Positions 1-64,000 of a stretch of DNA of 64,000 bases are shown one piece after another. The notes beneath the pieces are model-generated. The model was not told the origin of the DNA. It did no database searches and worked only from the letters and a program-made list of their open reading frames with translations. The stretch is from Providencia burhodogranariea DSM 19968 (GTDB lineage Bacteria > Pseudomonadota > Gammaproteobacteria > Enterobacterales > Enterobacteriaceae). The position numbers and the translations under genes were made by a program. Each line of letters begins with the position of its first letter. Position 1 is the first letter of the stretch. The stretch is taken from assembly GCF_000314855.2 (NCBI RefSeq), contig NZ_KB233223.1, positions 474,148-538,147 of the forward strand, written 5' to 3'.

Positions 1-122
1 GCCGAGCATGATCGTCAAGAAGCACTTCGTTTAGCAGAGGAGCATGCGGAACGCGAACGTCAAGCTGAGCTAGCGGCAATTAAAGCGGCTGAAGAGCAAG
101 CCGAGCATGATCGTCAAGAAGC
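1..122 (+). repeat. Internal direct repeat in the FtsY A domain
   Basis: Bases 1-23 recur exactly at 100-122, an offset of 99 nt or 33 codons, encoding the repeated AEHDRQEA unit of the acidic linker. The unit may continue upstream of the window. Such repeats commonly change copy number in the FtsY A domain. Confidence 0.8.
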
Positions 123-1191
123 CATTCGTTTGGCAGAAAAAGAAGCTGAACGTCAAAGACAAGCGGAAGAGCAAGCTAAGCTAGAAGCTCAAGATATTAT
201 TGCTTTACGTGATGAAGTTTTTAGTGAGAAAGCCGAAGAATCTAAACAAATTGAACAAGAGAAACCGAAAAAAGAAGGTTTCTTTAGCCGTTTGAAGAAA
301 GGCTTATTAAAAACGCGTCAAAATTTAGGTTCGGGTTTTATTGGCCTGTTTACTGGCAAGAAAATCGATGATGATTTATTTGATGAATTAGAAGAGCAAC
401 TGCTGATTGCGGATGTAGGCGTTGAAACGACACGTAAAATTATTAATAACCTGACGGCACACGCAAGCCGTAAAGACTTGAAAAATGCAGAAGCGTTATA
501 TGGTAAGTTGCGTGAAGAAATGTCTCATATTCTAGCTGGTGCTGATAAACCACTGGTCATTGAAGACAAAAAACCCTATGTTATTCTTATGGTTGGAGTT
601 AATGGTGTTGGTAAAACGACGACCATCGGTAAATTAGCTCGCCAATATCAATCAGAAGGTAAAACCGTTATGTTAGCCGCGGGGGATACCTTCCGTGCTG
701 CAGCTGTTGAGCAATTACAAGTTTGGGGTGATCGTAACCAAATCCCCGTTGTAGCACAGCATACTGGCGCTGATCCAGCTTCTGTTATTTTTGATGCGAT
801 TCAATCAGCTAAAGCAAAAGGTGTTGATGTTCTAATAGCTGATACCGCAGGACGCCTGCAAAATAAAGCGCATTTGATGGAAGAGCTGAAGAAAATTGTC
901 CGCGTCATGAAAAAGCTAGATGAAGAAGCACCACATGAAATCATGTTAACGCTGGATGCAAGTACTGGACAAAATGCTGTCAGTCAGGCGAAACTTTTTA
1001 ATGAAGCCGTAGGTCTGACAGGTATTACATTGACTAAACTCGATGGTACAGCGAAAGGTGGAGTGATCTTCTCCATTGCTGATCAATTCGGTATTCCTAT
1101 TCGTTATATCGGAATTGGTGAGGGTATTGAAGATTTACGTCCATTTAAAGCAGATGACTTTATTGAGGCTCTATTTGCCCGAGAGGAATAA
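1..1191 (+). CDS. ftsY: Signal recognition particle receptor FtsY (5' partial)
   Basis: GTPase receptor that docks SRP-ribosome complexes at the inner membrane. The frame is open from base 1, so the N-terminus lies outside the window; a TTG at 130 is internal, not the start. The visible N-terminal part is the charged, coiled-coil-like A domain rich in Glu, Ala, Arg and Gln. It is followed by the N domain and the G domain: GVNGVGKTTT (nt about 595-625), DTFRAAA, DTAGR and TKLDG, which is the SRP-GTPase motif set. The C-terminus ends near PFKADDFIEALF, as in enterobacterial FtsY. It is followed 6 nt later by ftsE, the conserved ftsYEX order. Identification is secure; only the A-domain length is unknown. 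Confidence 0.97.
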   Translation, partial: AEHDRQEALRLAEEHAERERQAELAAIKAAEEQAEHDRQEAIRLAEKEAERQRQAEEQAKLEAQDIIALRDEVFSEKAEESKQIEQEKPKKEGFFSRLKKGLLKTRQNLGSGFIGLFTGKKIDDDLFDELEEQLLIADVGVETTRKIINNLTAHASRKDLKNAEALYGKLREEMSHILAGADKPLVIEDKKPYVILMVGVNGVGKTTTIGKLARQYQSEGKTVMLAAGDTFRAAAVEQLQVWGDRNQIPVVAQHTGADPASVIFDAIQSAKAKGVDVLIADTAGRLQNKAHLMEELKKIVRVMKKLDEEAPHEIMLTLDASTGQNAVSQAKLFNEAVGLTGITLTKLDGTAKGGVIFSIADQFGIPIRYIGIGEGIEDLRPFKADDFIEALFAREE

Positions 1192-1197
1192 TTTTCG

Positions 1198-1863
1198 ATG
1201 ATCCGCTTTGAACACGTCAGTAAAGCTTATCGTGGTGGTCGGCAAGCTCTCCAAGGCGTAGATTTTCATCTACAGCCTGGGGAAATGGCTTTTTTGACTG
1301 GCCATTCAGGTGCTGGTAAAAGTACGCTACTCAAACTCATTTGTGGTATTGAGCGACCAAGCGCAGGGCATATACTCTTTAATGGGCACGATATTAGTCG
1401 CCTAAAAAATCGGGAGATCCCGTTTTTGCGTCGACAAATCGGGATGATTTTTCAGGATCATCATCTGTTATTTGATCGAACAGTTTATGACAATGTCGCG
1501 ATGCCCTTGATTATTTCAGGTGCGAGTTCAGAGGATATTCGCAGACGAGTCTCCGCAGCATTGGATAAGGTGGGTTTACTCGATAAAGCGAAAAATCTTC
1601 CGATCCAACTATCGGGTGGTGAGCAACAACGAGTAGGAATTGCACGAGCTGTCGTCAATAAACCGACAATGTTACTGGCCGATGAGCCTACGGGAAATCT
1701 CGATTGGGAACTCTCCGAAGGGATCATGCGTTTATTTGAAGAGTTTAACCGTGTTGGTGTGACAGTTCTAATGGCAACCCATGATGTTGCACTTATAGAA
1801 CGACGCAGCTGCCGTGTACTGACTCTGAGCGAAGGAAGAATGATCGGAGGTCAACATGGCTAA
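1198..1863 (+). CDS. ftsE: Cell division ATP-binding protein FtsE
   Basis: Cytoplasmic ABC ATPase of the FtsEX complex, which activates septal peptidoglycan hydrolases through EnvC. Walker [10 protein letters not shown] is at residues 35-43, the signature LSGGEQQR near 138 and Walker [13 protein letters not shown] near 158, followed by the H-loop ATHD. The length of 221 aa matches the family (222 in E. coli). It starts 6 nt after the ftsY stop, and its 3' end overlaps ftsX by 8 nt, indicating co-translation in ftsYEX. Confidence 0.97.
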
Positions 1864-2833
1864 GAATGTCCGTAGAGGAAAGCCTGAACGCCCGATGCAG
1901 TCAAAAAGTAAGGCGTTAAAAGGTGGATGGCGTGAACAATGGCGTTATGCTTGGTTAAATACGTTAGCTGATATGCTAAGGCAGCCTCTTGCAACGTTCT
2001 TAACAGTAATGGTGATTGCAATTTCGCTTGCTCTACCAAGCCTTTGTTATATCGTGTGGAAAAACGTATCTCAAGCAGCGGAACAATGGTACCCAACACC
2101 ACAATTGACAGTTTATCTGGATAAATCCTTAGATGAACAAGGTGGTCAAAACGTAGTAACACAGCTGCAAGCGCTTGATGGCGTTGATAATGTAAATTAT
2201 TTATCTCGAGATCAAGCAATGAGTGAATTTCGTAGTTGGTCTGGTTTTAGTACAGCATTAGATATGCTTGAAGAAAACCCACTACCGGCAGTGGCGATTA
2301 TTACACCAAAACTCAATTTCCAAAGCTCGGATGTTTTATCCACATTGCGCGATAGAGTAAGCCAAGTTAATGGTATTGAAGAGGTTCGTATGGACGATAG
2401 TTGGTTTTCTCGTCTAGCGGCATTGACACAGCTTGTCGGGCAAGTTGCCTCAGTTATTGGCATTTTGATGATTGTCTCCCTCTTTTTAGTAATTGGTAAT
2501 AGTGTACGGCTAAATATTTTTGCTCGTAGAGATACTATTAATGTTATGAAATTGATTGGCGCGACAGATGGTTTTATTATGCGGCCATTTTTACATGGAG
2601 GCCTCTTCATGGGCGCCCTTGGTGCTGTGATTTCGCTGATAATGTCATCTTTGCTGGTATGGAAACTGTCGGATGTTGTTACTCAAGTGGCAAGTGTATT
2701 TGGCACGCAATTTCATATTGAAGGGCTATTATGGGAAGAGTCATTGCTGGTAATTTTATTGTCAGCAATGATCGGCTGGGTTGCTGCTTGGCTTGCCACG
2801 GTTCAACATTTGCGCCATTTTACACCTGAATAA
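1856..2833 (+). CDS. ftsX: Cell division protein FtsX
   Basis: Permease-like partner of FtsE with four membrane segments and one large periplasmic domain. A basic cytoplasmic N-tail (about residues 1-45) precedes the first membrane helix (about 47-69). The periplasmic domain (about 70-195) should contact EnvC. Three further helices lie at about 197-220, 243-268 and 295-318. The start overlaps the 3' end of ftsE by 8 nt. The 325 aa are slightly fewer than the 352 of E. coli, mostly because of a shorter N-tail. Confidence 0.96.
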
Positions 2834-2840
2834 TTCAGGT

Positions 2841-2875
2841 ATTCATCGGTACGGCAGCTTGCCGTGCCGATGAAT
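2841..2875 (+). terminator. Hairpin after ftsX
   Basis: A near-perfect inverted repeat (arms ATTCATCGGTACGGCA and TGCCGTGCCGATGAAT, one G-T pair, 3-nt loop) begins 8 nt after the ftsX stop. There is no clear T-run after it, so it may be an attenuator or an mRNA 3'-end stabiliser rather than a strong intrinsic terminator. It separates ftsYEX from rpoH. Confidence 0.55.
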
Positions 2876-3039
2876 GAATAAAACGGAACTTTTATTATCA
2901 TCATTTGTCTTACTTTGACCTGCTTTTACAGCACAAGTGTAATATATTTAACTCAATAGAACTGATAGACTATATGTTAACAGTCTCATTTTTTATCATC
3001 AAATAATCTCTTTTTCTTTATTTTTCAAAGAGGATCTGC

Positions 3040-3915
3040 ATGACCAAAGATATGCAATCATTAGCACTTGTTCCGCAAGGAAGTATTGAAGCTTATATGC
3101 GAGCTGCCAATGCCTACCCTATGCTCACCGCTGAGGAAGAAAAAGAACTTGCTGAACGGCTGCATTACCATGGTGATCTAGACGCGGCAAAGCAACTCAT
3201 TTTATCCCATTTACGTTTTGTGATTCATGTTGCTCGCAGCTATGCAGGCTATGGGTTACCACAAGCAGACTTAATTCAGGAAGGAAATATTGGCCTGATG
3301 AAAGCGGTACGCCGCTTTAACCCTGAGGTTGGAGTTCGCTTGGTTTCTTTTGCTGTTCACTGGATCAAAGCGGAGATCCATGAATATGTTCTACGTAACT
3401 GGCGAATTGTAAAAGTTGCGACAACAAAATCTCAACGTAAATTATTCTTTAATTTGAGAAAAAACAAAAAGCGTCTTGGTTGGTTCAATCAGGAAGAAGT
3501 TGATATGGTTGCGCAAGAGCTGGGTGTGAGCACCAAAGATGTGCGTGAAATGGAATCACGTATGTCCGCTCAAGATATGGCCTTTGATATGTCTGACGAC
3601 GATGATAGCGGTGATTTCACGCAGTCGGTTGCACCAGTACTATTTTTACAAGATAAATCATCTGACTTTGCAGGCTCTATCGAAGATGATAACTGGGAAA
3701 GTCATGCAACTGACCGCCTTAGTGACGCGTTAGACTCACTTGATGAGCGTAGCCAAGATATTATTCGCGCTCGTTGGCTTGATGATGATAACAAGACAAC
3801 ATTACAAGAATTAGCCGATAAATACGGTGTGTCTGCTGAACGAGTTCGTCAACTCGAAAAAAACGCAATGAAAAAATTACGTGCGGCAATGGAAGAAGAC
3901 GAAGAAGAATATTAA
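3040..3915 (+). CDS. rpoH: RNA polymerase heat-shock sigma factor RpoH (sigma-32)
   Basis: Directs transcription of heat-shock genes. Region 2 includes [19 protein letters not shown] and [12 protein letters not shown]. The RpoH box [18 protein letters not shown], diagnostic for sigma-32, follows at about residues 131-148. Region 4 has the helix-turn-helix [17 protein letters not shown] near the C-terminus. It has 291 aa against 284 in E. coli and ends in an acidic tail EEDEEEY. The RBS AGAGGA lies 7 nt before the ATG. The 5' coding part of rpoH folds into an RNA thermometer in E. coli; this is expected here but was not folded. Its 3' end overlaps a terminator. Confidence 0.97.
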
Positions 3916-3929
3916 GTTCTTCGTTTTTT
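3900..3929 (+). terminator. Intrinsic terminator overlapping the rpoH stop
   Basis: Stem CGAAGAA (3900-3906) pairs with TTCTTCG (3917-3923), followed directly by six T. The left arm lies in the last glutamate codons and the stop codon TAA lies in the loop. Confidence 0.65.
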
Positions 3930-3959
3930 GTTATTCTTATTCGCAATTATTTATTTCCT

Positions 3960-4075
3960 ACACATTGAGCTGTTGTTAGATATATGTGCAGGCGAAGCTC
4001 ATCATTCGAGTCATATAGTTATCTATACTTCTCGATTTTTTGATTAATAAAGCTTCGCTTGCTGCTCTAATAGGT
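3960..4075. repeat. Degenerate ERIC-like palindromic element
   Basis: Arms at 3988-3999 and 4051-4062 are inverted copies around the GCGAAGCT core. The central stretch (CGAGTCATATAGTTATCTAT) matches the middle of the clear ERIC copies at 55691-55943. The outer ends have decayed. It lies between the convergent genes rpoH and yaeR. Confidence 0.4.
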
Positions 4076-4114
4076 AACTTAAATTTTTATCTATAAACAA
4101 ACCTTTCTTAATTT

Positions 4115-4501
4115 CTAATCACAATATAGTTCTAAAGGTAGCCCATCAGGATCAGCAAAAAAAGTAAATTTTCTGTGTGTATAAGGATCGATTCTAGGTG
4201 CTTCGCAGATGATACCTTGTTGATTTAAGTAATCGATCCACTTATCGAGATCATCCACACTAAAAGCCAGATGCCTTAAACCACATGCTTCTGGGTAACT
4301 AGGTCTGGTTGGTGGGGTTGGAAAGCTAAATAACTCAATTTGATACAAGCCTTCAAGGGCAAGGTCAGCCTTCCATGAATCTGACTCTGGTCGATAATGT
4401 TCTTCTAGTAAAGTGAGTCCAAGAATTTGGCAGTAAAAGTGTTTACTGACGGCATAATTAGAAGCAATGATAGCAATATGATGGATTCGTTTTAGTTTCA
4501 T
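4115..4501 (-). CDS. yaeR: VOC-family protein YaeR (GloA2-like)
   Basis: Small metal-binding protein of the vicinal oxygen chelate superfamily, related to glyoxalase I and of uncertain physiological substrate. The start at 4501 (MKLKRIHHIAII) is chosen because it aligns with E. coli YaeR; an in-frame start 18 codons upstream would run into panM. Typical features are HHIAIIAS with a metal-ligand His, SWKADLAL, PEACGLRHLAFSVDDLD and the C-terminal DPDGLPLELY. It begins 4 nt after the panM stop, so the two form a unit. 128 aa, full length. Confidence 0.9.
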   Translation of the reverse strand: MKLKRIHHIAIIASNYAVSKHFYCQILGLTLLEEHYRPESDSWKADLALEGLYQIELFSFPTPPTRPSYPEACGLRHLAFSVDDLDKWIDYLNQQGIICEAPRIDPYTHRKFTFFADPDGLPLELYCD

Positions 4502-4505
4502 TGAG

Positions 4506-4910
4506 TTAGGCCTTTTTTTCCCATTTATTGCTATCTTGTGTCGTAGTAAAACCACAAGCTAAAAGAAACATTACCAACACGGGTCTTTCTTCTTCAGACA
4601 CACCGCGTAAGCTAAAAAACCAATGCGTCACTTGAGGCTGCTGGTGGAAAATTTCATCAAGTAAATACAATCCAACACCTCTACGTCGGGTCACGTCACG
4701 TACCAAAAAATCATAAATAGTCCCTTGATATTGATCTATCTGAATTTTAGCGGCTCCGAGCAACCGATCATTAAAGCGTGCGGCATAAAATTTTTGCCCT
4801 GAAAATAGCAGAGTTTTTATTTGATTTCGACTCTGGTCTGGCCAGATTTTGTACAGGTCAAGATATTGTTGATCAGTAGGATCAACTAAAGGAATAATGG
4901 TAAGTTTCAT
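4506..4910 (-). CDS. panM: PanD maturation/regulatory factor PanM (PanZ)
   Basis: GNAT-fold protein that binds pro-aspartate decarboxylase (PanD), triggers its self-cleavage and tunes pantothenate synthesis with CoA. The N-terminus MKLTIIPL and the core VRDVTRRRGVGLYLLDEI, holding the acyl-CoA binding loop RRRGVG, match E. coli PanZ (YhhK), as does its position next to the liv genes. 134 aa. It is transcribed away from livK and is probably co-transcribed with yaeR. Confidence 0.92.
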   Translation of the reverse strand: MKLTIIPLVDPTDQQYLDLYKIWPDQSRNQIKTLLFSGQKFYAARFNDRLLGAAKIQIDQYQGTIYDFLVRDVTRRRGVGLYLLDEIFHQQPQVTHWFFSLRGVSEEERPVLVMFLLACGFTTTQDSNKWEKKA

Positions 4911-5412
4911 GATGCTTTTATCTATTTCCTTACTTATTTTTCAGTCACTCCTGTCGACAGAGTGATCCATAACCGATTTTTTGATTTTAGAGATAAAGAT
5001 TTCGTCGCTATTAATATTCCGAGTTTAGCTCGGATTAATTTAAATTTAACTAGAATATAACACTATCATTTATCTAAAACCTACGTAATAACATTAGTTT
5101 TTTATTCTGCTTATGATGTAATTACCTACCTTATCCATTTGCTATTTAGCATAATTATCTTGTTTAATGTTATGAAATTTATAGCGTTATTCGCTATTTT
5201 TTTAAAATATACCAGTCATTCTTCAAGTTATATGTAAGTGGATAACTCTCAACTAGCTGACTCATATGGTTTATTTATAATTTATGGATCGTTTTTCTTA
5301 TTGCTTGCATGTAACTCAAGAATAATAAGTCTCAATCCTTACTAACTAATAATCATAATAATCTACAAAAAACCAAACACAAACACTCAGAATCATAGAT
5401 AGGGACGGCAGA
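4911..5412. promoter_or_regulatory. Divergent intergenic region panM / livK
   Basis: About 500 bp of very AT-rich DNA without a credible gene. It must hold the panM-yaeR promoter and the liv promoter. liv genes are Lrp-controlled in E. coli, and A/T tracts here would suit Lrp, but no site could be assigned by eye. Bases about 5211-5230 resemble a solitary ERIC left end (TCTTCAAGTTATAT). Confidence 0.5.
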
Positions 5413-6522
5413 ATGATAAAAATGAATAAAGCATTATTAGCGGGTTGTATCGCGATGGCATTTAGCCAATCGGTCTGGGCTAAAGAGATCAAAATTGCAG
5501 TTGTTGGTGCTATGTCAGGGCCTGTAGCCCAGTATGGTGATATGGAATTTATGGGCGCTCGTCAAGCCGTTGCTGATATTAATGCTAAAGGCGGTATCAA
5601 TGGCGATACTCTTGTTGCTGTTGAATATGATGATGCTTGTGATCCGAAACAAGCTGTCGCCGTCGCTAACAAAGTGATCAACGATGGTATTCGTTATGTT
5701 ATTGGCCATCTTTGCTCTTCTTCTACACAGCCAGCATCTGACATCTATGAAGATGAAGGTATTATCATGATCACTCCTGCTGCAACAAATGCAGACTTAA
5801 CCACTCGTGGTTATCAGCTGATCATGCGTACAACTGGTCTTGATTCAGACCAAGGGCCAACTGCGGCTAAATATATTGTTGATGAAATCAAGCCAAAGCG
5901 TATTGCAGTTGTTCATGATAAGCAGCAATACGGTGAAGGTTTAGCGCGCTCAGTACGTGATAGTTTGAATAAAGCAGGTGTCAAAGAAGTGATGTTTGAA
6001 GGTGTGACTGCTGGTGATAAAGATTTCTCTGCTCTCGTCGCTAAATTGAAAAAAGAGAACGTTGATTTTGTTTACTTTGGTGGCTACTACCCAGAAATGG
6101 GACAGATTTTACGTCAGGCAAAACAGTCGGGTCTTAATATACGGTTTATGGGACCTGAAGGCGTTGGTAACTCTTCACTCTCAAATATCGCTGGTGATGC
6201 TTCTGAAGGTATGTTGGTGACTCTACCTAAACGCTATGATCAAGTACCAACTAACCAACCTATTGTGGATGCACTTAAAGCGAAAAAAGAAGATCCAACG
6301 GGGCCATTTGTTTGGACAACTTATGCCGCAATTCAAGGGCTGACGACAGCAATGGAGCGTACGGGCAGTCGTGAACCAGAAGATCTCGCCAAAGATCTGA
6401 AGGCTAATCCAGTTGATACTGTAATGGGATCTTTGTCTTGGCAGCCTAATGGCGATCTGAAAGGCTTTGAATTCGGTGTATTTGAGTGGCATGCAGATGG
6501 CACGTCAACTGCGGTGAAATAG
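5413..6522 (+). CDS. livK: Branched-chain amino acid ABC transporter, periplasmic binding protein
   Basis: Periplasmic receptor for Leu/Ile/Val. A cleavable signal peptide (residues 1-23, ending SVWA) precedes the mature [20 protein letters not shown]. Further hallmarks are [35 protein letters not shown] (a disulfide near the ligand site) and [10 protein letters not shown]. 369 aa, the usual size. It is about equally close to E. coli LivJ and LivK; the position directly upstream of livH suggests livK. RBS AGGGA lies 8 nt before the chosen ATG. Only one binding protein is in the window, whereas E. coli has both. Confidence 0.93.
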
Positions 6523-6735
6523 CCGTTATTGCCGAAATAGAGACAGATACCGAGAGTGAGCTTGCTGACTCTCGGTTTATGCTCTCAATACCCAGAATAA
6601 ACACAGTTGTATGTAGACTATCAGTGAAGATATCGCTACTAAGTCAATGAGTTAGATTACGAGATAGAGTCAGTGACGATGCAGCTTTAAGTATGACGGG
6701 GATATAGAGAGTCAGTAGTATGAAAGGATAGTCGT

Positions 6736-7662
6736 ATGTCAGATCAAATTCTTTATTTTATCCAACAGTTTCTTAATGGCTTAACATTAGGTAGCACCTA
6801 TGCGTTGATCGCTATCGGCTACACAATGGTTTACGGCATTATCGGAATGATTAACTTTGCCCATGGCGAAGTATACATGATAGGTAGCTATGTCTCCTTC
6901 ATTGTGATCGCAGGCTTGATGATGTTAGGCATTGATATTGGTTGGATCCTTGTGGCAGCTGCATTTGTGGCGGCAATCGTGGTTTCCAGTTCTTATGGTT
7001 GGAGTATAGAGCGTGTAGCTTATCGGCCAGTTCGTCATTCCAAAAGATTGATTGCGCTTATTTCCGCGATCGGAATGTCAATATTCCTACAAAACTATGT
7101 CAGCCTTTCACAAGGCTCACGTGATTTAGCACTGCCTAGCTTGATCACTGGCCAATGGGTGTTAGGCGAAAGTGATGGGTTCGAGGCAACAGTTACTAAA
7201 ATGCAGCTCACTATCTGGGTTGTGACGTTACTGTCTATGTTGGCTCTTACCTTATTTATTCGCTATTCGCGTATGGGAAGGGCTTGTCGTGCTTGTGCTG
7301 AAGATCTAAAAATGGCGAGTTTGCTCGGTATTAATACCGACCGTGTTATTTCATTAACTTTCGTGATTGGTGCAACCATGGCTGCGGTAGCTGGGGTTCT
7401 GCTTGGTCAATTTTATGGTGTTATTAACCCATATATTGGCTTTATGGCAGGTATGAAAGCCTTTACAGCGGCAGTACTTGGTGGAATTGGCAGCATACCG
7501 GGAGCCATGTTAGGTGGCTTGATCCTTGGTGTTGCTGAAGCCATGACATCAGCTTATTTAAGCACTGAATATAAAGATGTTGTGTCATTCGGGTTATTGA
7601 TTGGTGTATTACTAATCATGCCAACCGGCATTCTGGGACGTCCGGAGGTCGAAAAGGTATGA
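6736..7662 (+). CDS. livH: Branched-chain amino acid ABC permease LivH
   Basis: Inner-membrane permease subunit of the LivHMGF importer. About eight hydrophobic helices; characteristic [27 protein letters not shown] at the N-terminus (in part [18 protein letters not shown]) and the coupling region [15 protein letters not shown]. 308 aa, as in E. coli. It lies 213 nt after livK, and its 3' end overlaps livM by 4 nt (ATGA). Confidence 0.96.
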
Positions 7663-8942
7663 GAAAAGAAAATTGGATTAATGCGATTGTCGCTTCGGTA
7701 ACTTTTTTTATTCTCGCCGTGTTTATGATGGGATTACAACTCACGCTTGATGGTACAAAATTAGTGGTCACAAGCGGGGATTCAGTTCGTTGGAATTGGA
7801 TTTTTGCAGGCATTGCCATTATTTTTATTTTTCAGTTAGTACGCCCATCTCTTGCAAGAGTGTGGAAAGGTGTTCCCACAAAATCATGGGCAATCCCTGA
7901 TTTTGATGGCTCGACGGCTAGGCAAAAAATTCTTGCCATCGTTATTATTATCGCGGCTATTGCGTGGCCTTTTGTGGTTTCCCGAGGTAGCGTAGATATC
8001 GCAACACTGACACTTATCTATGTGATGCTAGGCCTTGGCTTGAACGTAGTTGTGGGGCTTTCAGGATTGTTGGTTTTAGGCTATGCAGGGTTCTACGCGA
8101 TTGGTGCCTATACCTTTGGATTACTTAATCACTATTACGGGTTTGGTTTCTGGCAGAGCTTACCCATTGCAGGCCTAACTGCAGCATTTGCGGGATTCTT
8201 GCTTGGTTTCCCTGTGCTACGGCTACGAGGGGATTATTTAGCGATTGTGACTTTAGGTTTCGGTGAAATTGTCCGTATTTTACTGCTTAATAATACTGAA
8301 ATCACAGGGGGGCCAAATGGGATCAGTCAATTACCTAAGCCGACTTTCTTTGGCCTGGAGTTTAGTCGAACAGCGAAGGATGGTTGGGATACATTCCATA
8401 ATTTCTTTGGCATAGACTATAACGCAGGCGATAGGATCATATTCCTGTACTTTGTTGCGCTGCTATTGGTTGTATTAACGCTGTTTGTGATCAATCGATT
8501 ACTCCGTATGCCTCTGGGACGTGCGTGGGAAGCATTAAGGGAAGATGAAATTGCCTGTCGCTCTTTAGGCTTGTCACCAACTCGGATCAAACTGACCGCA
8601 TTTACTATCAGCGCGGCCTTTGCGGGTTTTGCTGGAACATTATTCGCGGCACGCCAAGGATTTATTAGCCCTGAATCATTTACCTTTGTTGAATCCGCCT
8701 TTGTACTTGCGATCGTCGTTCTCGGTGGTATGGGATCTCAAACATCGGTTATTTTGGCGGCGATTATATTGGTCGTTTCACGAGAAATGATGCGTGATCT
8801 TAATGCTTATAGCATGCTATTACTCGGTGCTTTGATGGTCTTAATGATGATCTGGCGTCCACAAGGTTTATTACCAATGAAACGCCGCCAAATGAAGTTG
8901 AAAAAGACAGACCAAATAGATAGTGAAGGGGAAAAAGCATGA
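7659..8942 (+). CDS. livM: Branched-chain amino acid ABC permease LivM
   Basis: Second membrane subunit of the Liv transporter, 427 aa. Hydrophobic helices run throughout. The LivM signature [19 protein letters not shown] and [17 protein letters not shown] lie in the middle, and the coupling loop [18 protein letters not shown] comes later. A basic C-tail follows. It overlaps livH and livG by 4 nt each, giving tight translational coupling. Confidence 0.96.
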
Positions 8943-9718
8943 GTACATCTTTAACCCCGATATTACAAGTTAGTGGTTTAACCATGCGATTTGGTGGCTT
9001 GCTGGCGGTCAATAATGTCGAACTTACCTTGAACCAAGGTGAGATTGTTTCATTAATTGGTCCTAACGGCGCAGGTAAAACGACTATTTTTAACTGTTTG
9101 ACTGGCTTTTATAAACCAACGGGTGGCTCAATCTTATATCGTGAAAAGCACTTAGAAGGTCTGACTGGGCAGGCTATTGCTCGCCTTGGTGTTATTCGTA
9201 CCTTTCAGCATGTACGCTTGTTTAAAGAGATGACGGTGATTGAGAACCTATTAGTTGCTCAACATCAGCATCTAAAAAGCGGGATTTTTTCTGGATTACT
9301 AAAAACCCCTGCATTTCGTAGAGCAGAGTCAGAAGCCATAGATCACGCCGTTAAATGGCTTGAAAGAGTCGATTTATTGCAGTTTGCTAACCGTCAAGCG
9401 GGCAGCCTGGCCTATGGTCAGCAACGCCGATTAGAAATAGCACGTTGCATGGTGACGCGGCCGGAGATCTTAATGCTAGATGAACCTGCTGCGGGATTAA
9501 ATCCCAAAGAAACTAACGATCTTGATGAGTTGATCGCCGAGCTTCGATCTCATCATCAAGTCTCTATTTTGTTGATTGAGCATGATATGAAGTTAGTGAT
9601 GGGGATCTCTGATAGGATCTATGTCGTAAACCAAGGAACGCCACTGGCAAATGGAACGCCTGATCAAATTCGTCAGCATCCTGATGTGATCAAGGCTTAT
9701 TTGGGAGAAGCTTACTGA
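8939..9718 (+). CDS. livG: Branched-chain amino acid ABC ATPase LivG
   Basis: Cytoplasmic ATPase of the Liv importer. Walker [11 protein letters not shown]-loop FQHVRL, signature [12 protein letters not shown] and Walker [14 protein letters not shown] are all present. 259 aa. The family-specific C-terminus ends near [13 protein letters not shown]. It overlaps livM by 4 nt and livF by 1 nt. Confidence 0.96.
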
Positions 9719-10419
9719 TGTTAGAATTTAAACAAGTTTCTGCCCATTATGGGAAAATTCAAGCGTTACATCAGGTTAGTTTGAATATCCAAAAAGGGGA
9801 AATAGTGACGCTGATTGGCGCTAACGGGGCAGGCAAAACGACTCTGCTCAGTACGCTTTGTGGCGATCCTCGTGCATCAGAAGGGCAAATCCTCTACCGT
9901 GATGTGGATATCACGCAGTTACCGACAGCCAAAATTATGCGTGAAGATATTGCTATTGTACCGGAAGGTCGACGGGTATTTTCTCGCATGACAGTTGAAG
10001 AGAATTTGGCAATGGGGGGATTTTTTGCCACTCGTCAGCAATATCAGCAGCGGATTGAGCGCGTTTATACGTTATTCCCTCGCTTACAAGAACGACGCAG
10101 TCAGCGGTCGGGAACGATGTCTGGTGGTGAGCAACAGATGTTAGCAATTGGGCGAGCATTGATGAGCCAGCCTGAATTACTGTTACTTGATGAGCCATCC
10201 TTAGGTTTAGCACCGATTATTATTATGCAAATCTTTGATACTATCTTGCGGCTACGTGAAGAAGGTATGACCATTTTCCTCGTCGAACAAAATGCGAATC
10301 AGGCATTAAAGCTTGCAGATCGAGGTTATGTACTCGAAAACGGACATGTTGTATTAGAAGATAGCGGGAAAGCATTATTGGCAAATGAAGCAGTACGCAG
10401 TGCATATTTAGGCGGCTAG
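9718..10419 (+). CDS. livF: Branched-chain amino acid ABC ATPase LivF
   Basis: Second ATPase of the Liv importer. Walker [19 protein letters not shown] in the Q-loop region, signature MSGGEQQML and Walker B LLLDEPSLGLAP are all seen. 233 aa (237 in E. coli). It is the last gene of livKHMGF and is followed by an intrinsic terminator. Confidence 0.96.
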   Translation: MLEFKQVSAHYGKIQALHQVSLNIQKGEIVTLIGANGAGKTTLLSTLCGDPRASEGQILYRDVDITQLPTAKIMREDIAIVPEGRRVFSRMTVEENLAMGGFFATRQQYQQRIERVYTLFPRLQERRSQRSGTMSGGEQQMLAIGRALMSQPELLLLDEPSLGLAPIIIMQIFDTILRLREEGMTIFLVEQNANQALKLADRGYVLENGHVVLEDSGKALLANEAVRSAYLGG

Positions 10420-10430
10420 CTATTATTTAT

Positions 10431-10470
10431 AACGCCCAATATTTAACTGATTTATATTGGGCGTTTTAAT
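10431..10470 (+). terminator. Intrinsic terminator of the liv operon
   Basis: Arms AACGCCCAATAT (10431-10442) and ATATTGGGCGTT (10454-10465) form a perfect 12-bp stem, followed by TTAATTTTT. The A-rich left flank could also make it work on the minus strand. Confidence 0.85.
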
Positions 10471-10615
10471 TTTTATAACTCGTTATTTAATTAAATATAA
10501 AATGTAAATAAATATAGATAATTAAAATATATTATCTTATTTACATAAAAAAATTATTCTATTATTAGAAATGTCGATAATATTATTGATTTATATCTTA
10601 AATTATAATTGTGTT

Positions 10616-10825
10616 TTATTTTGTTAATGTGGCTGTTACAGAGTCATAATTTTCCATGCGAGCTGTAATTATTTTATATTTTGATCCGGACTCTTCTGTT
10701 ATTTTAGATTTTTTCTCTTCTGCTGAGGTAACGGTTGTTCCCCAAGATGAGATAGTCTCTGCAAAACGACCAAAAGAGATAATAGATAAAGTTGAAGCTA
10801 AAAGTGATTTTTTAATATTATTCAT
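10616..10825 (-). CDS. Hypothetical small exported protein, possible remnant
   Basis: 69 aa. The N-terminus (MNNIKKSLLASTLSIISFG) looks like a Sec signal peptide, with cleavage probably after FAE or just before it; the mature part is short and polar (AEEKKSKITEESGSKYK). I recognise no family. It starts 1 nt after the stop of the broken frame at 10827-11281, so both probably come from one ancestral operon. The mature part is too short for a typical secreted protein, which suggests a truncated end gene. Low confidence that it is functional. Confidence 0.4.
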   Translation of the reverse strand: MNNIKKSLLASTLSIISFGRFAETISSWGTTVTSAEEKKSKITEESGSKYKIITARMENYDSVTATLTK

Positions 10826-10826
10826 A

Positions 10827-11281
10827 TTAAGATACTTCGTTAATAATTAAAACTTCTATATTTCGGATTGATTGAATTGTACATTTTTCGTCAAATTCTA
10901 AACCTTCCATACCCGCTAAATCTATAGCTCCAATGATTCCATTATTATATTTAACAGAAACATCACCACTGAGTAAAAGTAATTCATTTGTTGTATTTAA
11001 ATTACTTGATTCAGTATCTGATTGAGCTTTTTCATTAGTGTACTTGTTTCAGTTTTAGTTGATAGAGATGTGCATGCTTTACGTTGTGAGGCGATTATAT
11101 TATGTAGGCCTACATTATTATCTCTCATGACGACAACTTAATTACCTACCCATCTACGACTGAAGCTACACCAAATTTTCCATCTGTATGTATGGCATTG
11201 AACAAGCGTTTTAGTTGCTAACTTATTCACTAATTTTAAATGAATATCATATTTAGATAATACTGACTGGAGGACATAGAT
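10827..11281 (-). pseudogene. Decayed gene of unknown function (frameshifts and stops)
   Basis: No long open frame exists here, but minus-strand fragments in successive frames read as one protein. In order they are: a fragment with YVLQSVLSKYDIHLKLVNK (11278 down); a frame with AIHTDGKFGVASVVDG, broken by TAG; a frame starting near 11130 with NNVGLHNIIASQRKACTSL; and an open frame from about 11048 to the stop at 10827 with LLLLSGDVSVKYNNG and GMEGLEFDEKC. At least two frameshifts and one nonsense codon are needed to join them. The family is not recognised. Confidence 0.6.
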
Positions 11282-11397
11282 ATGCTCTATATGCTACATA
11301 AAAATATAAGATATAATTTCCATTTAATATTATTTTAGTCCATTCATTATATGATTAGTGCTACTGATAAACATAATGACTAACTATTGATGTTATT

Positions 11398-11805
11398 TTA
11401 ACTACCACGATAAGTTGAATATCCATATTGGCTTAATAATAGCGGGATATGATAATGTTCTTCTGTATTACTGATGTTGAATTCAACAGGAATTTCGGGA
11501 AAGAAACTATTTTGTTTATTATCTGAAAAATAGTTTCCTGTTTTAAATGTAACTCTATATTCTCCGATTTCAGTTTTTATATTATCTGGCCATAATTTTT
11601 TTATGCGACCATCTTTATCTGTTTTATCTGAATTTAAAACTTTCCAATTATTAGATTGCTTTTGTTCTAATGTGACTTTAACTCCTGGTGCTGGTTTTCC
11701 TGTCTGTTGATTAAGAATATGGACACTTAAAGTATCTGCAGCTTGGGCAAGCGCTGGCACAGTTATGGCAGATAAACAAATAGCTGATAATAAGTATTTT
11801 TTCAT
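11398..11805 (-). CDS. hiuH: Hydroxyisourate hydrolase, periplasmic transthyretin-related protein
   Basis: Hydrolyses 5-hydroxyisourate in urate breakdown. A signal peptide (about residues 1-22, ending LAQA) precedes the mature domain. The transthyretin-like features are [14 protein letters not shown] near the start, YRVTF and FFPEIPVEF in the middle, [16 protein letters not shown] near the end, and the terminal YRGS that is diagnostic for HIUase against true transthyretin. 135 aa, the usual size for exported enterobacterial forms. No uricase or OHCU decarboxylase gene is nearby. Confidence 0.92.
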
Positions 11806-12214
11806 TTCTCTATTTCCTTTATTAATATTTTATTATGTTTGTCAATTCAGGGTTATATTACAAAAATATTTATTATAAATAGTGACAATAACATTACAAT
11901 TTAGTCATGTTGGTATTATTTTTTGCATAAATAACACGACAGGATGATTTATCATATTCGCAACTTATGAAAGGCACCGTCAAAAATCATGGGAACATAT
12001 GCCAACAAGATATTCTTGATTTACGATTGAGCAAATTTTTGCAATATGGCTCAACAGTTCTGTTACTTCCACTGTTCTTATGACTATTTATTCATTTTAA
12101 GAATAATTCATAAAAGAGACTTTATTGCTATCCCCCCTGATAATTTTAACCCATTCTAGTAATGTGAAGCCCCTCGCATTTCGGCTATTTACTTGTTTCT
12201 GTTTACAAAACCAA

Positions 12215-12226
12215 TTGTATATACAA
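12215..12226. promoter_or_regulatory. Predicted HutC operator 1 (perfect palindrome)
   Basis: TTGTATATACAA is a perfect 12-bp palindrome matching the TGTATATACA-type operator of HutC repressors. It lies about 320 bp before hutU, and a HutC-family gene is at 22337-23053. Confidence 0.65.
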
Positions 12227-12316
12227 CATCTGTTGGATAAACAGCAATCTACTGTTTGTTGTATAGCTAATGACCCACCGTTTTCTCTAATCTTTGTATA
12301 AAAATTCAAATTTAAA

Positions 12317-12327
12317 TGTATATACTT
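12317..12327. promoter_or_regulatory. Predicted HutC operator 2
   Basis: TGTATATACTT keeps nine consecutive core bases of the operator palindrome. Its centre lies about 22 bp, two helical turns, from the next box. Confidence 0.55.
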
Positions 12328-12338
12328 TGTGAATTAAA

Positions 12339-12349
12339 TGTATATATAT
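12339..12349. promoter_or_regulatory. Predicted HutC operator 3
   Basis: TGTATATATAT, a weaker copy of the same box, in phase with operator 2 and probably within or near the hutU promoter. Confidence 0.45.
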
Positions 12350-12546
12350 TTAAAGGGTGGACGTAAACAGATAAGTTTTAAATGATAAAAAATCAGCAGT
12401 GATGGAATTTTAACTTATTGAATTTTAAGTGTCTTTGTAAGATTTTTAAACGGTGAGTTTATCAGTGAAAAAACAATGACTCATTATAAATATCATTGAT
12501 TGTTATTGAAGTGTTAAATTAAATGGGTGAATAGGGGGATATACCA

Positions 12547-14214
12547 ATGTTAAATCGTACTGACTCTGCACGTGTTATCCGTGCACCGCACGGCAGTGAA
12601 GTAACGTGTAAAAGCTGGCTGACTGAAGCCGTGTACCGCATGATCCAAAATAACCTTGACCCGGATGTTGCTGAGCATCCACAGAGCTTAGTGGTATATG
12701 GTGGTATTGGTCGTGCAGCTCGTAACTGGGAATGCTATGACAAGATCTTAGATGTCTTAAAAACACTTGAAGATGATCAAACCTTGCTCGTGCAGTCAGG
12801 TAAACCGGTTGGTGTTTTCCCTACTCATCCAGATGCCCCTCGCGTATTAATTGCTAACTCAAATATTGTCCCACATTGGGCTAATTGGGATCATTTCAAC
12901 GAGTTAGATAAAAAAGGCCTGATGATGTACGGCCAAATGACGGCGGGGTCTTGGATTTATATTGGCTCGCAAGGGATTGTGCAAGGAACTTACGAGACGT
13001 TTATTTCTTTAGCAAAACAACACTTTAATGGCAATCCCGCGGGTCGTTGGATCTTAACGGGGGGTCTTGGTGGAATGGGGGGCGCACAGCCACTTGCAGC
13101 AACAATGGCTGGTTTTAGCATGATTGCAGTTGAGTGTGACGAAAGCCGTATCGATTTTCGCTTAAGAACAGGTTATGTCGATAAAAAAGCCACTTCGATT
13201 GATGAGGCTCTGCAATATCTTGAAGAAGCCAAAAGTAACGGAACGCCAGTTTCTGTTGGCTTACTTGGAAATGCCGCAGATATCTACAGTGAGCTGGTTA
13301 AACGTAACATTATCCCTGATTCAGTTACCGATCAAACCAGTGCGCACGATCCCATTCATGGATACCTGCCACAAGGTTGGACATTAAGCGAATGGCGTGA
13401 AAAACAGCAAAGTGCGCCTGCTGCAGTCACTAAAGCGGCTAAAAAGACTATGGCTGTTCAGGTTGAAGCCATGCTTGCTATGCAAAAGAAAGGTTCAGCA
13501 GCATTTGACTACGGTAATAACATTCGTCAAATGGCAAAAGATGAAGATGTTAGTAATGCCTTTGATTTTCCTGGATTTGTACCTGCTTATATCCGCCCTC
13601 TATTCTGTGAAGGGATCGGTCCATTTCGTTGGGTAGCACTCTCGGGTGATCCGGAAGATATTTATAAAACAGATCAAAAAGTCAAAGAGCTGATCCCTGA
13701 TGATAAGCACCTCCATAATTGGTTGGATATGGCCCGTGAGCGTATTGCATTCCAAGGTCTACCAGCACGTATCTGCTGGGTGGGATTGAAAGATCGCGAA
13801 AGATTAGGCCGTGCTTTTAATGAGATGGTGAAAACTGGCGAGCTAAAAGCGCCTATCGTGATCGGGCGTGATCACTTAGATTCAGGATCGGTAGCGAGCC
13901 CACATCGTGAAACAGAATCGATGAAAGATGGTTCAGATGCGGTTTCTGATTGGCCGTTACTGAATGCATTATTGAATACGGCAGGCGGCGCGACATGGGT
14001 CAGTTTGCATCATGGTGGTGGTGTTGGTATGGGCTTTTCGCAGCATGCAGGCGTTGTGATTGTATGTGATGGAACTGAGGCTGCGGATAAACGCTTAGCT
14101 CGCGTTTTACACAATGACCCAGCAACTGGGGTTATGCGCCATGCGGATGCTGGTTATGACATCGCAATTAACTGTGCAAAACAGCAGGGCCTTAATTTGC
14201 CTATGGTGAAGTAG
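12547..14214 (+). CDS. hutU: Urocanate hydratase
   Basis: Converts urocanate to 4-imidazolone-5-propionate using tightly bound NAD as electrophile; second step of histidine breakdown. 555 aa, full length. The NAD-binding loop [29 protein letters not shown], and RICWVGLK with Cys410 (the same number as the active-site Cys of the Pseudomonas enzyme) are present. [14 protein letters not shown] and [17 protein letters not shown] also match the family. hutH, hutI and hutG are not next to it; instead a CoA-transferase and an acyl-CoA dehydrogenase follow. HutC-like boxes upstream point to induction by urocanate. Confidence 0.97.
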
Positions 14215-14228
14215 CGTCTTTTCCGGCC

Positions 14229-14319
14229 TAGGGGCTATTGACCTTTAAAGGTCAGTTCTTATTCGAATTAACAGTCTTTACTTAAGCTAAAAATAAGCAG
14301 CGAAGGCCAACAGCCCCTA
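14229..14319. repeat. MITE-like element between hutU and the CoA-transferase gene
   Basis: 91-bp element bounded by 17-bp inverted repeats (TAGGGGCTATTGACCTT at 14229-14245; inverted copy with two changes at 14303-14319). An inner palindrome ACCTTTAAAGGT lies at 14240-14251. The left part resembles the start of the repeat at 23169. It could form a long hairpin in the hutU transcript and reduce read-through. Confidence 0.6.
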
Positions 14320-14362
14320 ATAAATAGATCGATTTATTTTAGTCATTCATAAGGACACGGAT

Positions 14363-15547
14363 ATGAATACTGTGCCAATTCAAAAAAGACAAGGCGTGCT
14401 GGCTGGGATCAAAGTAATTGATTTAAGCCGAGTACTCGCAGGCCCCTATTGTACAGGAATGATGGCTGACCTTGGTGCGGAAGTGATCAAAATCGAAGCG
14501 CCTGATCATGGCGATGATAGTCGTCATCTAGGTCCGTTTATTGATGGTGAGAGTGTTTATTATGGGCTCATCAACAGAGGAAAGCGCAGTATTGAACTAG
14601 ATCTAAAGTCAGATGCCGATCGCGCTATTCTTTATCAATTAGTAAAGGAGAGCGATGTTGTTGTTGAAAATTTTCGACCGGGTGTCACTGCAAGGCTTGG
14701 CATTGATTTTGAAAGCTTAAAACAACATAACTCTCAACTCATTTATGCCAGTATTTCAGGTTTTGGGCAGAACAGTCCTCTAGCCAATTACCCGGCCTAT
14801 GACATTGTTGCACAAGCAATGTCAGGTCTAATGAGTGTTACTGGATTTGAACAAACAGGGCCAACTCGTTGTGGTGAATCGATTGGTGATGTGTGTGCGG
14901 GCCTGTTTGCGGCATGGGCGATTAGCAGTGCGTTGTTTGCAAGAGAATATCGCCAAGAGAGTGCACAATATATTGATGTGGCAATGGTTGATGTTTTACT
15001 CAGTATGCAATTAACCGGGCTTTCCAATTTATTTGCGAATGACAAAGCGCCCAGCTTAGTGGGTAATCGTCATCCAGTTTCGACACCATTTGATACTTAT
15101 CAGGCGAAAGATGGATTGGTTGTAATAGCGATTGCAAGTGAAAAACTATTCCAACGTTTTTGTGAATGTATCGAGCAGCCGACACTTCGTGATGATCCTC
15201 GCTATAAAGATGACCCGACACGAACCTGCTATCAAGCTGAGCTTAGAACGGAAATCGAGCAATGGACATCACACAAAACAGTTGAAGAAGTTTGTGATCT
15301 ATTGTTAAACGCAGGTGTTCCTGCTTCACCGATTCATAACCTACAACAGGCAACACAGAGTGAGAATGCGAAAGTTCGTCAAGTTCTCACATACCTCGAT
15401 GATGGTGGTACACCATTAGTTTCTCAGCCTGTTTTTTTTAATGGACTAAAACCTCATGTTACGCAAAGAGCGCCTAACTTGGGTGAAGCGAATGGTATTT
15501 ATAAACCGGCAATAAAAACAACTAAAAGCGCGGAGACAATACAATGA
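14363..15547 (+). CDS. Class III CoA-transferase (CaiB/BaiF family)
   Basis: Moves CoA between carboxylic acids. The family N-terminus GIKVIDLSRVLAGPYC (about 15-30), MADLGAEVIKIEAP and VENFRPGVTARLGID are clear. The catalytic Asp is Asp147 in YPAYDIVAQAM, equivalent to the nucleophilic Asp of formyl-CoA transferase. 394 aa, normal length. Its 3' end overlaps the acyl-CoA dehydrogenase gene by 4 nt, so the two act together. From the neighbouring hutU I infer that it exchanges CoA between urocanoyl-CoA and imidazole propionate. The family also includes carnitine/butyrobetaine transferases (CaiB), so the substrate is not proven. Confidence 0.9.
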   Translation: MNTVPIQKRQGVLAGIKVIDLSRVLAGPYCTGMMADLGAEVIKIEAPDHGDDSRHLGPFIDGESVYYGLINRGKRSIELDLKSDADRAILYQLVKESDVVVENFRPGVTARLGIDFESLKQHNSQLIYASISGFGQNSPLANYPAYDIVAQAMSGLMSVTGFEQTGPTRCGESIGDVCAGLFAAWAISSALFAREYRQESAQYIDVAMVDVLLSMQLTGLSNLFANDKAPSLVGNRHPVSTPFDTYQAKDGLVVIAIASEKLFQRFCECIEQPTLRDDPRYKDDPTRTCYQAELRTEIEQWTSHKTVEEVCDLLLNAGVPASPIHNLQQATQSENAKVRQVLTYLDDGGTPLVSQPVFFNGLKPHVTQRAPNLGEANGIYKPAIKTTKSAETIQ

Positions 15548-16683
15548 GTTTTCAAATAGATGAAACAGAACAGGCAATTGTAGATGCTGTTGAAAAAGTG
15601 TGCCGAGATATTCTGCAAGCGAATGCACAACGTTATGATGAAACCGAAACTTTTTGTGCAGAAAGTTTGAGTGCGCTAGGTGAAATGGGCTGCTGGGGAA
15701 TTAACTTACCTGAGCAATATGGTGGATTTGGTATTAGTAGTATAGCCATGAGTATGATTGTTGAAGCTATAGCTGCTGCCTGTGCATCGACATCATCTGC
15801 GTTAACGGCCCACTTTCTCGCAACAGACTCTATTTTTATTGGTGGAACAGAAGAACAAAAACAGCATTGGTTACCCAAAGCAGCAGGTGGTGAAATGCTT
15901 GGCGCATTTGGCTTAACAGAGCCAGCTGCGGGTTCAAATCCAGCAGATATGCGCACGATTGCCACGCGTGAAAAAGAGGGATGGCGAATTCGAGGTAATA
16001 AGCATTATATTACTAACGCTAAAGAGGCTGATTTCATTGTGTTATATGCTAAAACAGCCCCTGAAGCTGGTGCTCGAGGTATCAGTGCCTTCATGATCCC
16101 TAAAGGAACTGAAGGAGTTGAATTTTCTTCACCAGAAAAAACCATGGGGTTACGCGGTAGTACGATTTATGAATTAGCACTAAATTGTTGGTTGCCAGAA
16201 TCGGCATTACTTGGCGAAGAAAATAAAGGCTTTCATACCGCGATGGAAGTGCTGGATAAAGGGCGTGTGGAAGTTGCTGCAAGCTCATTAGGCATTGCTC
16301 GTGCGGCGATGGAAAGTGCTTTGGTTTGGGTGAAAGAACGTCAAATAGGTAAAAAGCCATTAGCCGCTTATCAAGGTACTCAATGGCGTATTGCGGATAT
16401 GCATACTCAGCTAGAGGCTGCTCGTTTGCTGACTTGGCATGCAGCAGAACGCCGTGATTCGGGTGAACGTTTTAGTTTGCAATCAGCAACGGCTAAATTA
16501 TTTGCTGCGGAATGTGCAGGCTTTGTCACAGATGCTGCATTACAGCTTCATGGCGGCTATGGTTATATTCGAGATCTACCCCTAGAACGTTATGTACGTG
16601 ATGCAAGAATTTTACGAATTTTTGAAGGTACTTCGGAAATTCAAAAGATCATTATCTCACGCGCGGTCTTAGATGCCGTTTAA
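15544..16683 (+). CDS. Acyl-CoA dehydrogenase
   Basis: FAD enzyme making an alpha-beta double bond in an acyl-CoA. 379 aa with the full domain set: GINLPEQYGGFG; FGLTEPAAGSNPADM (FAD/substrate loop); HYITNAKEADFIV; RVEVAASSLGIARAA; and the C-terminal DARILRIFEGTSEIQ, where Glu361 fits the catalytic base of short/medium-chain enzymes. It overlaps the CoA-transferase gene by 4 nt (ATGA). The ETF and ETF-QO genes downstream are its expected electron acceptors. Inferred substrate: imidazole-propionyl-CoA, giving urocanoyl-CoA. A reductase working in reverse, like crotonobetainyl-CoA reductase CaiA, is the alternative. Confidence 0.9.
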   Translation: MSFQIDETEQAIVDAVEKVCRDILQANAQRYDETETFCAESLSALGEMGCWGINLPEQYGGFGISSIAMSMIVEAIAAACASTSSALTAHFLATDSIFIGGTEEQKQHWLPKAAGGEMLGAFGLTEPAAGSNPADMRTIATREKEGWRIRGNKHYITNAKEADFIVLYAKTAPEAGARGISAFMIPKGTEGVEFSSPEKTMGLRGSTIYELALNCWLPESALLGEENKGFHTAMEVLDKGRVEVAASSLGIARAAMESALVWVKERQIGKKPLAAYQGTQWRIADMHTQLEAARLLTWHAAERRDSGERFSLQSATAKLFAAECAGFVTDAALQLHGGYGYIRDLPLERYVRDARILRIFEGTSEIQKIIISRAVLDAV

Positions 16684-17083
16684 TAGTGAGATAAGACAGT
16701 ATAGGTAGACGGACAGGCGTCTACTCAACATGAGTAAAAACTGCAATAAAATTAACGGCCTGACAACAGGATCATGGAATTAAAAACACAACAACAATCA
16801 GGTTTAAGAATGTATTTCAATTTTTAATGACGGGCACTTTATACACCAATAAAACTTCGAATAACCTGTAGAGAACTTACAACGAAATCCTGAGATATAT
16901 CAATATATAGCTTAGGTAACCAATAGCGGCGTTGTATTCACTATACAGATTATATAACTGAAGTATGTCGGTAATAATAGCTAAAATAGAGCCCGACTTA
17001 GCGTCTGATGGCTGTACCTTACAGCAACCATGATGACAAATTGGTCCATTCTTTAAGCCAGCCTTGCTTAAAGAGGAGTTACC
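16684..17083 (+). promoter_or_regulatory. Intergenic region before the NCS1 permease gene
   Basis: 400 bp without a gene. A 7-bp-stem hairpin GTAGACG/CGTCTAC (16705-16724) follows the dehydrogenase stop by about 22 nt but has no T-run. The region probably holds a separate promoter for the permease gene; no confident -35/-10 pair was picked by eye. Confidence 0.4.
17051..17078 (+). promoter_or_regulatory. Hairpin abutting the RBS of the NCS1 gene
   Basis: Arms CTTTAAGC (17051-17058) and GCTTAAAG (17066-17073) form a perfect 8-bp stem with a 7-nt loop. The right arm runs into the strong RBS AGAGGAG (17072-17078), 5 nt before the ATG. It could modulate ribosome access. Confidence 0.5.
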
Positions 17084-18526
17084 ATGACAGTTTCAAACGA
17101 AATAATCGCAGATAAAAAAAATCGGCAGGAGAATGTTCCATTAATAGAAGCACGTTCCATTGACTATATCCCAGAGTCTGAACGACACGGCACCTTAGCA
17201 AGTCAATTTACACTTTGGTTTGGTGCCAATTTACAGATCACCGCTATTGTAACTGGAGCACTTGCCGTCGTACTTGGTGGTGATGTGTTTTGGTCTCTAA
17301 TTGGTTTATTTATCGGCCAGTTATTGGGGGGAGCTGTGATGGCATTGCATGCGGTACAAGGGCCAAAACTAGGTTTACCTCAAATGATATCTAGCCGAGT
17401 TCAGTTTGGTGTATATGGTGCGGTTATCCCGATTCTTTTAGTATGTATGATGTACGTGGGTTTCTCTGCAAGTGGAACGGTACTCGCGGGCCAGGCTGTT
17501 GGGCAGTTGCTTCATGTCAGTGATTGGATTGGTATTTTAATATTTGGTGCTGTCATTATTGCGATCACTATCTGTGGTTATCGTATTATTCATATTTTAG
17601 GTAAAGTCGCTAGCGTTGTCGGAGTTATTGCTTTCTTTTATCTTTTCTTCCGACTGTTTTATATGAATGATGTGTCGGTTTTGTTAGAAAATCGTCATTT
17701 CAGCTGGACTAACTTTTTATTAGCAATGTCATTATCTGCATCTTGGCAAATTGCATTTGGTCCTTATGTTGCTGACTATTCACGTTATTTACCGACTAAA
17801 ACGCCAACAATCAAAGCGTTCTTAGCCGTGGGTTCAGGCACTGTAATTGGTACTCAAGCATCAATGATCCTTGGTGTATTTGCAGCGGCACTCGCTGGAA
17901 GTAAATTTGCTGGTAATGAAGTCTCTTATATTGTTGGGCTTGGTAGTACAGGCCTTATTGCTGCATTACTCTATATCAGTATTTTCTTTGGTAAAGTCAC
18001 GATTACAGCATTGAATGCGTATGGCAGCTTTATGTCGATGGCTGCGATATTCTGTGGTTTTCGTGGTAAGCATCATATCTCTAGTGGGCAACGGTTATTC
18101 TTTATTATTTTTATGGTGAGTTTTTCGACCATTTTAGGCTTAGCTGGGCAACATTCATTCCTAAAACTGTTTTCAGCTTTCTTGCTGTTCTTATTAGCTT
18201 TCTTTACACCTTGGAGTGCTATCAACTTAGTTGATTACTATTGGGTCACTAAAGGCCGCTATGACGTACCTCAGTTATCTAACCCCAACGGGCGTTATGG
18301 CCGCTGGAATAAAGTTGGCATCATCACTTACATTGTGGGTGTGGTGATTCAATTACCGTTTATTGCGACAGGTTTTTATACTGGGCCTTTTGTTGAAATG
18401 TTAGGTGGGGTTGATATTTCATGGATAGTAGGATTAGTTGCGACGAGCATTATCTATTATGCTGCAATTAAAAAATGGCCAATGTCTGTCGCGGATAGGC
18501 TGATATTACCATCGTCTAATCCATAA
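17084..18526 (+). CDS. NCS1-family permease (purine/cytosine permease type)
   Basis: 480-aa inner-membrane transporter with about twelve hydrophobic helices. The N-terminal tail with ARSIDYIPESERHG followed by FTLWFGANLQITAIVTGA is typical of nucleobase:cation symporter-1 proteins, as are GPKLGLPQMISSRVQFG and WQIAFGPYVADYSRYLP. It lies between the hutU/CoA-transferase/dehydrogenase genes and etfBA. NCS1 carriers take up small nitrogen heterocycles, so an imidazole compound such as urocanate or imidazole propionate is a reasonable inferred substrate; cytosine or purines cannot be excluded. Confidence 0.88.
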   Translation: MTVSNEIIADKKNRQENVPLIEARSIDYIPESERHGTLASQFTLWFGANLQITAIVTGALAVVLGGDVFWSLIGLFIGQLLGGAVMALHAVQGPKLGLPQMISSRVQFGVYGAVIPILLVCMMYVGFSASGTVLAGQAVGQLLHVSDWIGILIFGAVIIAITICGYRIIHILGKVASVVGVIAFFYLFFRLFYMNDVSVLLENRHFSWTNFLLAMSLSASWQIAFGPYVADYSRYLPTKTPTIKAFLAVGSGTVIGTQASMILGVFAAALAGSKFAGNEVSYIVGLGSTGLIAALLYISIFFGKVTITALNAYGSFMSMAAIFCGFRGKHHISSGQRLFFIIFMVSFSTILGLAGQHSFLKLFSAFLLFLLAFFTPWSAINLVDYYWVTKGRYDVPQLSNPNGRYGRWNKVGIITYIVGVVIQLPFIATGFYTGPFVEMLGGVDISWIVGLVATSIIYYAAIKKWPMSVADRLILPSSNP

Positions 18527-18634
18527 AATTCACTTCAAATAATATGTGTAAAAATAAATTTAAAATAAAAATAATTAGGGCTGATATACACAAAGTAATT
18601 TGAATTATATCTAGATGTTCCACAACGCTATCCG

Positions 18635-18646
18635 ATGAATATACAA
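18635..18646. promoter_or_regulatory. Weak HutC-like box upstream of etfB
   Basis: ATGAATATACAA matches 10 of 12 positions of the palindrome at 12215. It lies about 140 bp before the etfB ATG and may put the ETF genes under the same repressor. Confidence 0.3.
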
Positions 18647-18784
18647 GAGTATGTAAGTCGGATAGCTGAAAGAACGGAATACAGAAACTATTTTAAATAT
18701 GGCAATTATAGCAGTGAATAATTCACCGCTAGGTCTTTTCTCAGCCTAAAAATACGGTCTGGTAGAGATTAATTAGGAGTGATT

Positions 18785-19540
18785 ATGAAAATTTTAGTGG
18801 CTGTTAAACGGGTTATCGATCATAACGTTAAAGTTCGTGTGAAAGCAGATGGCTCTGGTGTCGAACTAGCGAATGTTAAAATGGCAATTAATCCCTTTGA
18901 TGAAATTGCTGTTGAAGAAGCTGTGCGTTTAAAAGAATCAGGTAAGGCAAGTGAAGTTGTTGTCGTTTCAATTGGCGATATTAGCTCACAAGAAACATTA
19001 CGCAGTGCAATGGCAATTGGTGCCGATCGCGCTGTTTTGGTTCAAATACCGATTGATATGATTTTAGAACCCCTTGATATTGCACGTTTATTACAAAAAA
19101 TAGTGTTTGCAGAGCAACCTGATTTAATTTTACTTGGTAAGCAGGCAATTGATAATGACTGTAACCAAACCGGGCAAATGTTATCAGCATTACTAAAATG
19201 CAGTCAGGCAACCTTTGCTTCTTTAATTGAAATAGAAGGCTCTGCGTTACTGGTCACTCGTGAAATTGATGGCGGATTAGAAACGCTTTCTTTACCTTTA
19301 CCTGCGGTTGTCACAACAGATTTACGCTTGAATGAACCTCGCTATGCAACTCTTCCTAATATTATGAAAGCTAAGAAAAAGCCTCTTGAAATACACGATA
19401 TTTCACAGATGAGTTTCTCACCGTTAGGGCAAGTAAAAATATTGACGGTGAGTGAACCAAAGAAACGGACAGGCCAATGCACACTATTTAATGATGCGAA
19501 TGCATTAGTCAGTGAGCTACAAGCGAAAGAAGCGATCTAA
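18785..19540 (+). CDS. etfB: Electron transfer flavoprotein beta subunit
   Basis: Small subunit of the FAD/AMP-containing ETF that collects electrons from acyl-CoA dehydrogenases. The ATG at 18785 is preferred over the in-frame GTG at 18779 because AGGAG lies 5 nt before it and [20 protein letters not shown] matches canonical EtfB (in part [12 protein letters not shown]). Other marks: [34 protein letters not shown] (AMP binding) and [20 protein letters not shown], holding the dehydrogenase recognition loop. It belongs to the respiratory type rather than the bifurcating type by resemblance. Followed by etfA after 15 nt. Confidence 0.93.
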
Positions 19541-19555
19541 TTAGGGAGAATTATC

Positions 19556-20506
19556 ATGAACCAGTTATCAGTATTAGTTGTGGTAGAACACGACAATCAA
19601 ACTATCAAATCTTCAACCTATCACAGTGTGACCGCGGCGAAGCAAATGCTAGCAGGTCAAGGCTATCTACATTTATTAGTCGCTGGTCATCAGTGTGAAA
19701 AAATAGCGGAACTTGCAGCAAAAATAGGGGGCGCTGAAAAAGTTATCCTCATTGATAGCAGCGAACTTAGCCATCAACTCGCAGAATCAATGACAGATGC
19801 AATAGTGTCCATAGCCAAGGATTATAGCCATTTAATTTTCCCCGCAACGACATTTGGTAAAAACATCGCGCCACGGGTAGCCGCGACACTAGGTATCGCT
19901 CAAATTTCTGATATTACAGAAGTGATTGATGCACAAACTTTTATCCGTCCAATTTATGCAGGTAATGCGCTCGCTACAGTACAGAATAATGGCCATCAGG
20001 TTGTATTGACAATACGTAGTTCGGCATTTTTAGCTGCCGTAGATACACCAGATATTGTCGCAATTGAAAAACATTCAGTTAGTGGTCTGAACCAATTAGC
20101 TCAACTCAAAAGCCAGTCATTAACTCAAGTCAGTCGTGCTGAGTTAAGTTCGGCAAAAATTGTAATATCGGGTGGTCGAGGGCTAAGTTCTGGGGAAAAT
20201 TTCGCACTGTTAGAATCAATCGCAGACAAGCTAGGTGCAGCTATTGGGGCTTCAAGAGCCGCAGTTGATGCCGGCTATGTACCGAATGACTACCAAGTTG
20301 GGCAGACGGGTAAAATTATCGCACCCGATCTATACATCGCAGTGGGGATCTCAGGCGCTATCCAACATATTGCCGGAATGAAAGAAAGCAAAGTGATAGT
20401 TGCAATCAATAGTGATCCGGATGCACCTATTTTCCAAATCGCGGATTATGGCATCGTTGGCGATCTGTTTGAGATCTTACCTGAATTCGATAAAGCGCTG
20501 GCATAA
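19556..20506 (+). CDS. etfA: Electron transfer flavoprotein alpha subunit
   Basis: FAD-binding subunit of ETF, 316 aa. The C-terminal FAD domain shows [39 protein letters not shown] (in part [15 protein letters not shown]) and [18 protein letters not shown] with [15 protein letters not shown]. The RBS AGGGAGA precedes the ATG. It sits between etfB and the ETF-QO gene with short gaps, a single transcription unit. Confidence 0.94.
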
Positions 20507-20517
20507 GGGAGTTGATC

Positions 20518-22200
20518 ATGACTATCGACAATAGTGTCAATATAAATGGGGCTCCCGAGCGGGAATCGATGGAATTTGATGTCCTGATTGTCGGTGGTGG
20601 GCCAGCAGGGCTATCAGCAGCTATACGCTTAAAGCAACTTGCGTTAGAAACAAAGACCGAACTGTCTGTCTGTTTGATAGATAAAGGCGCAGAAATTGGT
20701 GCTCATATTTTGTCGGGTGCCGTTATTGATCCTCGCGCGCTTGATGAATTATTACCGAATTGGCAACAAATTGTCTCTAACCAATTAACCCAAGTGACAG
20801 AAGATAGTTTTCTATGGTTAAAACCGCATAAAGCTAGTCGGTTGCCATTAGCATTGTTACCTGCAAGTTTAAAAAATAGTGGCAATTTGATTGGTAGTCT
20901 TGGGCAAGTTTGCTCGGCATTAGCGATAGAAGCAGAGCAACTAGGTATTGATGTATTTGCTGGATTTGCTGCGACAGAGATTCTGTATGATCAATCAGGT
21001 TCTGTTATAGGCGTTACAACGGGTGATATGGGGCTTGATAAATCAGGTAACCCAACGTCGATTTACCAAGCGGGTATGAATTTACTGGCAAAAATGACGC
21101 TATTTGCTGAAGGTTGTCGTGGGCAATTAGGTAAACAGTTAATTGAGCAATTTGATTTATCTGCTAATTGCGGTAAACAAACTTATGGCCTTGGTTTAAA
21201 GGAAATTTGGCAGATCCCAAAAGAGCAACATCAACCTGGATTAGTTGTCCATTCTATTGGTTGGCCCTTAGATAATGATACCTATGGCGGTGGTTTCGCT
21301 TACCATTATGGCAATAATCTCGTTGCTGTCGGTTTAGTCGTCGGGCTTAATTATGAGAATCCTTATTTATCACCATTTGATGAATTTCAACGCCTTAAAA
21401 CACATCCTTCATTTAGTACTTTTTTAAGTGGCGGTGAGCGGGTGAGTTATGGTGCTAGAACGCTTGTTGCTGGCGGATTAGCTGCATTGCCTGAACTTAG
21501 TTTCCCCGGTGGGGCTCTGATTGGTGATGATGCGGGTTTTTTGAATGCAGCTCGTATTAAAGGTAGTCACTGTGCGATGAAAAGTGGAATGCTTGCTGCT
21601 GAAGCTTTTTTTGACTCCATCACTAATGAAAATATTGATGATGCTAAGTTTAAGCTTCAATATCAGCAAAAATTTGAACAAAGCTGGCTTTATGATGAAC
21701 TATACCAAACACGAAATTTTAAGCCTTATATGAAAAAAGGCCTATATTTTGGTTCGTTATTATTTGGCGCTGAACAATTTTTGTTAAAAGGCCGCACTCC
21801 GTGGACACTGAAATTAAAACAATCCGACCATGAAGTATTAAAAGAGGCTAAAAATTTTCAACCGATTAAATATCCAAAACCAGATGGTATTTTGACATTT
21901 GATAAGCCTTCTTCTGTCTTTCTATCAAACACTAACCATGCAGAAGAGCAGCCTTGCCATCTACAATTACGGGATAAACATATCCCTATTAATGTGAATT
22001 TATCTAAGTATGCTGCACCCGAAATTCGTTATTGTCCTGCTGGTGTTTATGAAATAGTCGGTGAAAAAGAGCAAGAAAAATTACAGATCAACGCGCAAAA
22101 CTGTTTGCATTGTAAAGCCTGTGACATTAAAGATCCGACACAAAACATCAGATGGACGGCTCCACAGGGTGGTGAAGGTCCTATTTATCAAGGGATGTGA
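20518..22200 (+). CDS. Electron transfer flavoprotein-ubiquinone oxidoreductase
   Basis: Membrane-associated FAD and 4Fe-4S enzyme that reoxidises ETF and reduces ubiquinone. The ATG at 20518 (after GGGAG) is preferred to an upstream TTG. The FAD site FDVLIVGGGPAGLSAAIRL is near residues 19-37; SGAVIDPRALDELLPNW follows; the central GDDAGFLNAARIKGSHCAMKSG (in part) and a C-terminal ferredoxin-like domain with CPAGVY and NCLHCKACDIKDPTQNIRW give the four cluster cysteines. 560 aa, the one-piece ETF-QO rather than separate FixC and FixX. This favours electron flow from a substrate into the quinone pool. Confidence 0.95.
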   Translation: MTIDNSVNINGAPERESMEFDVLIVGGGPAGLSAAIRLKQLALETKTELSVCLIDKGAEIGAHILSGAVIDPRALDELLPNWQQIVSNQLTQVTEDSFLWLKPHKASRLPLALLPASLKNSGNLIGSLGQVCSALAIEAEQLGIDVFAGFAATEILYDQSGSVIGVTTGDMGLDKSGNPTSIYQAGMNLLAKMTLFAEGCRGQLGKQLIEQFDLSANCGKQTYGLGLKEIWQIPKEQHQPGLVVHSIGWPLDNDTYGGGFAYHYGNNLVAVGLVVGLNYENPYLSPFDEFQRLKTHPSFSTFLSGGERVSYGARTLVAGGLAALPELSFPGGALIGDDAGFLNAARIKGSHCAMKSGMLAAEAFFDSITNENIDDAKFKLQYQQKFEQSWLYDELYQTRNFKPYMKKGLYFGSLLFGAEQFLLKGRTPWTLKLKQSDHEVLKEAKNFQPIKYPKPDGILTFDKPSSVFLSNTNHAEEQPCHLQLRDKHIPINVNLSKYAAPEIRYCPAGVYEIVGEKEQEKLQINAQNCLHCKACDIKDPTQNIRWTAPQGGEGPIYQGM

Positions 22201-22278
22201 AATCATTTTGTTGTGATGTACGAATGGAATAGATGTGTTTGTTGATACGGATGTTTTTAAAGCTTTATCAGTCGCTTT

Positions 22279-22301
22279 GGGGCAGAATTGCCCCTTTTTT
22301 T
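22279..22301 (+). terminator. Intrinsic terminator after the ETF-QO gene
   Basis: GGGGCA (22279-22284), loop GAAT, TGCCCC (22289-22294), then seven T. A classic terminator placed between the convergent ETF-QO and hutC-like genes. Confidence 0.9.
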
Positions 22302-22336
22302 ATTGGTTTGCTGATTAAGTCGTATTTACAAACAAT

Positions 22337-23053
22337 TCACGAATTATCTATGCGAGAATGCAGTTTTAATTTGTAACGAGACCCCGCAGTTACCATATTG
22401 ACATAACTGATCAAAGTTGTACCAGTCCAAGTACGACGGCTAAGCTGTAAACAAGGAGATCCTTCTTTAATTGACAGTGATTGAGCTATGACTTTGGTCG
22501 ATAAGGCTACTTCTATCATGTGTTCCATTTCACTAACAGGAAAATGCCGTTGTAAATAGCCACTGGGTGTTTCAGTATCACCAAATTGCTGCTTAACAAA
22601 ATCAGGCACAATAGCATGATTTACATAGCGTTCTTCAAGCATTAATGGAATATCATTTTCAAAGTGTAATACTTTGCAATAGCCAATATCGCTACCTTCC
22701 ATGACATCAAGCTGTAATGCAATTTCTGCTGAAGCTGCTATTACTTTTAGTTGTAATTGATGACCACTATATTTATTACCACTCAATGATATCTCATCGA
22801 AAATATCAAAAGCTTTGGTAACAGGAAGTTCATGCTTTAGCGAGGCTACAAATGTTCCTTTGCCTGCTTTACGGCTAAGAATACCTTTTTGACTGAGCTC
22901 AGAAATAGCTTTATTGACTGTCATTCGGCTTACATTAAATTGAGCGCATAGCTCTAGTTCTGTTGGTATTTGTGTTTCAGGTTTAAAAATACCTAAATCA
23001 ATACTGCGCAAAATATAAGATTGAATTTGTTTGTATGCCGGTTGTGAGGTCAT
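22337..23053 (-). CDS. hutC: GntR/HutC-family transcriptional repressor (UTRA domain)
   Basis: 238-aa regulator. The N-terminal winged helix has PTELELCAQFNVSRMTVNKAISELSQKG and GKGTFVAS, and the C-terminal UTRA ligand domain has HFENDIPLMLEERYVNH, PSGYLQRHFPVSEMEH and CLQLSRRTWTG. The UTRA stretch closely resembles Pseudomonas HutC, whose inducer is urocanate. It is convergent with the ETF-QO gene and so ends the hutU-type cluster; TGTATATACA boxes lie upstream of hutU. Inferred role: urocanate-relieved repression of the cluster. The symbol rests on family resemblance. Confidence 0.85.
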   Translation of the reverse strand: MTSQPAYKQIQSYILRSIDLGIFKPETQIPTELELCAQFNVSRMTVNKAISELSQKGILSRKAGKGTFVASLKHELPVTKAFDIFDEISLSGNKYSGHQLQLKVIAASAEIALQLDVMEGSDIGYCKVLHFENDIPLMLEERYVNHAIVPDFVKQQFGDTETPSGYLQRHFPVSEMEHMIEVALSTKVIAQSLSIKEGSPCLQLSRRTWTGTTLISYVNMVTAGSRYKLKLHSRIDNS

Positions 23054-23168
23054 CGTAATTATTTAATCGGTGTCAGTGATAATAAAGGTTAGAGGAAATT
23101 CATAATCTCCGGTTTGTGTGGGGCTTATCTGCAGCCTGCACAAGTTTAACAGTAAATGACCGCTTTAC

Positions 23169-23394
23169 TAGGGGCGGTTGATCTTTGGAGGTCGATTTTT
23201 ATGCGAATTGCGCGTATTTTAATCAGTGTGAGTGGCTCGCCGTCTAGTGAACTAGGTAAGAGCCGCTCAACACTGCGAAAAATCACTTTTAATCAAAGTT
23301 AAAGGGCATTTTTTATTCATATTTTGAATTTATAATAATGTTTTTTAATTATCTAAATACGTCACATATTATGTTACGGTTATTTCAATTAACG
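23169..23394 (+). repeat. Dispersed intergenic repeat, copy 1
   Basis: The left part (TAGGGGCGGTTGATCTTT) matches the element at 14229. From GAGTGGCTCGCCGTCTAGTG onward it aligns with 27061-27234 in the same orientation, including TCTAGTGAACTAGG, CCGCTCAA and ATGTTTTTTAATTAT. It also holds a hairpin of GAGTGGCTC with GAGCCGCTC. It lies between hutC and the MFS gene. Confidence 0.6.
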
Positions 23395-23426
23395 AATTTA
23401 GTTGAATTATTCTGGATATTAAATAA

Positions 23427-23458
23427 CGATAAAAACGGACATAAGCCCGTTTTTATCG
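23427..23458 (-). terminator. Intrinsic terminator of the MFS gene
   Basis: Perfect 12-bp stem CGATAAAAACGG / CCGTTTTTATCG just downstream of the MFS stop on the minus strand, followed on that strand by TTATTT. It isolates hutC from MFS transcription. Confidence 0.75.
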
Positions 23459-23475
23459 ATGATTATTCATCGTGA

Positions 23476-24762
23476 TTATGTTTTTTTAGGCAGTAGGAAT
23501 ACCGCTAATGCAGCAATAATTGCGACAATGGAAAAAGCAATAAAGTTCCAACTACTCGCAATACCAAGGCTAGCAATATATGCACCAAACATTGGTCCTG
23601 ACATTGCGCCTATACGTGAGAAGCTTAGCGCCCAACCCGTAGCAGAAGCTCGTACATTGGCTGGATAGTAATTTGCAATATAGCCCGTGAGTATTAGAGC
23701 TGCTGAAATACTACCAACACCAGCAAATGCGACTAATAGATAATTTACAAAGATATTTTGCTTAAATACCAGCGCACCAACACCAATCGCACCGAGTAAA
23801 AAGAAGAATGAAACTGAACCTCTGACACCATATTTATCTGCAATTTTTCCTAAGAATAACCCACCTAGTGCAGAAGCTAAACTAAATACAATTAGGAAAG
23901 TAAGGCTCGAACCTAAATTATAACCTTCTTTACGCATAATAGAAGGTAGCCAAGTATTTAATCCATAAACAAGCAGCATGCCACAGAATAAAGCAACCCA
24001 AAAACAAGTCGTTGCTCGCAAGTGCTTCCATGCGAAGACAACGGATACAATATCTTTGAGGCTTTGTTTTGGTTGTTCTTGTTTAGTTGGAGCTTGATAA
24101 TTCATATCGAGTTTTTGTGCGAGATCTTTAGCTTGAGAGTGTAATCCTTTATTTGAAAGGTATTCTAAGGACTCAGGTAAAATACGAGCCATTGGCCAAA
24201 TGAGTAATAATGGTAGAGCGCCAAATGCAATGACACTACGCCAACCAAATTGCTCCAATAACCAAATAGCAACTAATGCAGCACTGAGGATACCAAGAGA
24301 ATAACCTGAATACATAATACCGTAATTAAAAGAGCGTTTTTCAGGTGGTGAATATTCGATTGTTAATGCTGCGGCTACAGGAATTACGCCGCCTAATCCG
24401 ATTCCACCAATAAAACGCATTATTCCAAAAACCCAAGGTGTTGGTGCAAGTGCTGCACCTAGCATCGTTAATGAAAACAGAGTCACACACAGAAGTAACA
24501 TGAGACGCCGACCATAAAGTTCACTTAACGTACCAATAATAAAAGCACCAAAAAACATACCCACTAGCGCATAGCTACTTAATGCGCCAAGTTCTAAAGG
24601 TGAAAGATCCCATTGCCTGTATTCTGCTAGTGTTGGTAATACTGCTCCCATCACACCAACATCATAGCCTTCAAATAAAATACTCATCCAGCAAATCAGT
24701 AAAACTTTAAACGTCGTTCTTTTGGAGCCGAATGTTGTAACCGCAGGTGCTTGTAATGTCAT
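23476..24762 (-). CDS. MFS transporter, aromatic acid:H+ symporter (AAHS) type
   Basis: 428 aa with about twelve membrane helices. The AAHS motif EGYDVGVMGAVLPTL is in helix 1, the MFS loop GTLSELYGRR lies between helices 2 and 3, and GGIGLGGVIPVAAALTIEYSPPEKR follows. The central cytoplasmic loop and second half (KIADKYGVRG) are intact. AAHS members import aromatic or heteroaromatic carboxylates such as benzoate, 4-hydroxybenzoate or phenylpropionates. Beside the hutU cluster it could import imidazole propionate; being divergent from tnaA it could instead belong to aromatic amino acid metabolism. It is not a TnaB-type tryptophan permease. Confidence 0.85.
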   Translation of the reverse strand: MTLQAPAVTTFGSKRTTFKVLLICWMSILFEGYDVGVMGAVLPTLAEYRQWDLSPLELGALSSYALVGMFFGAFIIGTLSELYGRRLMLLLCVTLFSLTMLGAALAPTPWVFGIMRFIGGIGLGGVIPVAAALTIEYSPPEKRSFNYGIMYSGYSLGILSAALVAIWLLEQFGWRSVIAFGALPLLLIWPMARILPESLEYLSNKGLHSQAKDLAQKLDMNYQAPTKQEQPKQSLKDIVSVVFAWKHLRATTCFWVALFCGMLLVYGLNTWLPSIMRKEGYNLGSSLTFLIVFSLASALGGLFLGKIADKYGVRGSVSFFFLLGAIGVGALVFKQNIFVNYLLVAFAGVGSISAALILTGYIANYYPANVRASATGWALSFSRIGAMSGPMFGAYIASLGIASSWNFIAFSIVAIIAALAVFLLPKKT

Positions 24763-25446
24763 AATTGATTATCTCATTGTGAGCGATTAATACCGTTTCA
24801 AATGGCGCATGTGTTATGTGTTATTAACTAAGAAATGGCATTTACTACACTCAGCTTTTCTATGAAAAAGTACAATCAACTATGTTATTAAAGCGTTAAA
24901 TTCATGCAGTAAATGGATAGTATCTGCATTCCAACCTTAATAACCATATTATATAAAAGGGTATTTATGCTGAATTTCTAGATTTATGCTGTTTAAATAA
25001 ATATATATCTAATAATTTTTTAGAAATATCTAAACTAGATTATATTTTATAAATATAGTTAAAATAAAATCTGTCAAATAATTGAAATGATATAAAGGAG
25101 ATTGAGCTATGTAGGGAATTTAAATAAAACGTTCATATGATTAGATGAATTAAATATAGTAAATACACAATGAAATATTAAAATAAATTAGATTTACTTA
25201 AGTTTAATTAATCAGCCTAGTTATTATTATAATTGTTAAATATTAGTGAGATATAGTTTGTTTATATTGTGATGTTGGTCAAATTGTTTTTTCTAAGTTA
25301 GTTAATAGTGTGATGTGGATGCAGGAATATGATAATGGTGATTATAATATTTAGCTGCCTGTTATATACATAATACTAGCTGTTGTACTAATTCCTTAAT
25401 TGAGGAATTATAGCATTTAATTAATTATTGCTATCAAGGGGGGTAT
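24763..25446. promoter_or_regulatory. Divergent AT-rich region MFS gene / tna leader
   Basis: About 680 bp with no gene. It contains a CRP-like site at 25268-25283 and a plausible -10 TATGAT at 25328-25333, which would start transcription near 25340, about 64 bp after the CRP centre. This is close to the -61.5 arrangement of E. coli tna. Confidence 0.55.
25268..25283 (+). promoter_or_regulatory. Predicted CRP site of the tna operon
   Basis: TGTGA, 6-nt spacer, TCAAA: nine of ten half-site positions match TGTGA-N6-TCACA. tna operons are catabolite-repressed through CRP. Confidence 0.6.
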
Positions 25447-25494
25447 ATGAAAAAATGGTTTAATATCGATGTTCTTTTAACTTTTATCTCATAA
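25447..25494 (+). CDS. tnaC: TnaC-like leader peptide (15 codons)
   Basis: Encodes MKKWFNIDVLLTFIS, with a strong RBS (AAGGGGGG) just upstream, 99 nt before tnaA. The KWFNID motif is identical to that of E. coli TnaC (Trp12 to Asp16), the part needed for tryptophan-induced ribosome stalling that prevents Rho termination before tnaA. Odd feature: with Trp4 aligned to Trp12, the position of the essential Pro24 is the stop codon TAA, so the proline is missing and the peptide is shorter than known leaders. An upstream in-frame stop excludes a longer N-terminus beyond 25414 with ATG. Confidence 0.7.
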   Translation: MKKWFNIDVLLTFIS

Positions 25495-25593
25495 GTAATC
25501 CTTAGGTTTTCTATCAAATAATTAATTTGTTAATAATAGGTTATATATTTCATATGATTTCATATTATTTAATTAAAAATCAAAGGTATTATT

Positions 25594-26997
25594 ATGGCTA
25601 AAAGAATCGTAGAACCTTTCCGTATTAAAATGGTTGAAAATATTCGTATTCCAACAAGAGAAGAGCGTGAGGCGGCATTAAAGGAAGCCGGTTATAACCC
25701 TTTTTTATTACCGAGTAGCGCTGTTTATATTGATTTGTTGACTGATTCAGGTACTAACGCTATGAGTGACCACCAGTGGGCAGCAATGATCACTGGTGAT
25801 GAAGCCTATGCGGGATCTCGTAACTATTATGATTTAAAAAATAAAATTAAAGAGATGTTTGATTATGATTACACCATCCCAGCCCACCAAGGACGCGGTG
25901 CTGAAAATATGTTATTTCCGGTATTATTGAAAGTTAAACAACAGAAAGGTAGAGTTAATCTCCCTGTATTTATCTCTAATTTTCATTTTGATACTACTGC
26001 TGCCCATATTGAATTAAATGGCTGTAAAGCAATTAATGTTGTTACCGAAAAAGCGTATGACTCTGAAACGTATGATGATTGGAAAGGTAATTTTGATATT
26101 AAAAAGCTGAAAGATAATATCGAAAAATATGGTGATAATAATATAGTCGCAATTGTTTCAACTATTACTTGTAATAGTGCTGGTGGACAGCCAGTTGCAA
26201 TGTCTAATTTAAAAGAAGTTTATGAAATAGCAAAAGAACACAATATCTTTGTGGTAATGGATTCAGCTCGTTTCTGTGAAAATGCATATTTTATTAAAGA
26301 ACGTGATCCTAAATATAAAAATTCGACAATTAAAGATATTATTTTCGATATGTATAAATATGCTGATGCATTGACAATGTCAGCGAAGAAAGACCCGTTA
26401 TTAAATATTGGTGGTTTAGTTGCAATTCGAAATGATGAAAACATTTTTACATTAGCGAGACAGCGTTGTGTACCGATGGAAGGTTTTGTGACCTATGGTG
26501 GTTTAGCCGGACGTGATATTGCTGCAATGGTACAGGGGCTTGAAGAGGGGGCTAATGAAGAGTACCTACACTATCGTATCGGCCAAGTAAAATACTTAGG
26601 TGACCGTTTACGTGAAGCGGATATTCCTATTCAATATCCTACTGGTGGTCATGCGGTATTTGTTGATTGTAAGAAGCTTGTTCCACAAATTCCTGGGGAG
26701 CAATTCCCTGCTCAAGCGGTAATTAATGCACTGTATCTTGAATCTGGTGTTCGTGCTGTTGAGATTGGTTCATTCTTATTAGGCCGCGATCCGGAAACAG
26801 GTAAACAAAAATACGCAGATATGGAGTTCATGCGTTTAACTATCGCAAGGCGTGTGTATACCAATGATCATATGGACTATATCGCAGATGCGTTAATTGG
26901 CCTTAAAGATAAATTTGCTACTCTGAAAGGGTTTGATTTTGAACATGAACCGCCAGTATTAAGGCACTTCACGGCTAGATTAAAACCCATGAAATAA
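25594..26997 (+). CDS. tnaA: Tryptophanase
   Basis: PLP enzyme splitting L-tryptophan to indole, pyruvate and ammonia. 467 aa; very close to the Proteus vulgaris enzyme from memory. The start is [15 protein letters not shown]. It shows [38 protein letters not shown] and [13 protein letters not shown]. The PLP lysine is Lys266 in [21 protein letters not shown] and the [14 protein letters not shown]-terminus separate it from tyrosine phenol-lyase. No tnaB permease gene follows; the next gene is fis on the other strand, 550 bp away. Expected control: CRP plus leader-peptide attenuation. Confidence 0.96.
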
Positions 26998-27488
26998 TAG
27001 CGAATTGAAGTACCCCATAAAGTTAGCCAATTTTATTCGAATTAAAAGTCTTTTTAGTCAAGCGAGTGGTTCGCTGTCTAGTGAACTAGGATCGGGCCGC
27101 TCAATACAGCAAAAATTATTTTTAATCGAACTAGAAAGGGCGTTTTTCATTTATAGTTTAAGTTTGTAGTCATGTTTTTTAATTATTAAAATACGTGACA
27201 TGATTATGCTGCTGTTATTTAAATCAATTAATGCAGTAGGAATAAGTAGAAATATCAACAGTATAGGTGGATTATGTAATGTGAGAACCTTATACTTTTA
27301 TTGTTCAACATAGTGTTATTTTCGAGCTTTTTCTAGTCAGTTTCTTATCGTTGAAATGGGTTACTAATAACCTCATCTATCGAAAGCAGCTCAGTATCAA
27401 ATTATTGAGTTATGTTAACGAAAGGCAGCTAGGACTGAGAAAAATACTTACAGAGCTTAAGTAGAGATTGACAAATATTTATTACCAA
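26998..27488. other. Intergenic region between tnaA and the fis terminator
   Basis: 490 bp without a gene. Its first half is repeat copy 2; the rest is AT-rich with no recognised signal. No intrinsic terminator for tnaA was found. Confidence 0.5.
27036..27234 (+). repeat. Dispersed intergenic repeat, copy 2
   Basis: Aligns with 23190-23394: GAGTGGTTCGCTGTCTAGTG, AACTAGG, GGCCGCTCAATAC, ATGTTTTTTAATTAT and ATACGTGACAT with scattered changes. The left part (TTATTCGAATTAAAAGTCTTT) also matches the element at 14229. With copy 1 it forms direct repeats around the MFS-tnaCA segment. Confidence 0.6.
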
Positions 27489-27520
27489 CAAAAAAGCACT
27501 TCCTGAAAAACAGGAAGTGC
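27489..27520 (-). terminator. Intrinsic terminator of dusB-fis
   Basis: Stem GCACTTCCTG (27496-27505), 5-nt loop, CAGGAAGTGC (27511-27520); on the minus strand it is followed by seven T. Confidence 0.9.
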
Positions 27521-27550
27521 CTTTAAAAACAGCATACTACTGGACTAGGA

Positions 27551-27847
27551 TCAGTTCATGCCGTATTTTTTCAGTTTCTTACGCAGAGTACCGCGGTTGA
27601 TACCCATCATTAGGGCTGCACGGGTCTGGTTTCCACGGGTATATTGCATAACCATGTCCAACAAAGGCTGCTCTACCTCAGCCAATACCAGCTCATATAA
27701 ATCAGTAACATCTTGATTATTTAATTGAGCAAAATAGTTCTTCAGTGCTTGCTTAACTGAATCACGCAACGGTTTTTGAGTTACTTGATCTTGTGAATTT
27801 ACAGTAGCAACGGTTAGTACGTCAGAATTTACGCGTTGTTCGAACAT
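27551..27847 (-). CDS. fis: DNA-binding protein Fis
   Basis: Nucleoid protein and activator of stable RNA promoters, bending DNA as a dimer. 98 aa, the exact family length. The N-terminal beta-hairpin arm region (about residues 1-26) is followed by four helices. The C-terminal helix-turn-helix is [29 protein letters not shown], nearly invariant across enterobacteria. It lies 24 nt downstream of dusB, the conserved dusB-fis operon. Confidence 0.98.
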
Positions 27848-27871
27848 AGTTCTGTCAGCTCTTATCTTTAT

Positions 27872-28837
27872 TTACGCAATGTATTCAAAAAATGCTTCCA
27901 ATACCTCCAGCTGTTCGCTGGCATCCTCTATGGCATTGAATGAGCGCCTAAACTGGTCATCAGGTGCATGCTCCTGTAAATACCAAGAGACATGTTTGCG
28001 CGCTATACGGGCTCCTTTGCCTTGACCATAAAAGTCGTGCAACTCCTGTACGTGCGCTATCATAATGCGCTTCACCTCTGCCACTGGCATTGGCGGCAAC
28101 ATTTCACCTGTGTCCAGATAATGCTGGATTTCCCGAAAGATCCAAGGTCTTCCCTGAGCTGCTCGTCCTACCATCAGGGCATCTGCCCCTGTGTAATCTA
28201 AGACAGCTCTGGCTTTAAGCGGGTCAGTAATATCACCATTGGCAATAACCGGAATGGTAACAGTCTGCTTAACTGCCCGAATATTGACATACTCAGCTTC
28301 ACCATTAAACAAACAAGCTCGGGTCCTGCCGTGAATGGTCAGCGCTTGAATACCACAATCTTCGGCCAATTTGGCAATTTCTATGCAGTTTCGTTCTTCT
28401 GGTGACCAACCTGTGCGGATCTTTAGTGTTACAGGGACATCAACTGCTTTAACCACTGTAGACAGGATAGACTGCACCAAGTCGGGGTAACGCAGCAGAG
28501 CTGAGCCTGCTAACTTACGATTCACTTTCTTAGCTGGACAGCCCATATTGATATCAATGATTTGAGCACCACTCTCAACATTAATTTGAGCAGCGGCAGC
28601 CATTTCATCAGGATCATTGCCAGCTATTTGAACGGAACGTACCCCCGGTTCATCGCGATGGACCATTCTGAGTCTCGATTTGTCTGTCTTCCAAACCTGA
28701 GGGTTAGAAGAAAGCATCTCTGATACTGTCATTCCAGCACCCATGTCATAACAGAGTGACCGAAAAGGTCTATCCGTAATGCCTGCCATGGGGGCAGCAA
28801 TAAGGCAGTTTCGCAACTGATATTGTCCGATTCGCAT
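27872..28837 (-). CDS. dusB: tRNA-dihydrouridine synthase B
   Basis: FMN enzyme reducing uridine in the tRNA D-loop. The start at 28837 ([19 protein letters not shown]) is chosen because it matches E. coli DusB; 24 extra in-frame codons upstream have no counterpart. Marks: [21 protein letters not shown], the catalytic Cys in [18 protein letters not shown], and [10 protein letters not shown] for FMN binding. 321 aa. First gene of dusB-fis, whose growth-rate-controlled promoter should lie just upstream. Confidence 0.95.
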
Positions 28838-29152
28838 AACTAAAGGGGGCCATACTGTGACTGCAAGGGCGCGTATATTACGCATTTTTTCCAAGATATG
28901 AAAGGACAAACTTTGAGCAAACTGTTATTTATTACTAACTTTTTTATCTTGATTTTTTTTGAAATCAATAATTAGTCATATATAACAATTGGTTAAGTGA
29001 ATTTTCATTAATTCACCAAAATCGCTGTAAGTCTGTTCAAATCTTAAGCAGGATAGAATGTAACCAGCAGTTGAACAATATTTGAGCTATAAGATAATCT
29101 ATTCTTGCATTAATTTCAAAGAAATTATTGTCTGATTTTTATCATAACTCTG
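28838..29152 (-). promoter_or_regulatory. prmA-dusB intergenic region
   Basis: 315 bp without a gene. In E. coli the main dusB-fis promoter, autoregulated by Fis and stringently controlled, lies in this position. The T- and A-rich sequence here fits, but no core promoter was assigned with confidence. Confidence 0.4.
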
Positions 29153-30037
29153 TCAATAACGCTTGACACCCGTGATACGACACCATTCTTCTTTCTCTGC
29201 GATAGGATCTATTTCAAATAATTCATGATAAGCATCTGCGACACCTTCAGCTTGAGTAGCCAATACACCAGAAAGCCCTAATAACCCACCTGATTTTGGC
29301 AGCACGCTAATCATTGGTGCAAGCTCTCGTAAAGGCCCAGCTAAGATATTAGCAACTACCACATCAGCTTGTAGCTCCTCAGGCTGATCTTTTGCTAGGT
29401 AGAGTGATAAACGGTTTGAGACGCTGTTACGTTCAGCGTTATCACGACTAGCCGTAATAGCTTGAGGATCTATGTCGATCCCGATCGCTTTTGCTGCACC
29501 TAATTTGAGAGCTGCGATCGCGAGAATACCGGATCCACAACCGAAATCTATAACTGTTTTACCTTCAAGATCAATACCATCTAACCACTCTAGACATAAT
29601 GATGTTGTTGGATGAGTACCTGTACCGAAAGCTAAACCGGGATCTAACATCACATTGACTGCGGTAGGGTCAGGAACATCTCGCCAGCTAGGGCAGATCC
29701 ACAGGCGTTCACCAAAACGCATTGGGTGGAAGTTATCCATCCACTCTCTTTCCCAGTCTTTATCTTCTATCTGCTCGATTTTATGGATAAAACCTTTTGC
29801 GAGAAGAGGCGAGTTTTCTAATTGCGCGATGACCATTTTCATATCAGTTTCAGCATCATATAGCCCGATAACATCCGTATCACCCCATAGGCGAGTTTCA
29901 CCCGGTAAAGGTTCAAATACTGGGGTGTCATGGCTATCTTGAAATGTGACGGAAACTGAGCCGCTTTCGATGAGTTCATCGCCAAGCGCTTCGGCTTGCT
30001 GACCTGTTGAGTTAAGTCTTAATTGTATCCAAGGCAT
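29153..30037 (-). CDS. prmA: Ribosomal protein L11 methyltransferase
   Basis: SAM-dependent enzyme trimethylating ribosomal protein L11. 294 aa (293 in E. coli). The N-terminal substrate domain starts [12 protein letters not shown]; the catalytic domain has [34 protein letters not shown] (the SAM loop, in part [13 protein letters not shown]) and [15 protein letters not shown]. It follows panF after 112 nt on the same strand, as in other enterobacteria. Confidence 0.97.
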
Positions 30038-30149
30038 AATATTTTCTCTATATCGTCATATATCGAGCCAACTGCTTTTAGCTACTCTAGTCATCTACAA
30101 ATGTAGCTAACTAGAAATAGTGTCAGTTACAGTTTAGCGTCAATTCGAA

Positions 30150-31613
30150 TTATTTTGAGTAAACTGTTAGTTCTTTTGGCGCCGATTGTACTGGATTTTT
30201 ACCAAAAAGATTACCAATTAAAAAGGCAATAAAGCTCAATAATAAAGATGGAACGATAGCATGGAAGTCCATGATCTCTATCTTGAATGAAGCCAGCAAT
30301 GCATATATAACACCACCAACCACCATTCCGCTGATTGCGCCTCTACTATTCGCTTTTTCCCAATACAAGCCCAAAACTAGCGGCCATAGAAAAACTGCTT
30401 CTAGCCCACCAAATGCTAATAAATTGAGCCAGATGATCATTTGAGGAGGATTCCAAGCAGCGATAAGAAGAAGTGCACCTAATATTAAAGTTGAATAGCT
30501 TGAAATACGGGCAAGCTTTTTCTCATTTTTAATCGCAGTAGGTACAGAATTTAAATAGATATCTTTGACGATAGTTGCCGAGGATTGCAGTAGTTGGGCA
30601 TTTATCGTTGACATAATTGCCGCCATTGGTGCTGCTAAGAATATACCAGCGGCAAATGGTGGCAGCACTTGCACCATCAATGTCGGGATCACTTGGTCAG
30701 GAATGGTTAAATCGGGCAAAATTGCGCGACCTAATGCGCCAGCTAAATGCATGCCGAACATAAGGATGACCATGACAATCGTACCAAGAATGATACCTCG
30801 ATGAACGGCTTTGCTATCTTTATAAGAGATACAGCGTACTGCGGTATGTGGTAATCCAATGACGCCGAAGCAAACTAAAATCCAAAAAGAAGCAAGAAAA
30901 GGGCCGCTAAGAATATCATCAGCGCCCTCTACAGAAACCAATTTTGGGTCAATAGAGTGAATTTTTTCGACTGCGGCGCCAAGCCCTCCAGCATGATAAA
31001 TCACTGCGATTAACAAGATCACTGTCCCTAATAACATGACTAGCCCTTGTAATGCATCGTTTAGAACACTAGCACGAAAGCCACCAATTGCAGTATACAG
31101 TGCGATAGAGACACCAAAAATCATCAAGCCGTAAGAATAAGGGATACCTGCTGCAGTTTCGAGTAAACGCGCTCCACCAATAAATTGCACCGTCATTGCA
31201 CCAAAAAAAGCAACTAATAAGCTGATACTTGCAAACCAAACTAAAAAGCGACTTTGATATCGGGCATAAAGCATGTCATTGAGCGTAACAGCATTATAGC
31301 GACGCGCTAAAATAGCAAATTTTTTCCCAAGAACACCTAGTGAAAGCCAGATTGCAGGGAGTTGGATCATGGCAAGTAAAACCCATCCAAGCCCATACTT
31401 GTAAGCGGCGCCGGGGCCACCAATAAAGGAGCTGGCGCTAACATAGGTTGCTGTGATAGTCATGGCAAGCACGAAGCCGCCCATCGAACGATTACCTAGG
31501 AAATATTCATTAAGAAATTCCCCTTTTGTGCGCTTGCGGTAAGCATATACAGATAGCAAAAAAACCAATGCTAGATAACCAATCAAAGGTAGGAGAACTT
31601 CAGTTTGCATCAT
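30150..31613 (-). CDS. panF: Sodium/pantothenate symporter
   Basis: Sodium-coupled importer of pantothenate, the CoA precursor. 487 aa with about twelve to thirteen membrane helices of the SSS family. Marks: EYFLGNRSMGGFVLAMT near residues 36-52, ATYVSASSFIGGPGAAYKYG, and AAIMSTINAQLLQSS in the second half. Its start overlaps the 3' end of yhdT by 14 nt, the conserved yhdT-panF pair. Confidence 0.95.
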   Translation of the reverse strand: MMQTEVLLPLIGYLALVFLLSVYAYRKRTKGEFLNEYFLGNRSMGGFVLAMTITATYVSASSFIGGPGAAYKYGLGWVLLAMIQLPAIWLSLGVLGKKFAILARRYNAVTLNDMLYARYQSRFLVWFASISLLVAFFGAMTVQFIGGARLLETAAGIPYSYGLMIFGVSIALYTAIGGFRASVLNDALQGLVMLLGTVILLIAVIYHAGGLGAAVEKIHSIDPKLVSVEGADDILSGPFLASFWILVCFGVIGLPHTAVRCISYKDSKAVHRGIILGTIVMVILMFGMHLAGALGRAILPDLTIPDQVIPTLMVQVLPPFAAGIFLAAPMAAIMSTINAQLLQSSATIVKDIYLNSVPTAIKNEKKLARISSYSTLILGALLLIAAWNPPQMIIWLNLLAFGGLEAVFLWPLVLGLYWEKANSRGAISGMVVGGVIYALLASFKIEIMDFHAIVPSLLLSFIAFLIGNLFGKNPVQSAPKELTVYSK

Positions 31614-31842
31614 TATCCTCCAACGGAATATCTTTAAATATAATTTTGACCATCATGACGCACAATAAAATGAAAATGATAGGTAGGATCAGACACGACC
31701 ATTCAAACCATAATGGAAGGCCAGTTATACCAATGGCATTACTAGGAAGATATGCACAAATTACCCAACCCACCAAATAGGCGAGAGTGAGATAAAGTGA
31801 CCAACGAGCTTCCTTGTTTGATTGAAGAAAACGTTTATCCAT
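31600..31842 (-). CDS. yhdT: DUF997 membrane protein YhdT
   Basis: Small two-helix inner-membrane protein of unknown function, always beside panF in enterobacteria. The ATG at 31842 (MDKRFLQSNKEARWSL) is chosen for its strong RBS GAGGAGG and alignment with E. coli YhdT; an in-frame start 18 codons upstream lacks support. The C-terminus IFKDIPLEDNDAN matches. 80 aa. Possibly an accessory of PanF (inference from conserved pairing). Confidence 0.9.
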   Translation of the reverse strand: MDKRFLQSNKEARWSLYLTLAYLVGWVICAYLPSNAIGITGLPLWFEWSCLILPIIFILLCVMMVKIIFKDIPLEDNDAN

Positions 31843-32033
31843 ACGTATTTCCTCCTCATTAAAATAAAAATAATCAGGGATTGTACGATAATCCAAAGGA
31901 GGTGTGTAAAAAAAGCGATAAGGGATGAGTGAAAACTAAATTTATCGATTGGATAATATGATCTAGATATCGAAAATAATTCGGATTATATGAAGTGAAC
32001 AAATAGCCAATTTGATGTATTGCAAGTACATGC

Positions 32034-32330
32034 TTATATGAGTAAGTGAATAATCAATAGGATAGACATAGTAAGAATAATGATTGATGTGATGTAGAGA
32101 AAGAGAGTGCTATCGATTTTAAGTCCATTATTTTGATAAGCAGTAGAGATGGATCTTTTAAAGCTAATTGCACACAACAGCAGAATTGCAATAATGGAGC
32201 CTGTGAGCATTAACCATGAAGAATCCAATAAACCCAGCCGTAGAAATAAGATAGCGTTAATACCGAGCAAGAGTAATGTTCTGCTCCAAGCTTGCTGTGT
32301 TCTCTCTGGTTGTAATCCGGGATCGCGCAT
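32034..32330 (-). CDS. yidG: DUF202 inner-membrane protein, YidG-like
   Basis: 98 aa with three hydrophobic helices. The N-terminus RDPGLQPERTQQAWSRTLL matches the start of E. coli YidG, and the gene follows yidH after 9 nt, as in the yidHG pair. Function unknown. E. coli YidG is about 20 residues longer, mostly at the N-terminus. Confidence 0.8.
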   Translation of the reverse strand: MRDPGLQPERTQQAWSRTLLLLGINAILFLRLGLLDSSWLMLTGSIIAILLLCAISFKRSISTAYQNNGLKIDSTLFLYITSIIILTMSILLIIHLLI

Positions 32331-32339
32331 AAAATTTAT

Positions 32340-32708
32340 CTATAGCAGGATGTATAAAAAAGAAATTAAGGCAATTGCGACAATAAATAAAGTCATCATT
32401 GCCAGAAAGGAAGTATATTGCAACGGTTCGTCTTTACGCATTGCTATCTCATTTTGTCGCCAGCGATATAGTGCCATAATAGAGGTTATTCCTCCCGCGG
32501 ATGCGAGAAAAAGTGCCAGTATGGTTTTTACCCAAGGTTGCGCGGTATCATGTAGGAGCTGTTCAATTGCAATTGCCCCTGCTAACAAGGCGAGTGCGGT
32601 TCTTATCCATGCAAGAAAAGTTCTTTCATTGGCTAATGAAAACCGATAATCCGGGGTTTTTCCAATCTTTTTCCATTTTTCATTGTTAAAAGACACGGTT
32701 ATTTCCAC
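32340..32708 (-). CDS. yidH: DUF202 inner-membrane protein, YidH-like
   Basis: 122 aa with three membrane helices. The motif PDYRFSLANERTFLAWIRTALALLAGA is nearly that of E. coli YidH. The start is uncertain: the GTG at 32708 has AAGG directly against it, whereas a GTG at 32696 has AAGGTGG at good spacing, giving 118 aa. Function unknown. In E. coli the pair is not near acc, so it is an insertion between accC and yhdT. Confidence 0.82.
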   Translation of the reverse strand: MEITVSFNNEKWKKIGKTPDYRFSLANERTFLAWIRTALALLAGAIAIEQLLHDTAQPWVKTILALFLASAGGITSIMALYRWRQNEIAMRKDEPLQYTSFLAMMTLFIVAIALISFLYILL

Positions 32709-32794
32709 CTTTTTGGCTATATGAATAAGATAATGGATATTTTACTAATTCAATTAAATAGAATTTTAGTCATAAATACTCACGCTATGATCAG

Positions 32795-32831
32795 TTAAAA
32801 AAATACCGGAAAGCGGTGCCTTCCGGTATTT
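32795..32831 (-). terminator. Intrinsic terminator of accBC
   Basis: Perfect 11-bp stem AAATACCGGAA (32801-32811) / TTCCGGTATTT (32821-32831). On the minus strand the stem is followed by a run of seven T. It separates accC from yidH. Confidence 0.88.
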
Positions 32832-32957
32832 AAATGAATGAGATATCCCATCATATTTCAAGTTGCAGGATGTATATTGTGAATATCACTCAACAGCTAA
32901 AATTAGCGTAATGCTAATATGCAACACAAATTACTTTGGTATGAGCAATTCAGAAAA

Positions 32958-34304
32958 TTATTCTTGAATACCCAGTTTTTTCTCCAAATAGTGGATATTA
33001 GTACCACCTTTTTCGAAGTTTTCATCATTCATGATCATTTGGTGCAATTCAATGTTGGTTCTAATGCCATCGATAATAAGTTCATTGAGCGCATTTTTCA
33101 TGCGAGCAATAGCGATGTCACGAGTTTCACCATAGGTGATCAATTTACCGATCATTGAGTCATAATACGGAGGTACAGTATAGCCTGCATAGATATGTGA
33201 TTCCCAACGAACACCAAAACCACCCGGAGAATGGAAACGAGTGATCTTACCTGGACTTGGTAAGAAAGTTTTCGGGTCTTCAGCATTGATACGACACTCA
33301 ATAGCATGACCACGAATAACTACATCTTCTTGCTTGACTGATAATGGTAAGCCAGAAGCGATACGCAGTTGCTCTTTAATCAAGTCAACGCCAGTAATCA
33401 TCTCTGTAACAGGATGCTCAACTTGAATACGGGTGTTCATTTCAATAAAGTAGAACTCACCGTTTTCATACAAGAATTCGAAAGTACCTGCACCACGATA
33501 GCCAATTTCAATACAAGCCTTCGCACAGCGCTCACCGATACTACGACGAACTTCTGGAGTAATGCCTGGAGCAGGGGCCTCTTCAACGACTTTTTGGTGA
33601 CGACGTTGCATAGAGCAATCACGTTCAGCCAAATAAATTGCGTTGCCTTGGCCATCAGCCATCACTTGAATTTCAACGTGACGTGGGTTTTCAAGGTATT
33701 TTTCCATGTAAACCATATCATTGTTGAAAGCAGCTTTCGCTTCTGCACGAGTCAAATTAATAGATGACTCTAAATCTTTCTCGTTGCGTACAACACGCAT
33801 ACCACGACCACCGCCACCGCCTGACGCTTTGATGATCACTGGGTAGCCGATACGTAATGCGATAGATTTATTTTTATCACTATCGCTGCCCAATGGGCCA
33901 TCGGAACCTGGTACACAAGGTACACCGGCAATTTTCATCGCTTCGATAGCCGAAACTTTATCGCCCATTAGGCGGATGGTTTCAGCTTTTGGGCCGATAA
34001 AAATAAAGCCAGAACGTTCAACTTGTTCTGCAAAATCAGCATTTTCAGACAGGAAACCATATCCCGGATGAATTGCTTGAGCACCTGAAATTTCTGCCGC
34101 AGAGATAATCGCGGGGATATTCAGGTAGCTTTTTGCGGATGCTGCGGGACCGATACAAATAGTTTCGTCTGCCAACAGCACATGTTTTAAATCACTATCT
34201 GCCGTGGAGTGTACAGCTACAGTCTTGATGCCAAGTTCTTTACAGGCACGAAGAATTCGTAGTGCGATTTCCCCACGGTTAGCAATGACAATTTTTTCCA
34301 GCAT
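32958..34304 (-). CDS. accC: Acetyl-CoA carboxylase, biotin carboxylase subunit
   Basis: ATP-dependent carboxylation of biotin on AccB, first step of fatty acid synthesis. 448 aa (449 in E. coli). [20 protein letters not shown] opens the protein (in part [13 protein letters not shown]). The ATP-grasp loop [34 protein letters not shown] and [15 protein letters not shown] with the catalytic Arg are present. It follows accB after 12 nt. Confidence 0.98.
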
Positions 34305-34316
34305 GGAAACGCCTCG

Positions 34317-34781
34317 TTATTCGATAACAACCAACGGTTCGTCAAATTCTATTGCATCACCGTTCTGTAACAGGATAGCTTTCACAACCCCTGCTTTATC
34401 TGCTTCGATTTGGTTCATCATTTTCATCGCTTCCACGATGCAAAGAGGATCACCTACGCTTACAGTCTGGCCGACTTCAACGAATGGTTTTGCTTCTGGA
34501 CTTGGTGCACGGTAGAAAGTTCCAACCATAGGAGAGCGCACTTGATGACCTGAAATAGCAGCAGGTGCAGCAACAGGAGCTTCCTGAGCAGGAGCTACAG
34601 CATTTGCCAACGCAGGTTGCGGTGCTGGAGCTGAATAATATTGTTGTGGTGCCGCCATGACCTGAGAAGCAGCTGAAATACGACTGATACGCACTGACTC
34701 TTCACCTTCAGAAATTTCCAGTTCAGAAATGCCAGACTCTTCGACCAGTTCGATCAGCTTTTTAATTTTACGAATATCCAT
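34317..34781 (-). CDS. accB: Acetyl-CoA carboxylase, biotin carboxyl carrier protein
   Basis: Carries the biotin that shuttles CO2 between AccC and AccAD. 154 aa. The N-terminus [18 protein letters not shown] is conserved, a Pro/Ala-rich flexible linker (about 50-80) follows, then the biotinyl domain with the modified Lys in [12 protein letters not shown] and a thumb-type [17 protein letters not shown]. AccB represses its own operon in E. coli. The upstream region has been invaded by ERIC repeats. Confidence 0.97.
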
Positions 34782-34825
34782 GGATATGATTCCGTACTCT
34801 TATAATTGAATTTAAGTGATTTGTA

Positions 34826-34950
34826 CTTGTTATACTTCGAGTTGTAGCGTTGTTGACTTCGTTCAATCGCACTAGTCACATAGTTATCTATGCTCCTAGC
34901 GACTCATTCACTTGTCGCCTAGCTACACCTCAAATTATTTAGAGTACATA
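34826..34950. repeat. ERIC element upstream of accB
   Basis: About 125 bp palindromic element running from TTATACTTCGAGTTG to CAAATTATTTAGAGTA, with the centre TAGTTATCTATGCTCCTAG. The ends match the ERIC (IRU) consensus ends. It lies in the accB leader/promoter region. Confidence 0.75.
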
Positions 34951-35019
34951 CTCGTTATACTTCGAGTTGTAACATTATTGAGTGCTTGCCACTTAGCCTA
35001 CGCCTCAAATTATTTAGCG
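34951..35019. repeat. Internally deleted ERIC element overlapping the aroQ stop
   Basis: Has both ERIC ends (TCGTTATACTTCGAGTTG and CTCAAATTATTTAG) but lacks most of the centre, leaving about 69 bp. Its right end supplies the last Lys codon and TAA stop of aroQ. Tandem with the copy at 34826. Confidence 0.65.
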
Positions 35020-35465
35020 TTAGACGATAGATGGTTAAACGCTGCTTGTAACGCGAAACTGTAACCATCAGCACCAAGACCACAAATTACTCCGACTGCT
35101 TTATCTGAGAGATATGAGTGGTGGCGAAATGGTTCTCTGGCATGCACATTCGACAGATGAATCTCGATAAACGGGAGTGAAACTGCCAATAATGCATCAC
35201 GCAAAGCAACACTGGTATGCGTGAATGCAGCCGGATTAATCAGAATGAAATCAACGTTATCCCTTGCAGCATGAATTTTATCGATCAATTCATGTTCTGC
35301 GTTAGATTGAAAATGACTCAATTTTACGTCTAAATGCTCCGCTTCTTTTGTCAGTTTTGAAACAATGTCTACAAGAGTCAAGTTGCCGTATTTATCTGGC
35401 TCCCTTGTACCTAGTAGATTTAGATTCGGCCCATTGAGGAGTAAAATGTGAATATCTTCTGTCAT
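35010..35465 (-). CDS. aroQ: 3-dehydroquinate dehydratase, type II
   Basis: Shikimate pathway step from 3-dehydroquinate to 3-dehydroshikimate. 151 aa; dodecameric type II family. [19 protein letters not shown] opens it, with the catalytic Tyr in the DKYG loop; [30 protein letters not shown] and the catalytic His in [20 protein letters not shown] (in part [13 protein letters not shown]) follow. The stop and final codon lie in an ERIC end. Position upstream of accBC is the usual enterobacterial order. Confidence 0.96.
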
Positions 35466-35696
35466 TCTGCTGCTAACTCCGACGATATGTCAATAACCCG
35501 ACAACATAACCTGATGTCGATAATTTGTCATCTTTTATCATAAAAAATAAATGAAATCTTTACTGATAAAGATGCCATTATAATTATTTCGTAGCATATG
35601 ACAGCAAAATACTGGTCTTATCAGAGAAATTACCCGAAATTATTATGTAAATTGTGCGGCAATCCAAGTTTTCGCATTTATCCGCACAAGTTTTAA

Positions 35697-36680
35697 TTAT
35701 GAATTATAAAGATTCACGAGTGTACGCCCAGTTATCTGATTTTGTAAAAATTTTTGTGCGTATTCTACTGATTGTTCTAATGTGATTTCTGATGTGATTT
35801 GTGCATAAAAAGTCTCAGGCAGTAACTCAGCTAGGCGATGCCAAACGGATGTACGCTTAGCGGCTGGAAAGTATACTGAATCAACACCCTGTAGCCGAAT
35901 ATTACGTAAAATAAATGGCATAACGGTGGTTGGCAGTGAAATACTTCTCGCAAGCCCACAAGCAGCAACTGCACCATTATATTGTACCTGGGCAAGTATA
36001 TTCGCGAGAACATCACCTCCCACAGTATCAATTGCACCAGCCCAATATTGTTTATCTAAAGGTTTTGCATTCACCGTGAATTCGCTGCGTGGAAGGACTT
36101 TTTTTGCACCGATTTGCTGTAAATATTCGCTATTTTCTAAACGACCAGAAATCGCCACAACATCATAGCCCAGAATAGATAATAGCTGTACAGCAGTACT
36201 TCCCACTCCGCCACTCGCACCACTGACGATGATTTCACCTTTGTCAGGAGTGATACCGGCTTCTTGTAAGGCATTAACGCATAACATTGCGGTAAAGCCC
36301 GCGGTGCCAATAATCATAGCTTGGCGAAGAGATAAATTTTCAGGTAATGGTGTTAGATAATCTGCCGGTACTCTTGCTTGGGTCGCTAAGCCTCCCCAAT
36401 GAACTTCACCGACGCCCCAACCGGTAAGCAAAACGTGTTGACCAACACTAAAACGAGGGTCTTCGCTATGACGTACGACCCCCGAAAAATCAATTCCTGG
36501 CACCATAGGATAATGTCGAACAACACCTGCTTTTCCGTTGATAGCTAAAGCGTCTTTATAATTTAATGTTGACCAGTGGATATCAATGACGACATCACCT
36601 GCAGGTAATTGCTCTATTGGGATAGACATGATTGACGAAGTGACTTGGCCATCTTGTTGCTGGAGAACGAGGGCTTTCAT
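35697..36680 (-). CDS. acuI: Acrylyl-CoA reductase AcuI (YhdH)
   Basis: NADPH-dependent medium-chain dehydrogenase/reductase that detoxifies acryloyl-CoA to propionyl-CoA. 327 aa. MKALVLQQQDG at the N-terminus, DIHWSTLNYKDALAINGK and PMVPGIDFSGVV in the GroES-like domain, then the Rossmann motif VSGASGGVGSTAVQLL (about 155). CGLARSISLPTTVMPFILR (in part) matches the YhdH/QuiNe subfamily, which has no zinc ligands. It sits next to accBC-aroQ, as in E. coli. Confidence 0.93.
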   Translation of the reverse strand: MKALVLQQQDGQVTSSIMSIPIEQLPAGDVVIDIHWSTLNYKDALAINGKAGVVRHYPMVPGIDFSGVVRHSEDPRFSVGQHVLLTGWGVGEVHWGGLATQARVPADYLTPLPENLSLRQAMIIGTAGFTAMLCVNALQEAGITPDKGEIIVSGASGGVGSTAVQLLSILGYDVVAISGRLENSEYLQQIGAKKVLPRSEFTVNAKPLDKQYWAGAIDTVGGDVLANILAQVQYNGAVAACGLARSISLPTTVMPFILRNIRLQGVDSVYFPAAKRTSVWHRLAELLPETFYAQITSEITLEQSVEYAQKFLQNQITGRTLVNLYNS

Positions 36681-38449
<1,769 letters not shown>

Positions 38450-38797
38450 ATAATGCCATAAGCAGGCTGGGGTTTGATGCTCCAGCCGCTGCTTTGCTTA
38501 CTTTTGATCTTTTGAACATAAAATCTATTGGTCTTTATGTTTACTCTTGCAGTCATTTGTTAGGTACAAACTTTAAAATTACAATAACAATCTTAGAATT
38601 GTACCAAAGTGTGAGTACTCATCTGAATTCGTAATAACAGCACCCTTACGAGTTCGGCTAAAGGACGTTTTACGCCATATTGGAGGATGTTTTGTCTAGA
38701 TGACTAGATGGCAGCTCTCTTATTTTGATGAAAACGCTTTTATCTCGAGCTAAATTTAACCTAAAAGGTCAATAGACCCAGTGAAATACAGCCATAC
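38450..38797 (+). other. mreB-mreC intergenic region
   Basis: 348 bp without a gene. It begins with a long hairpin (38459-38494) and otherwise shows no clear signal; a secondary mreCD promoter may lie here. Confidence 0.45.
38459..38494 (+). terminator. Hairpin after mreB, likely partial terminator
   Basis: AAGCAG-GCTGG pairs with CCAGC-CG-CTGCTT around a loop centred on TTTGATG; a loose T-rich stretch (TTGCTTACTTTTGATCTTTT) follows. Probably reduces read-through from abundant mreB into mreCD. Confidence 0.5.
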
Positions 38798-39766
38798 ATG
38801 AAGCCGATTTTTAGACGAGGTCCATCCCTTCAGTTGCGTATTTTTATTGCTGTTTTTGTCGCGATAGCGCTTGTAGTGATTGGCCATCGTTTCGAACCGT
38901 TCAATAAAATCCGTAACTATTTAGACACGGCGGTTAGCCCATTCTACTTTTTAGCAAATGGCCCTCGCCAGTTCCTTGATAACATCTCTGAAAATTTTTC
39001 TTCACGCCAGCAACTCCAGTTTGAAAATAAAGCATTGCGTCAGGAACTGCTGCTGAAAAAAGCAGATAACCTTTTACTTGAGCAATTGAAGCAAGAAAAT
39101 GCTCGTTTAAGGGAACTACTTGGCTCACCACTTCGTCAAGACGAACATATGATGGTGACGCAGGTTATCTCTGGCACCAATACGCCTTATCGTGATCAAG
39201 TTATTATTGATAAAGGTGAAAATGACAATGTTTATGAAGGGCAACCTGTTATCAGTGATAAAGGAGTTGTGGGGCAAGTTGTTGGTGTTAGTAAATTTAA
39301 TAGCCGTGTGCTGCTCATTTGCGACACCACTCATGCATTACCTGTACAAGTTCTACGTAATGATATCCGAGTGATTGCCGCAGGGTCGGGATGTACTGAT
39401 GATTTACAGCTAGAGCCATTGCCTGAAAATACTGATATTCGTGTTGGTGATGTGTTGGTAACTTCAGGCTTAGGTGGGCGTTTCCCTGAAGGTTATCCGG
39501 TTGCGGTCGTTTCTAGTGTTAAACATGATACGCAGCGCGCCTATACAATGATTAGCGCAAGACCAAGTGCTGAACTACAGCGTTTACGCTATCTACTGCT
39601 ATTGTGGGGTAATGACACTGACTCAGTAGTGCCATTACAGCCTTCAGAAGTGTATCGGGCAGCGAATGAACGCCTGATGAAAGTACTCCCTCAGGTATTA
39701 CCAAATCCGAGCGAAATTCAGGGGCCACCATTACCTCCGTCAATATCTCCAGCAGCCCAACCATAG
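38798..39766 (+). CDS. mreC: Rod shape-determining protein MreC
   Basis: Bitopic inner-membrane protein linking MreB to periplasmic wall enzymes. 322 aa. Short cytoplasmic N-tail, one helix (about residues 12-27), a coiled coil (about 65-110, QLQFENKALRQELLLKKADN) and the beta-rich periplasmic domain with ISGTNTPYRDQVIIDKG and DVLVTSGLGGRFPEGYPV (in part). A proline-rich tail ends the protein. Confidence 0.96.
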   Translation: MKPIFRRGPSLQLRIFIAVFVAIALVVIGHRFEPFNKIRNYLDTAVSPFYFLANGPRQFLDNISENFSSRQQLQFENKALRQELLLKKADNLLLEQLKQENARLRELLGSPLRQDEHMMVTQVISGTNTPYRDQVIIDKGENDNVYEGQPVISDKGVVGQVVGVSKFNSRVLLICDTTHALPVQVLRNDIRVIAAGSGCTDDLQLEPLPENTDIRVGDVLVTSGLGGRFPEGYPVAVVSSVKHDTQRAYTMISARPSAELQRLRYLLLLWGNDTDSVVPLQPSEVYRAANERLMKVLPQVLPNPSEIQGPPLPPSISPAAQP

Positions 39767-39806
39767 AAGGATAAGAATAATGGCCATGGATAAGAGGATA
39801 AGCTAA

Positions 39807-40295
39807 ATGGATGATTATCGTGGTAATGGTTGCAGTATTATTTGGATCTCTTTTTTTATTGCATTAATTTTGCAAGTGATCCCATGGCCGGAACAATTAG
39901 TGTTTTATCGTCCGTCATGGTTGTTGTTGATTCTCATTTATTGGGTCATGGCGCTGCCGCACCGAGTTAGCGTCGGTACCAGTTTTATTCTCGGTATTAT
40001 TGTTGATTCCATCCAAGGAGCAACCTTGGGTGTTCATGCACTTTCATACAGTATTATTTGTTATCTTGTCTCATATAAACACCAATTATTGAGAAATATG
40101 GCGCTTTGGCAGCAAGCATTAATGATTGTTTTGCTGACGTTGATACTGGATATGACGGTATTTTGGGCGGAGTTCGTTTCTTCACAAGTATTATTCCACC
40201 CACAAGTATTCTGGAATAGCCTTGTGAATGGTATCCTTTGGCCATGGTTATTTTTACTATTGCGAAAAATTCGTCGCCAGTTTTCAGTGTGTTAA
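39807..40295 (+). CDS. mreD: Rod shape-determining protein MreD
   Basis: Polytopic partner of MreC in the elongasome, 162 aa, as in E. coli. Five or so hydrophobic helices; [26 protein letters not shown] (in part ALPHRVSVG), GHIVD-like [18 protein letters not shown] and [14 protein letters not shown] are typical. It lies 40 nt after mreC. Confidence 0.95.
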
Positions 40296-40330
40296 GATTT
40301 TAGCAATAGCTCAATTATCTCTGGAATATT

Positions 40331-40918
40331 ATGGATTATATTTATTTGGCTTCTGGTTCACCGAGAAGAAAAGAGCTTGTTCAGTTATTAGGATATCATT
40401 TTGAGATTTTACGCCCTGAAGTGGAAGAACAGTGGCAGGAAGGTGAAACGCCAAATACATATGTGCAACGTTTGGCACGAGATAAATCACAAGCGGGTGT
40501 TAAGATAGCACCTGAAGATCATCCCGTTATAGGTGCGGACACCATAGTCGTACTCAATAATAAAATCTTAGAAAAGCCTCGTAATGAGCAACATGCACAA
40601 GAAATGTTACTAGCACTTTCAGGAAATACGCATCAAGTAATGACAGCCGTCGCAATTGCGGGCAAAAATCGCATACTCGATACATTAGTTGTGACAGATG
40701 TGACGTTTCGCGAATTATCTTTAATTGAAATACAGGATTATATACAGTCAGGAGAGCCAATGGATAAAGCGGGAGCATATGGAATTCAAGGGAAAGGCGG
40801 CTGCTTTGTAAGACGAATTAATGGTAGCTATCATGCTGTTGTCGGTTTACCTTTAGTTGAAACAAATGAGTTAATACAACGATTTTTAGCGTTAGGTGAT
40901 GGTAAGGGGATGTCATGA
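40331..40918 (+). CDS. maf: Nucleoside triphosphate pyrophosphatase Maf (YhdE)
   Basis: Hydrolyses dTTP/UTP and modified nucleotides as a house-cleaning enzyme. 195 aa. The Maf motif [16 protein letters not shown] at the N-terminus, [15 protein letters not shown] and [26 protein letters not shown] (in part) are clear; the pattern fits the YhdE dTTP/UTP subgroup. It lies between mreD and rng, overlapping rng by 4 nt. Confidence 0.95.
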
Positions 40919-42384
40919 CTGCTGAGTTATTAGTAAATATTACACCATCAGAAACGCGAGTTGCTTATATTGATGGCGGAATTCTGCAAGAAATCCATGT
41001 AGAGCGAGAATCAAAAAGGGGAATTGTAGGGAATATCTACAAAGGTCGTGTGAGCCGAGTGTTACCGGGCATGCAGGCGGCCTTTGTTGATATTGGCCTT
41101 GATAAAGCCGCCTTTTTACATGCATCCGATATTATGCCGCATACAGAATGTATTGCGGGTGAAGAGCAAAAGAATTTTCATGTTAGGGATATCGCAGAGC
41201 TAGTTAAACAGGGACAAGATTTAATTGTACAAGTTGTTAAAGATCCATTAGGTACTAAGGGTGCCAGATTAACAACTGATATTACTTTGCCTTCTCGTTA
41301 TCTAGTATTTATGCCTGGCGCATCGCATGTTGGTGTATCTCAACGCATTGAAAGTGAAATTGAGCGTGAACGTTTAAAAGAATGCGTAGCACAGTATTGT
41401 GATGAGAATGGTGGTTTCATTATCCGTACTGCCGCAGAAGGCGTTGGTGATGATGAGATAAAACAAGACGCTGCATTTCTTAAACGTTTATGGGCTAAAG
41501 TAATTGAACGTAAAAAACGCAATGTTACTCGAACTAAGATTTATGGTGAATTATCATTAGCTTATCGAATTATTCGTGATTTTGCAGGTGCATCATTAGA
41601 TAGGATCCGTGTTGACTCACGTCTAACCTATCAAGAATTACAAGAGTTCATCAAAGAATATGTGCCTGAAATGACGGCAAAGCTCGAACTTTATCAAGGT
41701 AACCAACCAATCTTTGACTTGTTCGATGTTGAAAATGAAATTCAACGAGCGATGGACCGGAAAGTTGAGCTGAAATCAGGGGGATACCTGATTATTGATC
41801 AAACTGAAGCTATGACGACGATTGATATCAATACAGGCGCATTTGTTGGTCATCGCAATCTCGAAGAAACGATATTCAATACTAATATTGAGGCAACTCA
41901 AGCGATTGCACGCCAATTGAGACTGAGAAACCTAGGCGGTATTATCATTATCGATTTTATCGACATGAATGATGTAGAACATCGTCGTCGAGTTTTAGCA
42001 TCGTTAGAACAAGCATTAAGTAAAGATAAAGTAAAAACCACCATTAATGGTTTCTCTCAGCTAGGCTTAGTTGAAATGACTCGCAAACGGACGAGAGAAA
42101 GCCTAGAGCACGTATTGTGTGATGTATGCCCAACATGTCAAGGACGAGGAACTGTAAAATCTGTTGAAACGGTATGTTATGAAATTTTACGGGAAATTGT
42201 CCGTGTTCACCGCAGTATCGACGCAGATAGATTCTTAGTTTACGCTTCTCAATCGGTGGTTAATGTTCTAAAAGGTGATGAATCTCATGCCTTAGCCGAA
42301 GTGGAAATTTTTGTCGGTAAACAAGTTAAAGTTCAGACTGAGCCTTTATACAGTCAGGAACAATTTGATGTTGTTATGATGTAG
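40915..42384 (+). CDS. rng: Ribonuclease G
   Basis: Endoribonuclease for 16S rRNA 5' maturation and mRNA decay. 489 aa. N-terminal S1 domain (about 38-130, [21 protein letters not shown] in part), the DNase I-like catalytic core with [12 protein letters not shown] (Asp metal ligands) and IIIDFIDM, then the zinc-link motif CPTCQGRG. It lacks the long RNase E C-terminal scaffold. Overlaps maf by 4 nt and precedes yhdP. Confidence 0.97.
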
Positions 42385-42404
42385 TTTTGCTGAAGGAGAA
42401 GGGA

Positions 42405-45400
42405 GTGAAACGACTGCCACGGGTAGTTTGGATTACGACGGCTATCGTGCTGCTGCTCTGTGCATTGTTGTTAACTGCGCTTCGTTTCTTATTACCGAAT
42501 ATTGACCATTATCGGCAAAATATCATCACTTATATTGAAAAAAAAGCTGATATCTCGTTGCAAATTGGCCAAATTGAAGGTGCTTGGCAATCTTTTGGGC
42601 CTGTACTCACACTCACCGATGTTGCTGTTCATCATGCTGATGCTGATGCCAAAGCAAGTAAAATCGCGGTTGAACTTGATGTATGGAACTCGTTACTTTC
42701 ATTAACATGGCGTTTTCGAGATATTACTTTTTATCAAATGAATGTGGATTACAAATCCCCGTTTGATTTTGAAGGAAGTGATCAACCTATAGATAGTGAT
42801 AGTATAGAAGGGTTATTTTTAAAACAATTTAATCATTTCACACTCAAAAATAGTCAATTAACATTCTTCACGCCGTCTGAGCAAAAAACAACCCTTATCT
42901 TACCTGAATTATCATGGCTTAATGAACAAGGCCGTCACCGTGCCCAAGGTTTTGTGAGCCTTGAGACTCTCAATAAGCAACATGGTTATTTACAAGTCAA
43001 AATTGATGTTAATGATAAAAATGGCATTTTGAGTGATGGTACCGTTTATTTACAAGCAGACAATATTGATATGCAGCCATGGTTAAACCGGTGGTTACGT
43101 GAAAATACTGGGTTACGTGATGCTAATTTCAGCCTGTCATCTTGGATTACCATCAAAAATAATCGTATTGATAGTGGATTGCTTCAATTGCGTCAAGGGG
43201 AAGCAAATTGGGGTGAGGGCGCTCTTGCACAGAATCTACAAGTTAATGATTTACTGCTGCGCATGAGAAGGCAGGGAGAAGGGTGGTTATTTAATATCCC
43301 TGAACTCAATACACTAAAAACAAATGAATATATTTGGCCCGAAGGCAGTGTTTCTGTCCTTTATTTACCATCATCAATGAAATATAACCAAAAAGATCAT
43401 TGGCGAATTCGGGCTAAAAATATTGAACTTGAACGATTAAGCGAAGTGTTGCCAACGTTTTCATTTGTCACGCCAGAAGCAGTGCAAGAATGGGAACATC
43501 GTCAGCCCAAAGGGCTATTGTCACTATTTTCTTTAGATATCACGCCAGAGCAAACTGACCATACTGAAATAGATATGGATTGGCAGGGAGTTAGTTGGAA
43601 AAAGTGGAAACAGTTACCTTCGGTTGATAATTTCTCGGGTGTGTTAGTCGGAAATATGCAGCGGGGTGTCCTGAATGCTTCGCTAGAAAATAGTGAAGTT
43701 GACTATGAGCCCGAATTTAAAGCACCTTTCCAAATAAAGAAGGCGCAAGGGCAAGTGTATTGGCAAAATGATGAGAATCAGTTCAAATTATGGAGTGATG
43801 ATCTTGATGTTCAAGCAATCTCATTATGGGCCAACGGGCAGTTTAGTTTTTTAAAATCCAAGACGAGTGATGATGAAGACCTCAGTATTTTGACTGGGAT
43901 CCGTGTAGATAATGCTGGCGATGCATGGCGCTATTTCCCTCAGCAATTAATGGGACAGGATTTAGCAGGTTATTTGTCAAAAGCAATTATTGCAGGCCAA
44001 GTTAATGATGCGACATTAGTTTTCAAGGGAAACCCAGAACATTTTCCATTTGACCGAAATGATGGTCAATTCCAAGTCCTTGTGCCGCTGCGGCAATCAA
44101 CCTTTCAATATGATGAAGAATGGCCCGTTTTATCTGATTTAGATATTGACCTTGATTTTCAACGTTCAGGCCTTGCAATGCATGCTGATAGAGTCAAATT
44201 AGGTGATGCTATTGCGACTAATTTAAGTGCAAATATTCCAGAATATCGAAATGAAATGTTGTTTATTAATTCAGATATCGCTGGAACTGGTACACAAATA
44301 CAGCAATATTTCACAATGACACCAATGAAGCATTCTATTGGAGATACCTTAGAAGAATTGCAAATTGGAGGTATTGTTAATGGTGATCTTACTCTCTCGA
44401 TTCCTCTATCTTCAGGGAAAATGGTTGTTGCTAAAGGCAATGTTATTCTAGATAAAAACGATTTATTTATTAAACCAATTAATAGCAAACTCACAGCTTT
44501 AAACGGGCGTTTTCAGTTTAATAATGGTGATTTGGTGGGTGATGAATTGAAAGGGCAGTGGTTTGGGCAGCCTGTCGATATCAATTTTTCAACATCAGAT
44601 AATTTAAAGGATTATCAAGTCAATGTTGACTTAGGTGGTAGTTGGGCTTTGGATGAAATTTCGCAGTTGCCTGATTCATTGAAACAAAAATTGGCTGGGA
44701 CCAGTGATTGGAAAAGCCATGTGGAGATAAATCTTCCCAATTCTGGAGCAGGAAAAACGGCACTCAAGGTGGATTTTACTGCGGGGTTAGAAAAGCTAAC
44801 AAGCCACCTACTGGCATTTGATAGTGGTTTACTAAAGGCATTAAGTACTCTAAATGTGACGGCTCAAGGCACGACAGAACATCTAATTGTCGGTGGTGAT
44901 ATTGGAAAACGCATCGGGTTCAATACACAATGGGATCTTAGTAAACCGAAGCTACAATTAGATAAAGCAACGTTATCCGAATGGAAAGGAAAAATCCCAG
45001 AATTACCAAAATCGTCAGTTATTTTGGCTAATTTTCCTGCTATCAAGGATACAGCTTGGCTTAAATTAGTTGATACACTATTTTCTTCTAGCCAAGGTGG
45101 TGAGCCGATAAATATAGGTTTTCCCGATACTGTAACCGTAACAACTCCAGCCCTATCTTTGGGTGGACAGTCATGGAAAGATTTAAATCTTTCATTCAAT
45201 TTATCGGCGGCGGATCAGCAAATCAATGTATCGAGTGAAAACTTAAAAGGGGATTTACAGATTTTTTCCAAGCAACCTTGGGTGTTAACGGTTGATTATC
45301 TGTACTACAACCCAATGACTTTTCCAGCTGAAGAGACAACGAGACAAAACGAAACGTCATCATTTGATTTTAAATATTGGCCTGAAATCAATGTAAATTG

Positions 45401-46199
45401 TCGTGATTGTTGGGTTGCTGGCCAGAAGTTAGGCGAAATAAAAGCTCACCTAAAACCTCAGGGCGATATTTTACAACTGACAGGCGGAACGTTAACCAAC
45501 AGTGCAACCCAATTAAAGCTAGATGCAATTTGGCAAAGTGGCTCAAAAAATCGTACGGAAGTAGCAGGTTCTTTGTCGGGAGCGGAATTCGATGAGACGG
45601 CAGCGTATTACGGTGTACTAGTGCCAATTATCGATTCACCTTACTCTGTAGAATTTCAACTGAGCTGGCTCGATGTACCTTGGTCTCCAGATATTGCGAC
45701 TCTCAATGGTAAATTATCGGTTGATTTTGGTAAGGGAGCAATTGCTAAAATGGGGGGCGGTAGAGCTGGCCAATTATTAAGATTAGTGAGCTTTGATGCA
45801 CTGTTGCGTAAACTTCAGTTTGATTTTCGCGATACCTTCAGCAATGACTTTGATTTTGATTCAATTAAAGGCAAGGCAGATATACATAATGGTATCCTCA
45901 CATCAAAAGATTTGTACATTGATGGGCTGGTAGCGGATATTGCTTTAAATGGCCAAATTGATTTAGTTAAACGCCAAATTAATGGTGAAGCCGTCGTTAC
46001 ACCTGAAATTTCTGCTACAGTAGGAGTTGCTACGGCATTTGCACTTAACCCAATAGCAGGCGCAGCTGTTTTCGCCGCTTCGAAGGTATTGAGTCCACTA
46101 TGGAGTAAGATTTCTGTGATACGTTATCGTGTGACAGGTAGTTTGGACGAACCTAAAATTGATGAAGTTTTGCGTCAACTAAAGGAGACTCAAGAGTAA
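42405..46199 (+). CDS. yhdP: AsmA-like phospholipid transport protein YhdP
   Basis: Very large inner-membrane-anchored, periplasm-spanning protein of the AsmA/TamB group that helps move phospholipid to the outer membrane. The GTG at 42405 is chosen because AAGGAGAAGGGA lies just upstream and VKRLPRVVWITT aligns with E. coli YhdP; a TTG 18 nt earlier is less likely. One N-terminal helix (about 5-28), then over 1200 residues of beta-rich repeats, and the C-terminal AsmA-like end with KLSVDFGKGAIAKMGGG and TGSLDEPKIDEV. 1264 aa. The next gene overlaps its stop by 1 nt. Confidence 0.94.
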   Translation: MKRLPRVVWITTAIVLLLCALLLTALRFLLPNIDHYRQNIITYIEKKADISLQIGQIEGAWQSFGPVLTLTDVAVHHADADAKASKIAVELDVWNSLLSLTWRFRDITFYQMNVDYKSPFDFEGSDQPIDSDSIEGLFLKQFNHFTLKNSQLTFFTPSEQKTTLILPELSWLNEQGRHRAQGFVSLETLNKQHGYLQVKIDVNDKNGILSDGTVYLQADNIDMQPWLNRWLRENTGLRDANFSLSSWITIKNNRIDSGLLQLRQGEANWGEGALAQNLQVNDLLLRMRRQGEGWLFNIPELNTLKTNEYIWPEGSVSVLYLPSSMKYNQKDHWRIRAKNIELERLSEVLPTFSFVTPEAVQEWEHRQPKGLLSLFSLDITPEQTDHTEIDMDWQGVSWKKWKQLPSVDNFSGVLVGNMQRGVLNASLENSEVDYEPEFKAPFQIKKAQGQVYWQNDENQFKLWSDDLDVQAISLWANGQFSFLKSKTSDDEDLSILTGIRVDNAGDAWRYFPQQLMGQDLAGYLSKAIIAGQVNDATLVFKGNPEHFPFDRNDGQFQVLVPLRQSTFQYDEEWPVLSDLDIDLDFQRSGLAMHADRVKLGDAIATNLSANIPEYRNEMLFINSDIAGTGTQIQQYFTMTPMKHSIGDTLEELQIGGIVNGDLTLSIPLSSGKMVVAKGNVILDKNDLFIKPINSKLTALNGRFQFNNGDLVGDELKGQWFGQPVDINFSTSDNLKDYQVNVDLGGSWALDEISQLPDSLKQKLAGTSDWKSHVEINLPNSGAGKTALKVDFTAGLEKLTSHLLAFDSGLLKALSTLNVTAQGTTEHLIVGGDIGKRIGFNTQWDLSKPKLQLDKATLSEWKGKIPELPKSSVILANFPAIKDTAWLKLVDTLFSSSQGGEPINIGFPDTVTVTTPALSLGGQSWKDLNLSFNLSAADQQINVSSENLKGDLQIFSKQPWVLTVDYLYYNPMTFPAEETTRQNETSSFDFKYWPEINVNCRDCWVAGQKLGEIKAHLKPQGDILQLTGGTLTNSATQLKLDAIWQSGSKNRTEVAGSLSGAEFDETAAYYGVLVPIIDSPYSVEFQLSWLDVPWSPDIATLNGKLSVDFGKGAIAKMGGGRAGQLLRLVSFDALLRKLQFDFRDTFSNDFDFDSIKGKADIHNGILTSKDLYIDGLVADIALNGQIDLVKRQINGEAVVTPEISATVGVATAFALNPIAGAAVFAASKVLSPLWSKISVIRYRVTGSLDEPKIDEVLRQLKETQE

Positions 46200-47056
46200 T
46201 GAAAAATGGCAATGTTGCACTTTTACAGTTATGCAGTGGTAAAAATACTAAACATAATCTGGCACAAATTGAGCAGCAGATTAAACAGTTGCCAGAGACT
46301 GTTGAGCTAGTATTGACACCTGAAAATGCGTTATTGTTTGCTGATGCTGCAACGTATCGTAAACAAGCAGAAATAGAAGGACAAGGGCCCTTACAAGACG
46401 CCATAGCGAATATGGCAAAACGCTATAATGTTTGGATCTTAATTGGTTCAATGCCATTAATTAGCCGCGAAAACCCTGACCGCATAACGAGTAGTAGTAT
46501 TTTGATTGATCCCCAAGGAAAAATTCAAGCACGTTATGACAAAATTCACATGTTTGATGTGAGTATTAAAGATGAGCAGCGGACTTATAATGAATCTCTT
46601 ATTTATCAACGTGGCGAGCATATTACAGTTGTAGATACACCCGTTGGCCGTTTAGGGATGACAATTTGCTATGATCTTCGTTTTCCAGGATTATTCCAAG
46701 CATTGCGTGAACAAGGCGCTGAAATTATTTCTGTTCCTGCGGCATTTACTCGCTTAACAGGAAAGGCGCATTGGGAACCGTTGCTGCGTGCAAGAGCGAT
46801 TGAAAATCAATGTATTATATTAGCGCCTGCACAAGTTGGTGTCCACGGAACTCGTAGAACGTGGGGACATACCTTAGCTGTTGATGGCTGGGGGAAAGTG
46901 ATTAAAAAGAATGTTGATGCAGTAGCTTCGACAATTTTAAATATCCGAACAGACAGTTTGAATGGGATGCGTGAACAAATTAAAGTGGTAAAACATAATC
47001 GCTTTAGGCCGCAACTCACTTCATTGATTCAAAAAACAACGACAACAAAAGAGTAA
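46199..47056 (+). CDS. Carbon-nitrogen hydrolase (nitrilase superfamily, Nit1-like)
   Basis: 285 aa. The catalytic triad is visible: Glu in [10 protein letters not shown] (about residue 40), Lys in RYDKIHMFD (about 113) and Cys in [14 protein letters not shown] (about 156). The pattern [21 protein letters not shown] (in part) resembles Nit1-type deaminated-glutathione amidases, a repair activity. It sits between yhdP and tldD with a 1-nt overlap at its start and a 5-nt gap at its end; E. coli K-12 lacks a gene at this spot. Substrate not proven. Confidence 0.88.
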
Positions 47057-47061
47057 CCAAT

Positions 47062-48507
47062 ATGAGTTTAGCTTCCGTCAGCGAGCATTTGCTGGCTGCC
47101 AATGGTCTTGATCACCAGAAATTGTACGATACATTAGGCCTTTTATCTGAGCGTAAGCTCGATTATGCCGATCTTTACTTTCAGTCTAGTTACCATGAGG
47201 CGTGGGTACTGGAAGATCGAATCATCAAAGATGGCTCTTATAATATCGACCAAGGTGTAGGTGTTAGAGCTGTAAGTGGTGAAAAAACAGGTTTTGCTTA
47301 TGCAGATCAAGTTTCCTTGATGGCATTGCAGCAAAGTGCAGAAGCGGCTCGTAGCATCGTTAACGAGCAAGGCAGTGGTAAATCACAGATCTTGACTGAA
47401 ATTGGTTATAAGAAGCTTTATTCAGAAGCGGATCCGCTACACAGTTTATCGCGTGAAGACAAAATAGCTTTGCTGCATCGCGTTGATCAAATTGCTAGAG
47501 CAGAAGATCATCGAGTAATAGAAGTTAACGCTAGTTTAACGGGTGTGTATGAGCAAATTTTAGTGGCTGCGACCGATGGCACATTAGCTGCTGATATTCG
47601 ACCATTAGTCCGTTTATCTGTGAGCGTGCTGGTTGAGCATGACGGTAAACGTGAACGTGGTGCAAGCGGTGGCGGTGGTCGCTATGGCTATGAATACTTC
47701 CTTGAAGTTCATCAAGGGCAAATGATAGCTGAGCAATATGCGAAAGAAGCAGTACGTATGGCGTTAGTTAATTTATCTGCAATTGCTGCACCTGCTGGCA
47801 TGATGCCTGTTGTACTCGGCGCAGGTTGGCCGGGCGTATTGTTACATGAAGCGGTTGGCCATGGGTTAGAAGGTGATTTTAACCGCCGTGGAACCTCTGT
47901 TTTTTCTGGGCAAGTTGGTGAGTTGGTTGCTTCCCCACTTTGTACTGTTGTTGATGACGGTACGATTGTCGGTCGTCGAGGTTCTTTAGCTATCGATGAT
48001 GAAGGTGTTCCGGGTCAATATAATGTATTAATTGAAAACGGTATTCTGAAAAATTACATACAAGATAAACTCAATGCTCGGTTGATGGGCGTTGCGCCTA
48101 CTGGAAATGCGCGCCGGGAATCGTATGCTCATTTGCCTATGCCACGAATGACCAATACCTATATGTTAGCGGGAACGTCGGCGCCTGAAGATATTATTGC
48201 TAGTGTAGAGAAAGGCATTTATGCACCAAACTTTGGTGGTGGTCAGGTTGATATAACCTCGGGCAAATTTGTCTTCTCAACATCAGAAGCGTATCTGATC
48301 GAAAATGGTAAAATTACTTCTCCAGTAAAAGGGGCGACCCTGATTGGTTCTGGTGTTGAAGCAATGCAACAGATCTCTATGGTTGGTAATGACCTAGCAC
48401 TCGATAATGGTGTTGGTGTTTGTGGTAAAGAAGGACAAAGTGTCCCTGTCGGTGTAGGACAGCCAACCTTGAAACTAGATAAGTTAACTGTGGGTGGTAC
48501 AGCTTAA
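47062..48507 (+). CDS. tldD: Metalloprotease TldD
   Basis: Active subunit of the TldD/TldE (PmbA) protease that processes peptides such as microcin B17 precursor and CcdA. 481 aa (E. coli 481). The zinc motif [16 protein letters not shown] is near residue 262; [17 protein letters not shown] and [20 protein letters not shown] (in part) match. Its partner pmbA is in the same window at 52413-53753. Confidence 0.97.
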
Positions 48508-48533
48508 GCCATTCATTAAGCAAAGGATATTTT

Positions 48534-49016
48534 ATGAATAAACGTATTATTTCCATGTTGCTTATGGCTGTCTTGATAGCGCTCAGCCTCTATTTTAATG
48601 CGAGCGACCAACAAGAGAAAGAACAGGCCGAAAGGCCTGTTTCTCCGCCAGAACAATCGATACGCAACCTAAATGCGCAAAAAATTGATGAACTGACTAA
48701 ACAGCAAAATGTGGTTAGTTATGTTCAAAAACATCACCAATTGCCGAATTTTTATATTACTAAAAAAGATGCTCGTCAGGCAGGTTGGAACCCTAAACTG
48801 GGCAACCTGTGTGAAGTGGCACCCGGTAAAGCGATTGGCGGTGATCGGTTCTTGAACAGAGAAAAGCAGTTACCGAATTCGCCTAATCGTCAATGGTTTG
48901 AAGCTGATATCAACTACAATTGTGGCCATCGTGGATCAGATCGCCTGCTATATTCTTCTGACGGCATGGTATATGTCACAATAGATCATTATAAAAGTTT
49001 TCAACTCGTAAATTAA
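48534..49016 (+). CDS. Barnase-type ribonuclease, exported or membrane-anchored
   Basis: 160 aa. An N-terminal hydrophobic helix (about 5-21) acts as signal or anchor. The C-terminal domain (about 55-160) aligns with Bacillus barnase: YITKKDARQAGW (Lys77 as barnase Lys27), GGDRFLNRE, ADINYN with Glu123, DRLLYSSD with Arg137 and DHYKSF with His152, so all catalytic residues remain. Two cysteines (93 and 130), absent from barnase, could form a disulfide outside the cytoplasm. A barstar gene follows 11 nt after the stop. Confidence 0.9.
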   Translation: MNKRIISMLLMAVLIALSLYFNASDQQEKEQAERPVSPPEQSIRNLNAQKIDELTKQQNVVSYVQKHHQLPNFYITKKDARQAGWNPKLGNLCEVAPGKAIGGDRFLNREKQLPNSPNRQWFEADINYNCGHRGSDRLLYSSDGMVYVTIDHYKSFQLVN

Positions 49017-49027
49017 AGGGCATATCG

Positions 49028-49324
49028 ATGAGTAATATTGTCATCTTTAATTTTCAACAAATAGATAGCATTGATGATTTTTACCGGCAGTTTGAGCTGC
49101 AATTTTCATTACCAGCTTGGTTTGGTAAAAATCTTGATGCGCTATGGGATATGCTCTCGGCTGGTATTGAATTACCAGTCGCTATTGTTTTTACTCATAT
49201 GAGTGAAGAACAGCAAATTGAGTTTGAAGACATTATTGCAATCATGCATGATGCAAATGCTTTATGGGGGGATGAATTGATATTTGTGTGTGAGAACGGT
49301 GATATCAAGCATATCAATGAGTAG
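49028..49324 (+). CDS. Barstar-family ribonuclease inhibitor (YhcO-like)
   Basis: 98 aa without signal peptide, so cytoplasmic. DSIDDFYRQFELQFSLP-type start, then WFGKNLDALWDMLSAGIELP, the barstar signature around the helix that plugs the RNase active site; acidic residues follow. Clearly related to E. coli YhcO. Expected to neutralise the preceding barnase-type enzyme before export. RBS AAAGGG precedes the ATG. Confidence 0.9.
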   Translation: MSNIVIFNFQQIDSIDDFYRQFELQFSLPAWFGKNLDALWDMLSAGIELPVAIVFTHMSEEQQIEFEDIIAIMHDANALWGDELIFVCENGDIKHINE

Positions 49325-49784
49325 TTGTTTACGGTTAATTAAATGATGAGCTTAACTTGCAGTAACAAGATAGATTAACCTGAATTCGCGATAATATAGG
49401 CATTAAAAGTAAGTTTAGTGATTAGATATATGAGTTAGATGGCTAACCGATCTACGTCTTTATTGCATAATTACAATTTGAATGAAGCGATAATTATTTA
49501 ATAGTTTTGTAAGTTGGAATGATAAAACAATCAAAATATAACTATCTGAAAAAAATAGAATTAATAAGGTTTTTCTTGAAAAATTAGAGTAATAAAAAAG
49601 AATCCTTACCACAAAACGTGACATGTCACGCTGCACATTTAATGCCAAGATTACTTTTTATCATCGCCATTATGATGTTATCAATAACGATTAGACTTGA
49701 ACCGTGATTGGTTTTTTTACCTATAATGGCATCATACGATAAACGCTTAGCTATCTTGCTGTAAACCCTGACTTTATGAGAGCT
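49325..49784. other. Intergenic region between convergent barstar and minus-strand genes
   Basis: 460 bp, strongly AT-rich; a 62-codon minus-strand frame here has no support. No clear terminator or repeat was recognised. Confidence 0.4.
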
Positions 49785-50780
49785 CTATCCTCTAAGTAGC
49801 TCAATTGTTTCCTGAATCAATTTAATTGCTTTTTGTTTATCCTTTTCGTCTAGACGATTTGGTAAATATAATGTTCTGTTATCCGTAACGATAATATTCT
49901 TTCTGTCGTCACTAAGCTTTAAGTTAAGTGTTTCACTGAGTTCGGTAATAGGGAAGCGTTTCGGAGACTCAAATAACTCTTTGCTATAAAGTGCATTTTT
50001 AGTTACAGCGACACCATATGCACCGCCGAATAACGCATTATCTGTAATGGAATAAATAATTTCCTCCATCGCCGGGACTGCAAATTTTTTTGCTACGTTT
50101 GCCAAGGTTTTTTTCTGTTTATTATCTGTTTTTGCATGCAAAGAGCTTGGCTTGTATAGCTGTAAAAGCCTTTCTAATATTATTTCCGGCTGAGGCTTTA
50201 TCAAAGAGTTACATTGTTTATGGTGGTTTAAAATAACAGATATCATTGCAATAAGGGTGTGTTCGATTTTGATACCAATAGCAGGTACATTTTGCTTATC
50301 GCTCCAATGATAACCAACGATAATTTGATGTATAAATGAATTAATATCTTCATTCTTATTAGGTAAAGCATATGAACGAGGTAATGATTGCTCAAATAAC
50401 GTACTAAAATTATCTTGAATATACAACGTTTGATCCGTCAATAAAAAACCCTTTGTTTGCTGTTTTTTAGATAAGCGGTTTTGAGCATGATAGCCAATAA
50501 ATATAACAGGAATTTCTTCTGGTAAGCGTGGTTGACGAAGAGCTAATTCTTGAAATGATTTTGAAAAGACTTGGTGCATATTTGTATGGATAGGGTGTAA
50601 CCCTTCAGGTAAAAAAATAAAATCATTAATCGAATCTTCATTTTCAGTGGTTGCTGTTTGAAGTAAGTTCATTTCTACCAATTTAGCCGCAATATCGTCG
50701 ATGATAAACGTGTAGCGTTGCTGATTAATAGCTGAAAGGTTAGTAATATAGTCATGGATATTGACTGTCGTGTGTTCCAT
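49785..50780 (-). CDS. Hypothetical protein with C-terminal PH-like region
   Basis: 331 aa, cytoplasmic, no membrane segment or signal. The ATG at 50780 (MEHTTVNIHDYITNL) is preferred because AGGAA lies 6 nt upstream; a start 7 codons earlier is possible. The C-terminal third (about 240-331: GVAVTKNALYSKELF, NIIVTDNRTLYLPN) alternates short beta-strands and ends in a helix, like a bacterial PH or YokE-type domain. No family can be named. It follows the phosphatase-like gene by 75 nt on the same strand, so it may be co-transcribed. Confidence 0.75.
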   Translation of the reverse strand: MEHTTVNIHDYITNLSAINQQRYTFIIDDIAAKLVEMNLLQTATTENEDSINDFIFLPEGLHPIHTNMHQVFSKSFQELALRQPRLPEEIPVIFIGYHAQNRLSKKQQTKGFLLTDQTLYIQDNFSTLFEQSLPRSYALPNKNEDINSFIHQIIVGYHWSDKQNVPAIGIKIEHTLIAMISVILNHHKQCNSLIKPQPEIILERLLQLYKPSSLHAKTDNKQKKTLANVAKKFAVPAMEEIIYSITDNALFGGAYGVAVTKNALYSKELFESPKRFPITELSETLNLKLSDDRKNIIVTDNRTLYLPNRLDEKDKQKAIKLIQETIELLRG

Positions 50781-50854
50781 CGAAATTCCTTTTCTATACA
50801 TTTTTATTCTTAGTCGAGTGTTTTGGGCAATACTAATTTTTCATTTAAATTTAA

Positions 50855-51184
50855 TTATATAGTCAATGTAACAATATCAGGCACGCTTTCCTTTAAAATC
50901 AGAATTAATTCAGGGTCCATATACTGATATTCGTCAGGGATCTCCAACACGTGAATGGGTTTATAATCGAGTAAACGAGTAAAGTCGGCAATTAGCCGAC
51001 TTTTATGTTTTTGTTCCATAACAAATATAATATCAGCCCAACGAATATGTTCGGCAGTGACTCGGCGCTTAGCATTACGACTGGTTCCCGCAGAGCTGAC
51101 CGACCAAGTCGCATGGTTACGCCAAATTTGTTCTGCAGTTGGGCTACGCCACTGGTTACGGCTACAAATAAATAGAATATTCAT
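50855..51184 (-). CDS. Low-molecular-weight protein-tyrosine-phosphatase-like protein
   Basis: 109 aa. The P-loop CX5R is Cys7-SRNQW-Arg13 followed by SP, and a candidate general-acid Asp lies in YQYMDPEL near the end. Other marks: SSAGTSRNAKRRVTAEHIRWAD and IFVMEQKHKSRL, common in short predicted phosphatases. It is shorter than classical LMW-PTPs (about 150 aa). It overlaps the upstream small gene by 4 nt. Confidence 0.8.
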   Translation of the reverse strand: MNILFICSRNQWRSPTAEQIWRNHATWSVSSAGTSRNAKRRVTAEHIRWADIIFVMEQKHKSRLIADFTRLLDYKPIHVLEIPDEYQYMDPELILILKESVPDIVTLTI

Positions 51185-51414
51185 TCATTACTTAATATTT
51201 CATCCAGCCCTTTACGCACAAGTTGTATATTACTGACTTTGGGATATTCCATGCCTAATTGTGCTGCGCGGATCATCTTTTCACTACGCCCATACATTTG
51301 TTTCCAATTTTTCTTAGCAGAAAAAATGTTTTGAAAGCGAATTGTTTGATGTTTGCGCGATGAATTGGTTTTGTTCTTGGCTCTTCGCCAAGCTCGGTCT
51401 CTTGTATTATTCAT
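51181..51414 (-). CDS. Small basic hypothetical protein
   Basis: 77 aa, highly basic (RDRAWRRAKNKTNSSRKHQ at the N-terminus), no signal or membrane segment. Its stop overlaps the start of the phosphatase-like gene by 4 nt, so the two are translationally coupled. The basic N-terminus suggests nucleic-acid or ribosome binding, but I do not recognise a family. Confidence 0.65.
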   Translation of the reverse strand: MNNTRDRAWRRAKNKTNSSRKHQTIRFQNIFSAKKNWKQMYGRSEKMIRAAQLGMEYPKVSNIQLVRKGLDEILSNE

Positions 51415-51615
51415 ATCTTACTCTCTGAGTTATCGGGTTCAGCAGCCGCGATAATACGGATAAAAATATGACTAACAGCAATATAATACGTAGGCGCCTA
51501 CACGCTATCAAGTTAAGGTAAGAGGAATATCAAATTTTCGGATAGTTACCCTATTACGAGGGGGAATAGAAGGGAATTCGGTCCCCTAAACCATCTCGTG
51601 GTATAGGGGAATATA

Positions 51616-52161
51616 TTAGGCTGTTTCTGACAATTCTTTCAAATATTGGAAGATTTGACGAAATGCTTTCGGTGGTTTGTTGCCTTCACGCTCTTTTTTA
51701 GCATTACGCACCAATACTCTGAGCTGCTGCCTGTCGGTATGTGGAAATAGGTTCACAACCTCTTCGATAACATCATCCCCATTATCAATAAGTCGCATGC
51801 GTAAATCTTCGAGCTTATGCATAATGATAACTTGTTGGTTATGACGATTTTTCAGTTTATCTAACGCTTCAGTGATTGGCTCAACATCACGTGAGCGTAG
51901 TAATTTACCAATAAACTGCAGCTGACGGCGACGACCTTCGCGTGTAATTCTTTGTGCGATTTCAATTGAATCAAGTAGCTGAGAATCTAATGGGATACGC
52001 TCAAGTTCATTTTTACTGAGCTCAACAAGTTCAGCTCCCAATTTTTTGAGAATTTCAGCATCGCGTTTAATTTCGCTTTTACTGACCCAAATGATCTCGT
52101 CATCGTCTTCATCTTGCGGCGCTGGGATATCATCCAGCCAGTCTTCAGGCTGTTTGGCCAT
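51616..52161 (-). CDS. darP: Ribosome biogenesis factor DarP (YjgA)
   Basis: Assists late 50S subunit assembly near the peptidyl transferase centre. The ATG at 52161 ([11 protein letters not shown]) is chosen from the AAGGAAA RBS and alignment with E. coli YjgA; 28 upstream codons are spurious. Marks: acidic N-tail, [45 protein letters not shown] and [16 protein letters not shown]. 181 aa. Divergent from pmbA, the same pairing as in E. coli. Confidence 0.95.
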
Positions 52162-52237
52162 ATCAATTTCCTTTTTACGGAACGCAGTGATGTAATTTTG
52201 ATGATTCGCTGCGTTGTGGATGTTAACATTCTCTATT

Positions 52238-52304
52238 CCCGTCATACTTCAAATTGAATCATTGTGACCTGCATGTGCGATAAATGGCAACTTGAAGTAT
52301 GATA
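52238..52304. repeat. Short inverted repeat made of two ERIC-type left ends
   Basis: CCCGTCATACTTCAAATTG (from 52238) faces CAACTTGAAGTATGAT (to about 52304) with about 30 bp between. Both arms resemble the ERIC left end. It lies in the darP/pmbA divergent promoter region. Confidence 0.55.
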
Positions 52305-52412
52305 GATATATATTTTGGCTATTGTAGCTGGGAAAAAGGCCTAATGACTACCTGACATTTGTGTGTTGGCGTAAAAAAGGTGTTTTTGCCTCACTTTATT
52401 TGGATTGAGCAT

Positions 52413-53753
52413 ATGAGTTTAACTGAACAAGTCAACGAACAACGTAAAAAATTAGAAGATGCGGTTGCGCAAGCACTCTCTTTTGCCAAAAGCCGTTGTG
52501 ATGCAGCTGAAGTTGCTGTAAACAAAAGCACTGGAATTAGCGTAAGCACTCGCCAAGGTGAAGTTGAAAATGTTGAGTTCAATAGTGATGGCGCACTCGG
52601 GATCACTGTTTACCATAATCAACGTAAAGGCAGTGCATCTTCAACTGATTTAAGCCCAGAAGCTATTGAGCGTACAGTACAAGCGGCAGTTGATATTGCA
52701 CGCTATACCTCAGAAGACCCTTATGCAGGTCCTGCCGAAAAATCATTATTAGCTTTTGATTCACCGGAATTGCAGCTATTCCAAGCTAGTGAGATTACAC
52801 CTGAGGATGCGATTAAGTTGGCTTCGCAAGCTGAGATGGCCGCGCTTGCTGTAGACTCACGTATTGTAAATACAGAAGGTGGTAGCTTTAATGGTCATTA
52901 TGGTGTGCGAGTGTTTGGTAACTCGCATGGCATGTTGCAAAGTTATTGCTCAAGTCGCTATTCGATGTCTAGCAGTGTGATTGCAGAGCAAAATGGTGAA
53001 ATGGAGCGTGACTATGCCTATACCATTGGCCGTAGTCTTAGCGCATTACAATCAGCTGAATGGGTTGGCCAAGAATGTGCTCGTCGTACATTAGCGCGTT
53101 TATCGCCAAGAAAACTCCCCACGATGAAGGCTCCAGTCATTTTTGCATCTGAAGTTGCAACAGGGCTATTTGGACACCTTGTTGGTGCAATTAGTGGTAG
53201 CAGCATCTATCGTAAATCATCTTTCCTGTTAGATAGCCTAGGTAAGCAAATTTTACCTGAGTGGCTGACCATTAATGAACAGCCGCATTTGATTGGTGGA
53301 TTAGCCTCTTCACCTTTTGATAGCGAAGGTGTTCGTACGACAGAGCGTAATATCATTGAAAATGGTGTGCTGCAAACGTGGTTAATGACCTCTTATTCTG
53401 CTAGAAAATTAGGGTTACAGAGCACAGGTCATGCTGGTGGTATTCATAACTGGCGTATTGCAGGTCAAGGCCTTTCATTTGATGCATTATTAAAGCAAAT
53501 GGGAACAGGTCTTGTTGTCACAGAGTTGATGGGGCAAGGCGTTAGTGGGATCACGGGTGATTATTCACGTGGAGCATCCGGTTTCTGGGTTGAAAATGGT
53601 GAGATACAATACCCTGTAAGCGAAATCACGATTGCTGGTAATCTGAAAGATATGTGGTTGAATATGGTTACGGTTGCCGATGACATTGAAACACGCAGTA
53701 ATATCCAGTGTGGCTCAGTACTATTGCCTGAAATGAGTATCGCTGGTCAATAA
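52413..53753 (+). CDS. pmbA: Metalloprotease subunit PmbA (TldE)
   Basis: Partner of TldD; forms the TldD/E heterodimer and lacks the zinc motif itself. The ATG at 52413 ([13 protein letters not shown]) is chosen by alignment; 18 upstream codons are not conserved. Marks: [20 protein letters not shown] (in part), [34 protein letters not shown] and [13 protein letters not shown] at the C-terminus. 446 aa (450 in E. coli). Confidence 0.97.
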
Positions 53754-54005
53754 CTCGATATTATAAATTCAAAAGGCACTCGGATGAGTGCCTTACATAT
53801 TGGTTATAAATTTTATTATTTACAACCAATTAGCAAAATAATAAAAATAAAGTAAAAAAATAGATTAACTATTTTTAATACCTAGGGGCTATTTTTTGCA
53901 GATCCTATCATTAATTACATTGCGATGAATTGTACTTCAAAGCTAAATCTAAAATTCAAGTCACATGGTTATTTTATCAGTGAGCGCCGTAAAACCCCGT
54001 CTTTA
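53754..54005. other. Spacer between pmbA and the IS element
   Basis: Contains the pmbA hairpin and an AT-rich stretch. CTAGGGGCTATTTTTTGC at about 53882-53899 recalls the left end of the element at 14229, but no inverted partner is seen. Confidence 0.35.
53773..53794. terminator. Hairpin after pmbA
   Basis: AAGGCACTC, loop GGAT, GAGTGCCTT: a perfect 9-bp stem 20 nt after the pmbA stop. No strong T-run on the plus strand, four T on the minus strand. Confidence 0.6.
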
Positions 54006-55049
54006 TGAACTGCACCCCAAAAGTTGGACTCTTTTAGTCTAAATTGAAGGGAGCATTTTATGTTAAACCATACGCTAGAGTTTAAACTTGAAATTATTCA
54101 GGCTTACCTAAATGATGAAGGCGGGCCTAAAATACTCAGTAAAAAATTTAAAATTAATCATGCCACAATCCGCCTATGGATTGAAAATTATCGATTACAT
54201 GGAGTAGATGACTTAAAAGTTAAAACGTCAAAACAAGTTTATTCTCCTGCGTTCAAATTTTGTGCAGTTCAAATGATCCTTAATGGAACATCTCTATATG
54301 AAGTTCGCAGGCAACTTGATATCAGTGATAGATCAATACTTAGAAATTGGTTGCACCAATACAAAGAACAAAATAGAGGCGTAACAATCAATCATAAGTG
54401 CGTCCAGCGATTGATGAAGCTATTAGGCCTTAAGTCCTGCATTAGGGCGACGAAATATCGTTCTTATAAAGGTCAAGTGGGTAGAATTGCAAAGAATATT
54501 TTAAAGCGAAAGTTTAAATCTAAGAAGCCCAATCAGAAGTGGGTCACTGATGTGACGCAGTTTAATGTTCAAGGTGAAAAGTTTTATCTTTCCCCCATAA
54601 TGGACTTATTTAATGGTGAGATTGTTTCCTACCACATGTAACATCGTCCTACATATAAGCTAGTTGATGATATGCTAAAACAGGCAATTACAACGCTAAA
54701 AGCAAATGAAAAACCACTCATTCACTCAGATCAGGGATGGCAGTATCAAATGGCTCATTATCAACAGCAGCTAAAGGAAAGAGGCTTAAAACAAAGCATG
54801 TCACGAAAAGGAAATTGTTTAGATAATGCGTCAATGGAAAGCTTTTTTGGGATACTTAAATCTGAGTGTTTTCACGGAAAAGAATTTAAATCGGTTGATG
54901 AATTAGAGCAGACCGTGAAAGAATATATACATTACTATAACCATGAACGAATCAAGGTTAAATTGAAAGAACTAAGTCCTGTAGAGTACAGAACTCAGTT
55001 CTTGAAAGCCGCTTAATGGGATCACTTCATTTAGGGAGGGGAGCAGTCA
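54006..55049 (+). mobile_element. Degraded IS3-family element (IS150-like)
   Basis: Left end TGAACTGCACCCC begins at 54006. The right end reads, on the other strand, TGACTGCTCCCC, ending at 55049, so imperfect terminal inverted repeats are visible. Length about 1.04 kb, shorter than the 1.2-1.5 kb usual for the family, because of an internal deletion in the transposase region. No target duplication could be seen. Confidence 0.75.
54060..55016 (+). pseudogene. IS3-family transposase, deleted and interrupted
   Basis: The first part has the two helix-turn-helix regions of OrfA (FKINHATIRLWIENYRLHG; YEVRRQLDISDRSIL). At about 54380 it jumps directly into the middle of OrfB (VTINHKCVQRLMKLLGLKS), so the OrfA end, the frameshift window and the OrfB start are missing. 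TAA at 54639 interrupts the catalytic domain in frame; the same frame continues as HRPTYKLVDDM. The DDE residues are split across the stop: Asp in WVTDVTQF, Asp in IHSDQGWQY and Glu in NASMESFFG. Not functional as a normal transposase. Confidence 0.85.
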
Positions 55050-55112
55050 AGCTGACCATATAGCTTTGCTTTTACCTACACGAATTTCAAATTATTTTGG
55101 ATATGTAAACCA

Positions 55113-55523
55113 TTAACGGTGAAATTCACCCGCAGCTTCTGGTTGATAAACAATTTCAAGTACTTTGACGCGAGTTTTGACACCGTTTGGTAAGGCCCAA
55201 CTGATCTCATCATTAACACGCAAGCCTAGCAATGCAGCACCAATTGGCGCCATCACTGATAGTTGCTCAGTGCTATTTTTCAAAGAAGCAGGGTAAACTA
55301 AGGTACGTGTACGCTCTTCATTGCTGATCAAATCAAGAAAACGAACAGTGCTGTTCATTGTGACGATATCAGCAGGGATCTCTTGAGGTGAGACAATATC
55401 TGCACGATCAAGTTCTTCATTCAGCGCTTCTGCTACTGGTGTTCCCGCATAAGCAGCTTGTTCCATCAGTGCATCAAGGCGTTCTGCATCTAAATCATTA
55501 ATAATAATTGTTGGCTTTGTCAT
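55113..55523 (-). CDS. rnk: Regulator of nucleoside diphosphate kinase Rnk
   Basis: GreA-like RNA polymerase-binding protein with a short coiled coil. The ATG at 55523 ([17 protein letters not shown]) is chosen by alignment with E. coli Rnk and GGAGTG upstream. Marks: [41 protein letters not shown] (in part) and the [10 protein letters not shown]-terminus. 136 aa, the family length. Confidence 0.94.
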
Positions 55524-55553
55524 ACCACACTCCAATAGAAAAATACAAAGCAA

Positions 55554-55583
55554 ACACCCCCCACCCAATTAGGCAGGGGGTGT
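55554..55583 (-). terminator. GC-rich hairpin between ptsO and rnk
   Basis: ACACCCCCC (55554-55562) pairs with GGGGGTGT (55576-55583). On the minus strand it is followed by TTTGCTTTGTATTTTT. It lies at the end of the rpoN-ptsO transcript and just before rnk. Confidence 0.6.
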
Positions 55584-55690
55584 CGCTGTAATAAATTTAT
55601 ATGAAATATTAGGCTCTTCGGGCATTAAAGGGAAGAGATCGGGATCACGATCTACGAGCCAATGCCTGTAAAACTATTGATATCAATTGA

Positions 55691-55815
55691 TACCCTTTAT
55701 ACTTCAAGTTGCCTCGTTGTTGACTGCACTCACAAACACGAGTCACAGAGTTATCTATGCTCCTAGCGATTTGCTCGTTTGTCGCCTAGATGCAACTCGA
55801 ATTATTTAGGGTATC
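55691..55815. repeat. ERIC element (tandem copy 1)
   Basis: From TACCCTTTATACTTCAAGTTG to CTCGAATTATTTAGGGTATC, about 125 bp, with both canonical ERIC ends and the centre AGTTATCTATGCTCCTAGCG. It is directly followed by a second copy. Confidence 0.8.
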
Positions 55816-55943
55816 TACCCAGTATATTCCAAGCTGCCTCGTTGTTGAGTGCATTCATAAACACTAGCCACAGAGTTATCTATGCTCTTAGCGATTTGCT
55901 CGTTTGTTGTCGCCTAGATGCAACTCGAATTATTTAGGGTATA
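55816..55943. repeat. ERIC element (tandem copy 2)
   Basis: From TACCCAGTATATTCCAAGCTG to CTCGAATTATTTAGGGTATA; nearly identical to copy 1 with a 3-nt duplication (TGTTGT) near the right part. Lies between ptsO and rnk. Confidence 0.8.
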
Positions 55944-55968
55944 GATGCTAAATAGTGGGTTGATAATA

Positions 55969-56241
55969 TTAATTTTCATCAAACCCACTATCGAAGAGGC
56001 TAATAATCGCCGATAAAGCCTGAACTTCATCGGGGCCGCTGACCTCAATATCAATGGTGCTACCTTGTTCCGAGTCTAACATCAACATTGCAATAACGCT
56101 ATCAGCCTCAGCTTCAATGTGGTTATTATTACGCAATATAACTCTAGAGTTATATTTTTGAACTAATTCATAAAGTAATATCGCTGGCCTAGCATGCATG
56201 CCAAGACGATTTTTTAACGTAATTGTAGACTTTAGTACCAT
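55969..56241 (-). CDS. ptsO: Nitrogen PTS phosphocarrier NPr
   Basis: HPr-like carrier of the nitrogen PTS, passing phosphate from EINtr to PtsN. 90 aa. The phospho-His lies in LGMHARPAILLYELVQ (about residue 16), with EAEADSVIAMLMLDSEQG following. It overlaps the rapZ stop by 1 nt (TAATG) and ends the rpoN-hpf-ptsN-rapZ-ptsO order. Confidence 0.95.
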   Translation of the reverse strand: MVLKSTITLKNRLGMHARPAILLYELVQKYNSRVILRNNNHIEAEADSVIAMLMLDSEQGSTIDIEVSGPDEVQALSAIISLFDSGFDEN

Positions 56242-57092
56242 TACTTACGTTTTTCTAAAGTTCTGTGACGCGATTGAACATTCTTACCACGAGAACGAAA
56301 GTAATCTGCTAATTGTTCTGCAACGTATACTGAACGGTGCTTTCCTCCGGTACAGCCAATTGCAACAGTAAGGTAACTACGATTGTTGGTTTCAAGCATA
56401 GGTAACCATAACTCAAGATAGCTTCGAGTTTGGTAAATAAAGTTATGCACTTCAGTATGCCTATCTAAGAATGCCGCAACAGGACGATCAAGTCCTGTCA
56501 TTGGACGCAATTTAGGATCCCAATGCGGGTTCGGTAAAAAGCGCACATCAAATACGTAGTCAGCATCAATAGGGATACCATGTTTAAAGCCGAAGGACTC
56601 AAACACCATCGTGAGTTCACGTTCACGTTTGCCCATTAAACGTGTTCTTAGCATTTCTGCTAATTCATGAACTGACATCTCGGAGGTATCAATCACTAAG
56701 TCAGCACGAGACCGAAGTGGCTCTAAAAGCTCGTTTTCTTCATCAATAGCACTTTCAAGTGATAAATTTTTACTTGAAAGTGGGTGCAACCTACGGGTAT
56801 CACTATAACGGCGAATTAATGTGTTGCGATCAGCATCCAGAAACAGTAGTTGAGGCGAAAAACTTGACGGCAGTCTATCAAGAGCCTCTTCGAAGATCTC
56901 TGGGTTATCTGGCATATTGCGCACGTCAATGCTCACAGCGGCTGAAATATTACGATCTGCGAGCGAATTCGCCAGTTCTGGAAGCAGCACAACTGGCAGG
57001 TTATCTACACAATAGAAACCCATATCTTCCAGCGCACGTAAGGCAACGGATTTTCCCGAACCGGAACGGCCGCTGACAATCATCAGCACCAT
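56241..57092 (-). CDS. rapZ: RNase adapter protein RapZ
   Basis: RNA-binding adapter that presents the small RNA GlmZ to RNase E and so controls GlmS synthesis. 283 aa (284 in E. coli). Walker [17 protein letters not shown] at residues 8-23, Walker B-like LLFLDAD, then the C-terminal GlcN6P/RNA-binding region with [18 protein letters not shown] and the basic end [10 protein letters not shown]. The gap to ptsN is about 297 nt, longer than usual. Confidence 0.97.
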
Positions 57093-57389
57093 GAGCTAAC
57101 TCCCTTTGTTTCTTTTTATGATCATATGATCACGATGTGTTGAATAGATTTTTAATCACTTTGGCTGACATTACAGTTTATGTCTACACCTATATATCTA
57201 TTTAATCTTGAGTTACTCGTAATTATCTTTGAGCAATCCGAACCATAATATTATCAATGTGATTTGGGTCGCTAAGAGCTGTTTTACTGGCCGTAACCAT
57301 AATCGCTCAAGTTATTTTGGTTGTATGATAAAAATACCAAAATTTCATAAATGTGTAACCATATGATGGCAAAGTAATTTAATTATATG
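57093..57389 (-). other. Enlarged ptsN-rapZ intergenic region
   Basis: 297 bp without a gene, AT-rich, where E. coli has a gap of a few tens of bases. No clear ERIC ends or hairpins were seen; it may hold a separate rapZ promoter. Confidence 0.35.
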
Positions 57390-57857
57390 CTACTCAGTAA
57401 TTATGCTATACAACTCACCGTCGCTTTGTGCAGATCTCAAACGTTTGCAGAACGATTTATCCGCTAGTTTTTTCGCAATCAGCGACAGTGTGTGCAAATG
57501 CGTTTTGCACTGATCGGCAGGTACAAGCAACGCAAAAAGCAAATCAACCGGTTGGTTATCTATAGCATCAAATGTAATTGGGTCTTCTAGGTGTAAAAAC
57601 ACACCTACAGCTTGTGTATGTTCGCCTTCGGCTAACTTGCCATGAGGAATTGCAATTCCTCCACCAATGCCTGTTGTTCCTACTTTTTCTCTGGTCAGTA
57701 AAGCTTCAAATACCGTGTTTTCCGGTAATCCCAACTCAGCGGCTGCTAGTTCACTAATAACCTCTAACGCTTTTTTCTTACTCGTACAAACGAGATTGTT
57801 ACGTGTACAGGTTTGAGATAATACGGCGCTTAATTGGATTTCTATATCACTATTCAT
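57390..57857 (-). CDS. ptsN: PTS IIA-like nitrogen regulatory protein PtsN
   Basis: Terminal acceptor of the nitrogen PTS; the unphosphorylated form regulates potassium uptake and other targets. 155 aa from the ATG at 57857, which aligns with E. coli PtsN (MNSDIEIQLSAVL); a GTG 4 codons upstream (57869) is an alternative. The phospho-His lies in GGGIAIPHGKLAEGE (about residue 70); FDAIDNQPVDLLFALLVP follows. A hairpin and an ERIC lie between it and hpf. Confidence 0.95.
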   Translation of the reverse strand: MNSDIEIQLSAVLSQTCTRNNLVCTSKKKALEVISELAAAELGLPENTVFEALLTREKVGTTGIGGGIAIPHGKLAEGEHTQAVGVFLHLEDPITFDAIDNQPVDLLFALLVPADQCKTHLHTLSLIAKKLADKSFCKRLRSAQSDGELYSIITE

Positions 57858-57883
57858 TTTATTGTTCACTTAGGACTACAAAA

Positions 57884-57903
57884 CCAGGTGGGCTACCACC
57901 TGG
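57884..57903 (-). terminator. Hairpin upstream of ptsN, possible attenuator
   Basis: CCAGGTGG, loop GCTA, CCACCTGG: a perfect 8-bp stem. On the minus strand it is followed by TTTTG. It lies inside the operon, 26 nt before the ptsN start. Confidence 0.55.
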
Positions 57904-57914
57904 CTTGAAACATT

Positions 57915-58034
57915 TATACCCGTCATACTTCAAGCTGCCTCGTTGTTGACTGCATTCACAAATTCGAGTCACATAGTTATCTATGCTTCTAGTAATGTGT
58001 CGCCTAGATGCAACGCGAATTATTTAGGGTATAT
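57915..58034. repeat. ERIC element between hpf and ptsN
   Basis: From TATACCCGTCATACTTCAAG to GCGAATTATTTAGGGTATAT, about 120 bp, with typical ends and centre. It is transcribed as part of the rpoN-hpf-ptsN mRNA and could fold into a long stem. Confidence 0.8.
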
Positions 58035-58041
58035 AAATGTG

Positions 58042-58329
58042 TTAATGTTGTCTGAGTTTTTCTTTATGCTTGGTTAATTGGCGTGACAGCTTGTCTACCA
58101 ATTGATCGATTGCAGCGTACATATCACTTTCTTCCGCTGACGCATGGAGTTCTGCACCATTAACCTGCACGGTTGCTTCAGCAATTTGCTGAACTTTTTC
58201 AACTTTTAAAACGACTTGAATACCATTGATACGATCAAATAATTGTTCCAATTTTCTGACTTTTTTCTCAACAGTTTCGCGTAATGCAGGGGTCACTTCG
58301 ATATTGTGTCCAGTAATCTGAAATTCCAT
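58042..58329 (-). CDS. hpf: Ribosome hibernation promoting factor HPF
   Basis: Short-form HPF that drives 100S ribosome dimers in stationary phase. 95 aa, as in E. coli. MEFQITGHNIEVTPALRETVEKK (in part) and the basic KKVRKLEQLFDRI followed by ATVQVNGAELHASAEESDMYAAID (in part) match. Located 22 nt after rpoN. Confidence 0.96.
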   Translation of the reverse strand: MEFQITGHNIEVTPALRETVEKKVRKLEQLFDRINGIQVVLKVEKVQQIAEATVQVNGAELHASAEESDMYAAIDQLVDKLSRQLTKHKEKLRQH

Positions 58330-58351
58330 ACAATCTTCCTTATTTTATCAA

Positions 58352-59797
58352 TTAAACCAATTTTTTACGTTGGTTTGAGGGCGGAATGGATAACGATTCA
58401 CGATACTTAGCGACAGTTCGACGCGCAACCTGAATACCTTGTTCGGCTATCATGCTTGTCAATTTACTATCACTTAATGGCTTCGCTGGATTTTCAGCTG
58501 CAACCAATTTTTTGACTAGCGCACGTATAGCTGTGGAGGATGCTTCCCCTCCAGTATCGGTGCTAACATGACTAGAGAAAAAATACTTCAACTCAAAAAT
58601 ACCTCTAGGACTATGGAGAAACTTTTGAGTTGTTACTCTTGAAATTGTCGACTCATGCATATCCACTTGATACGCAATATCTGCCAGTATCATTGGTTTC
58701 ATGTATTCATCACCGAGCTCAAAGAATTCTTGTTGTTGCTCAACAATACAGGTAGCCACTTTTAATAATGTTTCATTACGGCTTTCCAAACTTTTTATCA
58801 GCCATTTTGCATTTTGCAAATTACTACGAATATATTGTGAATCACTTTCGTTTACTGAATCTTTTATCAGAGAAGCATAATGATTATTAATACCTAGTTT
58901 TGGAATGCTATCTGTATTTAATTCAACTTGCCAGTGCCCGCTGATTTTTTTCACCAAAACATCTGGAATGACATACTCGGATTCCCCTGTATTGATGGAT
59001 TGCCCTGGTTTGGGATTCAATGCCAATATCAAGTCAATAGCTGTTTTTAGGGCATCTTCTTTTAAACGAGTCAATTTAGTCAGTTGGCGAAAATCACGAT
59101 TTGCAAGTAAATCAATATGCTGGCTGATGATGACCCGCGCTTCTGCTAACCCTTCAGTTTCTTTCGGATAAAGAGATAGTTGGATCAACAGACATTCTTT
59201 GAGATCTTGTGCTGCGACCCCAAGTGGGTCAAAGTGCTGAATGCGCTTTAAAACAGCAACCACTTCTTCAATTGTAATATCTGGGTTATCTATTCCCTCA
59301 TGAATATCGCCAATTGGCGAAGTGAGGTAGCCTGAGTCGTCAATTGAATCAATAATAGCGGTGGCAATTGCACGGTCTGTATCAGTGAATGGAGTAAGTT
59401 CTGCTTGCCAAATCAAATAGTCTTGCAGTGTTTGAGTGGTTTCCCCTTGATACACGGGCAGTTCATCATAACTATAATCATTGCTGGTTCCTGAGGGAGT
59501 ACCTGCCGAATAAATTTCATCCCAATCAGCATCAAGAGGCAGTTCATCAGGCATATCTGCCTTTTCGAGGGCATCTTTGGTATCGATTTCACTACTGTCT
59601 GTGCCGCTATCGATTTTATCAAGAGAGTCTAATTCAGTAGCATTTTCTTCTTGTTCTAGAAGTGGGTTAGTTTCCAATGCGAGTTGAATTTCTTGTTGTA
59701 GCTCAAGTGTAGAGAGTTGCAACAAGCGAATAGCCTGCTGCAATTGGGGAGTCATTGCCAGTTGTTGGCTGATTTTGAGCTGCAAACTTTGCTTCAT
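58352..59797 (-). CDS. rpoN: RNA polymerase sigma-54 factor RpoN
   Basis: Sigma factor for -24/-12 promoters needing AAA+ activators. 481 aa. Region I is Gln/Leu-rich ([26 protein letters not shown], in part), an acidic region II follows (about 50-105), then the core-binding domain, the helix-turn-helix with [13 protein letters not shown] and the RpoN box [12 protein letters not shown] at the C-terminus. Immediately upstream is lptB, as in all enterobacteria. Confidence 0.97.
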
Positions 59798-59841
59798 GTA
59801 TACGTTTTTATCTCCACCTCAATTAAGATACGACCGACAAC

Positions 59842-60567
59842 TTACAGTCGGAAACCTTCACCTAAATAAACACGTTTCACTTGTTCGTTTGCAAGGATCA
59901 TCTCTGGTGTTCCGTGAGCGATCAGATGCCCTTGACTCACAATATAGGCTCTTTCACAGACATCAAGTGTTTCGCGTACGTTATGGTCAGTGATCAGAAC
60001 ACCTAATCCATAATCGCGTAAATGTTGAATAATTTTTTTGATATCCAGAACAGAAATAGGGTCAACACCAGCAAATGGCTCATCTAATAAGATAAATTTA
60101 GGATTTGCCGCCAATGCGCGTGCAATTTCTACACGGCGGCGCTCCCCGCCAGATAGTGATTGCCCAATGCTATTACGCAAGTGGGTAATGCTAAATTCTT
60201 CCATTAACTCTTCTGCACGCTCTTTGCGTTGCTCAGAGTTAAGGTCATGGCGTATTTCTAGCACAGCCATCAAATTATCATAAACACTTAAACGACGAAA
60301 AATTGAGGCTTCTTGAGGAAGATAACCAATTCCACGACGTGCACGCTCATGAAGTGGCAGTAGGCTAATATCTTCGCCATCAATGGTAATTTTACCCGCG
60401 TCCCGCTGAACAATTCCGACCACCATATAAAAGGTGGTCGTTTTACCTGCGCCATTGGGACCTAGAAGGCCGACAATTTCCCCAGATTTAACTTCTAGGC
60501 TGACGTCTTCAACCACCTTGCGCTTTTTATATGCTTTTGCCAGATTTTCTGCGGTTAATGTAGCCAT
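59842..60567 (-). CDS. lptB: LPS export ABC transporter ATPase LptB
   Basis: Powers extraction of lipopolysaccharide from the inner membrane with LptFGC. 241 aa. Walker [11 protein letters not shown]-loop [12 protein letters not shown], signature [12 protein letters not shown] and Walker [14 protein letters not shown] are present; GEGFRL ends the protein. It begins 5 nt after lptA. Confidence 0.97.
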
Positions 60568-60572
60568 AACAA

Positions 60573-61136
60573 TTATTTACCCTTTCCGTTGTTAGCCGCA
60601 GGACCTTTTTCTTGAAGCTGGGATGGCAGCAATACTGTTGTGACACGTTTACCTTTATCACTAAAAGCTTCCATTTGCTGTGTCGGTACAATATAGGTGA
60701 TTCTATCACCTTTAATATTGCTGTCTAATTGCTCAAGATACGCATCACCCGTTAATGTGAGAAGTTTTTTATCCACTTCATAGCGAGCTTTAGTCGCATG
60801 GCCTTTAATCGGCTTACCATCATCTTGTAATTGATAGAAGGTAACGGGTGTACCATAAGCTTCTACAACGATTTTATTTGGGTCGTTAGTTGAGCGTGTA
60901 ATGACTACTTTGTTTGCTCGAATATCGATAGAGCCTTGTTTAAAAATCACATCGTCTGTAAAAGTGGTGATGTTTTTTGCTGAATCAAGGGATTGCTTGA
61001 CAGAATTTATCGTCATTGGTTGTTGAGTATCAGTTTTCAAGGCCAAAGCCGGTACGCTAAGAGCAAAAATTGCGCTGGCAACAGCTCCTTGAATAAAACG
61101 CTTTTTATTTATTTGATTCATTTTTTTGCTCTTCAT
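60573..61136 (-). CDS. lptA: LPS transport periplasmic protein LptA
   Basis: Beta-jellyroll protein that forms the periplasmic bridge for lipopolysaccharide. 187 aa with a signal peptide (about residues 1-33, ending ALAL or before). Marks: [28 protein letters not shown] (in part), [16 protein letters not shown] and [18 protein letters not shown]. The start overlaps lptC by 32 nt; an internal ATG 5 codons later would reduce this to 17 nt. Confidence 0.95.
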
Positions 61137-61698
61137 TTTGTAGCACGTAATGTGTTTTCACATCTTCAATTAACTCTGCAGTTCTTGAACGCAGGTTACC
61201 GCGCATTTTTAAACCAGTCGAATTAAGGCCTTGCCCGATAATAGTAACTTTGTCATCAGATGAGACATCTTGTGTGACTAGATTGATGACGGCACTTTGT
61301 GTTGAAATTCGTTGAATTTGAGAATCAGGACTTAAACTATCTACTTCTACAGTATCATATAGATAGAGAACTCTATCATTTGTCAATTTAGCTTTTTGTG
61401 ATCTTACAGTCCAGGTTGGAACACCGGCTTCGTTATAAGTTGTTAAAACGGGTTTAGTGAACCAAGTGACTTTTTCCGCAGTATAGTTATCAATTTTTTC
61501 TGATACTAATTTATAGGCCAAGTCACCTGTTAGATTATAGACGAAAGTCACTGAATCATCAGTTTGATAATTAGGTTGGCTGTTATCTACCGTAGTGTCT
61601 GCTGGGGCATCGGCATTATTGCCAGCTAAGTTCCAGCCAATCAGACCAAGTGCTACTAAAGATAATAGGATGATTAACCACTTTTTAGTGTTGCTCAT
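61105..61698 (-). CDS. lptC: LPS export protein LptC
   Basis: Bitopic protein linking LptB2FG to LptA. 197 aa. One N-terminal helix (about 7-24, WLIILLSLVALGLIGWNL) followed by a periplasmic jellyroll: YKLVSEKIDNYTAEKVTWFTKP (in part), WTVRSQKAKLTNDRVLYLYD (in part). A short polar tail ends it. It overlaps lptA and follows kdsC by 15 nt. Confidence 0.95.
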   Translation of the reverse strand: MSNTKKWLIILLSLVALGLIGWNLAGNNADAPADTTVDNSQPNYQTDDSVTFVYNLTGDLAYKLVSEKIDNYTAEKVTWFTKPVLTTYNEAGVPTWTVRSQKAKLTNDRVLYLYDTVEVDSLSPDSQIQRISTQSAVINLVTQDVSSDDKVTIIGQGLNSTGLKMRGNLRSRTAELIEDVKTHYVLQNEEQKNESNK

Positions 61699-61713
61699 GA
61701 GTATATTTATTCT

Positions 61714-62274
61714 TTAAATCGATAAGCCTTTAGCTTCTTCCAGTTTATTTTGGGCAAGAAGGATTAGGTCACAAAGTTCACGAACAGCACCTTTACCACC
61801 ATTAATTCGGGTGATGTAATCTGCTTTCGGTAACAGTATCGGATGTGCATCAGCGACTGCGACAGAGAGACCTACTTTAGCCATCACTGGCCAATCAATA
61901 AGATCATCTCCAATATATGCAATCTCTTCACCAGTTAACTGCAGTGTATCTAACAGTTCATTATACGCCAAAAGCTTATCGCTTTGTCCTTGGTAAAGAT
62001 ATGTAATGCCGAGTGTTTTTGCTCGATCTTCAAGCAATTTGGCTTTCCTGCCAGTAATAATGGCAACTTCAATATCTGACGTGAGTAAACAACGTATTCC
62101 ATAGCCATCACGGACGTTAAATGCTTTAAATTCTTCGCCATTATTACCCATGTAAATTAGTCCATCAGACATGACACCATCAACATCACAGATTAATAAT
62201 TTAATCTTAGCCGCTTTTTGCAAAACAGTCTGGCTTACAGGGCCATAGCAGGTATTTTGATAATGAGGATCCAT
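61714..62274 (-). CDS. kdsC: KDO-8-phosphate phosphatase KdsC
   Basis: HAD-family phosphatase releasing KDO for lipopolysaccharide core. 186 aa. HAD motif I is LLICDVDGVMSDGLIY (nucleophile Asp in DVDG); VAIITGRKAKLLEDRA is motif II, and YIGDDLIDWPVM motif IV. The C-terminal tail with INGGKGAVRELCDLIL closes the active site. It lies 15 nt after kdsD. Confidence 0.97.
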   Translation of the reverse strand: MDPHYQNTCYGPVSQTVLQKAAKIKLLICDVDGVMSDGLIYMGNNGEEFKAFNVRDGYGIRCLLTSDIEVAIITGRKAKLLEDRAKTLGITYLYQGQSDKLLAYNELLDTLQLTGEEIAYIGDDLIDWPVMAKVGLSVAVADAHPILLPKADYITRINGGKGAVRELCDLILLAQNKLEEAKGLSI

Positions 62275-62289
62275 AATAATTCCTTTTTT

Positions 62290-63270
62290 TTACACAACGC
62301 CAGCTTGTAGAAGGTCATGCATATGAAGTACACCAACTAATTTATCATTTTCAGCCACCATCAATGAAGTGACATGTTTGGATTGCATAAGGTTTAAAGC
62401 CTCTACAGCGAGAATATTTGGTGAAATTCTAATTCCACCAGGGGTCATGACATCCGCAATTTTGGCGTTATTAAGGTCAATACCCATATCAAAAATTCGA
62501 CGCAAATCACCATCAGTGAAAATACCTGAAATATTCATATCATCATCACAAATAACGGCCATTCCTAATTTTTTGCGAGTCATCTCAATCAATGCTTCAC
62601 GCAACGTCGCGGTTTGAGGAATATGGGGAATATCATCACCAACGCTCATTAAATCACGAACTAAAAGTAAAAGTTTGCGCCCAAGTGCGCCACCAGGGTG
62701 AGAGAGAGCAAAATCTTCGGGTGTAAAGCCTCTCGCTGTCAGTAAAGCAATGGCTAATGCATCTCCCATAACTAATGCAGCCGTTGTACTTGTCGTTGGA
62801 GCTAGCCCTAATGGACATGCCTCTCTTGGAACTTTAACGCATAGATGAATGTCAGCATATTTACCCATATTGCTATTCGGATTATTCGTCATACAGACCA
62901 ATGGGACTTTAATACGTTTTAAAACAGGTAGTAATGCAAGTATTTCACCTGATTCGCCTGAGTTGGAAATTGCTAATACAATATCCCTACTGCTGATCAT
63001 TCCTAAGTCACCATGGCTAGCTTCGCCTGGGTGGACAAAGAATGAAGGAGTACCTGTACTCGCTAATGTCGCTGCAATTTTTCGCCCAATATGACCCGAT
63101 TTCCCCATACCCATGACTACGACCTTTCCTTGACAGCTAAAAATTAGCTGACAAGCACGGCTAAAGTCGTCATTAATGTATTGTTCTAAATTTTTTAGGC
63201 CTTCACTTTCGATATGGAGAACTTCTTTTCCTACCTGCTGAAAATCGATGTTTGACATTTTCTGTTCCAT
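62290..63270 (-). CDS. kdsD: Arabinose-5-phosphate isomerase KdsD
   Basis: Converts ribulose-5-phosphate to arabinose-5-phosphate for KDO synthesis. 326 aa. An N-terminal SIS domain (GMGKSGHIGRKIAATLASTG, in part; HPGEASHGDLGMI; AISNSGESGE) is followed by two CBS domains (about 205-326; GIFTDGDLRRIFD and GVLHMHDLLQAGVV). First gene of the minus-strand KDO/LPS run here. Confidence 0.97.
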   Translation of the reverse strand: MEQKMSNIDFQQVGKEVLHIESEGLKNLEQYINDDFSRACQLIFSCQGKVVVMGMGKSGHIGRKIAATLASTGTPSFFVHPGEASHGDLGMISSRDIVLAISNSGESGEILALLPVLKRIKVPLVCMTNNPNSNMGKYADIHLCVKVPREACPLGLAPTTSTTAALVMGDALAIALLTARGFTPEDFALSHPGGALGRKLLLLVRDLMSVGDDIPHIPQTATLREALIEMTRKKLGMAVICDDDMNISGIFTDGDLRRIFDMGIDLNNAKIADVMTPGGIRISPNILAVEALNLMQSKHVTSLMVAENDKLVGVLHMHDLLQAGVV

Positions 63271-63969
63271 GAGTAGCTTTTCAGTTAATCGGATTAGCGA
63301 GCGCGAATTGTATAACGAATACTTACTGTCAGTAAGTGCTTTGTCAAATCAGTCGAATATTAATTGTACTTTAATGAGTAAAGACTGCATTGCAGTCGAC
63401 AAAATCGAATAAGACGAAAGGTTTACCTTTTATTAGCATAATAAACTAAATAAAAAATGATAAACTTTAGTATTCTCAAACAATAACAAAATTTTAAAGT
63501 CTAAGAGATATCTGCTTCAATTGCATAAAGTAATGATTAACTATAAATAATGTCTTTGTTTACGTATCGTTTAAATGTAAGCATGTGTTATTTAGATGGA
63601 GATACGTGTTGCTGTTATTTGTTTGGGCATTTTTACGTAACAAATCACGGTGACAATAACCTTAAAAGGCTAATAGCTCTAAGCTATAAAAGTATAGATT
63701 CAAACTCTTGTAGATATATCTTGAGCGTTAAATATCTAAAGTAGCTTTAGTTTAGCTTAATGAGAAAGATAAGTTTATTTATCTCTGCATAAGTGACTGT
63801 TTTTAGATGCTAAAATCAGTTAATAACGATACAATTTGAAGTATGACGAGTATAATACTATTAATAAAAATCGAGTACATATTAGACGCTTTTTGTTTTA
63901 TCTTTGTGTAAGATCGTATCCCTAGCGCGATTAAAAATAAAATTCATGAAGTAACGAGTTATCAAACAA
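63271..63969. promoter_or_regulatory. Divergent region kdsD / mlaF; yrbG absent
   Basis: 700 bp with no credible gene. In E. coli the antiporter gene yrbG lies here upstream of kdsD. A solitary ERIC end (TTTGAAGTATGACGAGTATA) lies at about 63834-63853. The region must contain the kdsD promoter and the mla promoter. Confidence 0.5.
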
Positions 63970-64000
63970 ATGCAAGCACAAACAGACAACTTAATTGAAG
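63970..64000 (+). CDS. mlaF: Probable start of phospholipid ABC transporter ATPase MlaF (3' partial)
   Basis: Only ten codons are visible (MQAQTDNLIE). They fit the MEQSVANLVD start of E. coli MlaF, and mla genes lie divergent from the kdsD cluster in enterobacteria. Call rests mostly on position. Confidence 0.5.
   Translation, partial: MQAQTDNLIE

What the first reader, a model, noticed from the sequence alone, without database searches (positions are those of the whole stretch)
12547..22200. Candidate CoA-dependent imidazole propionate (dihydrourocanate) oxidation cluster built around hutU
Seen: hutU, a class III CoA-transferase, an acyl-CoA dehydrogenase, an NCS1 permease, etfB, etfA and a one-piece ETF-QO, all on one strand, ended by a terminator and a HutC-family gene. 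There is no enoyl-CoA hydratase, thiolase or CoA ligase, and no hutH/I/G. Known: class III CoA-transferases exchange CoA between acids, acyl-CoA dehydrogenases pass electrons to ETF, ETF-QO reduces ubiquinone, and HutU acts on free urocanate. Inference: imidazole propionate takes CoA from urocanoyl-CoA; the dehydrogenase forms new urocanoyl-CoA; the exchange frees urocanate, which HutU hydrates. This would explain why the only hydratase is HutU and why no ligase is needed. The layout parallels caiB-caiA with fixABCX, so a reductive urocanate-respiring direction is the main alternative, but ETF-QO favours oxidation. Imidazole propionate is a gut bacterial histidine product of medical interest.
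Basis: partly seen in the sequence, partly recalled or inferred. Interest (0 to 1): 0.92.

Follow-up and report, generated by a model that had tools for sequence, protein, structure and literature searches.

The report
Imidazole propionate recycling gene cluster
These genes look like a bacterial route that turns imidazole propionate, a gut product linked to type 2 diabetes, back into urocanate so it can be eaten through the normal histidine pathway; gene neighbourhoods in other bacteria agree, but the chemistry has not been tested.

Summary
The window has hutU, a family III CoA-transferase (CoAT), an acyl-CoA dehydrogenase (ACAD), an NCS1 permease, etfB, etfA and a one-piece ETF-QO, then a terminator and a convergent hutC. 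One correction: the genome also has a canonical hut locus (hutI-hutC-hutU-hutH) and a hutG, so this hutU and hutC are second copies.

I read 35 loci outside the genus with a close ACAD relative; all carry CoAT next door, and 25 lie beside hut genes (21 counting hut enzymes only), several inside complete hut operons. None of 77 loci of more distant ACADs meets the same criterion.

The oxidative direction is favoured: EtfB is nearest to respiratory ETFs, and in this genus ETF-QO occurs only with the cluster; the one member without the cluster lacks it.

Best reading: imidazole propionate becomes its CoA ester, then urocanoyl-CoA, then free urocanate, with electrons going to ubiquinone. Substrate, CoA donor and exchange step remain inferred. 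ACAD residue 243 is acidic in 43 of 43 relatives and 0 of 78 others: a candidate imidazole contact.

The parts
12215..12226 (+). predicted HutC operator TTGTATATACAA, 332 bp upstream of hutU2
   Evidence: the only exact match in the window; TGTA-N2-TACA at -325 to -334 in 14 of 16 other genus loci; consensus from PMC12977541 passages
12547..14214 (+). hutU2, second urocanate hydratase
   Evidence: TIGR01228 974.5 bits against 375; 75% identical to HutU1, separate group with support 100/100
14363..15547 (+). class III CoA-transferase (CoAT)
   Evidence: PF02515 400.2 bits; below the curated cut-offs of the 7 equivalog/subfamily models it matched; Asp176 invariant in 44 of 44 sequences that cover it
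15544..16683 (+). acyl-CoA dehydrogenase (ACAD) with acidic residue 243
   Evidence: AlphaFold2 pLDDT 95.0, TM 0.97 to rat SCAD 1jqi
17084..18526 (+). NCS1 permease, proposed imidazole propionate/urocanate importer
   Evidence: PF02133; directly after ACAD also in L068, L172 and L185-L192
18779..19540 (+). etfB, respiratory-type ETF beta
   Evidence: PF01012; nearest solved chain 1efp 2.4e-82
19556..20506 (+). etfA, ETF alpha
   Evidence: PF01012 and PF00766
20512..22200 (+). one-piece ETF-ubiquinone oxidoreductase
   Evidence: PF21162 and PF05187; nearest solved chain 2gmh 4.8e-191
22279..22294 (+). intrinsic-terminator-like hairpin followed by a T run
22337..23053 (-). hutC2, second HutC-family repressor
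   Evidence: TIGR02018 234.8 against 220

Best explanation
The cluster is a feeder branch of histidine catabolism that oxidises imidazole propionate (dihydrourocanate) to urocanate. Proposed steps: (1) the NCS1 permease imports imidazole propionate; (2) CoAT puts CoA on it; (3) ACAD, using Glu361 as base, makes urocanoyl-CoA and passes electrons to EtfBA, then ETF-QO, then ubiquinone; (4) CoAT moves the CoA from urocanoyl-CoA to the next imidazole propionate, releasing urocanate, so no ligase, thioesterase or enoyl-CoA hydratase is needed after priming; (5) HutU2 hydrates urocanate and HutI/HutG, encoded elsewhere in the genome, finish the route; (6) HutC2 or HutC1 controls the cluster from the TTGTATATACAA site. 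Shown by sequence comparison: families, linkage, electron-carrier type, operator match and its conservation. Inferred: substrate, import, CoA donor, exchange and regulation.
For: Linkage: CoAT-ACAD lies inside hutI-hutH-hutG-CoAT-ACAD-hutU in Paracoccus aminophilus and P. alcaliphilus and Roseovarius, and inside hut operons in L167, L168, L193, L194 and L195; hutC-hutU-CoAT-ACAD-NCS1 in L172; in that genus 9 of 25 genomes have the ACAD and 9 of 9 have hutU-CoAT-ACAD-NCS1 (hutU cut by the contig end in L187 and L191), three of them (L185, L186, L189) with hutH, hutI and hutG. Even sample of 398 genomes: 7 outside the genus have the ACAD at E<=1e-105, 5 of 7 hut-linked. Control: none of 77 loci of more distant ACADs meets the hut criterion. 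Tree of 107 ACADs: a group of 29, SH-aLRT 100, holds all 21 rows labelled hut-linked. Direction: EtfB nearest 1efp 2.4e-82 and human 1efv 1.2e-74, against bifurcating CarD 6.5e-27; ETF-QO nearest pig 2gmh 4.8e-191 against FixC 3.3e-18. A private ETF-QO: 23 of 24 genus genomes have one (in pieces in G010), none in the cluster-less G020, 0 of 12 other genomes of the family; 18 of 18 genomes whose CoAT-ACAD has no neighbouring ETF genes have one elsewhere. Operator. Residue 243 acidic in 43 of 43 against 0 of 78.
Against: No enzyme was assayed. 10 of 35 relatives outside the genus have no hut gene in the stretch held, most of them LysR-CoAT-ACAD, and the single outside hit in the class sample of 369 genomes (L056) is one of the ten, so some members may act on another acid. 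HutC proximity alone carries 4 of the 25. The best NCBIfam profiles for ACAD, EtfB and EtfA are the acryloyl-CoA reductase subunits of a reductive system, all well below cut-off (384.8 of 640, 114.8 of 475, 171.7 of 600). CoAT fits no curated equivalog, and in a CoAT tree the gamma and alpha sets form two supported groups that do not join as one; the window CoAT is a little closer by identity to a lyase-linked Rhizobium CoAT (52.7%) than to the Paracoccus ones (48-50%). ETF-QO is common in aerobic proteobacteria (recalled), so 18 of 18 is weak alone. The gaps of 400 and 252 bp leave co-transcription open. Two of 16 other genus loci lack the operator pattern, and only 5 of 18 outside loci scanned have it anywhere.
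Confidence: 0.7

Rival explanations
1. Reductive direction: urocanate is converted to urocanoyl-CoA and reduced by ACAD to imidazolepropionyl-CoA, so urocanate serves as an electron acceptor, by analogy with caiB-caiA and fixABCX.
For: ACAD chemistry is reversible (recalled); the best curated profiles of ACAD, EtfB and EtfA are the acryloyl-CoA reductase subunits, though all below cut-off; the layout resembles caiB-caiA (reader); the host belongs to Enterobacterales, many of which are facultative anaerobes (kinship with Sodalis; the rest recalled).
Against: EtfB is nearest to respiratory ETFs and far from bifurcating CarD; ETF-QO is of the one-piece mitochondrial type, not FixCX; CoAT-ACAD sits in full urocanate-degrading operons of Rhodobacterales, where reduction would compete with HutU; ubiquinol is a poor donor for such a couple (recalled).
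Confidence: 0.1
2. Same chemistry, other substrate: a related azole or aryl propionate (for example N-methyl-imidazole propionate) rather than imidazole propionate.
For: 10 of 35 relatives are not hut-linked; two loci carry a VanA-type Rieske demethylase, a HisC-like transaminase and a GlcD-like oxidase beside CoAT-ACAD; HutU2 is a distinct lineage.
Against: HutU2 scores 974.5 bits as ordinary urocanase and below the cut-offs for thiourocanate and S-methyl-thiourocanate hydratases; in Paracoccus and the genus of G476 CoAT-ACAD sits with ordinary hut enzymes.
Confidence: 0.15
3. Oxidation as proposed, but CoA comes from succinyl-CoA or acetyl-CoA at every turn and urocanoyl-CoA is hydrolysed by a housekeeping thioesterase, instead of a CoA exchange cycle.
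For: CoAT resembles oxalate, succinate-glutarate and mesaconate CoA-transferases (290-337 bits, below cut-offs; nearest solved YfdE), which use such donors (recalled).
Against: No thioesterase or ligase is annotated in the P. aminophilus, P. alcaliphilus and Thioclava hut loci; an exchange cycle needs none.
Confidence: 0.35

Closest known systems
Hut pathway (HutH-HutU-HutI-HutG/F, HutC regulation)
   Same: HutU and HutC equivalogs; TGTA-N2-TACA operator; CoAT-ACAD embedded in hut operons elsewhere
   Different: adds a CoA-dependent dehydrogenation step upstream of urocanate and, here, its own ETF and ETF-QO
CaiB-CaiA with FixABCX (carnitine/crotonobetaine; recalled)
   Same: class III CoA-transferase plus ACAD working on a CoA-ester couple
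   Different: no crotonase; respiratory one-piece ETF-QO and respiratory ETF instead of FixABCX; proposed opposite direction
Urocanate reductase UrdA
   Same: interconverts urocanate and imidazole propionate (PMC10882135, abstract start in the listing)
   Different: UrdA is a flavin enzyme reducing free urocanate with no CoA; not an ACAD (recalled)
Lyase-CoAT-HCDH-ECH loci of Sodalis praecaptivus and Rhizobium sp. BT04
   Same: CoAT 50-53% identical, next to a HutH-like lyase; UTRA regulators in Rhizobium
   Different: no ACAD annotated; enoyl-CoA hydratase and 3-hydroxyacyl-CoA dehydrogenase instead, plus an ABC importer

Membership tests
urocanate hydratase HutU | TIGR01228 equivalog cut-off | tested here: met
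   974.5 bits against 375; thiourocanate types 693.6 against 930 and 714.3 against 880 not met
HutC repressor | TIGR02018 equivalog cut-off | tested here: met
   234.8 against 220; the narrower PRK14999 172.3 against 424 not met
CoA-transferase family III | PF02515 domain and conserved Asp | tested here: met
   400.2 bits; Asp176 in 44 of 44 that cover it; that this Asp is the catalytic one is recalled
known CoA-transferase equivalogs (oxalate, succinate-glutarate, mesaconate, carnitine) | curated cut-offs | tested here: not met
   336.7 against 522; 291.8 against 750; 290.4 against 700; 125.3 against 413
acyl-CoA dehydrogenase | N, M and C domains and catalytic Glu | tested here: met
   Glu361 in 42 of 42 rows that reach it and in 78 of 78 others; fold TM 0.97 to 1jqi
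known ACAD equivalogs (acryloyl-CoA reductase, CaiA and others) | curated cut-offs | tested here: not met
   AcrC 384.8 against 640; crotonobetainyl-CoA dehydrogenase PRK03354 167.2 against 540
CaiBA-FixABCX type system | two-piece FixC/FixX and FixAB | tested here: not met
   one-piece ETF-QO, nearest 2gmh not 7koe FixC; EtfB nearest 1efp
imidazole propionate oxidation pathway | activity on imidazole propionate | not testable with these tools
   needs enzyme assays or mutants

The most novel reading that the evidence does not exclude
A widespread but undescribed CoA-dependent branch of the Hut pathway lets aerobic and facultative proteobacteria, including an enterobacterial genus with a complete kit (own urocanase, permease, ETF, ETF-QO and HutC), consume imidazole propionate. 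An acidic residue in helix 229-265 of the ACAD (Glu243) reads the imidazole ring, and CoA circulates between substrate and product so the step costs no ATP.
Probability: 0.55. Interest if true: 0.87.

Novelty: new variant of a known kind. Interest (0 to 1): 0.78.

Why it matters
Imidazole propionate is a microbial histidine product linked to impaired glucose control (abstract starts in the listings), and the work seen here concerns its production. None of my ten paper searches (listings only, most capped at 10 to 20 rows) showed a paper on bacterial genes that remove it; 'urocanoyl-CoA' and four degradation phrases gave no paper, in a library that lacks most subscription journals. If true, this gives testable genes for imidazole propionate consumption, a marker (CoAT next to an ACAD with acidic residue 243) for finding consumers in gut metagenomes, and a case where a gene cluster brings the electron carriers its family lacks.

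Tried and rejected
Considered and dropped: thiourocanate or S-methyl-thiourocanate as the HutU2 substrate (below cut-off); a bifurcating ETF; HutU2 as a recent copy of HutU1 (75% identity, separate group; best match listed in the plasmid collection Aeromonas caviae 82.9%); naming the genome through plasmid DNA (only Acinetobacter matches over 4% of the query). The genus is probably Providencia, but that is recalled and no call shows it. The 1973 work of Coote and Hassall on imidazolylpropionate use by Pseudomonas testosteroni is recalled and was not seen. Pocket geometry around residue 243 could not be measured because no coordinate file is in the Python box; that helices 81-100 and 229-265 line the acyl pocket is recalled from MCAD and SCAD.

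Coverage and dropped rows: of the 20 listed ACAD plasmid hits (H4-H23; 2002 more not listed) 11 were opened; one of them (L067) is outside the group. The search cut-offs (E 1e-90 to 1e-105) were my choice. 14 of the 35 outside loci (L185-L198) were found after the ACAD tree and are counted by those cut-offs and by their residues, not by the tree. One control locus, L121, has a HutH-like gene at 38.6% over 347 aa, below my criterion; only 38 of 77 control loci hold 20 kb or more. 'Hut-linked' means HutU/H/I/G/F above 45% identity or HutC at 38% or more in the stretch held; L058 fails this and was added for its RefSeq hutC annotation. An earlier CoAT count was spoilt by trimming and was redone; the residue counts showed only the four commonest letters and were recounted in full.
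Full report
Observation. The set is conserved in order in this window and 15 other genomes of the genus read in full; CoAT is intact in 22 of 24 genus genomes, broken in G010 and missing in G020. G010 is broken elsewhere too (hutU2, hutH, hutI), so its case says little. The host lies in the same family as G027, which is Sodalis praecaptivus by plasmid length and coordinates, hence Enterobacterales.

Correction. The genome is not without hutH, hutI or hutG. A canonical locus (hutI, hutC1, hutU1, hutH, a permease) lies on contig C1 (L010), and a formimidoylglutamase passes TIGR01227 (300.9 against 229.15). The window's hutU is a second, distinct urocanase lineage (75% identical) and its hutC a second repressor. 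So urocanate made here can be finished by enzymes encoded elsewhere.

Linkage elsewhere. Close relatives of the ACAD outside the genus were found on plasmids, in named genomes, in even samples of class and phylum, in the genus of G476 and in the family of G580. I read 35 such loci. All 35 have a CoAT next to the ACAD. 25 are hut-linked (24 by similarity, L058 by its RefSeq hutC); 21 have hut enzymes, 4 only a HutC-type regulator (L058, L062, L063, L068). Ten are not hut-linked: L056, L057, L059, L061, L066, L170, L173, L196, L197 and L198. By sample: class, 369 genomes, one outside hit (L056), not hut-linked; phylum, 398 genomes, 7 outside hits, 5 hut-linked; family of G580, 8 of 248 genomes, 5 in hut operons and 3 beside a LysR gene only, two of the 8 already in the phylum sample; genus of G476, 9 of 25, 9 of 9 as hutU-CoAT-ACAD-NCS1, hutU being cut by the contig end in L187 and L191. 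L185, L186 and L189 carry hutH, hutI and hutG around it. Named examples: Paracoccus aminophilus and P. alcaliphilus, hutC-hutF // hutI-hutH-hutG-CoAT-ACAD-hutU; Thioclava nitratireducens (hutG and a hutU in two open frames found by similarity); Roseovarius litorisediminis; Pseudomonas bubulae, hutC-CoAT-ACAD-NCS1; a Comamonas MAG with NCS1, hutC and hutH near LysR-CoAT-ACAD.

Control and trees. Of 77 ACAD loci outside the group (1.24 Mb in all, 38 of them 20 kb or longer) none meets the hut criterion. In a tree of 107 ACADs, 29 rows (8 of this genus, 21 outside) form a group with SH-aLRT 100 that holds all 21 rows labelled hut-linked and 8 that are CoAT-linked only (quick method, no bootstrap). 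L185-L198 were added later and are not in it. A CoAT tree of 54 rows gives two supported groups, one of this genus with the Pseudomonas-type loci (18 rows, 100/100) and one of the alpha-type and LysR-type loci (24 rows, 100/99), which do not join as one; long branches make their relation to the lyase-linked CoATs unsure. So one origin of the CoAT-ACAD pair is not shown.

Direction. EtfB's nearest solved chains are Paracoccus denitrificans and human ETF (2.4e-82, 1.2e-74); the bifurcating CarD comes at 6.5e-27. ETF-QO is nearest to the pig enzyme (4.8e-191) and far from FixC (3.3e-18). Against this, the best NCBIfam profiles of ACAD, EtfB and EtfA are acryloyl-CoA reductase subunits, all below cut-off. 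The Fer4_ETF_QO domain occurs in 23 of 24 genus genomes (in two pieces in G010), not in the cluster-less G020, and in 0 of 12 other genomes of the family, of which five are small genomes of 0.5 to 2.0 Mb. The 18 genomes checked whose CoAT-ACAD has no neighbouring ETF genes all have exactly one ETF-QO elsewhere. The simplest reading is that the cluster brings ETF and ETF-QO where the chromosome lacks them.

Regulation. HutC binds TGTA-N2-TACA in Pseudomonas (PMC12977541, passages). TTGTATATACAA at 12215-12226 is the only exact match in the window, and the pattern recurs at -325 to -334 in 14 of 16 other genus loci, upstream of hutI and hutU1 in L010, and upstream of the cluster in L068 and L172. 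With two mismatches allowed the motif is no commoner than chance (9 found, 6.3 expected), and only 5 of 18 outside loci scanned have it anywhere, so the weight rests on position and conservation in the genus.

Enzyme details. CoAT Asp176 is invariant in 44 of 44 sequences that cover it, two from outside the group included. ACAD Glu361 is kept in 42 of 42 rows that reach it. Position 243 is acidic in 43 of 43 rows (41 E, 2 D; 8 rows of this genus, 35 outside) and in none of 78 others (69 G, 6 S, 1 T, 1 A, 1 N). Ser85 and Gly100 are likewise 43 of 43 against 0 of 78. The AlphaFold2 model (47-sequence alignment, pLDDT 95.0) is an ordinary ACAD fold, TM 0.97 to rat SCAD; residue 243 lies in helix 229-265 and residues 85 and 88 in helix 81-100. 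That these helices line the acyl pocket is recalled; no distance was measured.

Mechanism. The minimal pair CoAT-ACAD beside hut genes, with no ligase, thioesterase or enoyl-CoA hydratase annotated in the Paracoccus and Thioclava loci, fits CoA exchange between product and substrate. This remains inference: other acyl-CoA donors are possible, and the substrate was not tested.

Sister system. Close CoAT relatives outside the group (Rhizobium sp. BT04 52.7%, Sodalis praecaptivus 49.7%) sit in betaine-type ABC transporter, HutH-like lyase, CoAT, HCDH, ECH loci, where the lyase product, an aryl-acrylate by family, would be the CoA acceptor. This fits CoATs that handle azole acrylates, but it is inference.

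Literature. No paper seen in the ten searches describes bacterial genes for imidazole propionate oxidation (listings). PMC13320830 (passages) treats histidine competition and imidazole propionate production. PMC11872695 (passages) has one 'degrad' passage, on insulin receptor substrates. PMC11633122 (passages) leaves the substrate of a Pseudomonas aeruginosa NCS1 transporter, PA5099, unidentified; whether it is related to the NCS1 here was not tested.

Verdict. A conserved, probably oxidative CoA-linked branch of urocanate catabolism, most likely for imidazole propionate; the enzyme families are known, and the combination and role appear new.

Noticed in passing
L014:4282-12068 (Sodalis praecaptivus pHS1, also L202) and L201:2874-10866 (Rhizobium sp. 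BT04): Shared set: ABC transporter (betaine type by my reading), HutH-like lyase (the Sodalis copy lacks the Ala-Ser-Gly motif), CoA-transferase, 3-hydroxyacyl-CoA dehydrogenase, enoyl-CoA hydratase; perhaps a CoA-dependent side-chain oxidation of a trimethylated histidine such as ergothioneine or hercynine (inference).
   Followed up: partly
L059:2875-10131 (Gemmobacter fulvus) and L058:8989-16152 (Mesorhizobium sp. AR02): VanA-type Rieske demethylase, reductase, HisC-like aminotransferase and GlcD-like oxidase beside CoAT-ACAD; looks like salvage of N-methyl-imidazole or imidazole-lactate compounds (families tested on the Gemmobacter copies; Mesorhizobium by similarity).
   Followed up: partly
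L057, L061, L066, L170, L173, L196-L198: LysR-CoAT-ACAD trios without hut genes nearby; the same trio lies beside hut genes in L169, L171 and L070.
   Followed up: partly
window 23476-24762: MFS transporter matching the aromatic acid/H+ symport model below its cut-off, upstream of hutC2; seen in only some genus loci (L011, L023, L029), though others may be cut short by the stretch fetched.
   Followed up: no
window 11398-11805: Small transthyretin/HIUase-family protein (PF00576) with an apparent signal peptide, between the liv-type transporter genes and hutU2.
   Followed up: no
L017 (genome G010): Cluster genes in pieces with stop codons, as are hutH and hutI of the same genome: a decaying or poorly sequenced genome.
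   Followed up: no
window 14215-14362: Intergenic inverted repeats between hutU2 and CoAT (TAGGGGCT...AGCCCCTA around TTGACCTTTAAAGGTCAG), function unknown.
   Followed up: no
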